A stretch of 64,000 bases of DNA from Thermostichus vulcanus str. 'Rupite' (GTDB lineage Bacteria > Cyanobacteriota > Cyanobacteriia > Thermostichales > Thermostichaceae), in the NCBI RefSeq assembly GCF_022848905.1, contig NZ_JAFIRA010000004.1:62001-126000 (forward strand). Reading direction: 5' to 3'. Made by a program: the position numbers and the translations under genes. Below are positions 1 to 64,000 of the stretch, in pieces (the first letter of the stretch is position 1; the number at the start of each line of letters is the position of its first letter). The notes under the pieces were generated by a model. The model was not told where the DNA came from and searched no databases. It was given only the letters and a program-made list of their open reading frames with translations.

Positions 1-1
1 C

Positions 2-586
2 CTAGCCAGTGAAGGGGGACAGATCACCACCGAGTTTGATCTATCCGCCCCCGACTTCAACCCCCAGTCCAGCCTCAGAATGGCGGTGAACCAGGGAGCT
101 GAGTTGGCTTTTTTGGCTCCAACCGCCGCAGTGGCACCCCAAGCTTTGGCCTTGGCCCAGGAAAATGCCCTCCAGGAAGGCCCTCTTACCCTCTTGGGGG
201 GAGATGTGCTGTTTAGCTTCAACACGCTGCAACAGGGAGGGGCCACAGTGGAGGGCCTGGTGGTGGCGGTACCCTGGCACCCGGAGATCCCCCGTAACCG
301 CGACTTTGCCCAGGCAGCAGCGCAGCTGTGGGGGGGGCAGGTCAATTGGCGGACGGCTTTGGCCTACGATGCCACCCATGCCTTTTTGCAGGCCTTTAGC
401 TTCGGCTCCACCAACCGCAGTGCAGTCCTCGCCCGTTTGGGTGATCCAAACTTTCTAGTCCAAGACGGGGCTTCTGGGCAGGTGCGCTTTTTGCCCTCCG
501 GCGACCGCGATGCCCCGAACGTGCTGGTGCGCGTTGAACGGGGGAATCGCTCCGGCACAGGTTACGATTTTGTGCCGCTCCCCTAG
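2..586 (+). CDS. ABC transporter substrate-binding protein, type 1 periplasmic fold (C-terminal part)
   Basis: The open frame enters from the left edge and the true start lies outside the window. Visible residues (…SSLRMAVNQGAELAFLAPTA… then a LLGGDVLF strand and LAYDATHAFLQAF near the end) follow the second lobe of type 1 periplasmic binding proteins, the Leu/Ile/Val or receptor-ligand-binding family. Such proteins deliver amino acids or related solutes to an ABC importer. Ligand specificity cannot be read from this fragment. No transporter partner is visible downstream; trpA follows after 51 bp. Family assignment is moderate because the N-terminal half and signal peptide are missing. Confidence 0.6.
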   Translation, partial: LASEGGQITTEFDLSAPDFNPQSSLRMAVNQGAELAFLAPTAAVAPQALALAQENALQEGPLTLLGGDVLFSFNTLQQGGATVEGLVVAVPWHPEIPRNRDFAQAAAQLWGGQVNWRTALAYDATHAFLQAFSFGSTNRSAVLARLGDPNFLVQDGASGQVRFLPSGDRDAPNVLVRVERGNRSGTGYDFVPLP

Positions 587-637
587 GGCTCCCGGCAAAC
601 GCTACAGTGGGTGGTGCTCTGGACTCGACGGATCCCC

Positions 638-1447
638 ATGCCCAGCCCGATTACAGCCCGCTTTCAAGACCTGCGCAACCGAGGAGAAACAGCCCTTATC
701 CCCTACATCACCGCTGGGGATCCCGATCTATCGACCACCTTTGCAGCCTTGCAGGTTTTGGATCAAAACGGTGCAGACCTGATCGAGCTGGGGGTGCCCT
801 ATTCGGATCCCTTGGCGGATGGCCCGGTCATTCAAGCGGCAGCCACCCGTGCCCTTAACCGCGGGGTTACCTTGCGTGCCATTTTGCAGGGTTTGAGTCA
901 GCTTGCTTTGCAAGCTCCCCTCATCCTGTTCACCTACTACAACCCCATCCACCAAATTGGGATCCCGAAATTTATGCAACAACTGCGAACAGCAGGTTGT
1001 GCCGGCTTGGTGGTGCCGGATCTGCCTCTGGAAGAAGCCGAACCCTTGCGACAGGCAGCCCAAGCTGAACAGATGGATCTGATCCTGCTGGTGGCCCCAA
1101 CCAGCCCTGTGGAGCGGATGCACCAGATTGCCCAGCATTCCAGCGGCTTTATCTATCTGGTCAGTACCACCGGCGTGACCGGACAACGGGCTACCCTAGC
1201 GGAGCGGATCCCGACCTTGTTGCAGCAGCTGCGCCAACAAACTCCCTTGCCCATTGGGGTAGGCTTTGGCATCTCCAGTCCGGAACAAGCCCGCCAAATC
1301 GCTCTTTGGGGAGCAGATGCCGCCATCGTCGGCAGTGCCTTTGTGCAGCGTCTGGCGCAGGCAGCTACTCCGGCCCAAGGGTTACAACAGATCGGCCAGT
1401 TCTGTCGGGAGCTGAAAGCGGCCCTTCAGGATACGGCAAAGGTTTAG
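638..1447 (+). CDS. trpA: Tryptophan synthase alpha chain
   Basis: 269 residues, the usual length. TrpA cleaves indole-3-glycerol phosphate to indole and glyceraldehyde 3-phosphate and passes indole to TrpB. Diagnostic motifs are [11 protein letters not shown] near the N terminus, [19 protein letters not shown] (the catalytic Glu lies in ELGVPYSDP), [12 protein letters not shown], and the glycine-rich phosphate-binding end [15 protein letters not shown] chose ATG 638 over an in-frame GTG at 611 because the nine extra residues do not resemble the family. There are no other trp genes nearby, which is common in cyanobacteria where trp genes are scattered. Confidence 0.95.
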
Positions 1448-1860
1448 ATCGACTCAGGGGATCCCGCACTCAGTTTGCCCAAACCTTAAAACAAATGTTT
1501 ACAATTCGCAAGCCCAACGCCCTCAAGATAGCCTTCTTTTTGCCGCCTAAAGCCTATGAACCTCAAGCAGAGCAGAGATTTTGACGGTTATCTTTTTGTA
1601 AATCTTCACAAAACACTCATCCATCCCACGCTATAAAATTAACCTGGATGCTCGGCTGTCTGAAAGTCGCAGAAGTTCTTGACCTGTCTAAAAATTTAGG
1701 GTTTCGGTGGGGGTAGATTTTGATCGAGCCTGCTGCCACAGGATCCCTGGTTTTTGGAGGGCAAAGGGGATCCCTCATCCACGTCCATCTGGGATCCGGC
1801 TTCTGAGAAGTCCAGCCAGTCGCTCATTCGGTTTTTGGAAAGACCAGAAGGAGATCAATC
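1448..1860 (+). promoter_or_regulatory. Upstream region of the phycocyanin operon
   Basis: 413 bp without a convincing gene. It is the only sizeable non-coding stretch ahead of cpcB, so it should carry the operon promoter and a long leader. A TATAAAAT box at 1632-1639 is a plausible -10 element; I do not see a well-spaced -35. That would give a leader of roughly 220 nt, with two GGGATCC palindromes (about 1740-1800). A strong ribosome-binding site, AAGGAG, lies at 1848-1853 just before cpcB. Confidence 0.45.
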
Positions 1861-2379
1861 ATGCAAGACGCCTTTACCCGGGTGATTGCTCAGGCAGATA
1901 CACGCGGTGCTTTTTTAAGTGATCAAGAGTTTGACCGTTTGGCCGCTTTGGTGGCTGAAGGCAACAAGCGCCTCGACACCGTGAACCGCATTACCAGCAA
2001 TGCAGCACAAATCGTGTCCAATGCAGCCCGTTCTTTGTTTGCTCAGGAGCCTGATCTGATCGCTCCCGGTGGCAATGCTTACACCAACCGTCGCATGGCC
2101 GCTTGCTTGCGCGATATGGAAATCATCCTGCGCTACATCAGCTATGCCACTTTGGCCGGTGACAGCTCCGTGCTGGAGGATCGCTGCTTGAATGGCCTAC
2201 GGGAAACCTACATTGCTCTGGGCGTGCCTGCCACCTCTGTGGCCAACGGTATTGCTGCCATGAAGAAAGAGGCCTTGGCCAAGATCATGGATCCGGCAGG
2301 GATTACCCCCGGCGACTGCTCTGCATTGCAAAGCGAAGTAGCCAGCTACTTTGACAAAGCTGCCGCTGCCATTGTTTGA
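1861..2379 (+). CDS. cpcB: C-phycocyanin beta subunit
   Basis: 172 residues, the exact family length. Beta subunit of the phycocyanin disc, the light-harvesting rod of the phycobilisome on the thylakoid surface. Begins [16 protein letters not shown]. The two phycocyanobilin-attachment cysteines are visible: Cys82 in [15 protein letters not shown] and Cys153 in [12 protein letters not shown]. The asparagine that is N-methylated in this family sits in the [17 protein letters not shown] region. First gene of the cpc operon, with AAGGAG 7 bp before ATG. Confidence 0.98.
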
Positions 2380-2538
2380 GTTTTGGGTGAAGGCCAGTTT
2401 GGCCATCCCTGAGGGCTCTTTGATCCATGTCTTTTTCTGGTGAGGGCAAGGGCTGAAGTGGGATCCCATCCCTAGGATCAGTTTTTCCCTACAGAAACTT
2501 CGTTAACAACAGAACCGATTTAATTCAGGAGTTGCAAG

Positions 2539-3027
2539 GTGAAAACCGTCATCACTGAAGCGATTGCTTCCGCTGACAACCAAGGGCGTTTCCTCAATGC
2601 CAGCGAATTGCAGTCCGTGTATGGGCGTTACCAACGTGCTGCCGCCTCCCTCGAAGCTGCCCGCGTCTTGACCAGCAACCAGCAAACCCTGGTGCGGGAA
2701 GCTGTGCAGGAAGTGTTCAAGAAGTACCCCTACTTGACCCAGCCTGGCGAAATGGGCCATGGCGATGTCTTCCAAGCCAAGTGTGCCCGTGACATTGGCT
2801 ACTATCTCCGTTTCATCACCTACTCGTTGGTTGCGGGTGGTACTGGCCCCCTTGATGAGTACTTGGTGGCTGGGCTGCGGGAAGTGAACCGCTCCTTCAA
2901 CCTCTCCCCCAGCTGGTACATCGTGGCTCTGCAGTACATCAAGGGTCGTGCCTTGGGCATGCTGAGCGGCCAAGCGGCGAACGAAGCCACCATTTACTTC
3001 GATTACGCCATTAACGCCCTTAGCTAA
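2539..3027 (+). CDS. cpcA: C-phycocyanin alpha subunit
   Basis: 162 residues, the family length, starting with GTG (protein begins [19 protein letters not shown]). An upstream AGGAG at 2527-2531 supports this start. The single phycocyanobilin cysteine is Cys84 in [14 protein letters not shown]; the bilin there is attached by the CpcE/CpcF lyase encoded downstream. C terminus [13 protein letters not shown] is typical. It follows cpcB by 159 bp, longer than the usual cpcB-cpcA spacer, with a GGGATCCC palindrome inside. Confidence 0.98.
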
Positions 3028-3041
3028 GGGATCCCATTGGT

Positions 3042-3075
3042 AGAGATCCCTGCTTTTCAGGCGTGGGTGATCTCT
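3042..3075 (+). terminator. Stem-loop after cpcA, possible transcript attenuator or 3' stabiliser
   Basis: AGAGATC at 3042-3048 pairs with GATCTCT at 3069-3075, and inner bases CCTGC and GCGTGGG can extend the stem. The loop is short and the structure is followed by a pyrimidine-rich stretch rather than a clean T run. It lies 15 bp after the cpcA stop. A leaky hairpin here would explain high cpcBA and lower linker and lyase expression, as is usual for cpc operons. Function is inferred. Confidence 0.4.
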
Positions 3076-3347
3076 TTCTTCGTCTTCCAAATGGAGCAGG
3101 CGGTGGCTCAGGTCTTTCTGGGTTGTCTGTTCTCAAGTCGTTCCATCGACTCGGGCGCACTGGGGGGGACTGGATCGATCTTCTCGGATCTCGAGTTTCT
3201 GCCGTCCGTCTGCTCTCTACACTGTGTTCTGGGCCGCTCCCTGGAGGTAGAGGTTCGGGGATTCCAGAGAAGTCCGTTGGATTTGTCTAGGGTCCGGATC
3301 TCCGCCCAGAACCGCCGTTCCTAACAGAATCCATCTTGGGGAAAGCG
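3076..3347. other. Non-coding spacer between cpcA and cpcD
   Basis: About 270 bp with no protein resembling a known family. Overlapping frames stay open here, but their translations are low-complexity and show no linker motif. Many cyanobacteria carry cpcC rod linkers at this place; I see no remnant of one. An SD-like GGGGAAAG lies just before the cpcD ATG. Confidence 0.5.
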
Positions 3348-3617
3348 ATGTTTGGTCAAAGCACCACCAGTCCTGAAACCCTGACTGAGGCGGGCAGCCG
3401 GGTTTACAAAATTGAGTACACTGGCTTGCTCAACCCTCCCGATGCTCTGGCGACCTCCGACAAGGTTCGCCGCAGTACGGTCAGCGCCACCGTTCCTTAT
3501 GCTCGCCTATCGGCTGAGATGCAACGCATTTTGCGGATGGGGGGCAAAATTGTGCGTGTCGCTGCGATATCCGGAACCAGTGCGGCTCCTGCTCAGAGCA
3601 ACGGTGCTGCTGAATAA
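3348..3617 (+). CDS. cpcD: Phycocyanin rod-capping linker (CpcD family)
   Basis: 89 residues from ATG 3348, preceded by GGGGAAAG; an in-frame TTG at 3336 would add only MGKA. The CpcD-like fold is recognised from SRVYKIEYTGL near the start, VRRSTVSATVPYARLSAEMQRI in the middle and GGKIVRVAAI near the end. This small linker caps the distal end of phycocyanin rods and limits rod length. The C-terminal tail is Ala/Ser rich. It lies between cpcA and cpcE in the cpc operon. Confidence 0.88.
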   Translation: MFGQSTTSPETLTEAGSRVYKIEYTGLLNPPDALATSDKVRRSTVSATVPYARLSAEMQRILRMGGKIVRVAAISGTSAAPAQSNGAAE

Positions 3618-3652
3618 GGGATCATCCGCTCAGTCGGGGTTCATCAGGTTTC

Positions 3653-4447
3653 ATGAACGGTTCTACAACAGCCCGCATGGCCTCTAACACCGCCGTGTTG
3701 CCGCAGCAGCTCACTTGGGAGCAAGCGGTAGCACAGTTGCAGGGGACTGATTTGCAGGATCGTTACTACGCCGCTTGGTATCTGGGTACCGTCCGGGATC
3801 CCCGTGGGGTAGAGCCTCTCCTTTTGGCCCTGCAGGATGAGCTGGATCGCACCGCTTTAGGGGGCTATCCGCTGCGTCGCAATGCCGCCAAAGCACTGGG
3901 GCAAATTGGGGATGTGCGGGCGTTGCCCGGTTTGGTTGAGGCGCTCACTTGTACGGATCTGCACGTGCGGGAGGAGGCTGCCTACGCCTTGGCCCAATTG
4001 CAGGATGGACGGGCTGTGGATCCCTTGCTAGCCCTTTTGCAGGCACCGGAGGTTGAGCAACCTTGGGAAGCGGTAATCGAAGCTTTGGGTCAGCTCAACG
4101 CTCGGCAGGCGGAGGAGGCAATTCGCCCCTTTCTCCAGCATGCTTCAGAGCGAGTCCGTTCGGCGGCAGCTTGGGTACTCTATCGGTTTACACAAGCTGA
4201 GGCACTCACCCAAATTCTGGCGGAACTGCTGGCCCACCCGAATCCCAGCCTGCGACAGGCGGCACTTTTTGATTTGGCTGAATCCGGTTGGGTCGCAGGA
4301 GCAGCGCTGTTGGCAACAGCAGATGTGGCCTTGAATCTGCGCATTAACGCCCTGAAGCGGTTATTTGACGTGGCCCTCCAGTTGGGGCAAGTGCCGCCTT
4401 CTCAGGTGGCGGAGTTGATCATCCCGCAACTGGATCGCCTGTTCTAA
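3653..4447 (+). CDS. cpcE: Phycocyanobilin:phycocyanin alpha lyase, CpcE subunit
   Basis: 264 residues of tandem HEAT/PBS-lyase repeats: DRYYAAWYLGTVRDPRGVEPL, RRNAAKALGQIGDVRALPGL, VREEAAYALAQLQDGRAVDPL and similar units. CpcE and CpcF together attach phycocyanobilin to Cys84 of CpcA. Start ATG 3653 is the first in frame; ATG 3677 would remove eight residues and cannot be excluded, since neither has a strong ribosome-binding site. It follows cpcD by 35 bp and precedes cpcF by 57 bp. Confidence 0.93.
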   Translation: MNGSTTARMASNTAVLPQQLTWEQAVAQLQGTDLQDRYYAAWYLGTVRDPRGVEPLLLALQDELDRTALGGYPLRRNAAKALGQIGDVRALPGLVEALTCTDLHVREEAAYALAQLQDGRAVDPLLALLQAPEVEQPWEAVIEALGQLNARQAEEAIRPFLQHASERVRSAAAWVLYRFTQAEALTQILAELLAHPNPSLRQAALFDLAESGWVAGAALLATADVALNLRINALKRLFDVALQLGQVPPSQVAELIIPQLDRLF

Positions 4448-4504
4448 CCCAATGTCTCCACTGCTGATCCTGTTGATCCTGTGTTTTTGGACTTTACTTG
4501 ACCT

Positions 4505-5146
4505 ATGGCCTCTTTACCTGCTGCTCAAGTGCCTTCTACCGCCGTTGCTCAACTAGCGGCAGAGTTGGAGCAGGCGACTTCTCCCGAAGCATTGCTGCGG
4601 GTGGTGAGAGCGCTGGGGGCTTTGGGGCAAGTGGAAGGGATCCCGTTGTTGATCCGGGCTTTTGGATTCAACCGACCTGCGGTGGGAGAAGCCGCCCTTG
4701 AAGAGGTGCTGCGCTTTGGGGAGTTGGCGGTCAAGCCGCTCCTAGAGCACATGGATGGCTTTGACTACGGGGCACGGGCCTATTCTGTGCGGGCTTTGGC
4801 TCGCATTGGCCATGGGGATGCCTACGGCTTTTTGGTGGAGGCGATTGTGGCAGACTTTGCCCCCAGTGTGCGGCGGGCAGCGGTAAGAGGTCTAGGACGA
4901 GTGGCAGCCCGACGGCCTGTATCTGACCAAGAGCAGGCTTTGCTGCTACTCCAACAGTGCTTAAGCGATGCGGATTGGGGAGTCCGTTATGCCGCTGTCG
5001 GATCCCTGACGGACTTGGCCCGTTCTGGCCTGCCTGAATTACGCTCTCAAGCCCAGGCTGGGATCCAAACCGCCTTGGCTGATGCAGATCGCTTGATCTC
5101 CCTCCGTGCCCAGATGAGCCAGCAAGAGTTGGCTGCTGATCCGTAA
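4505..5146 (+). CDS. cpcF: Phycocyanobilin:phycocyanin alpha lyase, CpcF subunit
   Basis: 213 residues with HEAT-like repeats (SPEALLRVVRALGALGQVEG, YGARAYSVRALARIGHGDA, SVRRAAVRGLGRVAA, WGVRYAAVGSLTDLARSG). Partner of CpcE in the heterodimeric bilin lyase. The short Ala/Glu-rich N terminus before the first repeat and the overall size match CpcF rather than a second CpcE. The gene lies in the usual cpcE-cpcF order, 45 bp before cpcG. Confidence 0.93.
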   Translation: MASLPAAQVPSTAVAQLAAELEQATSPEALLRVVRALGALGQVEGIPLLIRAFGFNRPAVGEAALEEVLRFGELAVKPLLEHMDGFDYGARAYSVRALARIGHGDAYGFLVEAIVADFAPSVRRAAVRGLGRVAARRPVSDQEQALLLLQQCLSDADWGVRYAAVGSLTDLARSGLPELRSQAQAGIQTALADADRLISLRAQMSQQELAADP

Positions 5147-5191
5147 CCTCTGCCCCACTTTGTTTTTCTCGTATCTTCAGGAGCAAAACTC

Positions 5192-5917
5192 ATGTCTCTT
5201 CCTTTGCTTGCCGATCGTCCCACCACCCAAAACGAGCGGGTCACCCGCTACTTTGTCCCCAGCGATGAAACTCCACCTGTCTACCGACCTGACGACCCAA
5301 CGGGAGTGGACAATATTATCCGCGCCGCCTACCGCCAGATTTTCAGCGAGCATCTGATGTTGGAGTCCTTTCGACAGAAGGCACTGGAATCGCAACTGCG
5401 CAACGGGGCGATCTCGGTGAAAGAGTTTGTGCGGGGCTTGGGCAAGTCGGAGGTGTACCGGGATCTGGTCATGATCCCCAACGACAACTACCGCTTTATT
5501 GAGGTCACCTTCCAGCGCTTCTTGGGCCGGGCCACCTACAGCCAACAGGAGCGCATCAAGTACTCCATCATCATTGCTACCCAGGGACTGAATGGCTTTA
5601 TTGATGCCGTGGTGGATAGCGAAGAATACAACACCGCCTTTGGAGATGATGTGGTGCCTTATCAGCGCCGTCGCCTCTCTGAGCGCCCTGCTAATCTGGT
5701 TACTCCTCGCTATGGAGCCCGTTGGCGGGATGTCTCGGGAGTGAAACGGTCAACGCGGGAAGTGGTGCGTACCTATCGCCTCACCCGTCCTCCCAAACCG
5801 GGAGAGCCGGAAAATTTCCTCAACATGGCGCGTATGCTAAATCCTAAGCCTGCCCCCCGCCAGAACATCAGTGTGTTTGACCTGAAGATTCCAGACATGA
5901 CCACCAGCCGTCGCTAG
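5192..5917 (+). CDS. cpcG: Phycobilisome rod-core linker polypeptide CpcG
   Basis: 241 residues. The N-terminal PBS linker domain (about residues 30-170) is clear from IIRAAYRQIFSEHLMLE, LRNGAISVKEFVRGLGKSEVYR, RFIEVTFQRFLGRATYSQQE and YNTAFGDDVVPYQRR. CpcG joins phycocyanin rods to the allophycocyanin core. The basic C-terminal tail (NLVTPRYGARWRD onward) without a hydrophobic helix suggests the ordinary CpcG1 type rather than the membrane-anchored CpcL type. An AGGAG ribosome-binding site precedes ATG 5192. Last gene of the cpc operon. Confidence 0.95.
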   Translation: MSLPLLADRPTTQNERVTRYFVPSDETPPVYRPDDPTGVDNIIRAAYRQIFSEHLMLESFRQKALESQLRNGAISVKEFVRGLGKSEVYRDLVMIPNDNYRFIEVTFQRFLGRATYSQQERIKYSIIIATQGLNGFIDAVVDSEEYNTAFGDDVVPYQRRRLSERPANLVTPRYGARWRDVSGVKRSTREVVRTYRLTRPPKPGEPENFLNMARMLNPKPAPRQNISVFDLKIPDMTTSRR

Positions 5918-5998
5918 ACATGGGGACTGGGTCTCTCTCAAGCCAATACCTGAAGGGATCCCCGCTAGATTGGATATCTAGCTGAAGAATAAATGCAG

Positions 5999-6040
5999 AC
6001 CGATCGATCCGAAGCCTTTCGGGAGGGTCGGTTTGTTGTT
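5999..6040 (+). terminator. Candidate terminator of the cpc operon
   Basis: Outer arms ACCGA (5999-6003) and TCGGT (6028-6032) enclose an inner CCGAA/TTCGG hairpin (about 6009-6022), followed by a T-rich run ending near 6041. A second weaker palindrome, GCTAGAT…ATCTAGC, lies at 5964-5982. Together they sit between cpcG and the next promoter, a sensible place to end the cpc transcript. Confidence 0.4.
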
Positions 6041-6090
6041 CTGGGAATTTGCGGATCTCAGTCCCTGTCAGTCCCTGCAGTAGGATTCGT

Positions 6091-6096
6091 TATAAT
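6091..6096 (+). promoter_or_regulatory. Consensus -10 box ahead of the small gene at 6128
   Basis: Perfect TATAAT, 31 bp before the ATG at 6128. No good -35 is visible at 17 bp spacing; the expected position falls in a perfect 10-base tandem duplication, TCAGTCCCTG at 6058-6077. Probable promoter for the 6128-8894 gene run. Confidence 0.5.
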
Positions 6097-6127
6097 CCTG
6101 GTGACGCTTCTTAACGTTTCAGGTCGC

Positions 6128-6439
6128 ATGAGTAATCCGGTGGTTCGGGCTTTTTTTGTCGGCAAAGCTGTGGCGGACATTCTGCGGGAGCGTTGGGAGA
6201 GTACCCTCACCGATCTTGCTGGGGAAGTGGGTAAGGCTTGGGCTGAGCTGCAGGAGGGTTGGCAAACCTTTGCGGAGGATGTCATTGCCCGAGCTGAGGC
6301 GGAAGCTTCGGTAACGGCACGTGAGATCACTCCTCCCCCCTTTAAGACAGAAGATCTCCAGGCGACCTTAGACGATTTACGGGCGGAAGTGGCGCAGTTG
6401 CGCTCCGAGTTGCAGAAATATCGGAGTCAAAAGGCTTGA
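6128..6439 (+). CDS. Small conserved cyanobacterial protein (DUF6825-like)
   Basis: 103 residues from ATG 6128. Starts MSNPVVRAFFVGKAVADILRE, a beginning I recognise from a cyanobacteria-specific family of unknown function that I believe is DUF6825. The rest is acidic and helical, ending in a heptad-like stretch (LDDLRAEVAQLRSELQKYRSQ) that should form a coiled coil. A longer frame from 5993 is open, but it would cross the TATAAT box and lacks similarity, so I prefer the internal ATG. The stop overlaps the TTG start of the next kinase gene, implying translational coupling. Confidence 0.65.
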   Translation: MSNPVVRAFFVGKAVADILRERWESTLTDLAGEVGKAWAELQEGWQTFAEDVIARAEAEASVTAREITPPPFKTEDLQATLDDLRAEVAQLRSELQKYRSQKA

Positions 6440-8175
6440 GTGCTAGCACGTCCATCTCCCAAACCCTCTTGGGAGCAGAACCTGTTAAACCCTATACGGC
6501 CTACCGTTGGGCGCGGGAAAACTATACTCGCCAGGGTCGTATGCTGGACATCTGGCGGTTTGTCCTCACTTGGCTGGCCTATCTGTGGCTGGATCAGCAG
6601 GCCTGGAGCTACGGCGGACAACCCACACCAGAACGGAAGGCCAAACGCCGGCGGGCCAGGGCCATTTGGATCCGCGAAACCCTGCTCAATTTGGGCCCTA
6701 CCTTCATCAAAGTGGGGCAGTTTTTCTCCACCCGCGCTGATCTGTTCCCGTCTGAATATGTGGAGGAGCTGGCCAAGCTCCAGGATCGGGTTCCCTCTTT
6801 TGGCTACGAACAGGTGGCTGCCATCGTGCAGCAGGAGCTGGGCAAACCGATTGCCAAGATCTACAGTTACTTCGATCCCACTCCCTTGGCCGCCGCCAGT
6901 TTGGGACAAGTCCACCGTGCCAAGCTGAAAACTGGGGAAGAGGTGGTGGTTAAGGTGCAGCGACCGGGGCTAACCCGTCTGTTCACCATCGATTTGGAGA
7001 TCTGCCGGGGGATTGCTGAGTTTTTTCAATACCGCACCCGCTGGGGGGGAGCCGGACGAGATTGGATTGGCATTTACGAAGAGTGTCGGCGCACCCTATG
7101 GGAAGAGGTGGACTACCTCAACGAGGGGCGCAACGCCGATACCTTCCGCCGCAACTTTCGGGATATGCCGCAAATCGCGGTGCCTCGGGTCTATTGGCGT
7201 TACACCTCCCATCGTCTGCTGACCTTGGAATACCTGCCCGGCATCAAAATCAGCGATTACGAAGCCTTGAGCGCAGCGGGGTTGGATCGTAAGGTATTGG
7301 CCCGTTTGGGGGCGGCATCTTATCTGCGGCAGTTACTCAAGGATGGATTTTTCCACGCCGATCCGCATCCGGGCAACATCGCCGTCAAGCCGGATGGCAC
7401 CCTAATTTTCTACGACTTCGGCATGATGGGCCGCATTCGCCCCGGCATCAAAGAAAAGCTAATGGGCACTCTGGCGGGTGTGGTTTCCAAAAATGCCGAA
7501 TTGGTGGTGGCATCCCTGGTGGAGTTGGGGGTGCTGGTGCCCACTGCCGATATGACTCCGGTACGCCGCTCGGTGCAGTACATGCTGGACAATTTCATGG
7601 ATCAGCCCTTCTCCAGCAACCCGGAAGCCATCTCGGTAACAGCAATTAGTGAAGATCTCTACGAATTGGTCTATGATCAACCCTTTCGGTTTCCTGCCAC
7701 CTTCACTTTCGTGATGCGGGCACTGACCACCTTGGAGGGATTGGGGAAGGGGTTGGATCCTGAGTTTAACTTTATGGAAGTGGCCAAGCCCTTTGTGGAG
7801 GAGTTGATGAGCTTGAACGGAGCCGAAACCGAAACCCTGCTGGCCCAAGTCAGTCGTCAGGCCGCCGAGTTCACCAGCAGCAGCCTTAGCTTGCCCCGCC
7901 GCATCGAATCCACGTTGAGCAAGTTGGAACAGGGGGATCTCCGCCTACGGGTGCGCTCTAGTGAGGCGGAGCGCCTGATGCGGAAGTTGAACACCACCAG
8001 CATGGGAATCCTCTACGCTGTCTTATTTGCAACGTTTTTTCTGAGTGGAACTCAGCTATTTTTGGCTGGACATGCTACTTTAACGGTTATCACCTTGGTT
8101 TTGGCCGCCCTCGCCGCTCTTGCTTTAGCCAGGGTACTCTTAAGATTAAAAAATCGGTCAGAGCGATTGATGTGA
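6436..8175 (+). CDS. ABC1/UbiB/AarF-family atypical protein kinase
   Basis: 579 residues. Family marks: LGPTFIKVGQFFSTRADLFP (KxGQ motif), PLAAASLGQVHRA (Ala-rich nucleotide loop), VVVKVQRPG (lysine), EEVDYLNEGRNADTFRRNF, FFHADPHPGNIAV and FYDFGMMGRI (metal-binding Asp). Two hydrophobic helices end the protein (about residues 515-570). Cyanobacterial and plastid ABC1 kinases influence prenylquinone metabolism and thylakoid lipid bodies; the substrate here is unknown. The start is taken as TTG 6436, overlapping the upstream stop; the next in-frame ATG is at 6541 and would cut into the conserved start. Confidence 0.9.
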   Translation: MSASTSISQTLLGAEPVKPYTAYRWARENYTRQGRMLDIWRFVLTWLAYLWLDQQAWSYGGQPTPERKAKRRRARAIWIRETLLNLGPTFIKVGQFFSTRADLFPSEYVEELAKLQDRVPSFGYEQVAAIVQQELGKPIAKIYSYFDPTPLAAASLGQVHRAKLKTGEEVVVKVQRPGLTRLFTIDLEICRGIAEFFQYRTRWGGAGRDWIGIYEECRRTLWEEVDYLNEGRNADTFRRNFRDMPQIAVPRVYWRYTSHRLLTLEYLPGIKISDYEALSAAGLDRKVLARLGAASYLRQLLKDGFFHADPHPGNIAVKPDGTLIFYDFGMMGRIRPGIKEKLMGTLAGVVSKNAELVVASLVELGVLVPTADMTPVRRSVQYMLDNFMDQPFSSNPEAISVTAISEDLYELVYDQPFRFPATFTFVMRALTTLEGLGKGLDPEFNFMEVAKPFVEELMSLNGAETETLLAQVSRQAAEFTSSSLSLPRRIESTLSKLEQGDLRLRVRSSEAERLMRKLNTTSMGILYAVLFATFFLSGTQLFLAGHATLTVITLVLAALAALALARVLLRLKNRSERLM

Positions 8176-8894
8176 TGCGACGACATGCCAGTGCTACGGA
8201 TCCAGGCAAGATCCGCAATAGCAACCAGGATGCCTATTATTGTGATCCCGAAGGCCGTTTCTTTATCGTCGCCGATGGCATGGGAGGACATGCCGCTGGG
8301 GCTACAGCCAGCTTGTTGGCGGTGGAAGCGATTCGCGAGCGGTTGGAGCGAGGCTGGAAAACGGTACCTGCCCCCAAGTTGCTGAGTGAAGCGGTGGAAG
8401 CAGCCAACGACGCTATTCTCAAGGATCAGCGAGAAAACCCGGAACGAGCAGACATGGGTACCACTGTGGTAGCAGTATTAGTGGATCCCAATGACAACTG
8501 CTGGAGCGCCCACATTGGGGATTCGCGCCTCTATCGCCTGCGGGGATCCGAAATGCAGCAAATGACCGAGGATCACACCCTAGTGGCCCGCTCCATTCGA
8601 CAGGGGGAGCTGACCCACGAGCAGGCACGCGCCCATCCTTGGCGACATATTCTCGAGCGCTGCTTGGGCCGACCCGACTCAGGGGCTCCCTCGGTGCAAC
8701 CGATTACGGTTCGTCCAGGGGATCGTCTGTTGCTCTGTAGCGATGGCCTGACAGAAGAGCTAGAGGATGAATTGATCGCCGAATATTGTCTCAAGGTGAC
8801 GGATCTAGAGGAGCTCCCCAATCGGCTGATCGAAGCCGCCAAAGAGCGGGGTGGACGGGACAACATTACGGTGGTGATCGCCGAATACGCCTAG
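8175..8894 (+). CDS. PP2C-type Ser/Thr protein phosphatase (PphA-like)
   Basis: 239 residues, a bare bacterial PPM catalytic domain. Metal-binding and core motifs are present: DPGKIRNSNQDAYY, FIVADGMGGHAAG, AHIGDSRLYRLR, LLCSDGLTEELEDELI and GGRDNITVVIAEY. It removes phosphate from Ser/Thr phosphoproteins using Mn/Mg; in other cyanobacteria a close relative dephosphorylates the PII nitrogen sensor, but I cannot tell whether this is that enzyme. The upstream kinase stop overlaps the start (TGATG), so the two are likely co-translated. Confidence 0.93.
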   Translation: MRRHASATDPGKIRNSNQDAYYCDPEGRFFIVADGMGGHAAGATASLLAVEAIRERLERGWKTVPAPKLLSEAVEAANDAILKDQRENPERADMGTTVVAVLVDPNDNCWSAHIGDSRLYRLRGSEMQQMTEDHTLVARSIRQGELTHEQARAHPWRHILERCLGRPDSGAPSVQPITVRPGDRLLLCSDGLTEELEDELIAEYCLKVTDLEELPNRLIEAAKERGGRDNITVVIAEYA

Positions 8895-8903
8895 GGTCTC
8901 AGT

Positions 8904-9821
8904 TCACAGGCGATACTGTCGATACACTTCACTGGCGGCCCGGTGCAGGAGTGAATGGCGATAAGCCAGGCTGCTTAGGTCCTTGCTATATCCTCCCCCA
9001 ATCACACAGGCTACAGGATAGCCCTGTTTCAGGCAGGTCTCCAACACTTGCATTTCCCGCCGAAATAGCCCCTGATCACTGAGGGCCAGTTTACCCAGCA
9101 CATCTTCTCGATGGGGATCCACACCGGCATCGTACAGCACCAGATCCGGTCGCACTTGGGTAAGTAAATCCGGCAGATGGGCCGCCAGGGTTTGCAGATA
9201 GGCTTCATCCTCCATGCCGACAGGGAGGGGCACATCCAAATCGCTGACCTGCTTGGTGCCGGGGAAATTGGCCTCACAGTGCATAGAAAAGGTGAATACC
9301 CGCGCCTCTGACTGAAAAATCCAGGCGGTGCCATCTCCCTGATGCACATCCAAGTCCACAATGAGCAGCTGCCGAACCAGCCCTTGCTGTAGCAAGACCC
9401 GAGCGGCAATGGCCAGATCGTTGAAGATGCAAAACCCGGAGCCATAACTGGGAAACGCATGGTGAGTACCGCCGGCGGTGTTGCAAGCGAGTCCGTAGCG
9501 CAAAGCCAGCTGGGCAGTCAGCACTGTACCCCCGACTGCTCGACAGGTGCGCCGTACCAACTCTGGACTCCAAGGTAAGCCAATGCGCCGTTGGACTTTG
9601 GGTTCCAAGGATCCCTCACAGTAGGCGCTGACGTACTCAGAGGTGTGGACAGCTTCGAGCCAGGCAGTGGGAGGAAGCTCCGGTTGATGCAGTTGTTCAG
9701 GGCGAATCACCCGCTCCCGCAGCAGTTGCTCTTGTAAAAGCCGAAACTTTTGCATCGGGAACCGATGGCCCTCCGGCAGGGCTGTTGTGTAGTCGGGATG
9801 ATAAACAACAGGCAAAGACAT
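8904..9821 (-). CDS. Histone deacetylase superfamily protein (class IV/HDAC11-like, AcuC-type)
   Basis: 305 residues. Zinc-hydrolase motifs: NTAGGTHHAFPSYGSGFC (active-site His-His pair), LLIVDLDVHQGDGTA (Zn-binding DxH), YDAGVDPHREDVLG (second Zn Asp) and CVIGGGYS near the end. Bacterial members deacetylate acyl-lysine or small acetylated amines; the substrate is unknown. Start set at ATG 9821; one codon upstream is an in-frame TTG. It is transcribed against its neighbours, and its start faces the kinase start at 9950, so the short gap is a divergent promoter region. Confidence 0.88.
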   Translation of the reverse strand: MSLPVVYHPDYTTALPEGHRFPMQKFRLLQEQLLRERVIRPEQLHQPELPPTAWLEAVHTSEYVSAYCEGSLEPKVQRRIGLPWSPELVRRTCRAVGGTVLTAQLALRYGLACNTAGGTHHAFPSYGSGFCIFNDLAIAARVLLQQGLVRQLLIVDLDVHQGDGTAWIFQSEARVFTFSMHCEANFPGTKQVSDLDVPLPVGMEDEAYLQTLAAHLPDLLTQVRPDLVLYDAGVDPHREDVLGKLALSDQGLFRREMQVLETCLKQGYPVACVIGGGYSKDLSSLAYRHSLLHRAASEVYRQYRL

Positions 9822-9949
9822 CAACGGTAGCCGGATTGACGGGTATGAGCATGGCCTATTGCAGCTCCAGTGCTTATGTTAGAGGTAGTCTAGTCTGGCT
9901 GGATCCGCTCGGGATCCTTTCTTTTGTTCTCCGTACCGCCGCGATCCCT

Positions 9950-11875
9950 ATGTTTACCTCGCCGGATCCCTTTCTGGATCGCCTCTTGGCTCAGCGTTAT
10001 CGGCTGACCAACCTGCTGGGTCAGGGGGGGATGGGAAGGGTGTATTTGGCGCAAGATTTACTGTTTGGCGGGGTTGAAGTGGCCGTCAAGTTGCTCTCCC
10101 ACCCGGTGATGGACGAACGCACTCGCCTGCGCTTTGAACGGGAGGCAAAATCCTGCGCCGCCTTGGGTCAAAAAAGCCTCCATATCGTTAAGGTCAACGA
10201 CTACGGCATTACTCCCGATGAGGTGCCCTTTTATGTGATGGAATACCTGAACGGGCAAACCCTGAAGGAGATTTTGGCAGCGGGTGCCTTGCCTTTAGAG
10301 CGCTTCTTTCGGCTGGCTCGGCAAATCGGCTTGGGATTGAAGGCCGCCCACGAAGGGATCCCCATGGAGGGACAATTGGTACAGGTGGTGCATCGTGACT
10401 TGAAGCCGGCCAATGTGATTGTGGTGGCCAACGACAGCCTCGGGGAACTGGCCAAGCTGGTGGATTTCGGCATTGCCAAGCTGCTGAACAGCAGTGGATC
10501 CCTAAGTGTTACCCATGCCTATTTGGGTACATTGGCCTACTCGTCACCGGAGCAACTGGAGGGATCCCCATTGGATGCCCGTTCCGATATTTATAGTTTT
10601 GGGATCATGCTCTACCAGATGGTGTCTGGGGAAATGCCCCTCAAACCCACCACCGATTCTTTCCCCGGCTGGTACCAAGCCCACCACAAGCGCCGTCCCC
10701 TTCCTCTGGAAGATCTGGGGGTGAACCTGGACTTGCCCGCCGGTTTATCGGAGCTGATCCTCAGTTGTCTGGCTAAGGATCCGGCTGCTCGCCCGCAATC
10801 GGTCGCCAATGTGTTGGCGGAACTGGAGCGCATTCAAGCCAAAGCGGAAGGGCTGGGGGTTGGCATGACGGTTTGGAAGGCTGTGGGGGGTAAAACTTCC
10901 CAGATTCTCTTTCCAATCACTGGCCAGATTCAGCCTTCGATGCAACCTTTAGCCACAGTGGGTACCCTACGACTGAGCCCCTTAACCCATTCCGTTGCTG
11001 AGGGTAAGGGATCCCTGCTTTGGCTGCGGGTGATTCCGCTATTGGTGGGTGGGTTACTGGGTTTGGCCTTGATGAGCTGGGTCTTGAATTTTCTGAGTGG
11101 TCGATTCAGCCCTTCACAACCCTTGGCACCGATCTTCTCAGGAACTGACCCAACGGTGGAGGAATTGCCGAGCGAGTCTGACTCAACGGGCTCCTCACCC
11201 GACCCATCTGATACATCTGATACTGATATAAGTGACGTCCCCCTCATCCCTAATGGGTTGGATACTGAACGGGATCCCAGCCCGGAACTAGAGCCCTACA
11301 ACAGCTCATCTGGCCCCCTCGGACAGGTCTTTCGCACCTTTCCCCTCGATACCCTGCGGGAGACGGTGCGGGCCAGCTTGGGATCCCCGAGTGAGCAGGG
11401 GCGGGGTTATTGGCCCAATACCGTATATGACTTGTATCGCTTTGGCAGCGTGGATTTGGGCTTGATCTACGACGAGTCCAGTCTGGTACTGCGACAAACG
11501 GAAGCCACCGTCGATGACAGCTTGCCCACTCCCCAGGTGGAAGGGTTGTTGGAGGATATGTTGCAGGCCCCCTTGCCCGCTGAATTGCAGCGAGAACTGC
11601 AAGCCGTCCGGGAACGTCGGTCGGAGCGGGTGCAGTTTCGCGTTGGCCCCTTAGCTGGCCTCATCGAACGGAATGCCCAAGGCCGCGTTTATATGGCCCT
11701 CTGGGATCCCGACCTGCACCGGAGTGCTCCACCGGCCACTCCCATCCCCGCCCCGCCAACGCCTAGGATCCAACAACCCCGCCCGCCCCAAAACCCCAAC
11801 CCCGCCGGCAACATTCGCCCCGGACAAACTTTGAGAGAACAAATCAACCGTGCACGGGAATTGCGGGGAAATTAA
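9950..11875 (+). CDS. Transmembrane Ser/Thr protein kinase (PknB-type) with extracytoplasmic C-terminal domain
   Basis: 641 residues from ATG 9950; the frame is open from 9785, but that part overlaps the divergent gene and has no similarity. Kinase domain about residues 15-290: glycine loop LLGQGGMGRVYLA, VAVK Lys47, catalytic HRDLKPANV (148-155), DFGIAKLL (172-179) and GTLAYSSPEQ. One membrane helix at about 362-385 (IPLLVGGLLGLALMSWVLNF) is followed by an Asp/Ser/Pro-rich linker and an outside domain of unknown family with a Pro/Asn-rich tail. The FHA-PBP gene starts 3 bp after the stop, suggesting it acts on cell-wall synthesis. Confidence 0.93.
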   Translation: MFTSPDPFLDRLLAQRYRLTNLLGQGGMGRVYLAQDLLFGGVEVAVKLLSHPVMDERTRLRFEREAKSCAALGQKSLHIVKVNDYGITPDEVPFYVMEYLNGQTLKEILAAGALPLERFFRLARQIGLGLKAAHEGIPMEGQLVQVVHRDLKPANVIVVANDSLGELAKLVDFGIAKLLNSSGSLSVTHAYLGTLAYSSPEQLEGSPLDARSDIYSFGIMLYQMVSGEMPLKPTTDSFPGWYQAHHKRRPLPLEDLGVNLDLPAGLSELILSCLAKDPAARPQSVANVLAELERIQAKAEGLGVGMTVWKAVGGKTSQILFPITGQIQPSMQPLATVGTLRLSPLTHSVAEGKGSLLWLRVIPLLVGGLLGLALMSWVLNFLSGRFSPSQPLAPIFSGTDPTVEELPSESDSTGSSPDPSDTSDTDISDVPLIPNGLDTERDPSPELEPYNSSSGPLGQVFRTFPLDTLRETVRASLGSPSEQGRGYWPNTVYDLYRFGSVDLGLIYDESSLVLRQTEATVDDSLPTPQVEGLLEDMLQAPLPAELQRELQAVRERRSERVQFRVGPLAGLIERNAQGRVYMALWDPDLHRSAPPATPIPAPPTPRIQQPRPPQNPNPAGNIRPGQTLREQINRARELRGN

Positions 11876-11878
11876 GCC

Positions 11879-14218
11879 ATGTCCGCCTCAGACGACAAAA
11901 AGCCCCTTTTGGGCACCGTCACCCGCTTCTTCAAAACCCTATCGATCTGGCGACCCTCCCCCGCTGGAGCGACGGCCCTGCTCAAACCCGCCGAACCGAC
12001 AGCACCCAAACGTCCGGTGCGTCTGCGCATTACCTGTCCGGGAGAAGCGCCACAGGTGTTTGTCCTGAAGGGATCCGATATTTTGGGGCGCAGCCAAACG
12101 GTGTCCACCATTCGCATCCCGGCGGCAGCCGTCAGCCATTTACACGCCCGGATTCGTCCCCGACCGGGCTGGCGGATCCCTGGGTTGGGTTGGCGGATGC
12201 CATTGCCCCCGATTTTCTACTGGCTGGGTTGGAATGCAGGCCGCTATCTACTGGAGGATCAAGACTCCACCAATGGGATCTTCCATCTGAAGCGCTTTGG
12301 CAGAGCCGAGCGGGTGCGCCGAGTCATTTTGCAGCATCGTTGTCAACTTAGCTTTGGGCCACCCCAGGATCCCGAGAGCGTTTGGATTCAAGTCTTGGAT
12401 CCGCCACCGCCACAGGTGTATTGGGTGCGCAGTGGTCTAGCCTTGGTGCTGACATTGGGTTTGGGGTTGCGGATCTGGATTGGTTATGAGTGGAGCAAGT
12501 TCTCGGTGGAGCCGCCCCTAGCGGCAGAACGCAGCCCACTGGTGGTGCTGGCGGGAGATCAACAAACTCAACTGCGCCGAACCCAGGCGGATCATTACCG
12601 CGATTTGGCTGATCTGGAAGCCTTTGGCCCGATCTTGCCCAAGGTGGTGGTCGCGGCAGAAGATCACCGTTTTTATTCCCACTTTGGGGTGGATCTGCTG
12701 GGGATTGGGCGGGCTTTTTGGGTGAATCTGCGCTCAGGAGAACTGCAACAGGGAGGTAGCTCCATCAGCCAACAACTGGCTCGTACCGTGTTGCGGGACT
12801 ACACCGGATCCGGTAACACCTTTGGCCGCAAGCTACGGGAGGCGGTGGCTGCCCTGAAATTGGAACAGCGCTACACTAAAACGCAGATCCTCACCCTGTA
12901 CCTGAACAATGTTTACCTGGGTAATGGCATCTACGGCTTTGAGACGGCGGCCCAGTTTTATTTCGGGATCCCCAGTTACCAACTGAGTCTTTCGGAAGCC
13001 GCAACCCTAGCCGCGATTTTGCCCGCTCCCAACGCTTTTAACCCGCTCACCAACTACGATGCCGCGGTGCGCGCTCGGGATCGGGTGCTGGATCGCCTCA
13101 GTGAGTTGCAAACCTTTCCCGAAGAAGAGATTCGTCGGGCACGTCGCAGTCGCCTTACCCTCAACCCGAATTTGCGCTCGCAAACCTCCACCGTCGCCCC
13201 CTATTTTTACAGCGCGGTCTTTGAGGAAATGCAGCAGCTGCTCGGCCAAGATCTCTCGGCGGAGGGTAATTTCATTGTTGAGACCACAGTCCATTTGCCC
13301 TATCAACGGCTGGCTGAGCAAGCCTTGGCCCAAACTGTACGGGAGTCGGGATCCACGTTGGGGTTTCGCCAGGGATCCCTGGTTAGCCTCGACAGCCGCA
13401 ACGGGGAAGTGCTGGCCTTGGTGGGAGGAATCGACTACAGCACCAGCCAATTTAACCGGGCCACCCAAGCGCAACGACAACCCGGCTCCACCTTTAAGGT
13501 GTTTACCTATGCCGCTGCCTTCACCCAGGGCATCTCCCCCTATGAGGTGCTCTCCTGTGAGCCGCTCACCTGGGGCAACCTCACTTTCAACGGCTGCCGC
13601 TCCGGATCCGCGCCGATGGATCTGGCCCGTGGGCTGATCCTCTCAGAAAATGTGATTGCTCTGCGCTTGGCCCAACAGGTGGGGCTAGACCGGGTGGTGA
13701 GTATGGCTCGCCAACTGGGGATCCAATCCCCCTTGCAACCCTATCCCTCGATGGTGATCGGCACGATGGAAGTCAACCTGCTGGAGTTGACGGCGGCCTT
13801 TGCCCCTTTTGCCAACCAAGGGATTTGGTCAAAACCTCACACGATTCGGCGCATTTTGGATAGCAGCGATTGTGCTAGCCGCACCGATTTTCGCACCTGC
13901 CGTGAGATTTATCCGGGCCGAGAGGATCCCCGCGCCCAACGGCGGGTCCTGCCAGCATCCGTAGCTCAACAGATGACAGGGTTGTTGCAAGCTGTGATCA
14001 CTTCTGGCACCGGCACCACAGCTCGCTTGGGCATTGGAGAAGCGGGCAAAACCGGTACCACTACCGCCAATAAAGATCTGCTGTTTGTTGGCTATACCCC
14101 CACCCCACCCCTGGTCACGGGGATCTGGCTGGGGAATGACGACGCTAGCCCAACGCGCGGGAGCAGCAGCATTGCCGCCCAAACCTGGGGAAACTATATG
14201 CGCCAGGTGATTCGATGA
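11879..14218 (+). CDS. Class A penicillin-binding protein with N-terminal FHA domain
   Basis: 779 residues with four parts. FHA domain about 45-170: LGR at 69-71, SHLHA at 86-90 and TNG at 131-133 give the phosphothreonine pocket. Membrane helix about 183-203. Glycosyltransferase GT51 about 230-410 with catalytic EDHRF at 261-265 and GGSSISQQL. Transpeptidase with STFK (Ser537), SEN (589-591) and KTG (724-726). It polymerises and crosslinks peptidoglycan. The FHA domain would be cytoplasmic and able to bind a phosphothreonine partner; the Ser/Thr kinase gene ends 3 bp upstream. All catalytic residues look intact. Confidence 0.93.
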   Translation: MSASDDKKPLLGTVTRFFKTLSIWRPSPAGATALLKPAEPTAPKRPVRLRITCPGEAPQVFVLKGSDILGRSQTVSTIRIPAAAVSHLHARIRPRPGWRIPGLGWRMPLPPIFYWLGWNAGRYLLEDQDSTNGIFHLKRFGRAERVRRVILQHRCQLSFGPPQDPESVWIQVLDPPPPQVYWVRSGLALVLTLGLGLRIWIGYEWSKFSVEPPLAAERSPLVVLAGDQQTQLRRTQADHYRDLADLEAFGPILPKVVVAAEDHRFYSHFGVDLLGIGRAFWVNLRSGELQQGGSSISQQLARTVLRDYTGSGNTFGRKLREAVAALKLEQRYTKTQILTLYLNNVYLGNGIYGFETAAQFYFGIPSYQLSLSEAATLAAILPAPNAFNPLTNYDAAVRARDRVLDRLSELQTFPEEEIRRARRSRLTLNPNLRSQTSTVAPYFYSAVFEEMQQLLGQDLSAEGNFIVETTVHLPYQRLAEQALAQTVRESGSTLGFRQGSLVSLDSRNGEVLALVGGIDYSTSQFNRATQAQRQPGSTFKVFTYAAAFTQGISPYEVLSCEPLTWGNLTFNGCRSGSAPMDLARGLILSENVIALRLAQQVGLDRVVSMARQLGIQSPLQPYPSMVIGTMEVNLLELTAAFAPFANQGIWSKPHTIRRILDSSDCASRTDFRTCREIYPGREDPRAQRRVLPASVAQQMTGLLQAVITSGTGTTARLGIGEAGKTGTTTANKDLLFVGYTPTPPLVTGIWLGNDDASPTRGSSSIAAQTWGNYMRQVIR

Positions 14219-14322
14219 ACGAAACCGCATCCCGGTTATACCCAACTGTTGAGCAAAAGAGAATCTTGCATCAATGGCGACGGCTGCACTGCCTGCTCTA
14301 TAGACGGTCTATAGACGGTAGT

Positions 14323-14787
14323 TCATTGAGAAGAGGGTTTGGCCCGCCGTACCAACCAATAGCTGACCGAGAGGGCCAAGGTGGCTGCCCCCAACCCAAT
14401 CAGATCCAGCCCCCCCAACTTTTCAAAATCAAAGATGATGATCTTCCTGGCCACCGCAATCAAAGAGGTGACGATCACCAATTCCACCTGGACCACCTGC
14501 TTCTGTAAGTAGGCGGTGATGTTCTCCAAAATTTCCAGTGCAATCAGAATGTTGAGAAAAAGGCCAAAGATCTCGATCAGGGTGGTGGAAAAAAATCCGG
14601 TCGGCTCCACCAGTAGATCCATTAGCAAAAACCGGGCCAAATCCACCACAGCCACTAGGATCAGCCCGATCATCAAAATCGAAAGCAACTTTGAAACCAG
14701 ACTTTCCAGGCGGGTGATGCTCCGCAGGAAGGGATCCTCCTCCTCGGTTTCATGGGGATTGTGGAACAGCCACTTGAGCCAACGCAT
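14323..14787 (-). CDS. PsiE-family (phosphate-starvation-inducible) membrane protein
   Basis: 154 residues with four predicted membrane helices: LLSILMIGLILVAVVDLARFL, STTLIEIFGLFLNILIALEIL, VQVELVIVTSLIAVARKIIIF and GLGAATLALSVSYWLV. The second and third blocks, with ENITAYL and VARKII, follow the PsiE family. Biochemical function is unknown. The starting ATG is at 14787. The gene lies tail to tail with the FHA-PBP gene and about 65 bp beyond DUF2256, which is on the same strand upstream. Phosphate-responsive genes (phn-type transporter) occur 4 kb away, but no Pho box is obvious. Confidence 0.75.
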   Translation of the reverse strand: MRWLKWLFHNPHETEEEDPFLRSITRLESLVSKLLSILMIGLILVAVVDLARFLLMDLLVEPTGFFSTTLIEIFGLFLNILIALEILENITAYLQKQVVQVELVIVTSLIAVARKIIIFDFEKLGGLDLIGLGAATLALSVSYWLVRRAKPSSQ

Positions 14788-14852
14788 TGCCGCATCCCCA
14801 CAGGGCTTCTAGCCCCTCTGCCAGGACGCCAACATTATCCATCGCAACGGTT

Positions 14853-15020
14853 TCAGCCGGAAGAGGGCAGGGATCCTTTGGGGCGATGGTTGCGGCAACG
14901 ATCGGAGCAGTATTTCACCTCTGGCCAAGATTCTGCCCATTTTTTGCGCCAGGTGAAGGGCCTGCCGCAGGTGAGACAGATTTTGCTGGGCAAATCTGAT
15001 TTCTTCCGTTGGCGTGCCAT
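14853..15020 (-). CDS. DUF2256 small zinc-ribbon-like protein
   Basis: 55 residues from ATG 15020: MARQRKKSDLPSKICLTCGR, then FTWRKKWAESW and VKYCSDRCR. The CxxC…CxxxC cysteines probably bind zinc. DUF2256 proteins are often found beside photolyase or cryptochrome genes; none is seen here. The longer frame to 15113 is not supported. The start codon lies inside a perfect 12-base palindrome, GTGCCATGGCAC, at 15014-15025, which may be chance or an operator. Confidence 0.75.
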   Translation of the reverse strand: MARQRKKSDLPSKICLTCGRPFTWRKKWAESWPEVKYCSDRCRNHRPKGSLPSSG

Positions 15021-15288
15021 GGCACGATGCAAAACAAAGTCTGACTCTGTAGTCAGCTTAACAATCCTGACTTGGTGTTGACCGTTACCATCACGGGTAG
15101 ATTTGGCCCGCACCCCACCTTAGCAAAAGCTAAATTCTGCAAAACCTGAGGGGTAAATCGGGTAGGCTCTTGAAATTGAGTGAGGTCTCTGCGGCTTGTT
15201 GCAGGGATCCCTTGAGAGGTTTGGGTCAACTGCTGCTTGGCCTACTCTTCAATGAAGACCTTTGGCCCGCTTGGCCCCTTAAATTCGT
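15021..15288. promoter_or_regulatory. Upstream region of the sigma factor gene
   Basis: 268 bp between two divergent genes. A perfect inverted repeat, CTGACT-CTGT-AGTCAG, lies at 15041-15056, and a GGGATCCC palindrome near 15210. No convincing -10/-35 pair was found by eye. Confidence 0.3.
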
Positions 15289-16245
15289 ATGAAATCCCAA
15301 CGGAATACAGATTTGGCTGTTCAGAATTCTCCCCCAGCGCCCAAACGGGTTGAGGTACGGTTAGCGGAGAGCAAGCCCATCAGCTCTCGCTCTTCATCCG
15401 CTTCTTCTGAAGATTCTGTGGGCATGTTCCTGCGGGAAATGGCTCGCTACCCTCTACTTAATTCTGAACAAGAGGTGAAACTGGGGCGGTTGATTGCCGA
15501 AGGTGGAGCTTCAGGGGAACGGGCCAAGCGGGAACTGGTGCGGGCTAACCTACGGTTGGTGGTTTCTATTGCCAAAAAGTATCTGAATCGCGGCGTGCCG
15601 TTCCTGGATCTGATTCAGGAGGGCACGATTGGCCTGATCCGAGCTGCAGAAAAATTTGAGTACGAGCGGGGCTACAAATTTTCCACCTATGCCTATTGGT
15701 GGATTCGCCAAGGGATCACCCGCGCTGTGGCCAATCAAGCACGTTTGGTGCGGATCCCGGTGCATATGGTGGAAAAGCTCAATCAGGTGAAGCGCGTCCG
15801 GCGGGAGCTCACCGAAGCCTTGCATCGTCGCCCTACCCAAGCGGAAATTGCCGAAGCTTTGGAGATCTCCCCCGATAAGCTGGATGCCATTCTGGAAGCC
15901 GGTCGCCAAACCCTTTCCCTCCATGCGCGAGTGGGCAAAGAGGAAGATACCGAGTTGATGCAGTTGATTGAGGCTCCCAATGGCCCTAGCGCCGAAATGC
16001 AAATGGACTTGCATCTTCTGTCTGCCCAATTGGAGGAATTGCTCGAACAGCTCAGCCCGCGGGAACAGGAGATTCTCAAGCTGCGCTACGGCTTGCAAGA
16101 TGGCCACCTGCACACCCTTTCCGAAATTGGCCAGCTGTTTGGTCTGTCTCGGGAACGGGTTCGGCAAATTCAAGCTCGAGCCATGCGGAAATTGCGCCAT
16201 CCCCGCCGTCAGGAAACCCTGGAAGATTGGATGATCTCCCTTTGA
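15289..16245 (+). CDS. RNA polymerase sigma factor, RpoD-like group 2
   Basis: 318 residues. Region 1.2 ([22 protein letters not shown]), region 2 ([59 protein letters not shown]), region 3 ([25 protein letters not shown], split when read) and region 4 ([38 protein letters not shown]) are all present. It lacks the long region 1.1 of the housekeeping SigA, so it is a group 2 sigma of the SigB-E type, used in carbon, nitrogen or stress responses in cyanobacteria. Which paralogue cannot be told by eye. Confidence 0.92.
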
Positions 16246-16291
16246 TCCCAATTGTCTTGTCATCCCAATCCTCTTTTCTTCGCTTCATCAC

Positions 16292-16995
16292 TTAAGCTTT
16301 CCAGCCCGTTACCTCCAGATCCAGTCCAGCTTTGCCAGCGGGATCCCTGGGGCTGGCGGTGCTCAGTTTGCCAGGATTGAGCAAGTTGTAGGGATCCATG
16401 CGCTGCTTAAAGGCTTGCTCCTCGGGCTCCACGGTTTTGAAGCCACTTGCTTCGATGAGGTAGGTATGGCTGTTGCGCACATGCACACCCTCCGCTTCCA
16501 TCTCCCGGATCACTTGAATCATGTGTTCATTGCTGACGAAGTTAAACACCGGGGATCCCTGCGCCATCACCCCCCGGCCATCCATCCGTTTCATTTCCAG
16601 ACAAAGGGGGCCTAGGGATTGAAACCGTCGCCAAACCCGCTCGATGGAACCAATTAAGTCATGGGGTGGGAAAAGCCCCAACGCATAGGACAAAGAAATG
16701 CCCGCTTTGATGGCATACAGACCCGTGTGCCCCCAGGTGTACTCATAGAGGGGGCCAAACTCTCCCAATCGGGAAGTAGGGGTATCCGATGGCGCGCACA
16801 AGCGGCCACTACTTGGATCACCTCCGCCTGGCTATGGGGAGTGACCACCACCTCCGCCGACTTACCCTGGAGATCCTGCTTAAGGATGGGGCTAAACCTG
16901 AGGGTCATATCGCGGCTTTTGGCCCGCACCTGGCTCAGATTCGTCGAGTAGGGGATCCCTGTCAGATCATCCAGCAGTGCAGCAATATCGTGCAT
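16292..16995 (-). pseudogene. FAD-linked oxidase (GlcD/PCMH type), inactivated by internal deletion and frameshift
   Basis: Two out-of-frame pieces of one protein. The N-terminal piece (from ATG 16995) reads LLDDLTGIPYSTNLSQV…SAEVVVTPHSQAEVIQVVAA CARHRIPL, the beginning of a PCMH FAD-binding domain. Near 16770 the match moves to another frame, reading GEFGPLYEYTWGHTGLYA through to DPYNLLNPGKL, the C-terminal end of the same family. The FAD-loop region and most of the middle, around 200 residues by comparison with the normal 440-460, are gone. The surviving product cannot bind FAD. Confidence 0.85.
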
Positions 16996-17063
16996 AAATC
17001 CGGGATCCTCACGGAAAGACAGACTTATTCTTCCCTAAGGCGGATCGGCAAGCTGGTATTCGC

Positions 17064-17093
17064 CAATACCTATTGGATTACTGATAGGTATTG
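17064..17093 (-). other. Hairpin spanning the stop codon of the pilin-like gene
   Basis: CAATACCTAT at 17064-17073 and ATAGGTATTG at 17084-17093 are perfect inverted 10-mers with a 10-base loop. The TAA stop (17078-17080) lies in the loop. An overlapping alternative, GGTATT-cgcc-AATACC, sits at 17055-17070. There is no T run, so it may protect or process the 3' end rather than terminate. Confidence 0.4.
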
Positions 17094-17587
17094 CAGGAGT
17101 GGCGCAGGTCGTAACCGGAAAGCAAGACCTCTTGGCGGCGATCCCCAAGGCCGATGTCACAGCGCAGCGGATCCCCGGTACTGATCACATAAATACGCGC
17201 TTCAGTCATCCAACGAATACCCGTCAGGTTAAGAACTGGGGGAACCACTTCGGGAGGGTGATAGTTGGGGGCTTGCCATGGATCTTGCAAATAGCGATCC
17301 GCATGAATGCCACCAAATTCAATATCAGCATAATCCGTTGGATAAACCGTAAAGTCCATGCGGTAAACCTCTGACCCACGACTAATCGCTGTCAAAGCGG
17401 TTTGGGCTTCGGCAACTTTGGAGCGGCGAATGTGGGTGAGCAGGCTGGGAATGGCTACGGCGCTGAGGATCCCAACGATGACGATGACGACAAGCAATTC
17501 GATCAACGTCATGCCCTGCAAGGTTGCAGCGGCTGGCCGGAAGAGCATTCTCTTTAGATAGGCTTCATGAATGGAAAGCTTCTTCAT
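17078..17587 (-). CDS. Type IV pilin-like protein (prepilin)
   Basis: 169 residues from ATG 17587 (MKKLSIHEAYLKRML…). A prepilin peptidase site is clear: …ATLQG|MTLIELLVVIVIVGILS, with Gly at -1 and Glu at +5 of the mature protein, followed by AVAIPSLLTHIRRSKVAEAQTAL, the N-terminal helix. The C-terminal domain contains DPWQAPNYHPPEV and two cysteines that could close a loop. Part of a type IV pilus, competence or secretion pseudopilus. The leader is unusually long (about 25 residues); translation from the next Met, MLFRPAAATLQG, would give a shorter leader. Confidence 0.85.
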   Translation of the reverse strand: MKKLSIHEAYLKRMLFRPAAATLQGMTLIELLVVIVIVGILSAVAIPSLLTHIRRSKVAEAQTALTAISRGSEVYRMDFTVYPTDYADIEFGGIHADRYLQDPWQAPNYHPPEVVPPVLNLTGIRWMTEARIYVISTGDPLRCDIGLGDRRQEVLLSGYDLRHSCNTYQ

Positions 17588-18077
17588 CGCAAAGACAACT
17601 CCAAATAGCACAGAGACTTTTGTGTTGACAGTCCAACCTTCCTCTAGGTTTAGAGTACCCTTCAAGACTCTGTAATTCTCTCCGTTAGATTGCCTAAAGA
17701 TTGCGTAAATTCTCAATTTTGGCGGCAATTGTTGGGCCAGAATTTCATGAAATCAATCTCAAATTAAGCTGAGATGAAGCTGGGTTCAGGGTGAACCATT
17801 CTCCAAACTGGTCATTCCTTTGTGGACGGGATCCCTGAGGAGCCTCTCCATGGGGTGGATCCCGTAGCGATTGAAGTGGATATTGAAGCGGGAACAAGCG
17901 AGAAACTGAAGGCGACTATAGCTTGGCAGCAAAATCTGCTGAATGTGTTGGGGAACACACGGGTTTTGAGCGGTTCTCGTTTACCCTTTTTTGTGGATGT
18001 GGGTGTTATGCCTGCTGGGGCCGCTGAGTTGACCATTCCTCAACCCTCGTTCACCCCTCAATTTAGGAGTCACAACT
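17588..18077. other. Intergenic region between pilin and phnD; possible degenerate coding remnant
   Basis: 490 bp holding divergent promoters for the pilin and the phosphonate-type transporter. A GTG-initiated frame from 17822 gives PLHGVDPVAIEVDIEAG and EKLKATI, faintly like the first strand of Mg-chelatase/ComM-type ATPases, but the rest does not fit. I do not call a gene. No Pho-box repeats were recognised. Confidence 0.35.
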
Positions 18078-18941
18078 GTGATCAAACAAGCTCTTTCCTA
18101 TGGTCTTGGCCTAAGCCTCATTCTGGCTGGCACTCAAGCTTTTGCCCAATCGACCCCGGATAAGTTGGTGCTGGGCATGGTGCCCTCCCGTGAGGCCGAG
18201 CGCATTGTCGATAGCCTCGATCCATTTGCCGAGTTGCTCAGTGAAAAAATCGGGATCCCGGTGGAAACCTTTGTCTCCACGGACTATACCGGCCTGGTGG
18301 AGGCGATAGGCACCAACCGAGTGGATATTGGTCTGTTCGGCCCTGCGGCTTTGGTGGAAGCGGTGGATCGTCACAATGCTGAGGTGATCCTGGCTTCGGT
18401 ACGGCGGGGATCCACCACCTATCGTTCTCAGTTCAACATACCCTGTGGCGGCGAGATCAACAGCTTCGAGGATTTGAAGGGAAAAACCATTGCCTTTGTG
18501 GATCCGGGGTCTGCCTCGGGCTATCAGTTCCCCTTTGTGTTTTTAAGGGATGAGCACAATATCGATGCCAATGTCGATATGCAGCCGATCTTTGCCGGCG
18601 CTCATGATGCTTCTGTGTTGGCGGTTTACAACGGCGATGTGGATGTGTCGGTGTCGTTTGAAGATGCGCGGACAACCATTGCCAACGATCACCCTGATGT
18701 GAATGAAAAGGTGTGTGTGTTGGGCTATACCTCTGATATTCCCAACGATGGCACAGTGGTGCGCTCCGGGTTGCCGGCTGGCCTATCTGAGCAAATTGCC
18801 ACGGCGATGATCGAGATTGCTGAAACAGAAGAGGGCAAAAAGCTCACCGAAGCGTTGTTCAACGTGACGGGCTTTGCTCCCATCGACTCCTCCGCCTATG
18901 ACATTGTGCGGGAAGTGTCCAGTACCTTCCGCCGCAACTGA
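18078..18941 (+). CDS. phnD: Phosphonate/phosphite-type ABC transporter substrate-binding protein
   Basis: 287 residues, starting GTG 18078, with a secretion signal ending …LAGTQAFAQS. PhnD-family marks: LVLGMVPSREAERI, FVSTDYTGLVEAIGTNRVDIGLFGP, INSFEDLKGKTIAFVDPGSASGYQFP, DVSVSFEDARTT. It binds phosphonates, phosphite or phosphate esters outside the membrane and feeds PhnC/PhnE. Homologues include PtxB; ligand identity cannot be read. First gene of a three-gene transporter operon (phnD-phnC-phnE); no C-P lyase or phosphite dehydrogenase follows in this window. Confidence 0.88.
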   Translation: MIKQALSYGLGLSLILAGTQAFAQSTPDKLVLGMVPSREAERIVDSLDPFAELLSEKIGIPVETFVSTDYTGLVEAIGTNRVDIGLFGPAALVEAVDRHNAEVILASVRRGSTTYRSQFNIPCGGEINSFEDLKGKTIAFVDPGSASGYQFPFVFLRDEHNIDANVDMQPIFAGAHDASVLAVYNGDVDVSVSFEDARTTIANDHPDVNEKVCVLGYTSDIPNDGTVVRSGLPAGLSEQIATAMIEIAETEEGKKLTEALFNVTGFAPIDSSAYDIVREVSSTFRRN

Positions 18942-19008
18942 GAGTACGCTCAAAGGGATCCTCGCCTTCCGTTGGGGATCCCGATTTTTCTCGACCCTCC
19001 CTGGCAAC

Positions 19009-19785
19009 ATGATCAGCTTTGACGGTGTAGAAGTTACCTACCCCAATGGGTACCAAGCCCTGAAGGGGATCAGCCTCGACATTCCCAAGGGGCAGTTTGT
19101 TGTCATTGTCGGCTTGTCGGGGGCAGGTAAGTCCACCCTGATTCGTACCATTAACAACTTGGTGGTGCCCTCCAAAGGGGAGGTACGGGTGGGAGGCCGC
19201 TCCATTACCCGCGCTAGAGGGGCAGAGCTGCGCAAAATGCGGGCCGGGATCGGCATGATCTTCCAAACCTATAACTTGGTGAAGCGCACCACTGTCCTGC
19301 GCAATGTGTTGTCGGGGCGGTTGGGCAGTGCCCATCCTATGGCCAGTTTGCTGGGTCTTTTCCCCAAATCCGACCTGCTCATGGCCCATGCCTGTTTGCA
19401 GCGGGTCGGGATCCCGGAAAAAGCCTATGTCCGTGCCGATGCCCTTTCTGGAGGGCAACAGCAACGGGTGGGGATTGCCCGCGCTCTGGCCCAGCAGCCG
19501 CAGGTGATGTTAGCGGATGAGCCGGTGGCCAGCTTGGATCCGCCGACCGCCAATGCTGTGATGGGGGACTTAAAACGGATTACCCGTGAAGATGGAATTA
19601 CGACGTTGGTGAATTTACACTTCATCGACATGGCCCGTGATTATGCTGATCGGATCATTGGAATGCGGGCGGGGGAGGTGGTGTTCGATGGAACACCTGA
19701 CGAAGCCACCGATCAGGTCTTCACCGAGATCTATGGCCGTTCCATCGACAAGGCAAAAGATCTATTGGGGCAGGCCATCAGATGA
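19009..19785 (+). CDS. phnC: Phosphonate-type ABC transporter ATP-binding protein
   Basis: 258 residues from ATG 19009. Walker A VGLSGAGKSTLIRTINNLV, PhnC-typical LRKMRAGIGMIFQTYNLVKR and VLRNVLSGRLG, signature ALSGGQQQRVGIARALAQQP, and Walker B VMLADEPVASLDPPTA. The open frame extends upstream to 18874 but overlaps phnD and lacks similarity there. The downstream phnE start overlaps this stop (ATGA), so the two are translationally coupled. Confidence 0.92.
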   Translation: MISFDGVEVTYPNGYQALKGISLDIPKGQFVVIVGLSGAGKSTLIRTINNLVVPSKGEVRVGGRSITRARGAELRKMRAGIGMIFQTYNLVKRTTVLRNVLSGRLGSAHPMASLLGLFPKSDLLMAHACLQRVGIPEKAYVRADALSGGQQQRVGIARALAQQPQVMLADEPVASLDPPTANAVMGDLKRITREDGITTLVNLHFIDMARDYADRIIGMRAGEVVFDGTPDEATDQVFTEIYGRSIDKAKDLLGQAIR

Positions 19786-20576
19786 CGGGATCCCCTCCAA
19801 CCCTGCCACCTCCCCCGTTGCTACCTCGCTTGGTAGGGATCGGATCCTGGGCGATTTTCCTGGCTTTGTTTTTGGCCTCCGCCCATTTCACGAATTTCTC
19901 ATTACAGACCCTTGCTCAAGGGATCCCGGATTTTTTCGCCTTTTTTGGCAAGATGTGGCCTTTGGATTGGCGAGCTCTGCCGGAAATTGGGCAACCTCTG
20001 CTAGAAACCTTGCAAATTGCCTATTTGGGGACTTTATTCGGCGGGATCCTGGCCATCCCTTTTATTTTTTTGGGATCCCGAAATACGACTGCTAATCCAG
20101 TGGTGATGTGGGGAGTAAGGGGCTTTTTAACCTTGGTGCGCAGTGTGCCGGATTTGCTCTATGCCGCCATTTGTGTCGGGATTCTCTCGTTTGGGCCATT
20201 GCCAGGGGTCGTGGCGATCGTTATTTTTACAGCTTCTGTTTTGGCCAAACTGGGTAGCGAAACGGTAGAAGCAATCGATCCTGGCCCTTTGGAGGCTTTA
20301 CAGGCAGTGGGTGCTGGGCGCATTCAGCAAATTGTCTATGGTGTAGTGCCTCAAATTGCTGCCACCATGGCCTCCTATGTGTTGTATATCTTCGAGATTA
20401 ATGTGCGCGCCTCCACCGTTTTGGGGTTTGTGGGTGCAGGTGGAATCGGCCAACTGTTGCGCACCTACCTCAGCTTTTTCGATTATCGCAGCACAGCAGT
20501 GTTGATTTTGATTGTGTTTGGGGTGGTGTTGTTGATCGATGCAGTTTCCAGCTACGCCCGTTCTAAACTGATCTAG
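19782..20576 (+). CDS. phnE: Phosphonate-type ABC transporter permease
   Basis: 264 residues with about six membrane helices. PhnE features are LLETLQIAYLGTLFGGILAIPFIFL near the start of the permease domain, the EAA loop region SETVEAIDPGPLEALQAVGAGRIQQIVYGVVPQ, and INVRASTVLGFVGAGGIGQLL near the end. It overlaps phnC by 4 bp. The stop codon lies in the first copy of a small GATCTAGATT repeat cluster. Confidence 0.92.
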   Translation: MTGSPPTLPPPPLLPRLVGIGSWAIFLALFLASAHFTNFSLQTLAQGIPDFFAFFGKMWPLDWRALPEIGQPLLETLQIAYLGTLFGGILAIPFIFLGSRNTTANPVVMWGVRGFLTLVRSVPDLLYAAICVGILSFGPLPGVVAIVIFTASVLAKLGSETVEAIDPGPLEALQAVGAGRIQQIVYGVVPQIAATMASYVLYIFEINVRASTVLGFVGAGGIGQLLRTYLSFFDYRSTAVLILIVFGVVLLIDAVSSYARSKLI

Positions 20577-20613
20577 ATTTGATCTAGATTGACTGATCTA
20601 GATTGTCTAGATT
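20570..20613. repeat. Cluster of GATCTAGATT repeats
   Basis: GATCTAGATT occurs at 20570-20579, 20581-20590 and 20595-20604, with a degenerate fourth copy (TGTCTAGATT) ending at 20613. Each contains the palindrome core CTAG. The cluster lies between the convergent genes phnE and the response regulator. Confidence 0.7.
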
Positions 20614-20624
20614 GTCGACATTAT

Positions 20625-20990
20625 CTAGCCCAACTGAGCGGCAATGATTCCCAATAAATGAGTTTGTTCAATTGGTTTCGTTAGGTAAGCATCAGAACCC
20701 AGGCGCAGTCCCTGTTCGATGTCTGCACAATGGGTTTTGGACGAGAGAAACACAAAAGGAATATGGGCAGTAGCCCGATCCCGCTTCAGGGCATCCAGTA
20801 CCCCATAGCCATTCAGTTTGGGCATTACCACATCACACAACACCAGATCAGGCAGTAGAGAGCGCACCAAGTTCAGCCCTTCTTCCCCATCGGTAGCAGC
20901 TAGGGTGTCATATCCGGCCCGTCGCAGCAGCTTTTGCAGATAGGTGCGAATGGGGGGTTCGTCTTCGATAATCAAGATTCGTTTAGACAT
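20625..20990 (-). CDS. Single-domain CheY-like response regulator
   Basis: 121 residues, a receiver domain alone. RILIIEDEPPIRTYL holds the acidic pair, LVLCDVVMPKLNGYG the phosphoacceptor Asp (about residue 52), FVFLSSKTHCADIEQGL the conserved Ser/Thr switch, and GSDAYLTKPIE the Lys. With no output domain it works by protein contact, like CheY or PatA/PixG-type partners of pili and motility. No histidine kinase is adjacent. Its start codon and ribosome-binding site are duplicated just upstream (tandem repeat 20978-21035). Confidence 0.92.
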   Translation of the reverse strand: MSKRILIIEDEPPIRTYLQKLLRRAGYDTLAATDGEEGLNLVRSLLPDLVLCDVVMPKLNGYGVLDALKRDRATAHIPFVFLSSKTHCADIEQGLRLGSDAYLTKPIEQTHLLGIIAAQLG

Positions 20991-21037
20991 GAGTAAAAGG
21001 TAGGCTTTCGTTTAGACATGAGTAAAAGGTAGGCTTC
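20978..21037. repeat. Perfect 29-bp tandem duplication covering the response-regulator start codon
   Basis: Unit 1 is 20978-21006 and unit 2 is 21007-21035, identical, with the first three bases of a third unit (TTC) following. Read on the minus strand each unit contains the leader and codons ATG TCT AAA CGA. The outer copy opens a 15-codon frame (MSKRKPTFYSCLNES, then TGA) that runs over the real start. Confidence 0.9.
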
Positions 21038-21245
21038 TCCTCGAGAGAAGGCAAAACAGAACTCCAGACCAAGCTATTAACCTGTTTTCCCAGCCTTGTG
21101 CAGCACAGATATACAAGCCGATAGAGAAAGTATAGGGAAATTTTTGGGATGGAAGCCTCCGCCAAATCGCTCACTTGCGGGATCCCACGACCTAACTAAC
21201 CTCCAGTGGGAACAAGTCTCTCAGTAATCCTACGAGTAAAAGGAG

Positions 21246-22193
21246 TTACTCAGATTTGAGCTGACGTTCCATCAGTCGGGCCAAAGCGGCTACGGGAGTG
21301 GTTTGTCCCTGCAACAACAACTGCACTTCGTGAGTAATGGGCACCGGGATCCCATGTTGAGCGGCAATCTTCAGCAAAACGGGCGCGGTGTGGATCCCTT
21401 CAGCGGTACCTTCAATTTCCGCCAACACTTGTCCTAACGGTTTCCCTTGCCCCAATCCATAACCCACCCGGTAGTTGCGGCTGAGGGGGCTATGACAGGT
21501 GGCCAGCAAATCCCCCAGTCCCGACAGGCCATTCAAGGTTTCGGGCCGTGCCCCCAACCGGGATCCCACCCGGATCATTTCTGCCAACCCGCGCGTTACC
21601 AGAGCAGAACGGGCATTGGTGCCCAGCTGCAACCCATCACACACGCCAACAGCAATAGCGATCACATTTTTTAGGGTGCCCCCCAATTCCACCCCAATCG
21701 GATCGCTGCTGGTGTAGAGACGAAAGCGGTCTGAAGAGAGGGCCCGTTGCACCTGGGTGGCGGCCCAGGGATCCCGGCTGGCGACAACAGCCGCAGCAGG
21801 CAACCCCTGGCGGATCTCCACCGAGAGATTCGGCCCCGACAGCACCACCACCGCCTGATTGGGAAAATTCGCAGCCCAAATTTGGGTGGGGGTCAGGAGT
21901 TCCACTGGATCCAATCCCTTGGTGGCCGAGACCAAAATGGCTTGGGGAGGGATCCCGATTTTTTGTACCGCTCCTGCTAACGGGCGTACCCCCGCCATCG
22001 ACACCGCCGAAACGATCACCTCTGCCCCCTGCAAAACTCCAGCCAGGTCAGGAGCAGTTCGGCGATCCCAGACACGAACTCGATGTCCTTGGGCCTGGGC
22101 CAGCATAGCTAGCGTACTCCCCCAAGCCCCCGCCCCTAAAATGGCGATGGTTTGAGTCGATGTTGCCAGTCGTTCCGTAGCGCTATCCTTCAC
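21246..22193 (-). CDS. gpsA: Glycerol-3-phosphate dehydrogenase [NAD(P)+]
   Basis: 315 residues from GTG 22193, chosen because GGAGG lies 6 bp upstream; the frame stays open to 22268 without similarity. The Rossmann motif TIAILGAGAWGSTLAMLAQ, then VSATKGLD, VVLSGPNLSVEI, GVELGGTLKNVIAIAVG (catalytic Lys), TNARSALVTRGLAEMIR and LSGLGDLLATC are all typical. It reduces dihydroxyacetone phosphate to glycerol 3-phosphate for membrane lipid synthesis. Confidence 0.94.
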   Translation of the reverse strand: MKDSATERLATSTQTIAILGAGAWGSTLAMLAQAQGHRVRVWDRRTAPDLAGVLQGAEVIVSAVSMAGVRPLAGAVQKIGIPPQAILVSATKGLDPVELLTPTQIWAANFPNQAVVVLSGPNLSVEIRQGLPAAAVVASRDPWAATQVQRALSSDRFRLYTSSDPIGVELGGTLKNVIAIAVGVCDGLQLGTNARSALVTRGLAEMIRVGSRLGARPETLNGLSGLGDLLATCHSPLSRNYRVGYGLGQGKPLGQVLAEIEGTAEGIHTAPVLLKIAAQHGIPVPITHEVQLLLQGQTTPVAALARLMERQLKSE

Positions 22194-22320
22194 CGCATAC
22201 CTCCAGAGGCCATTCGCGCCGGTGCCCTCTTCCTGCAGCGACCCACAAGCCCAGCAAAACAACCGCAAAGGTTAGTATGGACGGATACTCAATCACCTGT
22301 TCAGACTCAGAGCAAACGAC

Positions 22321-23226
22321 ATGGCGGAAGCAGGGATCCCGCGCCTCCCTTCTGACGTGACGGCCAAAATGGGGAGTTGGCAGCACGGTTATGCCTTTAC
22401 CAATGGCATTCAACTGCACTATGTCACCCAAGGGGAAGGGGAGTTGGTGATTTTGCTGCATGGGTTCCCCGAATTTTGGTATTCCTGGCGGCATCAAATC
22501 CCGGTCCTGGCGCAGCGCTTCCGGGTTGTGGTACCCGACATGCGCGGCTACAACGATTCTGACAAGCCCGACCACGGCTACGATCTGGATACCCTCACCC
22601 AGGATATGCGCGGCCTGCTCACCTACTTTGGGGCGAAAACCGCATCGGTAGTCGCCCACGATTGGGGAGGCGCGATTGCTTGGCACTGGGCGCAGTTTTT
22701 CCCGGAGCAAATTCGCAAGTTGGCGGTTCTCAACTCTCCCCATCCCGCCTGTTTTCGGCGTGAGTTTCTCAGCAACCTAGATCAAGTACGGCGCAGTTGG
22801 TACATGTTCTTTTTTCAATTGCCCTGGTTGCCAGAGTGGCTACTGCAACGGGATCTAGCCGACTGGGTACGCCGCATCTTTCAGGAGACATCCGTGCGCA
22901 AAAGTGCCTTTACCCGTCACGATTTGCAACTCTATCAAGAGGCTTTGGCCAAACCCAAGGTGCTCACCTCCGCCCTCAACTACTACCGCCAGCTCTTTAA
23001 TCTACCGACGTTGCAAAACCTATTTTTGGAACCGATGCGGCAGATCCTCGCCCCCACCCTGCTGATTTGGGGAGAAGAAGACTTTGCCCTCAGCCGTGAA
23101 CTGACCGAAGGCATGGACTCGTTTTTCCCCAACGGCATTCGCAAGGAATACATCCCCGAATGTGGCCATTGGGCCCAGCAGGAGGCCCCACAAACCGTGA
23201 ATCGGCTGCTGATGGAGTTTCTTTGA
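22321..23226 (+). CDS. Alpha/beta hydrolase, epoxide hydrolase-like
   Basis: 301 residues. Oxyanion motif LLHGFPEFWYSWRHQIP, nucleophile elbow VVAHDWGGAIAWHWA (Asp nucleophile in HDWGG), acid region LLIWGEEDFAL and final catalytic His in PECGHWAQQEAP. The Asp nucleophile with WRHQ and cap-domain tyrosines (NYYRQLF) points to epoxide hydrolase or haloacetate dehalogenase-like enzymes. Substrate unknown. The gene is divergent from gpsA, with about 127 bp between the starts. Confidence 0.85.
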   Translation: MAEAGIPRLPSDVTAKMGSWQHGYAFTNGIQLHYVTQGEGELVILLHGFPEFWYSWRHQIPVLAQRFRVVVPDMRGYNDSDKPDHGYDLDTLTQDMRGLLTYFGAKTASVVAHDWGGAIAWHWAQFFPEQIRKLAVLNSPHPACFRREFLSNLDQVRRSWYMFFFQLPWLPEWLLQRDLADWVRRIFQETSVRKSAFTRHDLQLYQEALAKPKVLTSALNYYRQLFNLPTLQNLFLEPMRQILAPTLLIWGEEDFALSRELTEGMDSFFPNGIRKEYIPECGHWAQQEAPQTVNRLLMEFL

Positions 23227-23238
23227 TTTCTAATCTCT

Positions 23239-23262
23239 TAAGTCAAAGAGTAAGTCAAAGAG
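23239..23262. repeat. Perfect 12-bp tandem duplication downstream of the hydrolase
   Basis: TAAGTCAAAGAG occurs at 23239-23250 and again at 23251-23262. It lies 12 bp after the hydrolase stop, in the 159-bp gap before gcvH. I see no glycine riboswitch in this gap. Confidence 0.85.
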
Positions 23263-23385
23263 AGCTGATCTCATCTCAATTTGTCTCCATCTGCTCTCAA
23301 AGACTCTGAATCTCTCTGATGAGATAGGCGTGGGGGCTCTTTCCGACTAAAATGATCCACTGAATCCTGCATCGAGAGAATCCCC

Positions 23386-23775
23386 ATGGCCCTGGAATAT
23401 CCATCCCACCTGCGCTACGTGGATAGCCATGAGTATATCCGCGTCGAGGATGATATTGCCGTGATTGGCATCACCGCTTATGCCGTCGATCAGTTGGGGG
23501 ATATTGTCTTTGTGGGTCTGCCAGAAGAGGGATCCGAGCTGGAGAAGGGGGAAAGTTTCGGCTCGGTGGAATCGGTGAAAGCGGTGGAGGATCTCTACGC
23601 ACCTCTCTCGGGAGAAGTGGTGGCGGTGAACAAGACTGTGGTCGATAGCCCTGAGAGTATTGCTGACGATCCCTACGGGGATGGGTGGCTACTCAAGGTG
23701 CGCATTGCCAACCCTGAAGAGCTCGATGAGATGATCAGTGCTGAGGCCTATGCCAGCTTGGTGGAAGGCTCCTGA
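23386..23775 (+). CDS. gcvH: Glycine cleavage system H protein
   Basis: 129 residues, the normal size. The lipoyl lysine is in SFGSVESVKAVEDLYAPLSG (ESVKA motif). H protein carries the aminomethyl group between the P, T and L proteins during glycine breakdown, important for photorespiration in cyanobacteria. gcvP and gcvT are not adjacent. Other hallmarks are VIGITAYAVDQLGDIVFVGLPE and the C-terminal NPEELDEMISAEAY. Confidence 0.96.
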   Translation: MALEYPSHLRYVDSHEYIRVEDDIAVIGITAYAVDQLGDIVFVGLPEEGSELEKGESFGSVESVKAVEDLYAPLSGEVVAVNKTVVDSPESIADDPYGDGWLLKVRIANPEELDEMISAEAYASLVEGS

Positions 23776-23856
23776 ACCCCATTTCTCCAGTATTTCTAAC
23801 AGGATTCCTCCAGTCCTGTTCCTGGAAGGCTCCCTTTGTCCGCTTCAACTCACTAC

Positions 23857-24792
23857 TCAGAGCAAAACCACACGGTTGCGCCCACCAGATTTGGCTTGGT
23901 AGAGGGCCATATCGGCTGCAGCCAGCAAGTTTTGGCGGCTGATTTCTCCTCTGAGCCTGAACATCGAGGCAATGCCGATGCTACAGGTAAAGGACACAAG
24001 CTCGGAGCCTATCTCTCCTATCTCTAAGGACAAGGACTCGATGGCCTGACGAAACCGTTCCGCTAACCGCAAGACCTGGGATTCTTGGATCCCTCGCACC
24101 ATGAGAGCAAATTCATCCCCACCCAAACGAGCCAACAGATCTTCTTTGCGTACTTGGGCTTGCAACCGGTGTGCTGCTTGCATCAGGGCTTGATCCCCAG
24201 CCAAATGGCCCCATTGATCGTTGACCTGCTTGAACCCGTCCAGGTCGAAGTAGAGCACGTAGAGGGAGGTCTGATGGCGCTGGGCAAAGCGAATCTCCAA
24301 CTCCAGTTGCTCCATAAAAAAGCGCCGATTGTACAAGCCCGTTAGGGGATCGTAAATGGCGGCGCTGGCCATTTGCAGAAAAAATGCCTCTTCCACCGAG
24401 TCGTAGTAGGCAAATTTGAGGGTACTGGCCCCAATTTGAATGCGATCCCCCTCCAGAAGAGGAATGCGCGTAATGCGCTCGCCATTGACGTAGGTGCCGT
24501 TTAAGCTCCCTAGGTCAGTGAGAATGTAGCGCTCACTCTCCACATCCAGCCGACAGTGCTGCCGGGAAATGCCGTAATCCGCCAGCTGAATATCTGCATT
24601 GCTACCCCGCCCCACAACCATACCCCCCCGAAGGGGCAGGGTCAGGCCTGCATTGGCCCCACTGAGCACCGTCAAAAATGCCTCCACAGATCTGCCACGG
24701 GATCCACGCGCATAGGACTCTTCCGGAACTTGGGTGGTTGGCTCTTCTTGAGAATAGGAGATGGGATCCAGGGGCATAACGGACAGAGTCAT
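23857..24792 (-). CDS. Diguanylate cyclase with N-terminal FHA domain
   Basis: 311 residues from ATG 24792. FHA domain about residues 38-130: GRGSN at 61-65, SRQHC at 76-80, SLNGTYVNG near 96-104. GGDEF domain about 145-305: DPLTGLYNRRFF, FDLDGFKQVND and the active site GGDEF at 224-228. An intact inhibitory I-site, RKED at 215-218, sits exactly five residues before it, so product inhibition by c-di-GMP is expected. FHA binding to a phosphothreonine protein would link Ser/Thr kinase signalling to c-di-GMP. Its start codon lies in a 21-bp tandem duplication. Confidence 0.92.
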   Translation of the reverse strand: MTLSVMPLDPISYSQEEPTTQVPEESYARGSRGRSVEAFLTVLSGANAGLTLPLRGGMVVGRGSNADIQLADYGISRQHCRLDVESERYILTDLGSLNGTYVNGERITRIPLLEGDRIQIGASTLKFAYYDSVEEAFFLQMASAAIYDPLTGLYNRRFFMEQLELEIRFAQRHQTSLYVLYFDLDGFKQVNDQWGHLAGDQALMQAAHRLQAQVRKEDLLARLGGDEFALMVRGIQESQVLRLAERFRQAIESLSLEIGEIGSELVSFTCSIGIASMFRLRGEISRQNLLAAADMALYQAKSGGRNRVVLL

Positions 24793-24824
24793 GGGTTGCA
24801 ATCACAGAGTCATGGGTTGCAATC
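24783..24824. repeat. Perfect 21-bp tandem duplication covering the FHA-GGDEF start codon
   Basis: Units 24783-24803 and 24804-24824 are identical. On the minus strand each contains CCCATGACTCTGT. The inner copy supplies the probable start ATG 24792; the outer copy gives ATG ACT CTG TGA, a three-codon decoy frame immediately upstream. Confidence 0.9.
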
Positions 24825-25014
24825 AGGGGTGAGAAGGACGCAGGGAGTATCTTCTAGGTAGTATTCTCTACAATTTAAATTATTTTACTCACCTGTTCGC
24901 TCAGTAAAACCGCTGAATCACGCTCCGCGTTTTGTCGATATCCATCCGGCCTTCTCTGTTGTTGGGAAGGCAAAGTTGGGGTTTGGCAACTCATGGGGAT
25001 GGGGGAAGGGATCC

Positions 25015-25971
25015 CTAGCCCAACCCTAGCCGTTGGCGGAAATAGGGAATGGTCAGCTGCAACCCCTCATGCAGCGGAACGCGGGGTTCCCAAGCCAAGA
25101 GGGTACGGGCCTTGCGAATGTCCGGCTGCCGCTGTTTGGGATCATCTTCTGGTAAAGGGTGATGGGCGATCACCGAAGCACTGCCTGTGAGGGCTAAGAC
25201 CTGTTGGGCCAACTCCAGGATCGTGAACTCGTTCGGATTGCCCAAATTGATCGGGCCGGTATGGGATCCCTTCATCAGCTGCACCAAGCCTTCCACCAAG
25301 TCGGAGACATAGCAAAAACTGCGGGTCTGGGATCCATCTCCATAGACGGTCAAGGGATCCCCCCGCAAAGCCTGGACGATGAAGTTGCTGACCACCCGGC
25401 CATCATCCTCTCGCATCGCTGGGCCATAGGTGTTGAAAATGCGGGCCACCCGGATTTCAATGGAATGTTGTCGCTGCCAATCAAAAGCCAGAGTTTCTGC
25501 CAAGCGCTTGGATTCGTCGTAGCAAGCCCTTGGGCCAATCGGGTTGACATGTCCCCAGTAGTCCTCCGGTTGGGGGTGGACCAAGGGATCCCCGTACACT
25601 TCTGAAGTGGAGGCCAGCAGGAATCTAGCTCCCGTTTTCTGGGCCAGTTGCAAGAGGTTGTAGGTGCCCCAAACGCTGGTGCGAATGGTACGGATTGGAT
25701 CGGCTTGGTAGTGGGGTGGGGAGGCGGGGCAGGCCAAGTGGTAGATCTGCTGGATGCCGGAGTGTTCCAAGGCTGCCGGCAGAGGATCGACAACATCCTG
25801 CAGGATGAGTTGAAAAGCAGGGTTGTCCAGATGGATTTGAATATTGAGCCGACGACCGGTGTACCCATTGTCCAGGCAGATGACCTGATGCCCTTCTTGC
25901 AGCAGTCGTGTCACCAAGTGGGAGCCAATAAACCCCATGCCGCCAGTGACCAGAATTTTCAAAGCACTCAC
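25015..25971 (-). CDS. uxs: UDP-glucuronate decarboxylase (UDP-xylose synthase), SDR family
   Basis: 318 residues from GTG 25971, which overlaps the upstream ugd stop (GTGA). Extended SDR marks: [19 protein letters not shown] (NAD site), [50 protein letters not shown] and catalytic [11 protein letters not shown] (YxxxK). The ACPASP and SEVYGDP blocks are typical of UDP-xylose synthase, which converts UDP-glucuronate to UDP-xylose with CO2 release. It directly follows the enzyme that makes UDP-glucuronate, so the pair forms a short pathway for exopolysaccharide or glycan precursors. Confidence 0.92.
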
Positions 25972-27428
25972 CACCCTATCCCCAATACGGTCATGCCCGC
26001 CTGCCGCAAGGCCTGTCGATCCAAGCAGTTACGAGCATCGATCAACAAGGGCCGCCGCATCAGGCCCGCCAGATGACTGTAATCCAACGATTGAAACTCC
26101 TGCCACTCGGTCACCAAAACCAGGGCATCACAATCCTGAGCCAGCCGCAGCACATCGGTTTCCACCACCACATGGGCCAGCCCTTCGCGGATCCCGGAGC
26201 CTGACACGATCGGATCATACGCTTTTACTTTCGCCCCCAGCTTGTGCAGATGTTCGATCAAGCTCAAAGATGGAGCATCCCGCATGTCGTCGGTATTGGG
26301 TTTGAAGGTGAGGCCCAGTAAGCCAATGGTTTTCCCCTTCAGAACTTTCAGGGCCTGTTGCAGTTTTTCCACCAACCGTTGCCGTTGCTGTTGGTTTACC
26401 TCGACGGTGGCCCGCAACAAACGGGCTTCGTACCCATAATCGGCTGCCGTTTGGATCAGAGCCGCCACATCCTTAGGGAAGCAACTGCCCCCCCAGCCCA
26501 ACCCTGCATTCAAAAAAGCTCGGCCAATCCGCTTGTCTAGGCCGATCCCATCCGCCACCTGCGTCACATCCGCTCCGGTGCGCTCACAAATGTTGGCGAT
26601 CTCGTTGATAAAACTGATTTTGGTGGCCAAGAAGGCGTTGGCAGCATACTTAATCATCTCGGCAGAGGCCAGATCCGTCACCACCCAAGGCACGGGATCC
26701 CCACTGAGACCCTTTTGCCGGCTCAAAATCGGCTCGTAGAGTTCCCGCATGATCTGAATGGCCCGCGGACTCTCGGATCCGACCACGATGCGGTCGGGGT
26801 TGAAGGTGTCGTGGATGGCGCTGCCCTCCCGCAAAAATTCCGGGTTGCTCACCACATCAAACTGCGGCATCCAACAGGATTCGCTGCTCGCGCTAGCGGG
26901 ACGGAGTCCTTGGGTAACCACTCCCCCTAGCTCCCCATCGGGATCCCTTTCTGACAGAACTTCTACCTTGCCCTCTTCTGGGCTACTCAATCGTTGCTTG
27001 GCGGTCTCTGCCGCCCCATCCAGGATGATCATGCGCACCCAGTCGCCCGACCCAATCGGTACGGTGGACTTGTTGACGATGACCCGATACTGCTCGTCTA
27101 ACTGTTGGCCAATCTCCCGTGCCACCGCCTCCACATAGCGCAGGTCGGGATCCCCGCTGGGTAGGGCGGGTGTACCGACGGCAATAAACACCACCTGGCT
27201 GTTTTGGATCCCGGTGCGTAAATCGGTGGTGAACTGCAACAGGCCACTGGCAGAGCCCTCCCGCACCAAGTCCTCCAGCCCAGGCTCATAAATGGGCAAC
27301 CGACCCCGTTGTAGCCCTTCAATTTTGGCCGGGTTGTTGTCCACACAGATGACGTGATGACCGAGATGGGCCAAACAAGCCCCTGTCACCAACCCGACGT
27401 AGCCGGTGCCAATGACCGCAACGCGCAT
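25968..27428 (-). CDS. ugd: UDP-glucose 6-dehydrogenase
   Basis: 486 residues from ATG 27428 ([20 protein letters not shown]). Marks: [57 protein letters not shown], catalytic [16 protein letters not shown] and [17 protein letters not shown]. It oxidises UDP-glucose to UDP-glucuronate with two NAD+. About 50 extra residues between VRMIILDG and FDVVSNPEF (rich in Glu, Ser and Gly) lengthen it; some cyanobacterial enzymes carry a shorter insert there. Translationally coupled to uxs downstream. Confidence 0.94.
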
Positions 27429-27594
27429 AAGCAAGCCCTTCTCCAGTTGCTTGGTGTATCCAATGAACCAGAACTCCCCGCATCCTGCTCCCAAGATACC
27501 CCGCCTGCCGGGATCCCCAAGCCCTGAGATCAAGGGAAATCGGTTTTTGCTAGTCGCCAATGGCAGAATAAGGGGTGGTCTTCTTCCTAGGTTT

Positions 27595-28527
27595 GTGAGT
27601 CTGTTGGCTTCCAGTGGGGTCTCAGGGCATCGTCAGCGCCAGGTGCAAAAGGTGCTGTATATCACCCTGGGACTGAACATTCTGGTGTTTCTCGTCAAGT
27701 TTGTTTTGGGCTTGATGACGGGATCCCTGAGTTTGATTGCCGATGCCTTACATACCTCCACCGACACTGCCAGCAACATCCTTGGCCTGTTGGCGATGCG
27801 TTTTTCTTCACCGGAACCGGATGCCGAACATCCCTACGGACACACCAAGTTTGAATCCATCGGTGCTTTGGGGATCGCTGCTTTTTTGGGCATGGCCAGT
27901 TTTGAGATTTTGCGCACGGCGATTGGACGGTTTTTTGAACCAGCTCCCCGTCTGGAAATCGATGAACTGACATTGATGTTGATGGTGGGGGTGCTGGGCA
28001 TCAACATTTTCGTCACCGTTTACGAGCACCAACGGGGCAAGGCTCTCTCCAGCCGCTTGTTGTTGGCAGATGCCCGCCATACCCTCAGTGATGTTTGGGT
28101 GACGCTGACGGTGTTACTGGGGTTGGTGGGGGTGCGCTGGGGTATCACCTGGTTGGATCAAGCCCTAGCCTTTCCCGTCGGCTTGCTGGTGTTTTGGAGT
28201 GGATGGGAGGTGTTGCGGGAAAATGTTCCCTATTTAACCGACAGTGTGGCCATTCCCCCCAAAGCCTTGCGGGATCTGGTCATGAATTTGCCGGGGGTGC
28301 TGGATTGCCACGAAATTACCTCGCGTGGGATCCCTGGGCAGATGATTTTCATTGAAATGCACATGGTGGTGGAACCGCAGGATATCGAGTCGGCCCACCG
28401 GATTACCGAAGAAGTGGAGCAACTGTTGCGGGAGCGCTATGGAGCCGTGCGGGCCACCATTCACTTAGAGCCCTACTCCTACATTGAGGGATCCGATCGC
28501 GTGAGCGGGACAGAGTCCTTTTCTTGA
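27595..28527 (+). CDS. Cation diffusion facilitator (CDF) family metal transporter
   Basis: 310 residues from GTG 27595; the frame is open back to 27406, overlapping ugd on the other strand, and no motif supports the extra part. CDF marks: GLMTGSLSLIADALHTSTDTASN (metal-site DxxHxxxD), HPYGHTKFE, LLLADARHTLSDVWVTL (second HxxxD) and a C-terminal cytoplasmic ferredoxin-like domain with PGVLDCHEITSRG and VRATIHLEPY. It exports divalent metals such as Zn, Fe or Mn in exchange for protons. The start is uncertain because no strong ribosome-binding site is visible. Confidence 0.88.
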   Translation: MSLLASSGVSGHRQRQVQKVLYITLGLNILVFLVKFVLGLMTGSLSLIADALHTSTDTASNILGLLAMRFSSPEPDAEHPYGHTKFESIGALGIAAFLGMASFEILRTAIGRFFEPAPRLEIDELTLMLMVGVLGINIFVTVYEHQRGKALSSRLLLADARHTLSDVWVTLTVLLGLVGVRWGITWLDQALAFPVGLLVFWSGWEVLRENVPYLTDSVAIPPKALRDLVMNLPGVLDCHEITSRGIPGQMIFIEMHMVVEPQDIESAHRITEEVEQLLRERYGAVRATIHLEPYSYIEGSDRVSGTESFS

Positions 28528-28531
28528 AAGC

Positions 28532-29536
28532 ATGTTCAGACGGATTGCGGGGGTTATTGTTCTTCTGCTCCTGTGTATCGGCTTGGGTTGCGGACTTTTG
28601 TTCGCGTCAGCGGTGCGGGGCACTTTCGCCTGGCTCTCGGCGGAACAACCCACCTTTCCCCTCATGGACGGATTGGGATCCCTGCACCACCCGATTGAAA
28701 CAGAGGATCCCGTTGCCCAACGCTATTTTGACCAGGGGTTGATCTGGTTGTACGGGTTCAACCGGGAAGCGGCTGTGGCTTCCTTTCAAGCCGCTATCGA
28801 ACGGGATCCCGGCTGTGCTCTATGCTACTGGGGAATGGCATATGCCCTGGGGCCAAACTTGGCGGATCCGAAAGGGACAGACCCCAAGATTTTGCACCGA
28901 CTGGCTATCGGGCGCGCGCTTGCCCAAACCCCTGAGGAACGAGCGTATCTCTGGGCACTGTCTCAACGCCACCCCTCCTCTGAGCCCGAAGAGGACCAAC
29001 AATCGGCCCTCACCTATGCCGGGGCGATGCGCAGCCTGACCACCCTTTTCCCAGAAGATCTGGATGCGGCCACCCTCTACGCCGAAGCCCTAATGCTGCT
29101 CTCTCCAGGGCACTATTGGATCCCTTCTGGCCAGCCAGGGCCTTATACGCAAGAGATCCTTGCCACTCTGGAAGGGGTACTCACTCAGGATCCCGACCAT
29201 CCGGGGGCCAATCACCTCTACATCCACGCTCTAGAGGGATCCCCAACCCCCGAGAAAGCCCTAGCCAGTGCGCAACGCTTGGAAACGCTGGTCCCCGCTG
29301 CTGGTCACCTGCTGCACATGCCTGCCCATATCTACATGCCTCTGGGGCGCTTTGCTGATGCCTATCGAACTGGGGTCAAGGCAATCCGAGCGGATCGGGA
29401 GGTGTTGCAGGGATCCAGTATCTGGCGGAGCGAATATGCCCGCACCTACTACCCTCACCACCTTAGGGCTGTCCAAGCTGCCGCTCAAAACCAGCCATTA
29501 GACACCCAGAACAGGATCCCTTATTTCAAGAGATAA
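28532..29536 (+). CDS. TPR-repeat lipoprotein-like protein, apparently C-terminally truncated
   Basis: 334 residues. A hydrophobic N-terminal segment (IAGVIVLLLLCIGLGCGLLFA) could be a signal anchor or a lipobox. TPR-like motifs follow: AQRYFDQGLIWLYGFNREAAVASFQAAIERDPGCALCYWGMA and DHPGANHLYIHALEGSPTPEKAL, HMPAHIYMPLGRFADAYR. Relatives I recall run to about 500-550 residues and continue past the YARTYYPHHL block; here the protein stops about 25 residues later in an unrelated tail. A DUF2887 nuclease gene starts 32 bp on, so truncation by insertion is possible. Confidence 0.65.
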   Translation: MFRRIAGVIVLLLLCIGLGCGLLFASAVRGTFAWLSAEQPTFPLMDGLGSLHHPIETEDPVAQRYFDQGLIWLYGFNREAAVASFQAAIERDPGCALCYWGMAYALGPNLADPKGTDPKILHRLAIGRALAQTPEERAYLWALSQRHPSSEPEEDQQSALTYAGAMRSLTTLFPEDLDAATLYAEALMLLSPGHYWIPSGQPGPYTQEILATLEGVLTQDPDHPGANHLYIHALEGSPTPEKALASAQRLETLVPAAGHLLHMPAHIYMPLGRFADAYRTGVKAIRADREVLQGSSIWRSEYARTYYPHHLRAVQAAAQNQPLDTQNRIPYFKR

Positions 29537-29568
29537 GACCGAAACAGGTGAGAATAAACTGAAACCAA

Positions 29569-30417
29569 ATGGAAACTGACTCTCTCTTCTACCGCTTCTT
29601 CCAGCTCTATCCGGGGTTGCTCTTTGAAATTCTGGGCTTGCCAACCCAGTTAGCTGAAAACTATCGCTTCAGCTCCATCGAGGTCAAACAACTCGCCTTC
29701 CGTATCGATGGCCTCTTCCTCCCTCAGCAGCAAGGGGATCCCCTCTTTTTTGTGGAAATCCAGTTTCAGCGGGATGAGAGATTGTATGCGCGGCTGTTTG
29801 CAGAAATCTTTCTCTACTTGTCCCGACACAAAATCTGTGGCGATTGGCGGGCTGTGGTCATTTACCCCCATGTAGGCGCAGAAGGCGGAGGGTTTGAGCA
29901 CTACCGAGAACTCCTGGATAGCGGCAGAGTGGCCCGAGTTTATCTGGATCAACTGCAGGGGGAAGGTTTCGGGGTAGCTACCCTACGATTTGTAGTTGCA
30001 CCAGGGGCAGTAGCTAGGAGACAAGTGGGATCCCTGCTAAAAAAGAGTCAGGAGCAATTCACAGACCCAGAGCTGCGAGAGCAACTGGTTGATTTTTTAG
30101 AGACGTTGGTGGTGTACAAGTTTCCAGGTATGAGTCGGGAGGAGATCGGGGAGATGTTTGGTACACAAGATTTGAGACAGACCCGGTTTTACCAAGAGGT
30201 CATTCAAGAAGGGATCCAGCAAGGGCTTGCTCAGGGGATTCGGCAAGGGGAAGCAGAAATGACTTTGAGACAACTGCGGCGAAAGGTGGGAGAAATACCT
30301 GAGGAGCTGCAAAGTCAAATTCGGACTTTACCGTTAGAACAACTGGAAACCTTGAGTGAAGTTCTTCTAGACTTTACATCCCTGGCTGATTTGAGGAATT
30401 GGCTATCACTGGGCTAA
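29569..30417 (+). CDS. Rpn-family DUF2887 putative PD-(D/E)XK nuclease/transposase
   Basis: 282 residues. The N-terminal nuclease core reads FRIDGLFLPQQQGDPLFFVEIQFQRDERLYARLFAEIFLYLSRH, with Asp and the ExQ pair as expected for DUF2887. The C-terminal part holds a Gln/Gly-rich helix (EGIQQGLAQGIRQGEAEMTL) and a DUF4351-like end (LRRKVGEIPEELQSQIRTLPLEQLETLSEVLLDF). Such genes are numerous and mobile in cyanobacteria. Catalysis is inferred from the family, not seen here. It may have moved in next to the truncated TPR gene. Confidence 0.85.
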   Translation: METDSLFYRFFQLYPGLLFEILGLPTQLAENYRFSSIEVKQLAFRIDGLFLPQQQGDPLFFVEIQFQRDERLYARLFAEIFLYLSRHKICGDWRAVVIYPHVGAEGGGFEHYRELLDSGRVARVYLDQLQGEGFGVATLRFVVAPGAVARRQVGSLLKKSQEQFTDPELREQLVDFLETLVVYKFPGMSREEIGEMFGTQDLRQTRFYQEVIQEGIQQGLAQGIRQGEAEMTLRQLRRKVGEIPEELQSQIRTLPLEQLETLSEVLLDFTSLADLRNWLSLG

Positions 30418-30563
30418 AGGTTGATCTATTCGGGATCCCGCCACTAGCATCACCGTTCCTAGCATTGTCAAACCAGGGATCCCGTGTGAGATAGGATCAG
30501 TAAGCGCCAAAATCCTGAGGAGTTCAGGTTGGGTGCGCCAGTGTTCTTCACACCTCCAGCAGT

Positions 30564-31910
30564 ATGGTTAAATCCTCGGGTTCATTGCTCAATCGGCTTG
30601 CCTTTTTGCGGGGGCTGATTCTCATCCTGGCGGTGGTGGTGGCTTTTGTCTACCTGGGCTTTAGCCGAGAAGTACGCCTGGGTCTTGATCTCAAGGGGGG
30701 AACCCAACTCACCCTGCAAGCCCTGCCCACCGAGGAAGTGACTGAGATTACCTCCGAGGTGATGCAGGGAGTAGAGGCTGTGATTCAGCAGCGCATCAAT
30801 GGGTTGGGGGTAGCCGAGCCGTTGGTACAAATCAGTGGTCAAGATCGCCTGTTTGTGCAGTTGCCAGGGGTGGCGGATCCGGATCGCGCCATTGCCCTAC
30901 TGGGGGATACCGCCCAATTGGAGTTTCGCAAAGGCTTGGTGCCCGCGAATACCTTGCCCCGTAATGAATTGGGGGAGGTAACCGCCGGTGAGGATCCCGA
31001 TGCCCTGTTTGAACACGTGGGCCTAACCGGGGATTTGCTACGCAATGCTTACCCCCAAGCTCCCAGACGGGGATCCCAAAATTGGGAGGTGCTGCTGGAA
31101 TTTAAGCCGGAGGGGGCAGAAAAATTTACTCAGCTGACCCGTGATTTGGCGGGGACAGGTCGTCCGATTGGCATTTTCTTGGATGATGTGCTGATCAGTG
31201 CGCCAGTGGTGGGAGCGGAGTTTGCCCGTACTGGCATTACTGGCGGAACAGCCGTGATTACAGGAAATTTTTCGGTGGAAACCGCCAACGATCTGGCGGT
31301 CAAACTGAAAGCAGGAGCCTTGCCGGCCCGCATCCAGGTGATTGAAAACCGCACCGTCGGGGCCACCCTTGGGGAGGTGAGTGTGCGGCAAAGCCTCTAT
31401 GCCGGCATCGGGGGTATTGTGCTGGTATTTATCTTTATGGTGGCTTACTATCGGTTGCCGGGGTTAATTGCCGATGTGGCGCTGTTGATTTATGCCCTCT
31501 GCACCTTTGCGTTGTTCCAGTTGCTCGGGGTAACCATGACCCTGCCGGGGATCGCGGGCTTTATTCTCAGTATTGGGATGGCGGTGGATGCCAACGTGTT
31601 GATTTTTGAGCGCATCAAGGAAGAATTACGGGAAGGAAAATCCCTCTATAAGTCCATTTCGGAAGGGTTTAACCGCGCCTTTAGCAGCATTTTGGATAGC
31701 AACATCACCACCCTCTTGGTCTGTGGCGTGCTCTTCTGGCTGGGGATTGGCTTGGTGAAAGGGTTTGCGGTGACCCTTGGCATTGGTATCTTGGTTAGTT
31801 TCTTTACGGCCCTGACCTGTACCCGTACCTTGCTTTTGGCAGCAATGGGGATCCCGAGTTTGCGCAAACCTCAGTTTTATGGTGTTCGGATGGAGGTGTC
31901 CCAATCATGA
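30564..31910 (+). CDS. secD: Protein translocase subunit SecD
   Basis: 448 residues. N-terminal membrane helix, then the family motif LGLDLKGGTQLTLQ, periplasmic P1 region (RINGLGVAEPLVQISGQDRLFVQLPGV read in pieces), and a C-terminal block of five helices with AGFILSIGMAVDANVLIFERIKEELREG. SecDF uses the proton gradient to pull secreted proteins across the membrane, in both plasma and thylakoid membranes of cyanobacteria. It overlaps secF by 4 bp. Confidence 0.95.
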   Translation: MVKSSGSLLNRLAFLRGLILILAVVVAFVYLGFSREVRLGLDLKGGTQLTLQALPTEEVTEITSEVMQGVEAVIQQRINGLGVAEPLVQISGQDRLFVQLPGVADPDRAIALLGDTAQLEFRKGLVPANTLPRNELGEVTAGEDPDALFEHVGLTGDLLRNAYPQAPRRGSQNWEVLLEFKPEGAEKFTQLTRDLAGTGRPIGIFLDDVLISAPVVGAEFARTGITGGTAVITGNFSVETANDLAVKLKAGALPARIQVIENRTVGATLGEVSVRQSLYAGIGGIVLVFIFMVAYYRLPGLIADVALLIYALCTFALFQLLGVTMTLPGIAGFILSIGMAVDANVLIFERIKEELREGKSLYKSISEGFNRAFSSILDSNITTLLVCGVLFWLGIGLVKGFAVTLGIGILVSFFTALTCTRTLLLAAMGIPSLRKPQFYGVRMEVSQS

Positions 31911-32923
31911 CCACTCAGGAGATATCCCCGACAGATCCAACGCTGCAAGTCCCCCATCAACTGAATTATCGCTTCGATATTGTCAAGCGCAGCAAGCTGT
32001 GGTTCACTCTCTCGTTGGCGGTGTTGGTGGTGGGTCTGACCAGCATGGCCTTTTGTTTGGCCTCTTTCGGTACACCGCTGCGCTTGGGGTTGGATTTTTC
32101 CGGGGGCACGTTGCTAGACCTAAGCTTTGAGCAACCCGTCACCACAGAGGAGCTGCGTCAAGCCCTCCAAGAGCACAACCTGGGCAGTAGTGTCATTCAA
32201 CTGGATACCAGTACCAGCCAAGAAGCCTTGATCCGGATGCCACCCCTTTCCGAGGAGGAACGGTTGGCGGTGGAAGCCACTTTGCGGGAGGAGGTTGGCC
32301 CGTTTGAGCGTAATTTGGTTGAGACTGTGGGCCCGACGGTAGGAAGGCTGCTGCTCCGTTCGGGCATTCTGGCAGTGGTGATCTCCTTCGGGTTAATTGT
32401 GGTCTATCTGACGCTGCGCTTCCAGTTGGACTACGCCGTTTTTGCCATCGTAGCCCTTTTGCACGACGTGGTACTGACCATAGGGCTGTTTGCCCTCTTG
32501 GGTCTGACGGTGGGCATGGAGGTGGATAGCCTGTTTGTGGTGGCACTGCTGACGATTATTGGCTTTTCCGTCAATGACACGGTGGTGATCTACGACCGTA
32601 TTCGGGAGAATCTGCGCCTGGTTAGCCGCAAAGTTAGCTTTGCAGAGGTGGTGAACTTGTCCTTGAACCAAACCTTTGCCCGCTCCTTCAATACCACCCT
32701 AACGACGATGTTGCCCCTGATTGCCATTGCCATTTTGGGTGGGGCGACCTTGAAGGGATTTGCGATTGCACTGCTGGTGGGTTTTGCTTTGGGGGTTTAT
32801 TCCAGCATTTTTATCGCTAGCCCCTTGCTGGTGTGGTGGCGGCAGCAGCGTTCGGCTCGCATTGTTGATGATGGGGATCCGGAGAATGGAGATCCGGTTG
32901 AGGTGACAGCCCAAGGGAGTTGA
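31907..32923 (+). CDS. secF: Protein translocase subunit SecF
   Basis: 338 residues. Motifs: LGLDFSGGTLLDLSF after the first helix, then TVGPTVGRLLLRSG, LLTIIGFSVNDTVVIYDRIRENLR and RSFNTTLTTMLPLIAIAILGG. Partner of SecD; ATG overlaps the secD stop (ATGA). The stop codon is part of a 12-bp tandem duplication. Confidence 0.95.
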   Translation: MTTQEISPTDPTLQVPHQLNYRFDIVKRSKLWFTLSLAVLVVGLTSMAFCLASFGTPLRLGLDFSGGTLLDLSFEQPVTTEELRQALQEHNLGSSVIQLDTSTSQEALIRMPPLSEEERLAVEATLREEVGPFERNLVETVGPTVGRLLLRSGILAVVISFGLIVVYLTLRFQLDYAVFAIVALLHDVVLTIGLFALLGLTVGMEVDSLFVVALLTIIGFSVNDTVVIYDRIRENLRLVSRKVSFAEVVNLSLNQTFARSFNTTLTTMLPLIAIAILGGATLKGFAIALLVGFALGVYSSIFIASPLLVWWRQQRSARIVDDGDPENGDPVEVTAQGS

Positions 32924-32944
32924 GGGTCTCAATGAGGGTCTCAA
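32921..32944. repeat. Perfect 12-bp tandem duplication including the secF stop codon
   Basis: TGAGGGTCTCAA occurs at 32921-32932 and 32933-32944. The first TGA is the secF stop; the copy supplies a second stop in the same frame. Confidence 0.85.
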
Positions 32945-33008
32945 CTAGGGTGGCGCTCAGGGATCCCTATCGATAAAGCTATGATGGCGAAGGCCCCATC
33001 ACAGTGGG

Positions 33009-33494
33009 ATGTTGGTTACTAGGATCCTCATGCCCGCCCCTCATGGTTCTGGTTCTGTTGATGGTGAGAAGGCTTCTTCTTCTAGCGTTCAATCGCTTTC
33101 TCCGGTAGCCAAGCGCTTGTTGCGGCTCTATCACGGCGGTAGTTTCGTCTTTTTGGGCCTGTTGTGGCTGTTGGTCGGGATCCCTAGCCTATGGGCGTTG
33201 CGAGTGGATCTAGGCCGCTTGTTCAGCTATTTCACTTGGACGGGCTTACGGTATGCTCTGTTTTACCGACCGGGGTGGCCGACCTTGGGCCTGCTGCTCT
33301 GCGTCAGCTTTACGATGGGGATTCTGATCGCCCAAAGTCGTTATGAGCTGTTCGGCTTATATCCAATCGAGCGGATCATGCTAGAGCAGCAATCCCGTTG
33401 GATCCTCTCGTTCCCGGTACGGCACCCCTTGCGGCGCTGGTTGGTACGAACACTCTCCCCTCAAGATCCGCAGAACTCAGCTGCAAAAGACTGA
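33009..33494 (+). CDS. Cyanobacterial membrane protein of unknown function
   Basis: 161 residues from ATG 33009 (MLVTRILMPAPHGSG); ATG 33030 would remove seven residues and is equally possible. Two hydrophobic segments are visible: GGSFVFLGLLWLLVGIPSLWAL and WPTLGLLLCVSFTMGILIAQ. The N terminus is Ser-rich and probably disordered; the C terminus is basic. I do not recognise the family. The stop codon lies directly against an IS200/IS605-like hairpin, so the C-terminal residues may have been altered by an insertion. Confidence 0.55.
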   Translation: MLVTRILMPAPHGSGSVDGEKASSSSVQSLSPVAKRLLRLYHGGSFVFLGLLWLLVGIPSLWALRVDLGRLFSYFTWTGLRYALFYRPGWPTLGLLLCVSFTMGILIAQSRYELFGLYPIERIMLEQQSRWILSFPVRHPLRRWLVRTLSPQDPQNSAAKD

Positions 33495-33530
33495 CGACTC
33501 CCCGTGGCTAGAAGCCAGGGGGTTCTTTAG
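33491..33530. mobile_element. IS200/IS605-like end hairpin without transposase
   Basis: CCCCGTGGCT (33500-33509 approximately) and AGCCAGGGGG (about 33512-33521) pair with one mismatch and a short loop, followed by TTCTTTAGG. This CCCCGTGGCT-loop-AGCC hairpin resembles the subterminal ends of IS200/IS605 elements with tnpB in cyanobacteria. No TnpA or TnpB coding is adjacent, so it would be a solo end. A 12-bp tandem pair, AGGTTATCGGTT, follows at 33529-33552. Confidence 0.4.
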
Positions 33531-33620
33531 GTTATCGGTTAGGTTATCGGTTTCTCCCCCAGGCTCTCGCACAAGGCTACAGCATCCTGGGTCTTCAAAC
33601 GTTCCCCTAAAGCTTTCGAG

Positions 33621-33674
33621 ACGATGACCCTCCGGGTCGTGCGGAGCACGATGACCCTCCGGGTCGTGCGGAGT
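33621..33674. repeat. 27-bp tandem repeat with GTGCGGAGCAC palindromes, left of the ISL3 fragment
   Basis: Units 33621-33647 and 33648-33674 differ only in the last base. Each contains CCCTCCGGGTCG and GTGCGGAGC; across the junction they form the palindrome GTGC-gga-GCAC. A related palindrome, GGTGC-gga-GCACC, lies at 34106-34118 on the other side of the transposase fragment. Confidence 0.8.
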
Positions 33675-33678
33675 AAGC

Positions 33679-34047
33679 ATGCGAAAAGGGCATAATCAAT
33701 ATGTGACAGTTATCAGCAATTTGGAGAATCATTGCCTCATTGAGGTGATTGATGTTCACAAGGCGGAAGAGCTTACTGAATACCTAGAAAGCCTATGGAC
33801 AGAGGAAGAGAGGCTGAATATCGAAGAGGTTAGCATCGATATATGGGCTGGATTTGCCAGGGTAGTCAAGCCGGTATTTCCCAAAGCACATATTGTCTAT
33901 GACAGATTTCATGTGATGCAGAGAGCTGTCAAAGAATTAGACAAATTTAGACGACAGTCTCGACTCACAGAAAAAGGCTCAAGAAGAATCATACTTAAGA
34001 ATAATGAAGACCTAACTGCGGAAGAAAAGGCAAAACCAGAAATCTAG
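33679..34047 (+). pseudogene. ISL3-family transposase fragment
   Basis: 122 residues matching the catalytic middle of ISL3 DDE transposases: VSIDIWAGFARVVKPVFPKA with a catalytic Asp, then HIVYDRFHVMQRAVKELDKFRRQ with the second Asp. Full transposases have about 400 residues; the zinc-finger and helix-turn-helix N terminus and the final Glu region are absent. The base composition is more A+T rich than neighbouring genes, consistent with acquisition. Non-functional remnant. Confidence 0.85.
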
Positions 34048-34364
34048 TTAAGACAAATCTGGTTAAGACAAAGTCAATGACTGAGGCAAGCCCATACACT
34101 ACAGCGGTGCGGAGCACCCTAGCACTTTCAAAATGGATTAGGGACACAACCGTTGTTGCAGCAAACCCGCGCTTACTTTTGGGGTGGCGCAGCCTGCCGT
34201 AGGCATTGTTGCTACGCAACGCTAATGCTACGCGACACGCGACTGCGGGGCATTAAAGGGCTGTAACTCCGGCCTAGGGCAATCCATGGCCTTCCCAATG
34301 AAGACAAATAACCATACTCATTTTTGGGTCTTCCAGGAAGAACAGCCAGCAGTTTGTGACATTC
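34048..34364. other. Non-coding region rich in small palindromes, right of the ISL3 fragment
   Basis: 317 bp without a gene. A near-perfect 15-bp tandem pair (AAATCTAGTTAAGAC and AAATCTGGTTAAGAC) sits at 34040-34069 over the transposase-fragment stop. GGTGCGGAGCACC lies at 34106-34118. At 34190-34250 several short hairpins follow each other (GCCT-gccgt-AGGC, GTTGC-tac-GCAAC and GC-rich neighbours). This looks like debris of miniature repeats. Confidence 0.5.
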
Positions 34365-36170
34365 TCAGAACATCATTAAATGGCTAGGATCCAATTGTAG
34401 CCACCACGGGGATCCCCAATTTTGCATCTCTTGCCACCGTTCCCGCAAGACTTCTGCTTGCAAGTGATAGTCTTGGCTATGGGAGGGCGGGCTATTGAGC
34501 TTAAAAAAGAGGGTAAAGCGATGGGGGGTTTCGCTCCATTTGACCAACCAGGCGGGAAAGGTGTTGGGAAGGGATCCATCCCGCCTCAAGGCGAGGTGAT
34601 GGGCACGAATGGCGATATGCTCTCCCGACCGGGATCCCTGTATTTGCAGCTCACAGCCCCAATCTAGAGCCGCTATCCATTGGGGGCCAAGGGGTTGCGC
34701 CCGCGAGATATTTTTGCACCCTGTTAGTTGGGCAATGCTGAGACAGGGGGGAGCCTCAAACAAGCGCCGCTTATCGGTCTGGGCCACAATCTGACCGTGT
34801 TCTAGCACCGCCAGATCTTCACACAGCCGAAAGGCTTCCTCCATGTTGTGGGTCACCAAAATCGTCACCCCCTTGTAGTCCGCCAGGATCTCGCTCATCT
34901 GGTGTTCGAGATGGCTGCGCAGGTGGGTATCCAACGCCGAAAAAGGCTCATCCAACAGCAAAATCTCCGGATCGGAGGCAAGGGCACGAGCCAGGGCGAC
35001 CCGCTGCTGCTGTCCCCCTGAGAGCTCGCTGGGGTAACGGTTTTCCCATCCTTTGAGCTGAATGGACTTGAGCTGAGCCTGGATCCGCTCCTGCTTTTCT
35101 GTCTCACTCAACCCGGCAGGGATCCCGAAGGCGATATTCTGCCCCACCGTGAGATGGGGAAATAGGGCATAGTTTTGGAAGATGACCCCGACCCGTCGTT
35201 GGGCACTGGGCAGTCGGATCCCTTGCTCGGCATCGAACAATACCCGGTCGTTGAGCAGGATGCGCCCGGCATCCGGGGTTTCAATGCCGGCAATGCAGCG
35301 CAACAGCAGACTTTTGCCAGAGCCAGAGGCCCCCAACAGTCCTAGGGGCTGACCCCGGCTGGTGAGATGAGCCCGCAATTCAAAGTGGGGCAACCGTTTG
35401 TGGATATCCACCCAGAGGCGCGGGGCCGGAGCACCAGGATCCCTGTTGGCCAGGGTCGAGGGCACTGCTGCAACCCGTAGAGATGGGTTTCGGGATCGGT
35501 GCCTTTGCAGGGGCTGCCGTTGAAACCAGAGGTTCACCCCCGTCACCACCCCCAGCGACAGCATCAGGATCAGGGCTGAGCCAAGGGCTGCCCCCCGCAT
35601 ATCCCCCGCCTGCACCGCAAAGAAGATGGCCATAGATAGGGTTTGGGTGCGGCCCGGAATGTTGCCCGCCAGCATCAAGGTGGCCCCAAATTCCCCCAAG
35701 GCCCGCGCAAAACTAAGGGTGACCCCGGCCAGGATCCCTGGCAAGGCCAAGGGGAGCAACACCTGCCCAAAGACCCTGACCCCGCTGGCCCCCAGTGTGC
35801 GGGCTGCTGCCAGAAGCGTCGGGTCGATCTGCTGGAAGGATCCCAGGGCCGTGCGGTACATCAAGGGCAGAGCCACCACCACCGCCGTGATCACCCCGGC
35901 ATACCAGGTGAAGATCACCGACAGATCCAGCGAGGCCAAGAGTTGCCCCAAGATTGTCCGCCGCCCAAACACCAGCAGCAACGCAAACCCCACCACCGTC
36001 GGTGGCAGCACCAGCGGAGCAATTAAGACCGCTTCAATCAGAGAGCGCCAGCGACCCCGATAGTGCAGCATTCCATAGGCCGCCAGTGTCCCCAGCACAA
36101 AGGTGATAGCAGTGGCCAGCCCGGCAATCCGCAACGAGATCCACAATGGGGACAGATTGTAGTCACTCAT
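34365..36170 (-). CDS. modBC: Molybdate ABC transporter, permease-ATPase fusion (ModB-ModC)
   Basis: 601 residues. Residues about 1-215 are a ModB permease with five membrane helices and the EAA-like loop AARTLGASGVRVFGQVLLPLALPG. After a Pro/Arg-rich linker, residues about 250-460 are a ModC ATPase: Walker A LLGASGSGKSLLLRCIAG, signature ELSGGQQQRVALARALASDP, Walker B ILLLDEPFSALD and switch LVTHNMEEAF. The remaining C-terminal part is TOBE/Mop-like (IAIRAHHLALR). The fusion is a known cyanobacterial arrangement. It supplies molybdenum for nitrogenase and nitrate reductase. modA lies 70 bp upstream on the same strand. Confidence 0.94.
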   Translation of the reverse strand: MSDYNLSPLWISLRIAGLATAITFVLGTLAAYGMLHYRGRWRSLIEAVLIAPLVLPPTVVGFALLLVFGRRTILGQLLASLDLSVIFTWYAGVITAVVVALPLMYRTALGSFQQIDPTLLAAARTLGASGVRVFGQVLLPLALPGILAGVTLSFARALGEFGATLMLAGNIPGRTQTLSMAIFFAVQAGDMRGAALGSALILMLSLGVVTGVNLWFQRQPLQRHRSRNPSLRVAAVPSTLANRDPGAPAPRLWVDIHKRLPHFELRAHLTSRGQPLGLLGASGSGKSLLLRCIAGIETPDAGRILLNDRVLFDAEQGIRLPSAQRRVGVIFQNYALFPHLTVGQNIAFGIPAGLSETEKQERIQAQLKSIQLKGWENRYPSELSGGQQQRVALARALASDPEILLLDEPFSALDTHLRSHLEHQMSEILADYKGVTILVTHNMEEAFRLCEDLAVLEHGQIVAQTDKRRLFEAPPCLSIAQLTGCKNISRAQPLGPQWIAALDWGCELQIQGSRSGEHIAIRAHHLALRRDGSLPNTFPAWLVKWSETPHRFTLFFKLNSPPSHSQDYHLQAEVLRERWQEMQNWGSPWWLQLDPSHLMMF

Positions 36171-36240
36171 TCGGGGTTACTCACATAGGTCATCACAGGG
36201 GGTCATCCCCGATTCAAAACGCATTCAGGACGGGATCCCC

Positions 36241-37014
36241 TTACAGACGGATAAAGCCATACTCCAAAAACACCGCTTCGGCTTCCTCTGTGGTCAAAAA
36301 CTCCAGATAGGCCCGAGCCGCGGGGGTATCCCGCACCAAAGCTGCCGGATAGACAATCGGTGTCAGCGGATCCGCTGTGGCCACCACCCGCACCTGATCG
36401 GACAATTGAGCATCAGAAGTAAACAGGATCCCAGCATCGGCGTTGCCCTGCTCCACCGCCGTTAAAATTTCCCGTACCGTGCTGGCAAAGACCATCTTGG
36501 GCCGCAGTTCCTCAAACACCCCCACTTCGGTGAGAATCTCCTCGGCATATCGTCCGGCGGGCATAGCTTGTAAATCGCCGATAGAGAGGATCTGGATCTC
36601 GTCTGCCGTCAGTCCGGCGAAGTCTTCGATTGTCGCATCAGAATCGGCAGGCACGATCAAGGCCATGCGGTTACTGAGAAGATCCCGTCGGGATCCCGCC
36701 ACCAACAGATTTTGCTCCTCAAGTGAGTTCATAAAGGAAGCCGCTGCCAAAAACACCACATCCACAGGTGCTCCCTGCTCCACCTGTTGTTGGATAAAGC
36801 CAGAATTGGCGAAGTTGTACTCAATCTGAATGTCGGGATGGGCAGCCTTAAACAGCGCGTCAATCTCCGTCAAGGCTGGCTGAAGGCTCACCGCAGCACC
36901 CACCAAAATGGACTGGGACTGGGCCGGGGTGGGATCCCCCGCCAGAAAAAGGGCAGCAGCAGTCAGGATCCCTGTGAATAAGCATGTGAATAAGAGTGCA
37001 GTTCTTCGTCTCAT
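36241..37014 (-). CDS. modA: Molybdate ABC transporter substrate-binding protein
   Basis: 257 residues with a signal peptide (MRRRTALLFTCLFTGILTAA ending near TPAQSQS). ModA marks: ILVGAAVSLQPALTEI (oxyanion-binding Ser), IEYNFANSGFIQQQVEQGAPVDVVFLAA, NRMALIVPAD, VEQGNADAGILFTSDA and VYPAALVRDTPAARAYLEFL. It captures molybdate (or tungstate) outside the membrane. First gene of the modA-modBC operon; its promoter region is shared with the divergent RHH-Mop gene and carries inverted repeats. Confidence 0.94.
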   Translation of the reverse strand: MRRRTALLFTCLFTGILTAAALFLAGDPTPAQSQSILVGAAVSLQPALTEIDALFKAAHPDIQIEYNFANSGFIQQQVEQGAPVDVVFLAAASFMNSLEEQNLLVAGSRRDLLSNRMALIVPADSDATIEDFAGLTADEIQILSIGDLQAMPAGRYAEEILTEVGVFEELRPKMVFASTVREILTAVEQGNADAGILFTSDAQLSDQVRVVATADPLTPIVYPAALVRDTPAARAYLEFLTTEEAEAVFLEYGFIRL

Positions 37015-37043
37015 GGCGGGTTATTAAAACCATCGATGACACT

Positions 37044-37055
37044 CAATTGCACTCA
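37044..37055 (-). promoter_or_regulatory. TGAGTGCAATTG motif upstream of modA, shared with nifB upstream region
   Basis: On the minus strand, 30 bp before the modA start, the sequence reads TTGAGTGCAATTGAG. The 12-mer TGAGTGCAATTG also occurs on the plus strand at 47750-47761 upstream of nifB. Candidate common regulatory site; function not shown. Confidence 0.35.
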
Positions 37056-37068
37056 AGATATAAGAACT

Positions 37069-37136
37069 TACCAACTTTTTTGGTATTCTGGCTTACCAGG
37101 CTTGGGATTAGGGCCAGAGTGTCAACTTTTTTGGTA
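37069..37136. promoter_or_regulatory. Candidate operators in the modA / RHH-Mop divergent promoter
   Basis: Site 1 is a perfect inverted repeat TACCAA-CTTTT-TTGGTA at 37069-37085. Site 2, at 37123-37136, repeats 14 bases of it exactly (CAACTTTTTTGGTA), but its left arm is imperfect. A further half-site, TTACCAG, lies at 37093-37099. Centres of the two full copies are 51 bp apart, about five helical turns, suiting cooperative binding by a ribbon-helix-helix protein such as the one encoded next to it. Confidence 0.55.
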
Positions 37137-37172
37137 ACAACTTGAACACACAGAAAATCATTGAGGGATAAA

Positions 37173-37565
37173 ATGCCAAGGAAAAGTCGAGGCTGGATCA
37201 CCTTTCAGACGTCCGAGACCGAACGGAAACACCTAGAACGCTTCTGTGCTCAGACCCAGCGCACCAAAACGGATGTGTTGAGGGAGTTACTGCGTAATCT
37301 TGACTTTTCGTCCACTTTGTCTACTTCCCCTACTGCTCTGATGGAGGAAAAAGTTATGCAAATGAGTACCCGGAACCTCTTTAAGGGAACTGTAAAAAGT
37401 ATCAATGTGGGCATGGTTAGTGCTGAAATTGTCCTGGAGATTGCGCCAGGGCTAGAAGTGACGGGCATTATTTCCAAGCAATCCGCCGAACGCTTGGGTA
37501 TAGAAGTTGGGAAAGAAGCCTATGCTGCCATCAAAGCCTCCGATGTGATCATCGCTGTGGACTAG
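37173..37565 (+). CDS. Ribbon-helix-helix / Mop-domain fusion, probable molybdate-responsive regulator
   Basis: 130 residues from ATG 37173, with GAGGGAT upstream. Residues 1-43 (SRGWITFQTSETERKHLERF, then CAQTQRTKTDVLRELLRNL) fit a CopG/Arc ribbon-helix-helix: one strand and two helices. Residues about 64-130 (STRNLFKGTVKSINVGMVSA, then EIVLEIAPGLEVTGIISKQS and VGKEAYAAIKASDVIIAVD) are one Mop (molbindin) domain, which binds molybdate. Divergent from modA and next to cnfR. Likely role: sense molybdate and repress the transporter, as ModE does with a different DNA-binding domain. A Shine-Dalgarno and ATG at 37343-37358 between the domains could also yield free Mop. Confidence 0.8.
   Translation: MPRKSRGWITFQTSETERKHLERFCAQTQRTKTDVLRELLRNLDFSSTLSTSPTALMEEKVMQMSTRNLFKGTVKSINVGMVSAEIVLEIAPGLEVTGIISKQSAERLGIEVGKEAYAAIKASDVIIAVD
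37356..37565 (+). CDS. Possible internal product: free Mop (molbindin) domain
   Basis: Inside the RHH-Mop gene, GGAGG at 37343-37347 stands 8 bp before ATG 37356. Translation there gives a 69-residue protein beginning MQMSTRNLFKGTVKSI, very close to how stand-alone molbindins begin. It would be a molybdate-storage oligomer or a modulator mixing with the full-length protein. The signal may instead be a leftover from the molbindin gene before fusion. Confidence 0.35.
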   Translation: MQMSTRNLFKGTVKSINVGMVSAEIVLEIAPGLEVTGIISKQSAERLGIEVGKEAYAAIKASDVIIAVD

Positions 37566-37586
37566 CGGTGGATTCGAGAAACCGGC

Positions 37587-39242
37587 TCAGGCTTGCTGCT
37601 GACCGGGATCCGAGTGCAGGGCCTTGAGCAGGCGTTTGTGATCATTCGAGCCAATCTGGAAGCGCTCATTCTCCACATCCCGAACCCAGCTTTGGCTGCG
37701 TCCCAGCCGTTGGGCTAGCTCCCGCTGGCTGATGCCCCGTTGTCGCCGGGCCGCCGAGATATCGCCCCCACTCAGAAGCTTCTCAGAACCCAGCGCTTGT
37801 TTTTCAGAAATTTCAGCAGGGGTTCTCGAGCGTTCAGATGCTGTTGGTGCTGAGGCAGACTTGGCCTTACGGCGTCGCCGGGATCCCGATCCGCTGGCGG
37901 AGGCTTTTGGGTCTTGAACAGGTTGAGCCCGCCAGTCAGGGGGCAAATGAAACCGCTGGATGCGGGCCTGCATCAAAAGCCCCCACTTGCCTCGCGGCCC
38001 GCTAGCGGTCAAGGATCCGCCATTGTTGGCATCCTCGATCCAAAAGTCCAGCGCCTCATCGGCATCCTCAGGCACCGCTTCCAATCGAGCCCACAGGGGT
38101 TGAAGGTTGGGCGGATAGGTGAGCGGGTCAAACTCTGGCTTGAGACCATAGTGGTTGAGAATTTCCAGATCACTCTCAAAGGTGCGTACCAGCCGCTTGC
38201 GCTCCTGCAGGTTGAGATGTGCCTCTTGCAGTCGTTCTTCCCCATAGGCCACCCGCATTAAGGTGGGCACCGTCAGACGTTGTTGCCGCCCCATCCGCAC
38301 CTTAAACAGCAGCCACAGCAGCAGGCGCACAGCTCCCTCGTGGTGTTGCCAATAGCTCATCACCGCTTGCAACAGGGATAGGGGCAAACTGCCGTACTGA
38401 TAAAAGGCTTCCCGCCGACGGCACCCCTGCCGATTCAAAAAGTACCGTGTCCATTCGCCGGGCTGGATCACCCAGGTTAGGCCCACCAGATGGTTACAGC
38501 CTTGCTCATCTTTTTGAAAGTGGCGTTGCATCTTCAGGAGCGTCCACAGGGATCCCGAGGGCACTGAAAACCCCTTCACTCTGCCCTGGCTGGGCCAATC
38601 GATGGTGGCCTTGATTTGGCACACCTGCTCTACCCAGGTCATCAATAGATTAAGACGGGCGATTTTGCTCAAATCTTTGCGTTTATCCCAGCCCAAATAC
38701 GACTCCAGTTGCTGGTCGGTGCAGACAAACGACTCCTTCCAGGGCACCTCCAGTCCTGTAGCATAGGCAGCAAAGATCAGATGTAGACAAGCAGCCCGCA
38801 CATCTGCTGTGGCACCCTCCGGGATCCCCGCTCCACATAGGGTTAGGGATCCCTGGTCGTGGCTGACGGATTTGTGATAGCAAACCTGGTTGTTTGCCTG
38901 TTGCTCTAGGGGTAAAGATTGCAATTGAGACAGGAAATTACAGGTTTCCCATACTACAATCGATGAGGCGAAAGCCTGATTCTGGCCGTTCAAAAATAGG
39001 GGTGGGCTGCTGCGAATGCGTCCAACAATAGCGCGGTTGCGCCCTTTCATTGCCTCATAAGGCTGGGGGGCCGAATCCGGGCATAAGCTCAGACACCGAG
39101 GTTCCGGGAAAAATCCTTCACAGTTATTGCACAGTAGAGGATTGATCCAGTACTCTCCATCCTGGTTGGTAATGGCTTGGTTAGGGCAACTGGATATGCA
39201 GATATTGCAACCTATACACTCACCCGAAATTTGGTAAGCCAT
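37587..39242 (-). CDS. cnfR: Nif gene activator CnfR (PatB family): ferredoxin domain plus HTH
   Basis: 551 residues from ATG 39242; the frame is open to 39401 without similarity. N-terminal bacterial ferredoxin domain: C9-x2-C12-x2-C15-x3-C19-P and C38-x2-C41…C50-x3-C54-P, able to carry two [4Fe-4S] clusters that should make it oxygen-sensitive. A long middle region of unknown fold follows. The C terminus (about residues 495-545) is an XRE-like helix-turn-helix: AARRQRGISQRELAQRLGRS, QSWVRDVENERFQI. CnfR switches on nif genes in micro-oxic conditions in Leptolyngbya; PatB is the Anabaena relative. It sits between the mod genes and the nif cluster. Confidence 0.9.
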   Translation of the reverse strand: MAYQISGECIGCNICISSCPNQAITNQDGEYWINPLLCNNCEGFFPEPRCLSLCPDSAPQPYEAMKGRNRAIVGRIRSSPPLFLNGQNQAFASSIVVWETCNFLSQLQSLPLEQQANNQVCYHKSVSHDQGSLTLCGAGIPEGATADVRAACLHLIFAAYATGLEVPWKESFVCTDQQLESYLGWDKRKDLSKIARLNLLMTWVEQVCQIKATIDWPSQGRVKGFSVPSGSLWTLLKMQRHFQKDEQGCNHLVGLTWVIQPGEWTRYFLNRQGCRRREAFYQYGSLPLSLLQAVMSYWQHHEGAVRLLLWLLFKVRMGRQQRLTVPTLMRVAYGEERLQEAHLNLQERKRLVRTFESDLEILNHYGLKPEFDPLTYPPNLQPLWARLEAVPEDADEALDFWIEDANNGGSLTASGPRGKWGLLMQARIQRFHLPPDWRAQPVQDPKASASGSGSRRRRKAKSASAPTASERSRTPAEISEKQALGSEKLLSGGDISAARRQRGISQRELAQRLGRSQSWVRDVENERFQIGSNDHKRLLKALHSDPGQQQA

Positions 39243-39882
39243 AATGCCAAAGACCCCATAGCTATTTCTTGTACTTGTAAGCAAAATCCGTAGGTTCAAA
39301 GACAAGCCCTGTACCCTCAGAGCGGTTACAACGGCTCGAAGGAACAGATTCAGGGATTGCTTTTTGTATTGGGACGTGAACTTGAATGAACGATACCCCA
39401 CCCTTTCCCGATTAGCCTAGAGGGATTTGGTCTAGGGTGAACCTTCTTAGAAGTTTTGGTTTGTCTTAACTATTTTAATGTTTGCTTTGAACTTTTTTAT
39501 AGGGCTCAGGATGCTAGCCCAACTGTCAATCTCCTCCTACAGCAATCCTGTCTGAGTCGTTAAATTAAGTTAAAAAATTAAGTTGGTTGAATTAGTGAAG
39601 TGCCCAGCTATCTATCCAGCAGTCGTGACTGGCCGTAACTGGGGAGAACGATCGGCCAAAAACAATTCTCATCGTTCAATAGAGCTTGCTATACAGCCCT
39701 CGCAGCAACTTCCTCCTACCGTGTGGGCGGAGAACCAAGCTTTGAACCAAGCTTTACCGTGGTAAATCCGCGTTCGCTTCAACGGTGACGAAGTTTGCTG
39801 TGGGCACTTGCGGATACGGAGCACCGGAGGATTGGCATCCAGGGATCCCAGCCATTTGGACCATTCCCCTCCAGAACATGGA
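39243..39882. other. Long intergenic region upstream of cnfR
   Basis: 640 bp with no supported gene. The part nearest cnfR is A+T rich and should hold its promoter. AAATTAAGTT occurs twice near 39563-39586, and a perfect 12-bp tandem pair, GAACCAAGCTTT, lies at 39732-39755. No standard NtcA site (GTA-N8-TAC), tRNA or RNA fold was recognised. Confidence 0.5.
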
Positions 39883-40140
39883 TCACGCGAAACGCTCGAT
39901 GACCAGACCAACAACAGGTTGACCATCCACCCAATAGGCAGATTCATCGTTGGGATTTACGCTGCGCTCCAAATGCCACCCCAAAGGGTTGGGCTCCAGT
40001 TCTAAGGCCCGTACCATTTCTTCTGTACTCAGCCCTGTGCAGCGCTGAATGTGTTGCAGCTTGGGGAAAGGTCTTTCTACTAAGCTCAGGTCCTCAGCAA
40101 CTTTGAGGATAGAGCCTAAGTTCAGGAAATAGACGTTCAT
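39883..40140 (-). CDS. Small protein of unknown function at the end of the nifE operon
   Basis: 85 residues from ATG 40140, with GAGGG about 12 bp upstream. Begins MNVYFLNLGSILKVAEDLSL; one cysteine (RCTGLSTEEMVRAL) and a Trp-rich C-terminal half (PLGWHLERSV, AYWVDGQPVVG). Acidic and soluble by eye, with no metal motif or signal. I do not recognise the family. It is the last gene of the leftward nif run, 180 bp after feoA, so expression with nitrogenase genes is likely but not certain. Confidence 0.6.
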   Translation of the reverse strand: MNVYFLNLGSILKVAEDLSLVERPFPKLQHIQRCTGLSTEEMVRALELEPNPLGWHLERSVNPNDESAYWVDGQPVVGLVIERFA

Positions 40141-40323
40141 GGTTCTTTGCCCTCTGAAAAATGATTGACTGAAGAATTAACGAAGGGTTAACTTTACTAA
40201 GCAAATTTGCCGGGATTTAAGGTTTGGCAAGATGGATGCAAGAGTAGACATCCAAAATTGGATATCTAGAAATTGAGGCCGCTTTGAGGATAGACTCTTC
40301 GCGTATTTTTATTATTTTAGATT

Positions 40324-40677
40324 TCAAGCAGACGGTTTGATAAACAGGATACACTTTGACAGATTTAATGCAATTTTTTGGATCCAAAACGTCTTTTCCT
40401 GCTTCTTCGGAAAAGGCAATAGACAACAGGGATCCATCCACACGGAGATTTGGCTGGCCAAGTGATCGGCAATAGAGATTGAGCGACTGTGTGAGGCCAG
40501 GATCCAGTGGGGATGGTTCTGCTCAACTCGGATGCGAGTACCCGGAGTCAGCCCTAGCTGTTGCAGCTGGGCACAGACATCGTCGGATCCTCGCAGTTGA
40601 TGGATGCGCCCTTCTTCCCCTGGTTGCATGAGGTGGAGAGGAGAAAGCGTAATGGAAATCGTGGATTGAGACAACAT
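40324..40677 (-). CDS. feoA: FeoA-domain protein of the nif cluster
   Basis: 117 residues from ATG 40677 (MLSQSTISITLSPLHLM); an upstream start at 40704 is possible. The FeoA/SH3-like domain spans about residues 15-80: PGEEGRIHQLRGSDDVCAQL, QQLGLTPGTRIRVEQN, SISIADHLASQISVWM. Stand-alone FeoA genes commonly accompany nif genes in cyanobacteria and may help iron supply. After SVWM, where FeoA proteins normally end, about 40 residues of unrelated tail follow, suggesting a lost stop or small frameshift. Confidence 0.75.
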   Translation of the reverse strand: MLSQSTISITLSPLHLMQPGEEGRIHQLRGSDDVCAQLQQLGLTPGTRIRVEQNHPHWILASHSRSISIADHLASQISVWMDPCCLLPFPKKQEKTFWIQKIALNLSKCILFIKPSA

Positions 40678-40733
40678 ACCGGGATCCCTGATGCGGTGGA
40701 ACAAGAAGGAAGATTCTTTGGGTCAATGCCCCA

Positions 40734-41051
<318 letters not shown>

Positions 41052-41079
41052 TTAACGAGGGATAGGGGCAAATAAGGGC

Positions 41080-41451
41080 TTAGGCCGGGATCCCGGAACG
41101 GCATTCGCCTGACTCTGCCAGGGATCCACAGCCCCCACAGCCCGTGACTGGATCCCGGCAGGAGGAGCCATAGTCCTGAAAGACGCGGAATAGTTTTTCT
41201 TGCTGAGGAGTAGAGGTGAGAAAGGTTTGATAAGCCTTGGCCAGTCCTTGGCGAGCTTGGTCCAGTTGGTCTTGTTCGCTCCCCTGAAAGTCTGCCAAAG
41301 GGCGTAAATACTGGGCAAATTTCCGCAAAATGTGTAGGCGATTCACATTAACCACCTGCGGATCATAAGGGAGGTCGAAAAAGGCAAAATAATCTTCGGC
41401 ATTGACCAGAGCTTGCAAGTCTTGCCAGCGTCGGTTGGGGCTCAGACTCAT
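41080..41451 (-). CDS. nifW: Nitrogenase-stabilizing/protective protein NifW
   Basis: 123 residues. Family marks: [36 protein letters not shown] (read in pieces) and [27 protein letters not shown]. The C-terminal tail adds a cysteine-rich end ([14 protein letters not shown]), slightly longer than usual. NifW helps protect or mature the MoFe protein under oxygen. Its start overlaps the preceding gene's stop by 4 bp. Confidence 0.93.
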
Positions 41452-41711
41452 GGGGAGATCTCCAGGGTTTTTAAGTGTTGCTTGAGGGTGTGCAGCAGAG
41501 CGAACAAATCGTAGGTGCGGGCTGCCAAATCCGGCAGCAATTCAAAATCAGTAGGCAGACCCTCCGCCAAATCGTGCAGATCCATTTTGAGTTGGCCTGC
41601 TTTGCTATTTAGGCGTTTAATCTGGGCCTGGATCTCGCTGGCGGAAAGGTGTTTCAGCTCTTCAAAAGAGGGACTAGAGGGATCCACAAGGGGATTGGTC
41701 GCACGAGTCAT
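41448..41711 (-). CDS. CCE_0567/DUF683 family nif-associated metalloprotein
   Basis: 87 residues from ATG 41711. The two-helix family is recognised from [32 protein letters not shown] and a second long helix ([23 protein letters not shown]). The group is found only with nif genes, usually between the nifX-associated DUF269 gene and nifW, as here. The crystal structure of the Cyanothece member showed a small metal-binding helical protein; its role is unknown. Stop overlaps nifW start. Confidence 0.85.
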
Positions 41712-41801
41712 GGGTGGGGACTTCTCCAAAAAAACGAGTACTTTGAATAAACTGAGAACACTCAATAGGGAATGCGGGGCTAGAATGCAGCCCATGAGCC
41801 G

Positions 41802-42263
41802 CTACAGTCGGCCCACCTCCGGGTAGGTTTGGGCCAGTTGGATCCCTTTTTCGATCAAAGCTGTGGCTTTTTCAGTGAGGGTTTCCAGCGAGTCAAAGCC
41901 GAACCGATGGGCATCCCGCAGGGTGTTGACCAGCAGCAGCAGCCGTCCCGAAAAGATCAGCACCCAACCAAAGCCTTCGCCGTTGAGATCCAGTACCACT
42001 TGAGCCAACAGGCCCGTCTCTTTTTCAATCAGGGCGGCAATCGCCCGGTAGTAAGTGAGGATGCGGCCCCGCACGATCGGATCCACCTCTCCCTCCACCG
42101 CAATCTGTCGCTTCTGGGCTTTGCTGACCACAAAGGGTTTGAGCAACAGCTCATCAGCCCAGGTACGGTAGGTGCCATAGGGATCCGCCGCCCGAATTTG
42201 GCGAACGATCTCCTGCAGGATGGGGCTGGTGCTGGGGGAGAGGGACAGGGGGGTGGCAGTCAT
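41802..42263 (-). CDS. NifX-associated nitrogen fixation protein (DUF269)
   Basis: 153 residues from ATG 42263, overlapping the nifX stop by 4 bp. Family sequence: ILQEIVRQIRAADPYGTYRTW, LLLKPFVVSKAQKRQIAVEG, GWVLIFSGRLLLLVNTLRDAHRFGF. DUF269 proteins accompany nifX throughout diazotrophs and may aid cofactor assembly. The position directly after nifX is the standard order. Confidence 0.92.
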   Translation of the reverse strand: MTATPLSLSPSTSPILQEIVRQIRAADPYGTYRTWADELLLKPFVVSKAQKRQIAVEGEVDPIVRGRILTYYRAIAALIEKETGLLAQVVLDLNGEGFGWVLIFSGRLLLLVNTLRDAHRFGFDSLETLTEKATALIEKGIQLAQTYPEVGRL

Positions 42264-42664
42264 CGGTGTGCCTCCTGGGGTGTAGGGGTGGGTGTGTTTT
42301 CGGTCTGCAACACTTTGCGCAACCAAGGGGGAGGGCTGTGCAAAGTGGCTACCAGCCGTTGCAGCAGATTGTCGATGGATTCCTCCTCTGACTGCACCTT
42401 GATCGGGGTGATGCGGCGGTTGATCAGGCGGGCTGCTGCACTGCTGCCGATGGCGGACACGTAGATGAGGGTGACATTGGTCAGTGCCTGCAGCTTGGGC
42501 ACCAGCTTATCCTCGCTGCCATCGGCCTCCAAGTTGCCCCCAAAGGTGAGGGTCTTGCGGAAGTGATAACCCTGTGGGGTGACCTCGTAGAGGTCGATTT
42601 GGCTGGCCCAACCGAAGTGGGCGTTGACGTGTTCCCCGTCACGGGTGGCGAAAGCAACTTGCAT
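42260..42664 (-). CDS. nifX: FeMo-cofactor carrier protein NifX
   Basis: 134 residues of the NifX/NafY/dinitrogenase-cofactor-binding fold: MQVAFATRDGEHVNAHFGWASQI has the typical start, then YHFRKTLTFGGNLEADGSEDKL, and INRRITPIKVQ near the end of the domain. NifX holds NifB-co or the VK cluster during FeMo-co assembly on NifEN. The C-terminal tail is Pro/Thr-rich. It follows nifN by about 85 bp. Confidence 0.93.
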   Translation of the reverse strand: MQVAFATRDGEHVNAHFGWASQIDLYEVTPQGYHFRKTLTFGGNLEADGSEDKLVPKLQALTNVTLIYVSAIGSSAAARLINRRITPIKVQSEEESIDNLLQRLVATLHSPPPWLRKVLQTENTPTPTPQEAHR

Positions 42665-42749
42665 GGGTGTTCTCCTTGCGATTTGAGGGTTTCTCAGGTC
42701 GAGAGGGGGGTAGAGGGGCTGGCTCCCAAGGGATCCCTGCCCAAGAACT

Positions 42750-44066
42750 TCACGATGGAGTGGGGTGATGCTCTTCTTCCTGCTCCATCAACAGGTTGCC
42801 GATGGCAAAAAGTTGGGAAAGGGTGCCGCGATAGCCCACCTGACAGATGTGGTTGGCCCCGAGGCGGTCAAAGATCGGGATCCCCAGCCGATGCACCGGG
42901 AGCCCGAGTCGTTTGCCCAGGCGAGCCACATGGGAGTTGCCCACCAGCAGATTGGCCCCGCCCGAGAGGTCTTCCAGATCCCCCAGATCGCCGATGCAAA
43001 CCTCTTCAATGGGCAGATCCTCCAGGCCAGGGGCAGCCGAGGGGCTGACAGCAGCTTGAATAATGCAGCCCATATCCAGGAGCCAATCCACACAGCCCCA
43101 GAGCAGATCTGCCTCTAGGGCCAGGGCGATCCGTTTGCCCCCAAAGAAAAAGTGGCTGTCCAGCAGAGCATCCTGCACCTGCCGTCGCTGCTGTCGATAG
43201 CGGGCGGGTACGGGCCGTTTGCTCAGATCCGCCAGCTTGGCCAAAAAGGCGTCCACCCGTTTGAGACCCGTCAGACTGGGAAACAGGTGAAAGGGGGTGC
43301 CGAATCGTTCTGACAGAATCTGGGCAGCCGGGCGCATGCTCTCGCCGATGGCCAGCGTTACCGCCGAGCGGCCCAATTGTTGCAATTGGCTCAGGGTGGT
43401 GCCGCCGCTGGGGGTGGTGGCAAACCCTTCCCCCAGGTGCCCATCCAGGGATCCCGAGAGATCCGGCACCAGAACTGGATCCAGGCCAAAGGCTTGCACC
43501 ATTTCCTTAACCTCTTGGCCATCGGCAGGGCTGAGGGCGGAGCCACACAACACCGTTACCTGGGCAGGATCAGGGGATCCCAAGAGGGGTTCCGGCAACG
43601 TGCTGACCAGGCTCTTGACAGCAGTGGCATAGCCCTCCTGCAGGGATCCCTTGAAGTCGGGGGTAGCAGCCAGCACAATGGGCAATCCATCCAGTTGCGG
43701 CTGCCGCTGGCGCAGATCCCGCAGGATGCCAGGCATATCATCCCCACGGGTTTCGGTCAGGCCGGTGGTGAGCAGGCCGATCAGCTCCGGCTGGGCTTTC
43801 TCCACCAGGGTGAGGATAGCGGTTTCGACGTTGGATTCCCCCCCCAAAATCGTGTCCACCTCAGACATGGCAGTAGTGGACATGGGGATGGCCTCCCGAA
43901 AGTGGCGCACCAGCACTACCTTGGCAAAGGCAGTACAGCCCTGGGATCCGTGAAACAGGGGCAGGCAACCCTTGACCCCCAGAAAAGCTAGGGCCGCACC
44001 CAAGGGAGCACTCAGCTTCAAGGGGTTGATGGTGAGGGGTTTGCGGTCGTGCATGATCAGAGCCAT
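42750..44066 (-). CDS. nifN: Nitrogenase FeMo-cofactor scaffold subunit NifN
   Basis: 438 residues from ATG 44066, overlapping the nifE stop (TGATG). Cluster-region motifs: HDRKPLTINPLKLSAPLGAALAFLGVKGCLPLFHGSQGC (read in pieces) and LTTGLTETRGDDMPGIL, VGNSHVARLGKRLGLP, RLGIPIFDRLGANH. Partner of NifE in the scaffold where NifB-co matures into FeMo-co. The His/Glu-rich C terminus (EQEEEHHPTPS) is not a known functional site. Confidence 0.95.
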   Translation of the reverse strand: MALIMHDRKPLTINPLKLSAPLGAALAFLGVKGCLPLFHGSQGCTAFAKVVLVRHFREAIPMSTTAMSEVDTILGGESNVETAILTLVEKAQPELIGLLTTGLTETRGDDMPGILRDLRQRQPQLDGLPIVLAATPDFKGSLQEGYATAVKSLVSTLPEPLLGSPDPAQVTVLCGSALSPADGQEVKEMVQAFGLDPVLVPDLSGSLDGHLGEGFATTPSGGTTLSQLQQLGRSAVTLAIGESMRPAAQILSERFGTPFHLFPSLTGLKRVDAFLAKLADLSKRPVPARYRQQRRQVQDALLDSHFFFGGKRIALALEADLLWGCVDWLLDMGCIIQAAVSPSAAPGLEDLPIEEVCIGDLGDLEDLSGGANLLVGNSHVARLGKRLGLPVHRLGIPIFDRLGANHICQVGYRGTLSQLFAIGNLLMEQEEEHHPTPS

Positions 44067-45523
44067 CACATCACCTCCGGTGCAGCATCAGTAGCAGGAT
44101 TAGTGGCGGGATCCAATCGCATCAGCGGCCCAGAGTCCTCACGTTCGCCTTCCAGATCCCAGGGAGCAGGCCGCCGTACCTGTTCCCAGATCGGGCTACT
44201 GAGGGCTTGGTCGATCTCTTGAGCGAGGGTGAGCAACCCTCGGTAGCCTGCGTAGGCGTGGTGGCGCTCCTGGTTGATATCCAGAAAGGGGATGCGGGCC
44301 TTGAGGGCGGTGTACTGGTTGCGGCCACCGGCGATGAGCAAATCCGCCTGGGTGCGTTCCACCACCTTGAGCAGCTCTTGGGGGCCACCTTTGTCCATGA
44401 GGATGCCCTCCTGGCCGAGTAGCTGGCGGATGCGGGCTTTGTCCTCTTCGGTGCTCTTACGGGTACTGGTGGCGGTGACCTCTAGGCCCAAATCTTGGGC
44501 TGCCGAGATGATCGACCAGCTTTTGACCCCGCCGGTGTAGAGCACCACGCGCTTACCCTGTAGCCGCTGCCGATAGGGGGCTAGGGCCGCTTGGATGGCT
44601 GCGGTTTCCCGCTGAATCAGAGTTTCGGTGCGTGCCTGCAAGTCGGGATCCCCTAACGCTCGGGCAATGTCCCGCAGGCACTGGTTCATATCCGCCAGGC
44701 CGTAGAAGGAGCTCTCCAGGTAGGGGATCCCGTAGCGTTCCTGCATCTTGCGGACCACATTCAGCAGGGCCTTGGCGCAGATGAGCACGTTGAGCTTGGC
44801 CCGATGGGCGGTACGAACCTCGTGGTAGCGGGCATCCCCCGTGATTTTGGCCAGCACCCGGATCCCGAGCTCCTCCAGTAGAGGCAGCACATTCCACAGC
44901 TCACCGGCGATGTTGTACTCCCCGATCAGGTTGATGTCATAACGGGTGGTGTACTCCGGCGAGGCGGTACCGATTACATAGTCCAACAGGGCTTCTCCGG
45001 CAAGGCGGTTGCCCAGGTTTTTACTGCCCACAAAGCCGGGGGCATTGACGGGGATGATCGGGATTTGGATCTGGCGGCTCACCTCCTGACACACCGCCTC
45101 CACATCGTCCCCGATCAGGGCAGTGACACAGGTGAGATAAACGAAAATAGCGGCAGGGGCGTAGCGGGCGTGCAGTTGCAGCAGGGCTTGCGTCAGTTTG
45201 CCCTCGCCCCCAAAGATGATCTCGTTTTCGCTCAGGTCGGTGGTAAAGCCCATCTGATAAAGACGGGATCCCGATGAGAGGCTGCCCCGGTTGCCCCAGG
45301 AGTTGCCGCTGCAGGCAATCGGCCCGTGTACCAGATGGGCAGCATCGGTGATCGGTACCAGAGCAATCGAGGCACCATCAAAGGCACACCCTCCCTGAGC
45401 TCCACCCGGCTTGGCCTGTTCGGTGCAAACCTTGTTTTTGCCTTTGCCGTCTTTTTTGTGGTTGTGCTCACAGGCAGTTTCGTTGAGCAGCTCTGCCACC
45501 TTGCTGCGGCTGATCATGGGCAT
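44066..45523 (-). CDS. nifE: Nitrogenase FeMo-cofactor scaffold subunit NifE
   Basis: 485 residues. Marks: [101 protein letters not shown] (read in pieces), [25 protein letters not shown]. It is homologous to NifD but lacks the cofactor histidine context HSWDYS. It forms the NifE2N2 scaffold. The preceding Mo-nitrogenase C-terminal-domain gene overlaps its start by 10 bp, so it belongs to the same operon. Confidence 0.96.
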
Positions 45524-45873
45524 GATGGACTCTCCTGTACAGGATGAGAATCGGGTTGCTGGAAAGAACTAGAAAAACCTGAACGGGAAGATTGAACAAG
45601 ATAGCTCGAGGCCCGTAACCGTAAAGCAATCAACTGCTCATAGAGAGGGTTGATGCGGCATAGGGCCGGAATGTGAACGGTGCGGGATCCCAGACGGATG
45701 TCCCGCTCAAAGGGGCAACTGGCCGGGATCAACCGACAGATCCACGCAGCTTGCCGAGGGTTGGTGATGGCAATGCCATCCAGCCAGTGGCGTAACCTGT
45801 GCACCAGCCAGGTGAAAGGATTGAGATGCCCCTGGGAAGGGTTACTGAGGTGATAAGGGGAGTGAGAAGTCAT
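45514..45873 (-). CDS. Stand-alone Mo-dependent nitrogenase C-terminal domain protein (PF06967 type)
   Basis: 119 residues from ATG 45873. The domain core reads [62 protein letters not shown]. This small domain, with two or three conserved cysteines, occurs in cyanobacterial diazotrophs as a separate protein and its role is unknown. The Ser/Pro/Gln-rich tail overlaps nifE. Its start overlaps the preceding DUF2949 gene (ATGA), giving a tightly coupled pair. Confidence 0.85.
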
Positions 45874-46097
45874 GGGTCTAGCCTCCAGGTAGAGGGAATG
45901 CGAGTTTCCAATCCAGCACACCACTCAAACAGTTGGGGCATTCGCTCGATGGGGACGAGGCCATAGCGCCAGAGAATGACCGGCAATGGCCCCTGCTCCC
46001 GCACCAGTCGCCGCAGAATGAACTGAATGGCCGCCTCAGGAATGCCCAACTCAGAGCGCAAAAACTGAAGCAAGGGGGTAAGATCTGGGGGCATCAT
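45870..46097 (-). CDS. DUF2949 small cyanobacterial protein
   Basis: 75 residues from ATG 46097 (or 46094). LLQFLRSELGIPEAAIQFIL and PLPVILWRYGLVPIERMPQLFEW match the helical DUF2949 family, confined to cyanobacteria and of unknown function. Its place inside a nif operon, coupled by 4 bp to the Mo-nitrogenase-domain gene, suggests this copy has a nitrogen-fixation role. Confidence 0.75.
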   Translation of the reverse strand: MMPPDLTPLLQFLRSELGIPEAAIQFILRRLVREQGPLPVILWRYGLVPIERMPQLFEWCAGLETRIPSTWRLDP

Positions 46098-46153
46098 GGG
46101 GCAGTCTCCAAAACAGGGAACCAAAGGCAGAAGCAAAAGCGAAACTCGGAACC

Positions 46154-46708
46154 TTAGCCCGACAGACTCTCCGACAGACCCAACGTGAGGCTGTCAGAGG
46201 CCAAAAAATGGGACACATGAAAGGCGCGCTCCTCAGTCTTGAGCAGGATCTGCTCATAGAGGTAGCGGGTAGCCCGATCCCCGACGCTCTCAGCCAAAGC
46301 AGCTTGCCGACGCAGCAGATCGATCAGGCTTTGTTCCGCCTGCAAATCCGCCTCCAACATGGGCCGTATCGCCACTGCATCGTCCCCCTCTGGGGTGAAG
46401 CAGCACAGCTCGGCTAGGGTGCTGAAGCTGGAGGCCGGGATCCCGCCCAGTCCGTTCAGCCGTTCCCCCACGTCGTGGGCATGGCCTTGAACTTCTTGCA
46501 GGCTTTCGTTGAAAAACTGATGAATTTCGTAGAACTCAGCCCCTTCCACCACCAGATGGTGCTTCAGGTATTGCAGATACAGCCCCTGAAAACTGGCCCA
46601 AACTAAGTTGAGGCCCTCACAGATAGGGACGGTGATCTCGCGCCCAAGGCCGACAGGGTTGTCTTGAACCTGGGTGAAGGGGCGAACCAGAGTGGGTGAC
46701 GTTGCCAT
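46154..46708 (-). CDS. dps: Dps-family DNA-binding ferritin (DpsA-like)
   Basis: 184 residues from ATG 46708; the longer frame to 46960 is not supported. Ferroxidase-region motifs: SFQGLYLQYLKHHLVVEGAEFYEIHQFFNE (read in pieces), EVQGHAHDVGERLNGLGGIP, and helix DLQAEQSLIDLLRRQAALAES. Cyanobacterial DpsA binds DNA, stores iron and consumes H2O2. Located second in the nifE run, it may protect nitrogenase assembly from iron and oxygen stress. Assignment to the cyanobacterial DpsA branch is by eye. Confidence 0.85.
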   Translation of the reverse strand: MATSPTLVRPFTQVQDNPVGLGREITVPICEGLNLVWASFQGLYLQYLKHHLVVEGAEFYEIHQFFNESLQEVQGHAHDVGERLNGLGGIPASSFSTLAELCCFTPEGDDAVAIRPMLEADLQAEQSLIDLLRRQAALAESVGDRATRYLYEQILLKTEERAFHVSHFLASDSLTLGLSESLSG

Positions 46709-46797
46709 GAGCGTGCCTGGGTAGGGTGGATGAAAAGGGGTGAAGAAAGGCGGGCACCGGAGACGGGAAAAAGACAGGATCCGGGGTTGCGCCTGTG

Positions 46798-47070
46798 TCA
46801 GGGGCCAGTTGAGTCGGAGGGCAGGGAGGCTGACCAGCAGCGATCCAACCAGCTCAGCAGCCCAACTCGGTTGTGGGTGAAGGGCCAAAGGACGCTGTTC
46901 ACCAGCAGGGCCTCTGTAGGGGTACGCACCATCACCCACACCTGGTCGGTGGGGGTGCAACCGCAGGTCAAGTCCAGTTCCTGCAGACGGTAGAGGATCC
47001 GCCAGCGATCGCAGCGGGGTACCTGCAGCACTTCGGCGGTTTCCGGTTGGGGAGAAAGGGTGGGGGACAT
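46798..47070 (-). CDS. Small conserved cyanobacterial protein of unknown function
   Basis: 90 residues from ATG 47070. RWRILYRLQELDLTCGCTPTDQVWVMVRTPTEALLVNSVLW (read in pieces) looks like a short cyanobacterial family with paired cysteines (CGC) followed by beta strands; related proteins occur near nif and other operons, but I cannot name it. First gene of the leftward nif run, so its upstream side is the shared nifB/nifE control region. Two cysteines could bind metal. Confidence 0.6.
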   Translation of the reverse strand: MSPTLSPQPETAEVLQVPRCDRWRILYRLQELDLTCGCTPTDQVWVMVRTPTEALLVNSVLWPFTHNRVGLLSWLDRCWSASLPSDSTGP

Positions 47071-47815
47071 AAGCTCACCGAAGAGGGGACGTTGGTTTTT
47101 CTGTTCCCCTGCTTATAACAAGCGGCACCTGTTGCCAAGATTTAGCGACAGGCGATCAGGATTGATTGGATTATTGGGGTTGTACTCACAGCCCAGGATC
47201 CTTGTCCTGGGCAGAAAAAAAGTTTTTTTCGGGGCAGGGGGTTGAGTCTTTTGCCCTCAGGGATCCGGTATTCTTCTAAGGGGGATCTGTATTTTTCTGA
47301 GTACATCAAATCTCTCTGAGGTAGTCCCAGACAGGAAACTTGCAGCTCTGGCCCTGAGCGTTCGCCATGTACTCAACGACTTTCGGCCTGCCTGCCAACA
47401 TCACCGGCAAACAATGGGCTTTTTCCCATAAATTGCTATTTTCAATACACTTTTTGGCTGATATCTTATTAAATGTAGCCGTTGATGCAAAACGCAGGTC
47501 GAATCTGCGGGGATTGAGTGCACGATTAGAGGTCTTTAGGTTTACTTAAGCATCGCTGCAAGTCCATGTATATAGGACGGTTCCGGGATCCAACTCGAAA
47601 CCGTTTTCCCCGTACCCCCAGGCCAAAATACGGGATCCCTGACCTCAAAAAACCAGACCCCCTAACCCACAAAAAAATTGAATCGGGCTTCTGGTCAGGC
47701 ATTCAAAGCTTGAGTGCAGGACTAATTAACCTAATCAGTCTTATCGGACTGAGTGCAATTGGGCCTCAAAAAAGCGGTTGGTATAACGACCAGTAACCCA
47801 ACTGCTTCTAGGCCG
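47071..47815. promoter_or_regulatory. Shared control region between the nifE-side and nifB-side operons
   Basis: 745 bp without a supported gene, separating two divergent nif transcripts. TGAGTGCA occurs three times (47515-47522, 47711-47718, 47750-47757), the last extended to TGAGTGCAATTG as upstream of modA. TGTA-N10-TACA at 47288-47305 resembles an NtcA site but is 2 bp too long. Two hairpins lie at 47191-47230. CnfR is expected to act here by analogy with nifB in Leptolyngbya; I could not match its published binding element. Confidence 0.55.
47191..47230. terminator. Twin hairpins upstream of nifB
   Basis: GCCCAGGA (47191-47198) pairs perfectly with TCCTGGGC (47205-47212). Two bases on, GAAAAAAA-G-TTTTTTTC (47214-47230) is another perfect inverted repeat. 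A GC stem followed by T7 looks like a terminator on the plus strand, although no transcript is known to arrive here; it could shield nifB from readthrough or end an antisense RNA. Confidence 0.4.
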
Positions 47816-49312
47816 ATGACTCTGACCCCCCTGCGATCCACGCCGCCCCCCTCCTCGGGATCCCCTGGTTTATCTGCGGATCCCCGCGCCAGGGTAACCG
47901 CCTGTGGCTGTACCAGCACCAGTGGACAAACCCTACCGGCCAATGTGCAGCAGCGCATCGCCACCCACCCCTGCTACAGCGAATCCGCCCACCATCACTA
48001 CGCCCGCCTGCACGTAGCGGTAGCCCCCGCTTGCAACATCCAGTGCAACTACTGCAATCGCAAGTTTGACTGTGCCAACGAAAGTCGCCCCGGTGTGGTG
48101 AGTGAGCTGCTCACCCCTGCCGAAGCTGCCCACAAGGTGCTGGTGATTGCCGGTAAGATCCCCCAGTTGACAGTGGTGGGCATCGCCGGGCCAGGGGATC
48201 CCTTGGCCAACCCCAAACACACCTTCGAGACCTTCGCCCGCATTGCCGAGCAAGCCCCCGATATCAAGTTGTGCCTCTCCACCAATGGCCTGATGCTGCC
48301 GGAGCACATTGACACCATCAAAGCGCTCAACATCGACCATGTCACCCTGACCATCAACATGGTGGATCCGGAAATCGGGGCGAAAATCTACCCCTGGATC
48401 CGCTGGCAGCGCAAACGCATCACGGGGGTAGAAGCCTCTCGTATCCTGCACGAGCGCCAGATGCAGAGCCTGGATCTGTTGCGGGAGGCAGATATCCTCT
48501 GCAAGGTCAACTCCGTCATGATCCCTGGCATCAATGACACCCACCTGCCGGAGGTGAATCGAGTTATCCAGGCCAAAGGGGCCTTTTTGCACAACATCAT
48601 GCCCCTGATCTCCGCCCCCGAACACGGCACCTACTTTGGTCTGAATGGGCAACGGGGCCCTACCCCCAAAGAGCTGAAAGCCCTGCAAGATCAGTGCTCC
48701 GGCAACATGAAGATGATGCGTCACTGCCGTCAGTGCCGGGCAGATGCGGTGGGTCTACTGGGGGAAGACCGCAGCCAGGAGTTCACCAAAGACCGCTTTT
48801 TGCAGATGACCCCAGAGTACGACCCCGAACAACGTCGCCGGGTGCAGGTGGGCATTGCCCAGTTGCAAGCTCAACAGCAGGCGACCAAAGACAGTCTGAC
48901 GACGGCGGTGCCCTCGGATAGCCCCGCCATTCTGGTGGCGGTGGCCAGCAAAGGGGGAGGGCTGGTGAATCGCCACTTCGGCCATGCCCAAGAGTTCCTC
49001 ATCTACGAGGTCAACGCCCACGGTGCCCAGTTCGTCGGCCACCGCAAGATCCCACAGTACTGCCACGGTGGATCCGGCGAGGACAACAACCTGGATCAAA
49101 TCCTAGAGGTGATCCGCGACTGTAAGTCGGTGCTGGTCTCCAAGATCGGTGACTGCCCCATGAAACGGATCCGCGAGGCGGGCCTGGAAGTGGTGGAAGA
49201 CTACGACGTTATCGAAACCGTCGCCCTCAAGTTTTACCAAACCTGGCTGGTGAACCAGGCGATAGAACTCCGTCCCGCCAAGGCGACTGAGCACAACCCC
49301 CTTCAGTCCTAG
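47816..49312 (+). CDS. nifB: Nitrogenase cofactor biosynthesis radical SAM protein NifB
   Basis: 498 residues from ATG 47816. Radical SAM cysteines in [14 protein letters not shown], then [56 protein letters not shown]-terminal NifX-like domain (about residues 380-480: [26 protein letters not shown]) is fused, as usual. NifB makes NifB-co, the [8Fe-9S-C] core of FeMo-co. First gene of the rightward nif operon. Confidence 0.97.
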
Positions 49313-49398
49313 TTCTTCTTTTGCCTTGATTTCCACCTCAGTCCTCAAGTTACCTGCCCAGATTTTCCACAGACCCCCATCCTTTTGGAGACCCCGTT

Positions 49399-49695
49399 AT
49401 GGCCACCCTGATGACTGCTCTCACCAAAGGCGGATCCCCTTGGATCCCTCAGTTTATCGAAAGCCTGGATATCACCCACTGTCTGGGCTGTAGCCGCTGC
49501 CTGAAAGTTTGTGGCCGTGGGGTCTTTGCCCTCAAGGCCCTGAACGAAGCGGGCGAATTTGTTGAAGACGAAGAAGACGAAGAGAGCGAGCGCAAGGTGA
49601 TGACCATCGTTAACGCCGCCCTCTGTATTGGCTGCCAGGCTTGCTCACGCATCTGCCCGAAAAAGTGCCACACCTACGCACCTCAGGCGATTTGA
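49399..49695 (+). CDS. fdxN: Nif-specific 2[4Fe-4S] ferredoxin (ferredoxin III, FdxN)
   Basis: 98 residues. Two clusters: [14 protein letters not shown] and [14 protein letters not shown], separated by an acidic insert ([14 protein letters not shown]) typical of the nif-specific type. FdxN donates electrons for NifB activity. In heterocystous species an excision element interrupts fdxN; here the gene is whole. It lies between nifB and nifS in the conserved order. Confidence 0.95.
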
Positions 49696-49796
49696 AGCCC
49701 TTGTTTTGAAGCACTGGTTCAGCTTGCTCCTTCAGCTTGTTCTGTTTATTTCATTTCCCCTGCTTGTCCAACCTTGTTCCCGTACCTGGAGCCGTT

Positions 49797-50996
49797 ATGC
49801 CCTCTGTGATCTATCTGGACAATAACGCCACCACCGCTGTGGATCCCCTTGTACTCGAGGCGATGCTGCCCTACCTGAAAGAGTTTTACGGCAACCCCTC
49901 CTCCATGCACAGCTTCGGGGGACAGGTGGGCAAAGCCCTCAGCCAGGCGCGAGAGCAGGTGGCTGCCCTCTTGGGATGCGAGCCCAGCGAGATTCTCTTC
50001 ACCAGCTGCGGCAGTGAAGGCAACAATACCGCCATTCGCGCTGCCCTGGCTGCCCAACCGGAGAAACGCCATATCATTACCACCCAGGTGGAACACGCCT
50101 CGGTGCTCAACCCATGCAAGCATCTGGAAAAGCAAGGCTACCACGTCACCTATCTCTCGGTGGATGAGCAGGGCTGCCTGGACTTGCTGGAGCTGGAGGC
50201 CGCCCTTACCGGCGATACCGCCCTGGTGACCTTGATGGCCGCCAACAACGAGACGGGGGTGCTCTTCCCGATTGAGCAGGTGGGATCCCTGGCCCATGAC
50301 TACGGGGCCATCGTCCATGTGGATGCGGTGCAAGCGGTGGGCAAGATCCCCCTCGACTTGCACCAGTTGCCCGTCGATCTGCTCACCCTCTCCGGCCACA
50401 AGTTGCATGCCCCCAAAGGCATTGGCGCTCTCTACGTGCGGCGGGGCTTTCGCTTTCGTCCACTGCTAATCGGTGGGCATCAGGAGAAGGGCCGCCGGGC
50501 CGGAACGGAAAATGTGCCGGGGATCGTCGCCTTGGGCAAGGCTGCCGAACTGGCCCAGACCTACCTGGGGGATCCCCACGAGCAGCAGTTGCGGGATGCT
50601 CTGGAAATAGGCTTGCTGCAACGGATCCCGGATACCCAAGTCAACGGCCACCTTCTCCACCGCCTGCCCAACACCACCAACCTCGGGTTCAAGTTTGTGG
50701 AAGGGGAGGCCATCCTGTTCTGGTTGAACAAATACGGCATCTGTGCCTCATCGGGATCCGCTTGCACCTCTGGGTCGTTGGAACCCTCCCATGTGCTGCG
50801 GGCCATGCACCTGCCTTACACCGTCCTGCACGGCTCGATTCGCTTCAGCCTGTCCCGCTTTACCCAAGCGGCGGAAGTGGAGCGGGTGCTGGAGGTGTTG
50901 CCAGGCATCATTAGCCATCTGCGGGCCATTTCCCCCTTCAGCCATGAGGAAGAGGACTGGTTGCAACAGCAGGAACGGGAGCTGGTTCTGCGATGA
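49797..50996 (+). CDS. nifS: Cysteine desulfurase NifS
   Basis: 399 residues from ATG 49797. PLP-binding lysine in TLSGHKLHAPKGIGALYVRRG, cofactor region ANNETGVLFPIEQVG and HVDAVQAVGKIPLD, and the active-site cysteine loop CASSGSACTSGSLEPSHVLRAM. It supplies sulfur to NifU for nitrogenase Fe-S clusters. The frame extends back to 49737 but the extra residues are not conserved. Confidence 0.96.
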   Translation: MPSVIYLDNNATTAVDPLVLEAMLPYLKEFYGNPSSMHSFGGQVGKALSQAREQVAALLGCEPSEILFTSCGSEGNNTAIRAALAAQPEKRHIITTQVEHASVLNPCKHLEKQGYHVTYLSVDEQGCLDLLELEAALTGDTALVTLMAANNETGVLFPIEQVGSLAHDYGAIVHVDAVQAVGKIPLDLHQLPVDLLTLSGHKLHAPKGIGALYVRRGFRFRPLLIGGHQEKGRRAGTENVPGIVALGKAAELAQTYLGDPHEQQLRDALEIGLLQRIPDTQVNGHLLHRLPNTTNLGFKFVEGEAILFWLNKYGICASSGSACTSGSLEPSHVLRAMHLPYTVLHGSIRFSLSRFTQAAEVERVLEVLPGIISHLRAISPFSHEEEDWLQQQERELVLR

Positions 50997-51083
50997 CTGC
51001 TGCTGCTTTTTCACGCCCAATCAACCTTCACAACCCCTAGCCACGACTGAATCTCACCACTTATCTCTAAGGATCCAAACGCC

Positions 51084-51974
51084 ATGTGGGACTACAGCGA
51101 AAAAGTGTTAGACCTCTTCTACCACCCCAAAAACCAGGGGCCGATGGATCCCACCCCTGAACCCGGGATCCGGGTGGTCACGGGTGATGTCGGCAGCATT
51201 ACCTGTGGCGATGCCCTAAGGCTCTACCTGAAGGTGGAAGAAGCAACCGAACGGATCCTGGCGGCCAGCTTTCAAACCTTCGGCTGCACCAGTGCCATTG
51301 CCTCCTCCTCGGCGTTGACGGAGCTGATCACAGGGTTAACCCTGGATCAAGCCCTCAAAATCACCAACCGCGATATCGCCGACTATCTGGGGGGTCTGCC
51401 CCCGGCCAAGATGCACTGTTCCGTCATGGGGCAAGAGGCCCTAGAAGCCGCCATCTACCGCTATCGCGGCATCCCGTTGCCCGTCCATACCGATGATGAC
51501 AGTGCCCTGATCTGTTCCTGCTTTGGCATCAGCGAAAGCAAAATTCGCCGACTGGTTCGGGAAAATCACCTGACCACGGTTGAAGAGGTCACTGCCTACA
51601 GCAAAGCCGGTGGCGGCTGCGGCTCCTGTCTGGCGGACATTGAAGACCTGATTGCCACGGTTTTGGCCGAAGGTGGGTCGGAAAGACCTAGCGTTGCCGA
51701 GCCAAGGGATCCCGTTCAAGTCAAAACTTCTGCCCCCCTCACCACCCTGCAAAAGATTGCCCACATTCAGACGGTGTTGGAGCAGCAAGTCCGCCCCCTG
51801 CTGATTGCCGATGGCGGCGACGTGGAGCTGTACGACGTAGACGGGGATCAGGTGTGGCTACGCCTCAAGGGAGCCTGCACCAGCTGTGCCAGCAGCCAAG
51901 ACACCCTCAAATTGGCCATCGAAACCCGCTTGCGGGAGCAGGTGTGGCCCCAGCTTACCGTGCACGCTGTTTAA
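51084..51974 (+). CDS. nifU: Nitrogenase Fe-S cluster scaffold NifU
   Basis: 296 residues with three domains. N-terminal IscU-like domain has Cys41 (GSITCGDALRLYLK), Cys68 (QTFGCTSAIASSSALTEL) and Cys112 (AKMHCSVMG). The central [2Fe-2S] domain holds CSCFGISESKIRRLV and GGCGSCLADIEDL. The C-terminal Nfu domain has LIADGGDVELYDVDG and CTSCASSQDTLK. It assembles clusters with sulfur from NifS and passes them to NifH, NifD and NifK. Confidence 0.96.
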   Translation: MWDYSEKVLDLFYHPKNQGPMDPTPEPGIRVVTGDVGSITCGDALRLYLKVEEATERILAASFQTFGCTSAIASSSALTELITGLTLDQALKITNRDIADYLGGLPPAKMHCSVMGQEALEAAIYRYRGIPLPVHTDDDSALICSCFGISESKIRRLVRENHLTTVEEVTAYSKAGGGCGSCLADIEDLIATVLAEGGSERPSVAEPRDPVQVKTSAPLTTLQKIAHIQTVLEQQVRPLLIADGGDVELYDVDGDQVWLRLKGACTSCASSQDTLKLAIETRLREQVWPQLTVHAV

Positions 51975-52161
51975 TTCCTGACTTTGGCCTGATTTTGGAG
52001 TTTCTCATGCTCACCTGTTTTTTCCTCCGTGCATCTCCCCTAGCCCAATCCGAGAGAGCCCCACCTCTCGGTTCGACGGCATCGGGATCCCTTGGTTCTG
52101 ATGTTTCTCAACCTCAAGTTCAATTCCAGATCCAAACACTCAGTCCCACTAGGAGACCTGA

Positions 52162-53055
<894 letters not shown>

Positions 53056-53154
53056 CCCTGACGGCTGGGTTGGGGAAAGGCGGAGCCATCTGCTGCCCTT
53101 CTCTAACCCCCGCTCCCCGCCTCACATCGCCCCGTTCGTTCCTCGGAGGATCCC

Positions 53155-54603
53155 ATGACTACCGTTGAAGAGACCCGAAAAATCGTGGCAGAGGTTTTAG
53201 AAACCTATCCCGAAAAGGCCCAAAAAAAGCGGGCCAAACACCTGAATGTTTATGAAGAAGGCAAATCCGATTGTGGAGTCAAATCCAACATCAAATCGGT
53301 GCCGGGCGTCATGACCACCCGTGGCTGCGCCTTTGCCGGGGCCAAAGGGGTGGTGTGGGGGCCGGTCAAAGACATGATTCACCTCAGCCATGGGCCGGTT
53401 GGCTGTGGCTACTACTCCTGGTCCGGGCGGCGCAACTACTACGTCGGGGTGACCGGAGTGGACACCTTCGGCACCATGCAGTTCACCTCCGACTTTCAGG
53501 AGCGGGATGTTGTTTTCGGAGGTGACAAAAAACTGGCCAAAGTGCTGCTGGAGGCCAACGAACTCTTTCCGCTGGTCAAAGGCATCACCATTGAGTCGGA
53601 GTGCCCCGTCGGCCTGATTGGCGATGATATCGAGGCGGTGGCCAAAAAAGCCGCCAAAGAGATCGGTAAAACGGTGGTGCCCGTGCGCTGTGAAGGGTTC
53701 CGGGGGGTGTCGCAATCCCTGGGCCACCACATCGCCAACGACACCGTGCGGGATTGGGCCTTTCCCGTTGCCGACAAAAAAGCCAGGGAGGGATCCCTCA
53801 ACTTCCAGCCCACCCCCTATGATGTAGCGGTGATTGGGGATTACAACATCGGCGGTGATGCCTGGTCCTCGCGCATTTTATTGGAGGAGATCGGCCTGCG
53901 GGTAGTAACCCAGTTTTCTGGGGATGGCACCTGGAACGAGGTGCTGCTCTCCACCCAAGTGAAGCTGAACCTGATCCACTGCTACCGGTCGATGAACTAC
54001 ATCTGCCGCCACATGGAGGAAACCTACGGGATCCCCTGGTTGGAGTTCAACTTCTTTGGCCCCACCCATATTGCCCAATCTTTGCGGGCGATTGCCCAGC
54101 GGTTTGATGAAACCATCCAGGCCAAAGCCGAAGCTGTGATCGCCAAATACCAACCCCAAAGTGAGGCTGTGATCGCCAAATATCGCCCCCGTCTGGAAGG
54201 CAAGCGGGTGATGTTGATGGTGGGAGGGTTGCGGCCCCGCCATGTTATCCCGGCCTTCCGGGATCTGGGTATGGAGGTGATCGGCACGGGCTACGAGTTC
54301 GGCCACGGCGACGACTACAAGCGCACCGTCGAGTACATCGACGATGGCACCCTGATCTACGACGACGTGTCGGGCTATGAGTTTGAGGAATTTGCCAAAA
54401 AGCTGAAACCAGACCTGATCGCCGCCGGCATCAAAGAGAAGTACGTCTTTCAAAAAATGGCCCTACCCTTCCGCCAGATGCACTCCTGGGATTATTCCGG
54501 CCCCTACCACGGTTACGACGGCTTCGCGGTGTTTGCCCGCGATATGGATCTGGCCCTGAATAGCCCCACCTGGGGTTTGGTTCAGGCCCCCTGGAAGTCC
54601 TAG
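53155..54603 (+). CDS. nifD: Nitrogenase molybdenum-iron protein alpha chain NifD
   Basis: 482 residues. P-cluster ligands Cys58 ([10 protein letters not shown]), Cys84 ([10 protein letters not shown]) and Cys150 ([12 protein letters not shown]). FeMo-co ligands Cys276 ([11 protein letters not shown]) and His443 ([14 protein letters not shown]). A repeated block, [10 protein letters not shown] then [10 protein letters not shown] (residues 326-346), also occurs in other cyanobacterial NifD as far as I recall. No excision element interrupts the gene, unlike in heterocystous species. Confidence 0.98.
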
Positions 54604-54645
54604 CTTGGGATCCCCCCTTGCCTGCCCCCCATTTGGAGACCCACC

Positions 54646-56181
54646 ATGCCACAGAATATCGAAGACATCAAAGATCATGCCCGCCTGTTTCAGGATCCCG
54701 ACTACCAGGCTCTGTTTCAGACCAAGCGCTCCTTTGAAGATGCCCCCAGCCCAGAGGAAGTGGCGCGGGTGGCGGAATGGACCCGCTCCTGGGAATACCG
54801 CGAGAAGAACTTCCAGCGGGAGGCCCTGACGATCAACCCAGCCAAAGCCTGTCAACCCCTGGGGGCAATCCTAGCGGCGGTCGGCTTTGAGGGAACCTTG
54901 CCCTTTGTGCACGGATCCCAGGGCTGTGTTGCCTATTTTCGCACCCATCTCACCCGCCATTTTAAGGAGCCGTTCTCGGCGGTCTCCTCCTCCATGACGG
55001 AAGATGCAGCCGTGTTTGGTGGCCTGAAAAACATGATCGAGGGCCTGGAAAACGCCTACACCCTCTATCAGCCCAAGATGATCGCCGTCTGCACCACCTG
55101 CATGGCGGAGGTGATCGGGGATGACCTGGGGGCCTTCATCACCACCGCCAAAAACGAGGGATCCCTGCCCCAGGATTTTCTGGTGCCCTATGCCCACACC
55201 CCCAGCTTTGTGGGATCCCATATCACCGGCTACGACAACATGCTCAAGGGCATTCTCACCACCCTGACCCAGCCGGTGGGTCGTACCGGCAGCAACGGCA
55301 CCGTCAACGTCATACCCGGCTTTGACACCTACATGGGCAACCTGCGGGAGATCAAGCGCATTTTCGACTTGTTTGGGATCCCGCTTACCCTGCTGGCGGA
55401 CAACTCCGAGTACTTGGATTCCCCCAACGAAGGTACTTTCCATATGTATCCGGGAGGAACTCCTCTAGAGGCAGCAGCCCAGTGCCTCAACGCGGACGCC
55501 AGCATCTCGCTGCAGCGCTACACCACCCCCAAAACCCTGGAGTTTTTGGCGGAAGGTACCGGCCAGCCCACCGTCACCGCCCGCCCCTTTGGCATCCGGG
55601 GCACCGATCACTTCTTGATGCAGTTGTCAGAACTAACGGGCAAGCCCATCCCCCGCGAACTGGAGATCGAGCGCGGACGGGCGGTGGATGCTTTCACCGA
55701 CTCCCAAGCCTGGATCCACGGCAAGCGGGTGGCCCTCTACGGGGATCCCGACCTGGTGATGGGGCTGCTGAGTCTTCTCTTGGAGTTGGGAGCAGAACCC
55801 GTGCACGTGGTGGTCACCAACAGCAATGAGGAGTTCGAAGCGGAGGCGCGGGCGCTGCTGGCCTCCAGTCCCTATGGACAAGGGGCCACCGTCTGGGGAG
55901 GCAGAGACCTCTGGCATCTGCGTTCCCTGATGTTTACCGAACCGGTGGATCTGCTGATCGGCAACTCCTACGGCAAGTATCTGTGGCGGGATACGGGTAC
56001 CCCACTGGTGCGCATCGGCTACCCGATCTTCGATCGGCATCACCTGCATCGCTACCCCACCTACGGTTACCAAGGGGCGCTCAATCTGCTCAACTGGATC
56101 ATCAACACCATTTTGGATGAGGCGGACCGGCGCAGCTTTATCCCCGGCAAAACGGACATTTCCTTTGATTTGATCCGCTAA
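54646..56181 (+). CDS. nifK: Nitrogenase molybdenum-iron protein beta chain NifK
   Basis: 511 residues. P-cluster ligands Cys69 ([11 protein letters not shown]), Cys94 ([11 protein letters not shown]) and Cys152 ([12 protein letters not shown]) are present. Other family blocks: [67 protein letters not shown], and the C terminus DISFDLIR. Pairs with NifD in the alpha2beta2 enzyme. It follows nifD by 42 bp. Confidence 0.98.
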
Positions 56182-56393
56182 GCCCACCCCAAACGGGATC
56201 CCCCAGACCCAACTCCGGCGGGATCCCTTGGCTCTCTCACGGCCTTATTCCATGCCTTCTTCCGGATCTCCCGAAGCTCTGTGAAGAGGTGGGAATGGGG
56301 TTGAATTAACCGAATCTATGGATTTTGGATGACTTGGGGCGGGCTCACCTAGCCTAAAAACTGAGACCGATTTCTTCCCTCGGAGGATGGATT
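56182..56393 (+). promoter_or_regulatory. Spacer between nifK and nifV
   Basis: 212 bp without a gene. Two GGGATCCC palindromes (about 56194-56227) lie near the nifK end. A separate nifV promoter is possible but I see no clear boxes. GGAGG at 56382-56386 serves nifV. Confidence 0.4.
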
Positions 56394-57560
56394 GTGATGA
56401 AACCCTCCATTATTCTCAACGACACCACCCTCAGGGATGGCGAGCAAGCGGCGGGTGTAGCCTTTCAAATTCCTGAGAAGATCTCCATTGCGGCCCTTCT
56501 GGATGCCATTGGCGTGCCGGAGATCGAAGTCGGGATCCCGGCTATGGGCGCTGTGGAAACCGAAGCCATCCGCGCCATCGTCAGCCTGGGGTTGCAAGCT
56601 CAACTGCTGGGCTGGAACCGGGCGGTACCCGCCGACATTTTGGCCTCCATTGGCTGTGGCCTGAGGCGGGTTCACATTTCAGTACCTGTGTCAGATCTGC
56701 AGATCGCAGCCAAGTTCGGAGGGGATCGCTCACGGCTGCTCAACCAACTGCGCCAATCGGTGCAAATGGCCACGGGACAGGGGCTGTGGGTATCGGTGGG
56801 GGCGGAAGATGCCAGCCGGGCCACCCTGGAGCAGGTGATCGAGCTGGCCCGTCAGGCGCAAGCTTGGGGGGCGCAACGCTTCCGCTACTGCGACACGGTA
56901 GGTATTTTGGATCCCTTTAGCACCTACGACCAAATTAGCCGTCTGGTGCAAGCCATCGACATTCCTGTGGAGATGCACACCCACGATGACCTGGGGATGG
57001 CCACCGCCAATGCCCTGGCCGGGATCCGCGCCGGAGCCACCGCTGTCAACACCACCGTCAACGGCCTTGGGGAACGGGCAGGTAACGCCCCTCTGGAAGA
57101 AGTGGTGATGGCCCTGCGCCACAGCGCCGGAATTGATGTAGGGATCGATACTTGCCGTCTGCGGGAGCTCTCCCAGCAGGTGATCCGGGCCACTGGCACC
57201 CCCCTGCCCCCCTGGAAGGCCATCGTCGGCGACAACGCCTTTGCCCATGAGTCCGGCATCCATGCGGCGGGGGTTCTACGGGATCCGCAAACCTACGAGC
57301 CTTTTCCCCCCGAAGTGGTAGGTAGCCAGCGCCGCCTGGTGTTGGGCAAACACTCGGGCCGACATCTGCTGGTGCAGGTACTCCAGGAGCACGGGATCCC
57401 GTTGGAACAACTCTCACCGCAGCATCTGGAAACCCTTTTGGAACAGGTGCGCCAGCACGTCACCCAGTCCAAGCGTCCCATCCCGGTCGCCGAACTGACC
57501 GAGTGGGTTCAGCACACCCTTCAGCACACCCTCAAGGAGCCCCACTCCGATGTCTTCTAA
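56394..57560 (+). CDS. nifV: Homocitrate synthase NifV
   Basis: 388 residues from GTG 56394, or 387 from the adjacent ATG 56397; GGAGG 7 bp before GTG favours the first. DRE-TIM metallolyase family: ILNDTTLRDGEQAAGVAF, RFRYCDTVGILDPF, EMHTHDDLGMATANALAG, NTTVNGLGERAGNAPLEEVV and FAHESGIHAAGVLRDPQTYEPF. Makes homocitrate for FeMo-co from 2-oxoglutarate and acetyl-CoA. The C terminus contains a small internal repeat, QHTLQHTLKE. It overlaps the next small ORF by 11 bp. Confidence 0.95.
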   Translation: MMKPSIILNDTTLRDGEQAAGVAFQIPEKISIAALLDAIGVPEIEVGIPAMGAVETEAIRAIVSLGLQAQLLGWNRAVPADILASIGCGLRRVHISVPVSDLQIAAKFGGDRSRLLNQLRQSVQMATGQGLWVSVGAEDASRATLEQVIELARQAQAWGAQRFRYCDTVGILDPFSTYDQISRLVQAIDIPVEMHTHDDLGMATANALAGIRAGATAVNTTVNGLGERAGNAPLEEVVMALRHSAGIDVGIDTCRLRELSQQVIRATGTPLPPWKAIVGDNAFAHESGIHAAGVLRDPQTYEPFPPEVVGSQRRLVLGKHSGRHLLVQVLQEHGIPLEQLSPQHLETLLEQVRQHVTQSKRPIPVAELTEWVQHTLQHTLKEPHSDVF

Positions 57561-57693
57561 CCCATTACCCTTGGATCCCAAGTCGCAGCAGATTTTGGCG
57601 GCTGTGTATCATCGGGCCCGCCAGATGCGTCGCGGCCTGACTCGCCAGGAGATCTATCAACTGCTCACCGAAGCCACGGGAGGTACCTCATGA
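57550..57693 (+). CDS. Small 47-residue ORF between nifV and nifZ
   Basis: Starts ATG 57550 inside the end of nifV and stops TGA 57691-57693, overlapping the nifZ start (ATGA). Encodes MSSNPLPLDPKSQQILAAVY then HRARQMRRGLTRQEIYQLLT and a short end: a basic helical protein. Perfect overlap on both sides argues for real translation. A GGAGG inside its last codons (57679-57683) is the nifZ ribosome-binding site. I do not recognise a named family. Confidence 0.65.
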   Translation: MSSNPLPLDPKSQQILAAVYHRARQMRRGLTRQEIYQLLTEATGGTS

Positions 57694-57953
57694 GCGACGA
57701 ACTGGAATTGGATCAGCGACCTCAATTCGAGCTGGGGGATAAGGTTCGCATTTGTAAGCCGATTCGCAACGATGGCACCTTCTTTGGCCAGCCCATGGGA
57801 AAAATTTTAGCCGTCCCCGGCGATGAGGGCTACGTGGTTTACATTGGCACCTTTCTGCAACGGTTTTACATCTATGCCGTCCATTGTCTGACCAAAGGCT
57901 TTGTGGTGGGGTGCCGCGCCAAAGAACTCGAACTTGTGGAGAAAAACCCATGA
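57690..57953 (+). CDS. nifZ: Nitrogenase maturation protein NifZ
   Basis: 87 residues. NifZ core: FELGDKVRICKPIRNDGTFF, GQPMGKILAVPGDEGYVVYI, GTFLQRFYIYAVHCLTKGFVVGCRAKEL (split on reading). NifZ helps form the second P cluster of the MoFe protein. Overlaps both neighbours by 4 bp (small ORF and nifT), so the three are translated together. Confidence 0.93.
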   Translation: MSDELELDQRPQFELGDKVRICKPIRNDGTFFGQPMGKILAVPGDEGYVVYIGTFLQRFYIYAVHCLTKGFVVGCRAKELELVEKNP

Positions 57954-58156
57954 AAGTCATTCTGCACCAAAGTGCCTACGGACATCTGATGGTCTATGTT
58001 CCCAAAAAAGACCTGGAAGAATCGGTTGTGGCCAAACGGTTGGAAGCGGAACAAACCATTGTTACGCTAGCCAATGGCTGGGAATTATCCATCAACAATC
58101 TACCGGATCCCTTGCCCCTGCCCAGGACTGTAGAAGCCAAACACGTTCGATCCTAG
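57950..58156 (+). CDS. nifT: Nitrogen fixation protein NifT
   Basis: 68 residues: MKVILHQSAYGHLMVYVPKK, DLEESVVAKRLEAEQTIVTL, ANGWELSINNLPDPLPLPRT. The NifT/FixU family is short and conserved in nif operons; its role is unclear and mutants have weak effects. Last nif gene of the rightward run; overlaps nifZ by 4 bp. Confidence 0.92.
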   Translation: MKVILHQSAYGHLMVYVPKKDLEESVVAKRLEAEQTIVTLANGWELSINNLPDPLPLPRTVEAKHVRS

Positions 58157-58200
58157 GAGCGCTTCTTAGGATCCCTTGGCCATCCCATTTGATACCCGGT

Positions 58201-59502
58201 ATGTTTGCCAAATTCATTTCAAACTCAAACGATACGTCTCTGCTTACAGCAACGGGTGCTTCAGAAGCAGACTTCACCTTATTTGGACAACCGGCTCGCC
58301 AGGGCCGCTGGCTCTTCATTCCCCTTGGGATCCTTGTGCTGCTGTGCTTGGGAACGGTGTATTCCTGGAGCATTTTCCGCAAGCCTCTCGAAGCCGAACT
58401 AGGGATCCCGACCGCCGATAGTCTGCTCCCCTACACCTTTGCCCTGGTGTTCTACGCCGCCCTGATGCCCATTACGGGGTTTGTCATTCCTCGCTGGGGA
58501 TCCCGGCGGGTGCTGGCTTTGGGGGGTAGCATTGTGGGCCTGGGCTACATCCTGGCCAGTTTTGCCAACACGATTGGCTGGGTCACCCTCAGCTATGGCG
58601 CTCTCGCCGGCGCGGGGGTGGGGATAGCCTATGGGGTGCCGATGGTGGTGGTGGCGCGTTGGCTGCCGGATCGCAAAGGACTAGCGGTGGGGTTGACCAT
58701 CATCGGCTTTGGTTTGTCCCCTCTGATCACAGCTCCCTTAGCCAATTATTGGATCGAAGCGCTCGGTGTTCGGTCAACCCTACGGTTGCTCGGGATCCTC
58801 TTTGGGGTCGTGATTGTCGCCCTATCTACCCAGCTCAAGTTGCCCCCCACCGACTGGATCCCGGTTCGGGCAGAATCTATCCCCGCACAAATCTCCGGCC
58901 ATTTCTCCAGCCATTCTTCTGCTCTGTTCAAAACTCGGTCTTTTTACGGGTTGTGGATCTGCTACGCCATCGGTACCTTGATCGGGTTAAGTGCGATTGG
59001 CATCTCCAGCCCGGTTGGAGAAGAACTGATCGGCTTGGATCCCACGTTGGCTGCCAGTAGCGTGGCTTTGTTTGCCATTTTTAATGGGCTAAGTCGTCCC
59101 CTATTCGGTTGGTTGGCCGACCACTTTCAACCCCATCAGGTGGCCACAGGATCCTATGGCTTGGTGATTCTGGCCTGTGGGCTGATGATGGTCTCGCCCC
59201 AGGGATCCTTGGTGTCCTATTGGGTGGCGTTTTCGTTGCTGTGGTTCTGTCTGGGGGGCTGGCTGGCGATGGCCCCTACTCTGACCCTGCGCCTGTTTAA
59301 CCCCGCTCGCTATGCCCAAAACTATGGGGTTGTCTTTACCGCCTATGGGGTTGGGGCCTTGACCGGGACGATGATCACCGGGCAGATCCGCGACTGGCTG
59401 GGCAGCTATAGCTATATCTTCTACGGGATGGCGGTTTTGGCGATACTGGGGATCCTGGTGGCCAACGTTTTTTTGAGGGAGATGATGGTGGAGGCGAAGT
59501 GA
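58201..59502 (+). CDS. OFA-family MFS transporter (oxalate/formate antiporter-like)
   Basis: 433 residues from ATG 58201 with about 12 membrane helices. OFA signs: LCLGTVYSWSIFRKPLEAELG in helix 1, GSRRVLALGGSIVGLGYILASF, AYGVPMVVVARWLPDRKGLAVGLTIIGFGLSP, NGLSRPLFGWLADHF. The family moves small carboxylates such as oxalate, formate or pyruvate; the substrate here is unknown. It lies 44 bp after nifT on the same strand, so it may be co-expressed with nif genes. Confidence 0.85.
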   Translation: MFAKFISNSNDTSLLTATGASEADFTLFGQPARQGRWLFIPLGILVLLCLGTVYSWSIFRKPLEAELGIPTADSLLPYTFALVFYAALMPITGFVIPRWGSRRVLALGGSIVGLGYILASFANTIGWVTLSYGALAGAGVGIAYGVPMVVVARWLPDRKGLAVGLTIIGFGLSPLITAPLANYWIEALGVRSTLRLLGILFGVVIVALSTQLKLPPTDWIPVRAESIPAQISGHFSSHSSALFKTRSFYGLWICYAIGTLIGLSAIGISSPVGEELIGLDPTLAASSVALFAIFNGLSRPLFGWLADHFQPHQVATGSYGLVILACGLMMVSPQGSLVSYWVAFSLLWFCLGGWLAMAPTLTLRLFNPARYAQNYGVVFTAYGVGALTGTMITGQIRDWLGSYSYIFYGMAVLAILGILVANVFLREMMVEAK

Positions 59503-59592
59503 GTTGAGTTCCTCTACCAACAAAGATATAGGCTCTGTCCCATCAAAACCCCCGGCACTTCAAGGGTGCCCCAGCCTGCCCTCGGCATTTTC

Positions 59593-59614
59593 GGAGCATC
59601 AAAGGAGCATCAAA
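59593..59614. repeat. Perfect 11-bp tandem duplication upstream of the FMN reductase gene
   Basis: GGAGCATCAAA at 59593-59603 and 59604-59614, in the 206-bp gap after the transporter gene. Nearby, GTGTCAGTGTCAG is a shorter repeat. Confidence 0.8.
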
Positions 59615-59708
59615 GAGGTGTCAGTGTCAGTATTGCTCCAACAGGTGACCCAAGGGGCACAGTAAGCGGATCCCTGGTACAACGGAGACAGCCTTCTGCT
59701 TTTGGCCC

Positions 59709-60239
59709 ATGCCTGATATCCTTCTGCTCTCTGGGAGTCCTAGTGCTTCTTCTCGCTCGGAAGCTGTCTTACATCATGCCGCCGGGATCCTGGCCAATTC
59801 GGGATTGACCACTCAGTTCGTTTCGGTGCGAGATTTGCCTCCCGAAGATCTGGTGCTGGCCAAGTTTGATAGCCCTCAGCTCAAGCAGATTCAAGAAAAG
59901 GTGGCCCAAGCCGCTGGGATCATCCTCTCTGCCCCCGTTTACAAAGCTTCTTATCCGGGTGTGTTTAAGGCCCTGCTGGATTTGCTGGATCAGGATGCCC
60001 TCACGGGTAAGGTGATTCTGCCCATCGCAACTGCGGGCACTTTGGCCCACTTGCTCTCCATCGACTTTGCCATGAAACCTGTGCTGGCAGTGATGGGGGC
60101 AACCCATATTTTGAAAGGGATTTACATCCTCAGTTCTCAAATTCAGTTCGATGCTGCCGGAACCCTCCAGTTGGAGCCTGACATCGAAGAACGCCTGCAA
60201 ACTGGGATCCAAGCCCTTGTGCAAGCGGTGAACCGGTAA
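59709..60239 (+). CDS. ssuE: NADPH-dependent FMN reductase, SsuE-like
   Basis: 176 residues of the flavodoxin-like fold. ILLLSGSPSASSRSEAVLHH is the FMN phosphate loop; IILSAPVYKASYPGVFKALLDLLDQDALTGKVILPIATAG (read in pieces) is the SsuE block. It supplies reduced FMN to monooxygenases such as alkanesulfonate monooxygenase SsuD. No ssuD or sulfonate transporter is next to it, so its partner is unknown. Confidence 0.85.
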   Translation: MPDILLLSGSPSASSRSEAVLHHAAGILANSGLTTQFVSVRDLPPEDLVLAKFDSPQLKQIQEKVAQAAGIILSAPVYKASYPGVFKALLDLLDQDALTGKVILPIATAGTLAHLLSIDFAMKPVLAVMGATHILKGIYILSSQIQFDAAGTLQLEPDIEERLQTGIQALVQAVNR

Positions 60240-60306
60240 GTTCTTATCAGTTCTCGAAATCTTCTCTCAAACTCTTAAATCGCTTCACCCGTTATTTGGC
60301 CAGCCC

Positions 60307-61251
60307 GTGCAAATTCAAATTCGCCATCTCATTGAATATCGCTACAGTCGTCCCGCCCAACTGGAACCCCATACGGTGCGATTGCGACCGCGCTGCGACG
60401 GGATCCAGAACCTCTTGGCCTTTGACTTGCAGGTGGATCCGCCCCCGGTTGGCCAATCTCCCCTAGTAGATCTGGAGGGCAACGCAACCGACCAAGTTTG
60501 GTTTGGGGATCCCACAGAGCATCTGCGCATCCAAACTCAGGCCACTGTCCAAACCTTGCGGCACAACCCCTTCGACTACCTCCTCTTCGACTGGGCCACC
60601 CACCTGCCCATCGACTATCCCCGCAGCTTGGCAGCTCAATTGCAACCCTACCTAACCCCGCAAGCGGATGCCAGCCTCCAAACCCTAGCCTGGGAACTTT
60701 GGGATCAGGTACACGGGGAGAGTACCGCTTTTTTGCAAGCGCTGAACCAGCGCATCCATACAGAATGCCGTTACATTCTGCGGGAAAAAGGGGATCCCTG
60801 GCCTGCCAGCCTGACATGGCAGCGCAAAACCGGATCCTGCCGAGATTTGACCCTGCTGTATATGGAGGTGTGCCGAACCGTGGGCTTAGCAGCACGATTT
60901 GTCAGTGGCTACCAAGTGAGTGGGCCGGAGTTGCCCGAGGAAGAAGGCAATGCAACAGAATCGGATCCCGTTGTTCATCATCATCTCCATGCCTGGGCAG
61001 AAGTGTATTTGCCGGGGGCGGGATGGCGGGGGTTTGACCCCACCCAAGGGTTGGCAGTAGCCGATCGGCATGTGGCCTTGGCCGCCAGCGCTCATCCGAG
61101 CGGCGCGGCCCCGATCCGCGGCCATTGGTTGGGACGGGGCATTCAAAGCAACCTGCACTACAGCATCAGCCTAGAGGTCAGTGACAATATCAGTGGCAAT
61201 ATTCAAGGCCCAGTCCAACGGCTTTCAGCAGCCGGTTTGCACCCTGTCTAA
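60307..61251 (+). CDS. Transglutaminase-like cysteine protease family protein
   Basis: 314 residues from GTG 60307 (MQIQIRHLIEYRYSRPAQLEPHTVRLRPR). N-terminal bacterial transglutaminase-associated domain, then the catalytic triad region: Cys in RKTGSCRDLTLLYMEVCRTVGLAARFVSGY, His in HHHLHAWAEVYLPGAGWRGFDPTQGL, with the following Asp. Such proteins are cytoplasmic peptidases or amidases, often beside alpha-E proteins and circularly permuted ATP-grasp genes; none is seen here. It lies 67 bp after the reductase. Confidence 0.88.
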   Translation: MQIQIRHLIEYRYSRPAQLEPHTVRLRPRCDGIQNLLAFDLQVDPPPVGQSPLVDLEGNATDQVWFGDPTEHLRIQTQATVQTLRHNPFDYLLFDWATHLPIDYPRSLAAQLQPYLTPQADASLQTLAWELWDQVHGESTAFLQALNQRIHTECRYILREKGDPWPASLTWQRKTGSCRDLTLLYMEVCRTVGLAARFVSGYQVSGPELPEEEGNATESDPVVHHHLHAWAEVYLPGAGWRGFDPTQGLAVADRHVALAASAHPSGAAPIRGHWLGRGIQSNLHYSISLEVSDNISGNIQGPVQRLSAAGLHPV

Positions 61252-61364
61252 TGGGCCAATCCAATTGCAGTGTCTCCCCGAAAAAGGTTCTGGCTGGATC
61301 CCAAAGCGGCGGTGTAAGATGACGGAGTTTAGCCAAGCTTTAGAGAGTTTGCCGAGGGATCCCG

Positions 61365-61871
61365 TTGACCCAGTCTATTGATATCTCCGCTAGCGTCGAT
61401 ACGTTTTTGCAGGAGTTGGCCGCTATTCAGCAGGTGGGGCCGAAGCGAGTCGCAATCCTGGGTAGTCGTCATGTGCCCATTACCCACCAGTATTTGATCG
61501 AGACCCTCAGTTACGCCCTAGCCCTAACTGGCAACCACATCCTCACCTCTGGGGCCATTGGCACCAATCTGGCGGTGATTCGTGGGGCCATGCGAGCAGA
61601 TATGAAATCCCTGACGGTAATCCTGCCGCAAAGTTTGGAGCGGCAACCCGCAGAGTCGCGGGCCAGCCTGGAGCAGGTGCTCCATCTGGTGGAACACCCT
61701 GAGAACGACCATCTTTCCTTGGCAGAGGCCAGCCACCTGTGCAATCTCGAAATCATCAGCAAGTGCCAGCAGTTGATTTGCTTTGTGTTTCACGACAGCG
61801 TCACGTTATTGGAGGCCTGCAAGCACGCAGAAGATCAACACAAATTGGTAACCCTCTTCTATTTCGACTGA
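61365..61871 (+). CDS. DprA/LOG-like Rossmann-fold protein of cyanobacteria
   Basis: 168 residues from TTG 61365, the only in-frame start that fits. VGPKRVAILGSRHVPITHQYLIETLSYAL, HILTSGAIGTNLAVIRGAMRA, SLTVILPQSLERQPAESRASL and LEACKHAEDQHKLVTLFYFD follow a cyanobacterial family annotated as DNA recombination-mediator A-like. DNA binding is not demonstrated. A 20-codon frame (61319-61381, beginning MTEFSQALESLPRDP) overlaps the start and may couple translation. The 3' end overlaps the convergent nucleotidyltransferase gene by 13 bp. Confidence 0.8.
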   Translation: MTQSIDISASVDTFLQELAAIQQVGPKRVAILGSRHVPITHQYLIETLSYALALTGNHILTSGAIGTNLAVIRGAMRADMKSLTVILPQSLERQPAESRASLEQVLHLVEHPENDHLSLAEASHLCNLEIISKCQQLICFVFHDSVTLLEACKHAEDQHKLVTLFYFD

Positions 61872-64000
61872 TTCTTCAACTGAGGTGACTGAGGATCCCG
61901 CTGGGGAAGGGAAAAGTGCTCTTTTAGCCAAGTTTCCGCCTCGGCTGGGGTGGTAAGCTGGCCATCTAGGGTACGGTAGCGCAGTTGATCCAAGATCTCC
62001 TGGAAAGACGGGCCGGGTGGGTACCCCAACCGACGCAAATCGTGACCATTAAGTAATGGCTTCACCCAGTGCCACTCCTGCAGATACCGCCAAATGAGTC
62101 GCCGAGCTGGTTTGGGGGCAATGGCGGCCAACAGAATCACCGCTGGGATCCGCAACCGTTGGAGAAGCTCCACCACGTGACTGGGGGGCAGTTCCGGATG
62201 AAGCTGAGCCAATACCTTTTGGTAGTATGGGTAAGTGCTCAGACGCTCGATGCCCGCCTGGGTGAGGTGCAGTTGGCTAGCTACCTGGGGGGCTTGGGGC
62301 AAAGTGAGCAGCAGAGCCTCGAGGCGCAGTTGCCAGATCTCATGGGATCCCAACTCCGGATAACGATGGCGAAAATGGGTGGCCCAATAGCCAACCCGTT
62401 GCAGTCGCTGACGTAAGGAGGGATCCCACTCCAAATCGGGGTGAATACAACGCAAGGCGCCCCACTCCGAGAGCTGCTGAAAGGCTGTGGGCCAATCGCG
62501 GGATCCGAGAATATAAGCCAACTCCTGCTTGAGCCGATCCCCACCCACCGCATCATGCAAGCCACTGGCCACGGCAGCTCGGAGTCTTTCTTCGGTACTG
62601 GAATCCAGCCGGAAACCCAGGCGCACCGCAAAGCGCACTGCTCGATAAATCCGGGTCGGATCCTCGACAAAACTGTTGGGATGCAACACCCGGATCAACC
62701 CCTGTCGCAGATCCGCTTGGCCACCAAAGAAATCCAACAGCTGTCCCCGTTGGGGTCCGTTCAGGCGTAGAGCCAGGGCATTGATGGAAAAATCCCGCCG
62801 GTACAGATCCTGCTGGATGGATCCCATCGCCACCTCCGGGGGAGAGGCCGGATAAGGATAAAACTCCGTGCGGGCACTGGCAATATCTACGCAAACACCT
62901 CCTGGCCAGATCAGGGCCGCGGTTTGAAATTTGCCGTGGATCTCCAGACGGGCTTCCGGGAAGTGCTGTTGCAAGGCTTGCCCCAAAATCAACCCCCATC
63001 CCGTCGGATCGGCACCATCCCCCCGCAAGGGGTAGGGTCCATCCACCACCAAGTCCAAATCCAGTCGCTCCAAATCCGGTAGCGGCTGTCGTCCCCACTG
63101 GTACAACAGCAGATCCCGCACGGCTCCCCCCACCAAATACACCTTTAGCCCACGCGCATCGGCCATTTCGGCGGCCCGTTGCAACAGGTGCCGATGCTGT
63201 TCCGACAAGGCTGCAAAGGTGAGATCCAAGCTGGGGTGGGCCTGGGGATCCCGCCGGGTGAGTGGGGCAAACAACGGGGCATAAGCGGGCAACTCGTGCA
63301 GATGGCGCAACACATCCGTACGGGTGACAATGCCCACCAACTGCCCATCCTGCAGAACCGGCAGCCGACCGATATCCCAATTCACCATCAGTTGCTGGAT
63401 CTGGGCCAGCGGTGTATCCGGGGAGAGGGTTTTCACCTCACGGGTCATGTAGCCCTTGACGGGGGCATGGCCGAAACCGTGGTGTAGAGCAATATCGATA
63501 TCCCGCCGCGAGATCACCCCCACCAACTGCGCTTCCGCATTCACCACCACCAACCCCGAATGTCCGTAGCGCAACAGCACCCGTTGGGCTTCATCAATCG
63601 TGGTTTCCGGACGAATCGTCCGCACCGGAGCCGACATCAGATCCTGCGCCGTGACGGGTGCTGGGATCCGTTCTTCTAGGGCGCTCATGAGCGCTTGGGC
63701 CACTTCCTCTGGGTTGGGTAGGGGTTGTTCCGAACTGGCTTTGAGGGTGGCGGCGGCGGCACAATCGTGTCCACCCCCCCCATAACGGCTCATCAGTTGG
63801 CCCAATTGAGCGAAATCCTGCCTGGCCCGCCCGATCAAACTCAGCCGTTCCCCCTGCCGCGCCACCAGGATCAACACATCCACATCCGTTAGATCCATCA
63901 GCCGCATCACCAAACCCGCTAGCCCCGGCACAAATTCCGGTAAATCCAGCAACCATTCCCCCAACCGATAGCCCCCCACCTGGCGCACCTGCATCTGGGT
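61859..64000 (-). CDS. tRNA nucleotidyltransferase with DHH/DHHA1 and CBS domains (5' end outside window)
   Basis: At least 713 residues are visible; the N-terminal DHH domain lies beyond the right edge. In order: DHHA1 end with SRYGGGGHDCAAAAT, two CBS domains (MSAPVRTIRPETTIDEAQRVL; YMTREVKTLSPDTPLAQIQQL), then the class II nucleotidyltransferase head: VYLVGGAVRDLLL, LDLDLVVDGP, RRDFSINALALRL, EDPTRIYRAVRFAVRLGF. The DHH-CBS version acts as the A-adding enzyme in Aquifex, and bacteria with it often have a separate CC-adding partner. Here it completes tRNA 3' ends; A- versus CCA-addition cannot be judged. Confidence 0.9.
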   Translation of the reverse strand, partial: TQMQVRQVGGYRLGEWLLDLPEFVPGLAGLVMRLMDLTDVDVLILVARQGERLSLIGRARQDFAQLGQLMSRYGGGGHDCAAAATLKASSEQPLPNPEEVAQALMSALEERIPAPVTAQDLMSAPVRTIRPETTIDEAQRVLLRYGHSGLVVVNAEAQLVGVISRRDIDIALHHGFGHAPVKGYMTREVKTLSPDTPLAQIQQLMVNWDIGRLPVLQDGQLVGIVTRTDVLRHLHELPAYAPLFAPLTRRDPQAHPSLDLTFAALSEQHRHLLQRAAEMADARGLKVYLVGGAVRDLLLYQWGRQPLPDLERLDLDLVVDGPYPLRGDGADPTGWGLILGQALQQHFPEARLEIHGKFQTAALIWPGGVCVDIASARTEFYPYPASPPEVAMGSIQQDLYRRDFSINALALRLNGPQRGQLLDFFGGQADLRQGLIRVLHPNSFVEDPTRIYRAVRFAVRLGFRLDSSTEERLRAAVASGLHDAVGGDRLKQELAYILGSRDWPTAFQQLSEWGALRCIHPDLEWDPSLRQRLQRVGYWATHFRHRYPELGSHEIWQLRLEALLLTLPQAPQVASQLHLTQAGIERLSTYPYYQKVLAQLHPELPPSHVVELLQRLRIPAVILLAAIAPKPARRLIWRYLQEWHWVKPLLNGHDLRRLGYPPGPSFQEILDQLRYRTLDGQLTTPAEAETWLKEHFSLPQRDPQSPQLKNQSK

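Follow-up and report, generated by a model that had tools for sequence, protein, structure and literature searches.

Comparative analysis of cyanobacterial genomes points to a molybdate- or tungstate-responsive repressor in which a ribbon-helix-helix (RHH) DNA-binding domain is joined to a single molybdate-binding Mop domain, and which would control the transporter gene modA together with its own gene; we consider this reading of the sequences about 85% probable. The gene was studied in a window of 64,000 nucleotides (the whole stretch of DNA analyzed), where it is divergent from modA and separated from it by a gap that contains the inverted repeat TACCAA-N5-TTGGTA, hereafter the operator. The proposal is carried by three observations, namely the domain architecture, the conservation of the operator, and the co-inheritance of the operator with the RHH domain and with modA. 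The features of the locus are the following.

34365-36170, minus strand: modBC, a permease-ATPase fusion (modB-modC; TIGR02141, 2.6e-66; ABC_tran, 2e-34)
36241-37014, minus strand: modA, the ABC-transporter molybdate-binding protein and proposed target (TIGR01256, 4.3e-46)
37069-37085, no strand assigned: operator 1, perfect TACCAA-N5-TTGGTA (TACCAA-CTTTT-TTGGTA), conserved in relatives
37084-37089, plus strand: candidate -10 box (TATTCT) for the regulator gene, putatively overlapping the end of operator 1
37120-37136, no strand assigned: operator 2, TGTCAACTTTTTTGGTA, with two mismatches, 51 bp from operator 1 and sharing its last 14 bases
37173-37565, plus strand: RHH-Mop regulator gene, 130 amino acids, ATG at 37173
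37173-37313, plus strand: predicted RHH DNA-binding domain (residues 1-47), with helices predicted at 15-28 and 32-47, C-terminal to the ribbon segment GWITFQT
37343-37347, plus strand: internal Shine-Dalgarno-like GGAGG, 8 bases 5' of an in-frame ATG at 37356
37356-37562, plus strand: single Mop/TOBE molybdate-binding domain (residues 62-130; TIGR00638, 5.6e-20; ModG and MopII alignments)

An earlier note on this DNA had described a CopG/Arc-like domain fused to one Mop domain and divergent from modA, with a perfect repeat in the gap and a partial second copy 51 bp away; each of these elements was recovered, the CopG-like part comprising residues 1-47. The span that it gave for the gene, 37069-37565, is correct at its end but not at its start, as 37069 is the first base of the repeat and the coding sequence begins at 37173. 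The modB-modC fusion follows modA and is probably co-transcribed with it. Throughout the 3.7-Mb genome (120 contigs), only operator 1 matches the pattern perfectly. The window also contains a nif region, with nifH at about 52.2 kb. The next gene beyond the regulator, convergent with it and conserved in the sister species, is a fused-looking open reading frame (37587-39401, minus strand) with an N-terminal 4Fe-4S ferredoxin-like part and a C-terminal helix-turn-helix.

The N-terminal domain of the regulator is predicted to adopt the strand-helix-helix fold that defines the RHH (CopG/MetJ/Arc) superfamily. Residues 1-47 are conserved among cyanobacteria (consensus MPRKxQGWITFQTSEEER...LEE.CQ.SQRTKTEILRELVR) and are predicted to form a ribbon segment and then two helices. 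The domain from the window protein alone gave no significant match in Pfam or NCBIfam, and residues 1-47 gave none in a PDB sequence search; the Pfam family RHH_1 was weakly matched by 19 of 25 relatives (best 2.7e-4). The best Foldseek matches of the N-terminal model (pLDDT 81) are the CopG-DNA complexes 1b01 and 1ea4 (TM 0.7-0.8; rmsd about 1.4 over 41 residues). RHH proteins (repressors and antitoxins) make up almost all of the top fifty matches, with the weak E-values expected for a query of 50 residues. The earlier suggestion of an RHH domain at residues 1-45 is thus corroborated by the predicted structure. The linker to the Mop domain is disordered and length-variable, with pLDDT below 50 at residues 45-64. 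The C-terminal part (residues 62-129) scores 71.1 bits against TIGR00638, above the curated cut-off of 55, which together with its modeled Mop fold places it among the Mop/TOBE (molbindin) domains. Its closest solved structures are ModG and MopII; S65, R67, and N68 are invariant among relatives, and K121 is at least 90% conserved.

The fusion was found in 31 of 292 sampled cyanobacterial genomes, and 55 cyanobacterial orthologues were named; all matches of a pattern scan outside the phylum are stretches of the Mop part. Within the 40 bp upstream of the 55 orthologues, the operator is perfect in 46 and carries one mismatch in 6 more, with conservation concentrated in the two half-sites, whereas the spacer and flanking bases vary. 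In most orthologues it ends 5-7 bases short of the ATG; operator 1 of the window stands 88 bp from its start codon, where 6-8 bp is usual. The regulator's own upstream operator is weak in genus g16, where the modA copies are good, so autoregulation would not be universal. A divergent modA is present within 400 bp in 27 of the 55 loci. Three Brasilonema/Scytonema relatives (L028, L033, and L046) have a modA signal-peptide remnant with an early stop beside the regulator, just upstream of position 8001; modA has seemingly decayed in place there.

The nifH gene is present in 21 of the 31 fusion genomes versus 26 of the 261 genomes without the fusion. A tie of the fusion to nitrogen fixation was nevertheless rejected, because 10 fusion genomes are without nifH and 26 nifH genomes are without the fusion; the fusion therefore tracks molybdate uptake rather than diazotrophy alone and is not confined to nitrogen fixers. 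Genome-wide, 30 of the 31 fusion genomes contain one or more perfect operator copies, versus 53 of the 261 others, the latter being near the chance rate given by a control pattern. Since chance copies are frequent in AT-rich genomes, such counts are weak evidence, and what matters is where a copy stands with respect to modA and the regulator.

We compared the upstream regions of 70 modA genes, drawn from 62 genomes of which 31 carry RHH-Mop and 31 do not, the comparison genomes having been chosen by hand before the modA regions were inspected. The modA operator is perfect in 21 fusion genomes and has one mismatch in 6 (27/31); two more have it with one mismatch at a second modA copy only (29/31), and two have none. 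None of the 31 genomes without the fusion has it at up to one mismatch (Fisher p about 2e-15 for 29/31 versus 0/31, genomes of the same family not being independent). Five families (f1, f4, f6, f7, and f11) hold both kinds of genome and all agree with this pattern, so shared ancestry alone is insufficient to account for it. Where the regulator is located away from modA (16 fusion genomes), the modA operator is kept in 14 (9 perfect). The exceptions all belong to one genus of Nostocales, g23, in which the site is altered, being degenerate in G075 and G284 and at the first modA of G132 and G174. The operator letters in these four genomes read TACCGA...TTGGTT, and the RHH domain is nearly unchanged. 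Further copies were found ahead of modBC (G134) and of a modA-like gene (G108), and upstream of modA the operator is sometimes paired, 107-129 bp apart. The association of the fusion with mod genes in relatives, and the conservation there of the repeat, were both proposed as checks in the earlier note; the fusion is indeed found with modA, and TACCAA-N5-TTGGTA is kept at both the regulator and modA. In two genomes, a copy was also observed 50 bp before the gene for an SLH-domain OprB porin near modA (L114:1238-2501; L115), which is possibly under molybdate control.

From these patterns we infer DNA binding by the regulator, repression rather than activation, and a co-repressor role for molybdate. 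The Mop domain would bind molybdate (or tungstate) and thereby assemble the regulator into an oligomer, the RHH dimers of which would then, in the manner of the superfamily, bind the inverted repeat TACCAA-N5-TTGGTA through the beta ribbon; the half-sites are 11 bp apart, or one helical turn, and would thus present themselves on the same side of the DNA. Mop proteins assemble as hexamers, according to the part of a 2025 survey of TOBE architectures in gut microbes cited here (PMC11980592), and such a hexamer would have three RHH dimers and could occupy two sites simultaneously. The bound regulator would block both divergent promoters, that of modA(BC) and that of its own gene, and when molybdate is scarce the repressor would release the DNA and molybdate uptake would rise. 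A simple promoter scan revealed no sigma-70 or consensus promoter match. In 37 of the 55 orthologous loci, however, the operator end runs into a TANNNT hexamer (TTGG-TANNNT geometry), so that bound protein would cover a likely -10 box.

Relatives from the window's genus provide a natural loss experiment. In G003-G005, the RHH part and the operator were lost and Mop was kept as a separate gene. In G006, the RHH part is interrupted by a stop codon and a frameshift, and the operator has decayed to CACCAA...TTGGCA. Purifying selection on the Mop part is strong throughout, with dN/dS of 0.09-0.13 between lineages. In G001, from the same family, the operator is perfect though the gene is frameshifted, and this frameshift could be an assembly error. 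The persistence of Mop without RHH under such selection (dN/dS about 0.1), together with the storage function of Mop domains that stand alone, would fit a protein that is mainly a molybdate store (molbindin) with some other role for its N-terminus, the operator belonging to another regulator. We consider this very unlikely, since the distribution of the operator follows that of the RHH domain, not that of Mop. The operator is absent in the Mop-only genomes and perfect just 5' of the start codon of an RHH-only paralogue (L196:5897-6126; L197 around 6995-7220), which indicates that the operator goes with the RHH domain. The paralogue, with 69 and 65 residues, was found in two Nostocales genomes near vnf-type genes. 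It adjoins NifH-like and homocitrate-synthase genes at both loci (L196 and L197), and it may connect alternative nitrogenase genes with molybdate sensing. Next to the vnf-type nifH and homocitrate-synthase genes is also a 453-residue regulator with HTH_3 and PBP-like domains (L196:3211-4572), which could, judged by position only, be VnfR, the Mo-dependent repressor known from published work. We rejected VnfR as a member of the RHH-Mop family, because this vnf-linked candidate has HTH_3 and PBP-like domains, not RHH.

The direction of regulation is unreadable from sequence, and molybdate might instead switch the genes on, with RHH-Mop acting as an activator or as a repressor released by molybdate. 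Such opposite action is likewise very unlikely, given that an uptake system is expected to be switched off by its own substrate and that a Mo-transport gene of Anabaena variabilis is repressed by molybdate and tungstate (PMC4284476). The operator's position beside the regulator start codon fits blocking better than activation, and its possible overlap with putative -10 boxes fits repression. It is scarcely credible that the repeat is an RNA hairpin or attenuator and not a DNA operator: UACCAA-N5-UUGGUA is able to pair and directly precedes the start codon in most orthologues, but its letters are conserved beyond what pairing alone would require, the same repeat stands further upstream of modA, at times as a pair, and no Rfam family matched it in a search.

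Beyond repression of modA and its own gene by RHH-Mop, the window gene may have a second product. The stand-alone Mop gene of the sister species starts at the codon that matches Met62 of the window protein (37356), with GGAGG at the right distance upstream; hence the window gene possibly also yields free Mop from a second start at 37356. We offer only tentatively, as a rather doubtful extension, a scheme in which RHH-Mop would be the master of a ModE-free cyanobacterial molybdenum regulon that reaches alternative-nitrogenase genes via the RHH-only paralogue, and in which one gene in the window's genus would give two products, the full repressor and a free Mop store, of which the sisters kept only the latter.

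The statement of the earlier note that the window holds no ModE is true and extends to the whole genome, in which the ModE DNA-binding domain (TIGR00637) has no match. Among the 292 cyanobacterial genomes, this domain was found in one, an assembly with 9% contamination, and ModE is essentially absent from cyanobacteria. The description of the fusion as a ModE substitute is therefore fair for a phylum without ModE. Its further characterization as an under-described regulator holds, although the regulator is not unseen. A full-text literature search for RHH with Mop or TOBE, with most subscription journals outside its coverage, returned no description of the architecture, and the cited part of the 2025 gut-microbe survey lists ModE, ModE-like, and TaoR-like regulators, none with RHH (PMC11980592). 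However, in A. variabilis ATCC 29413 a gene immediately upstream of modA has been published as a 'modE homolog' (PMC4284476, which cites Zahalak et al. 2004), in a review that mentions neither an RHH domain nor an operator for it. This homolog is probably an RHH-Mop orthologue, and thus the existence of the regulator there was already suspected; in close relatives of A. variabilis (Anabaena sp. 4-3, L016; Trichormus sp., L059), the regulator is divergent from modA. In cyanobacteria, a phylum without the textbook regulator, the supply of molybdenum sets a limit on nitrogen fixation and on the use of nitrate, and a concrete candidate for the replacement of ModE can now be named together with its DNA site, the pattern of which allows the regulon to be listed in any cyanobacterial genome.

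With E. coli ModE (PDB 1b9m, 1o7l), the regulator shares the combination of a Mop-type molybdate sensor and an N-terminal DNA-binding domain. ModE combines a winged helix with two Mop domains, whereas the regulator has RHH, one Mop, and a different operator; ModE-like proteins with one TOBE exist (PMC11980592, in the part cited). ModE controls modABC in E. coli, and the putative control of mod genes by RHH-Mop rests on the co-inherited modA operator. The regulator would be ModE-like in role but is not a ModE, the defining winged-helix domain being absent. CopG (PDB 1b01, 1ea4), the closest structural match to residues 1-50, is a bare RHH protein without a sensor domain, in contrast to the regulator with its Mop sensor. 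The Mop, MopII, ModG, and Tub molbindins are 40-47% identical to the regulator's Mop domain over 66-73 aligned columns and, unlike the regulator, are storage proteins without a DNA-binding domain. NikR, in which an RHH domain is joined to an ACT domain that senses a metal, represses the uptake of that metal. The regulator would resemble it as an RHH repressor with a C-terminal sensor acting on uptake of the sensed metal, although NikR senses nickel through ACT and the regulator would sense an oxyanion through the unrelated Mop/TOBE. Compared with ModE, the same sensor domain would here serve the same job on an unrelated DNA-binding domain.
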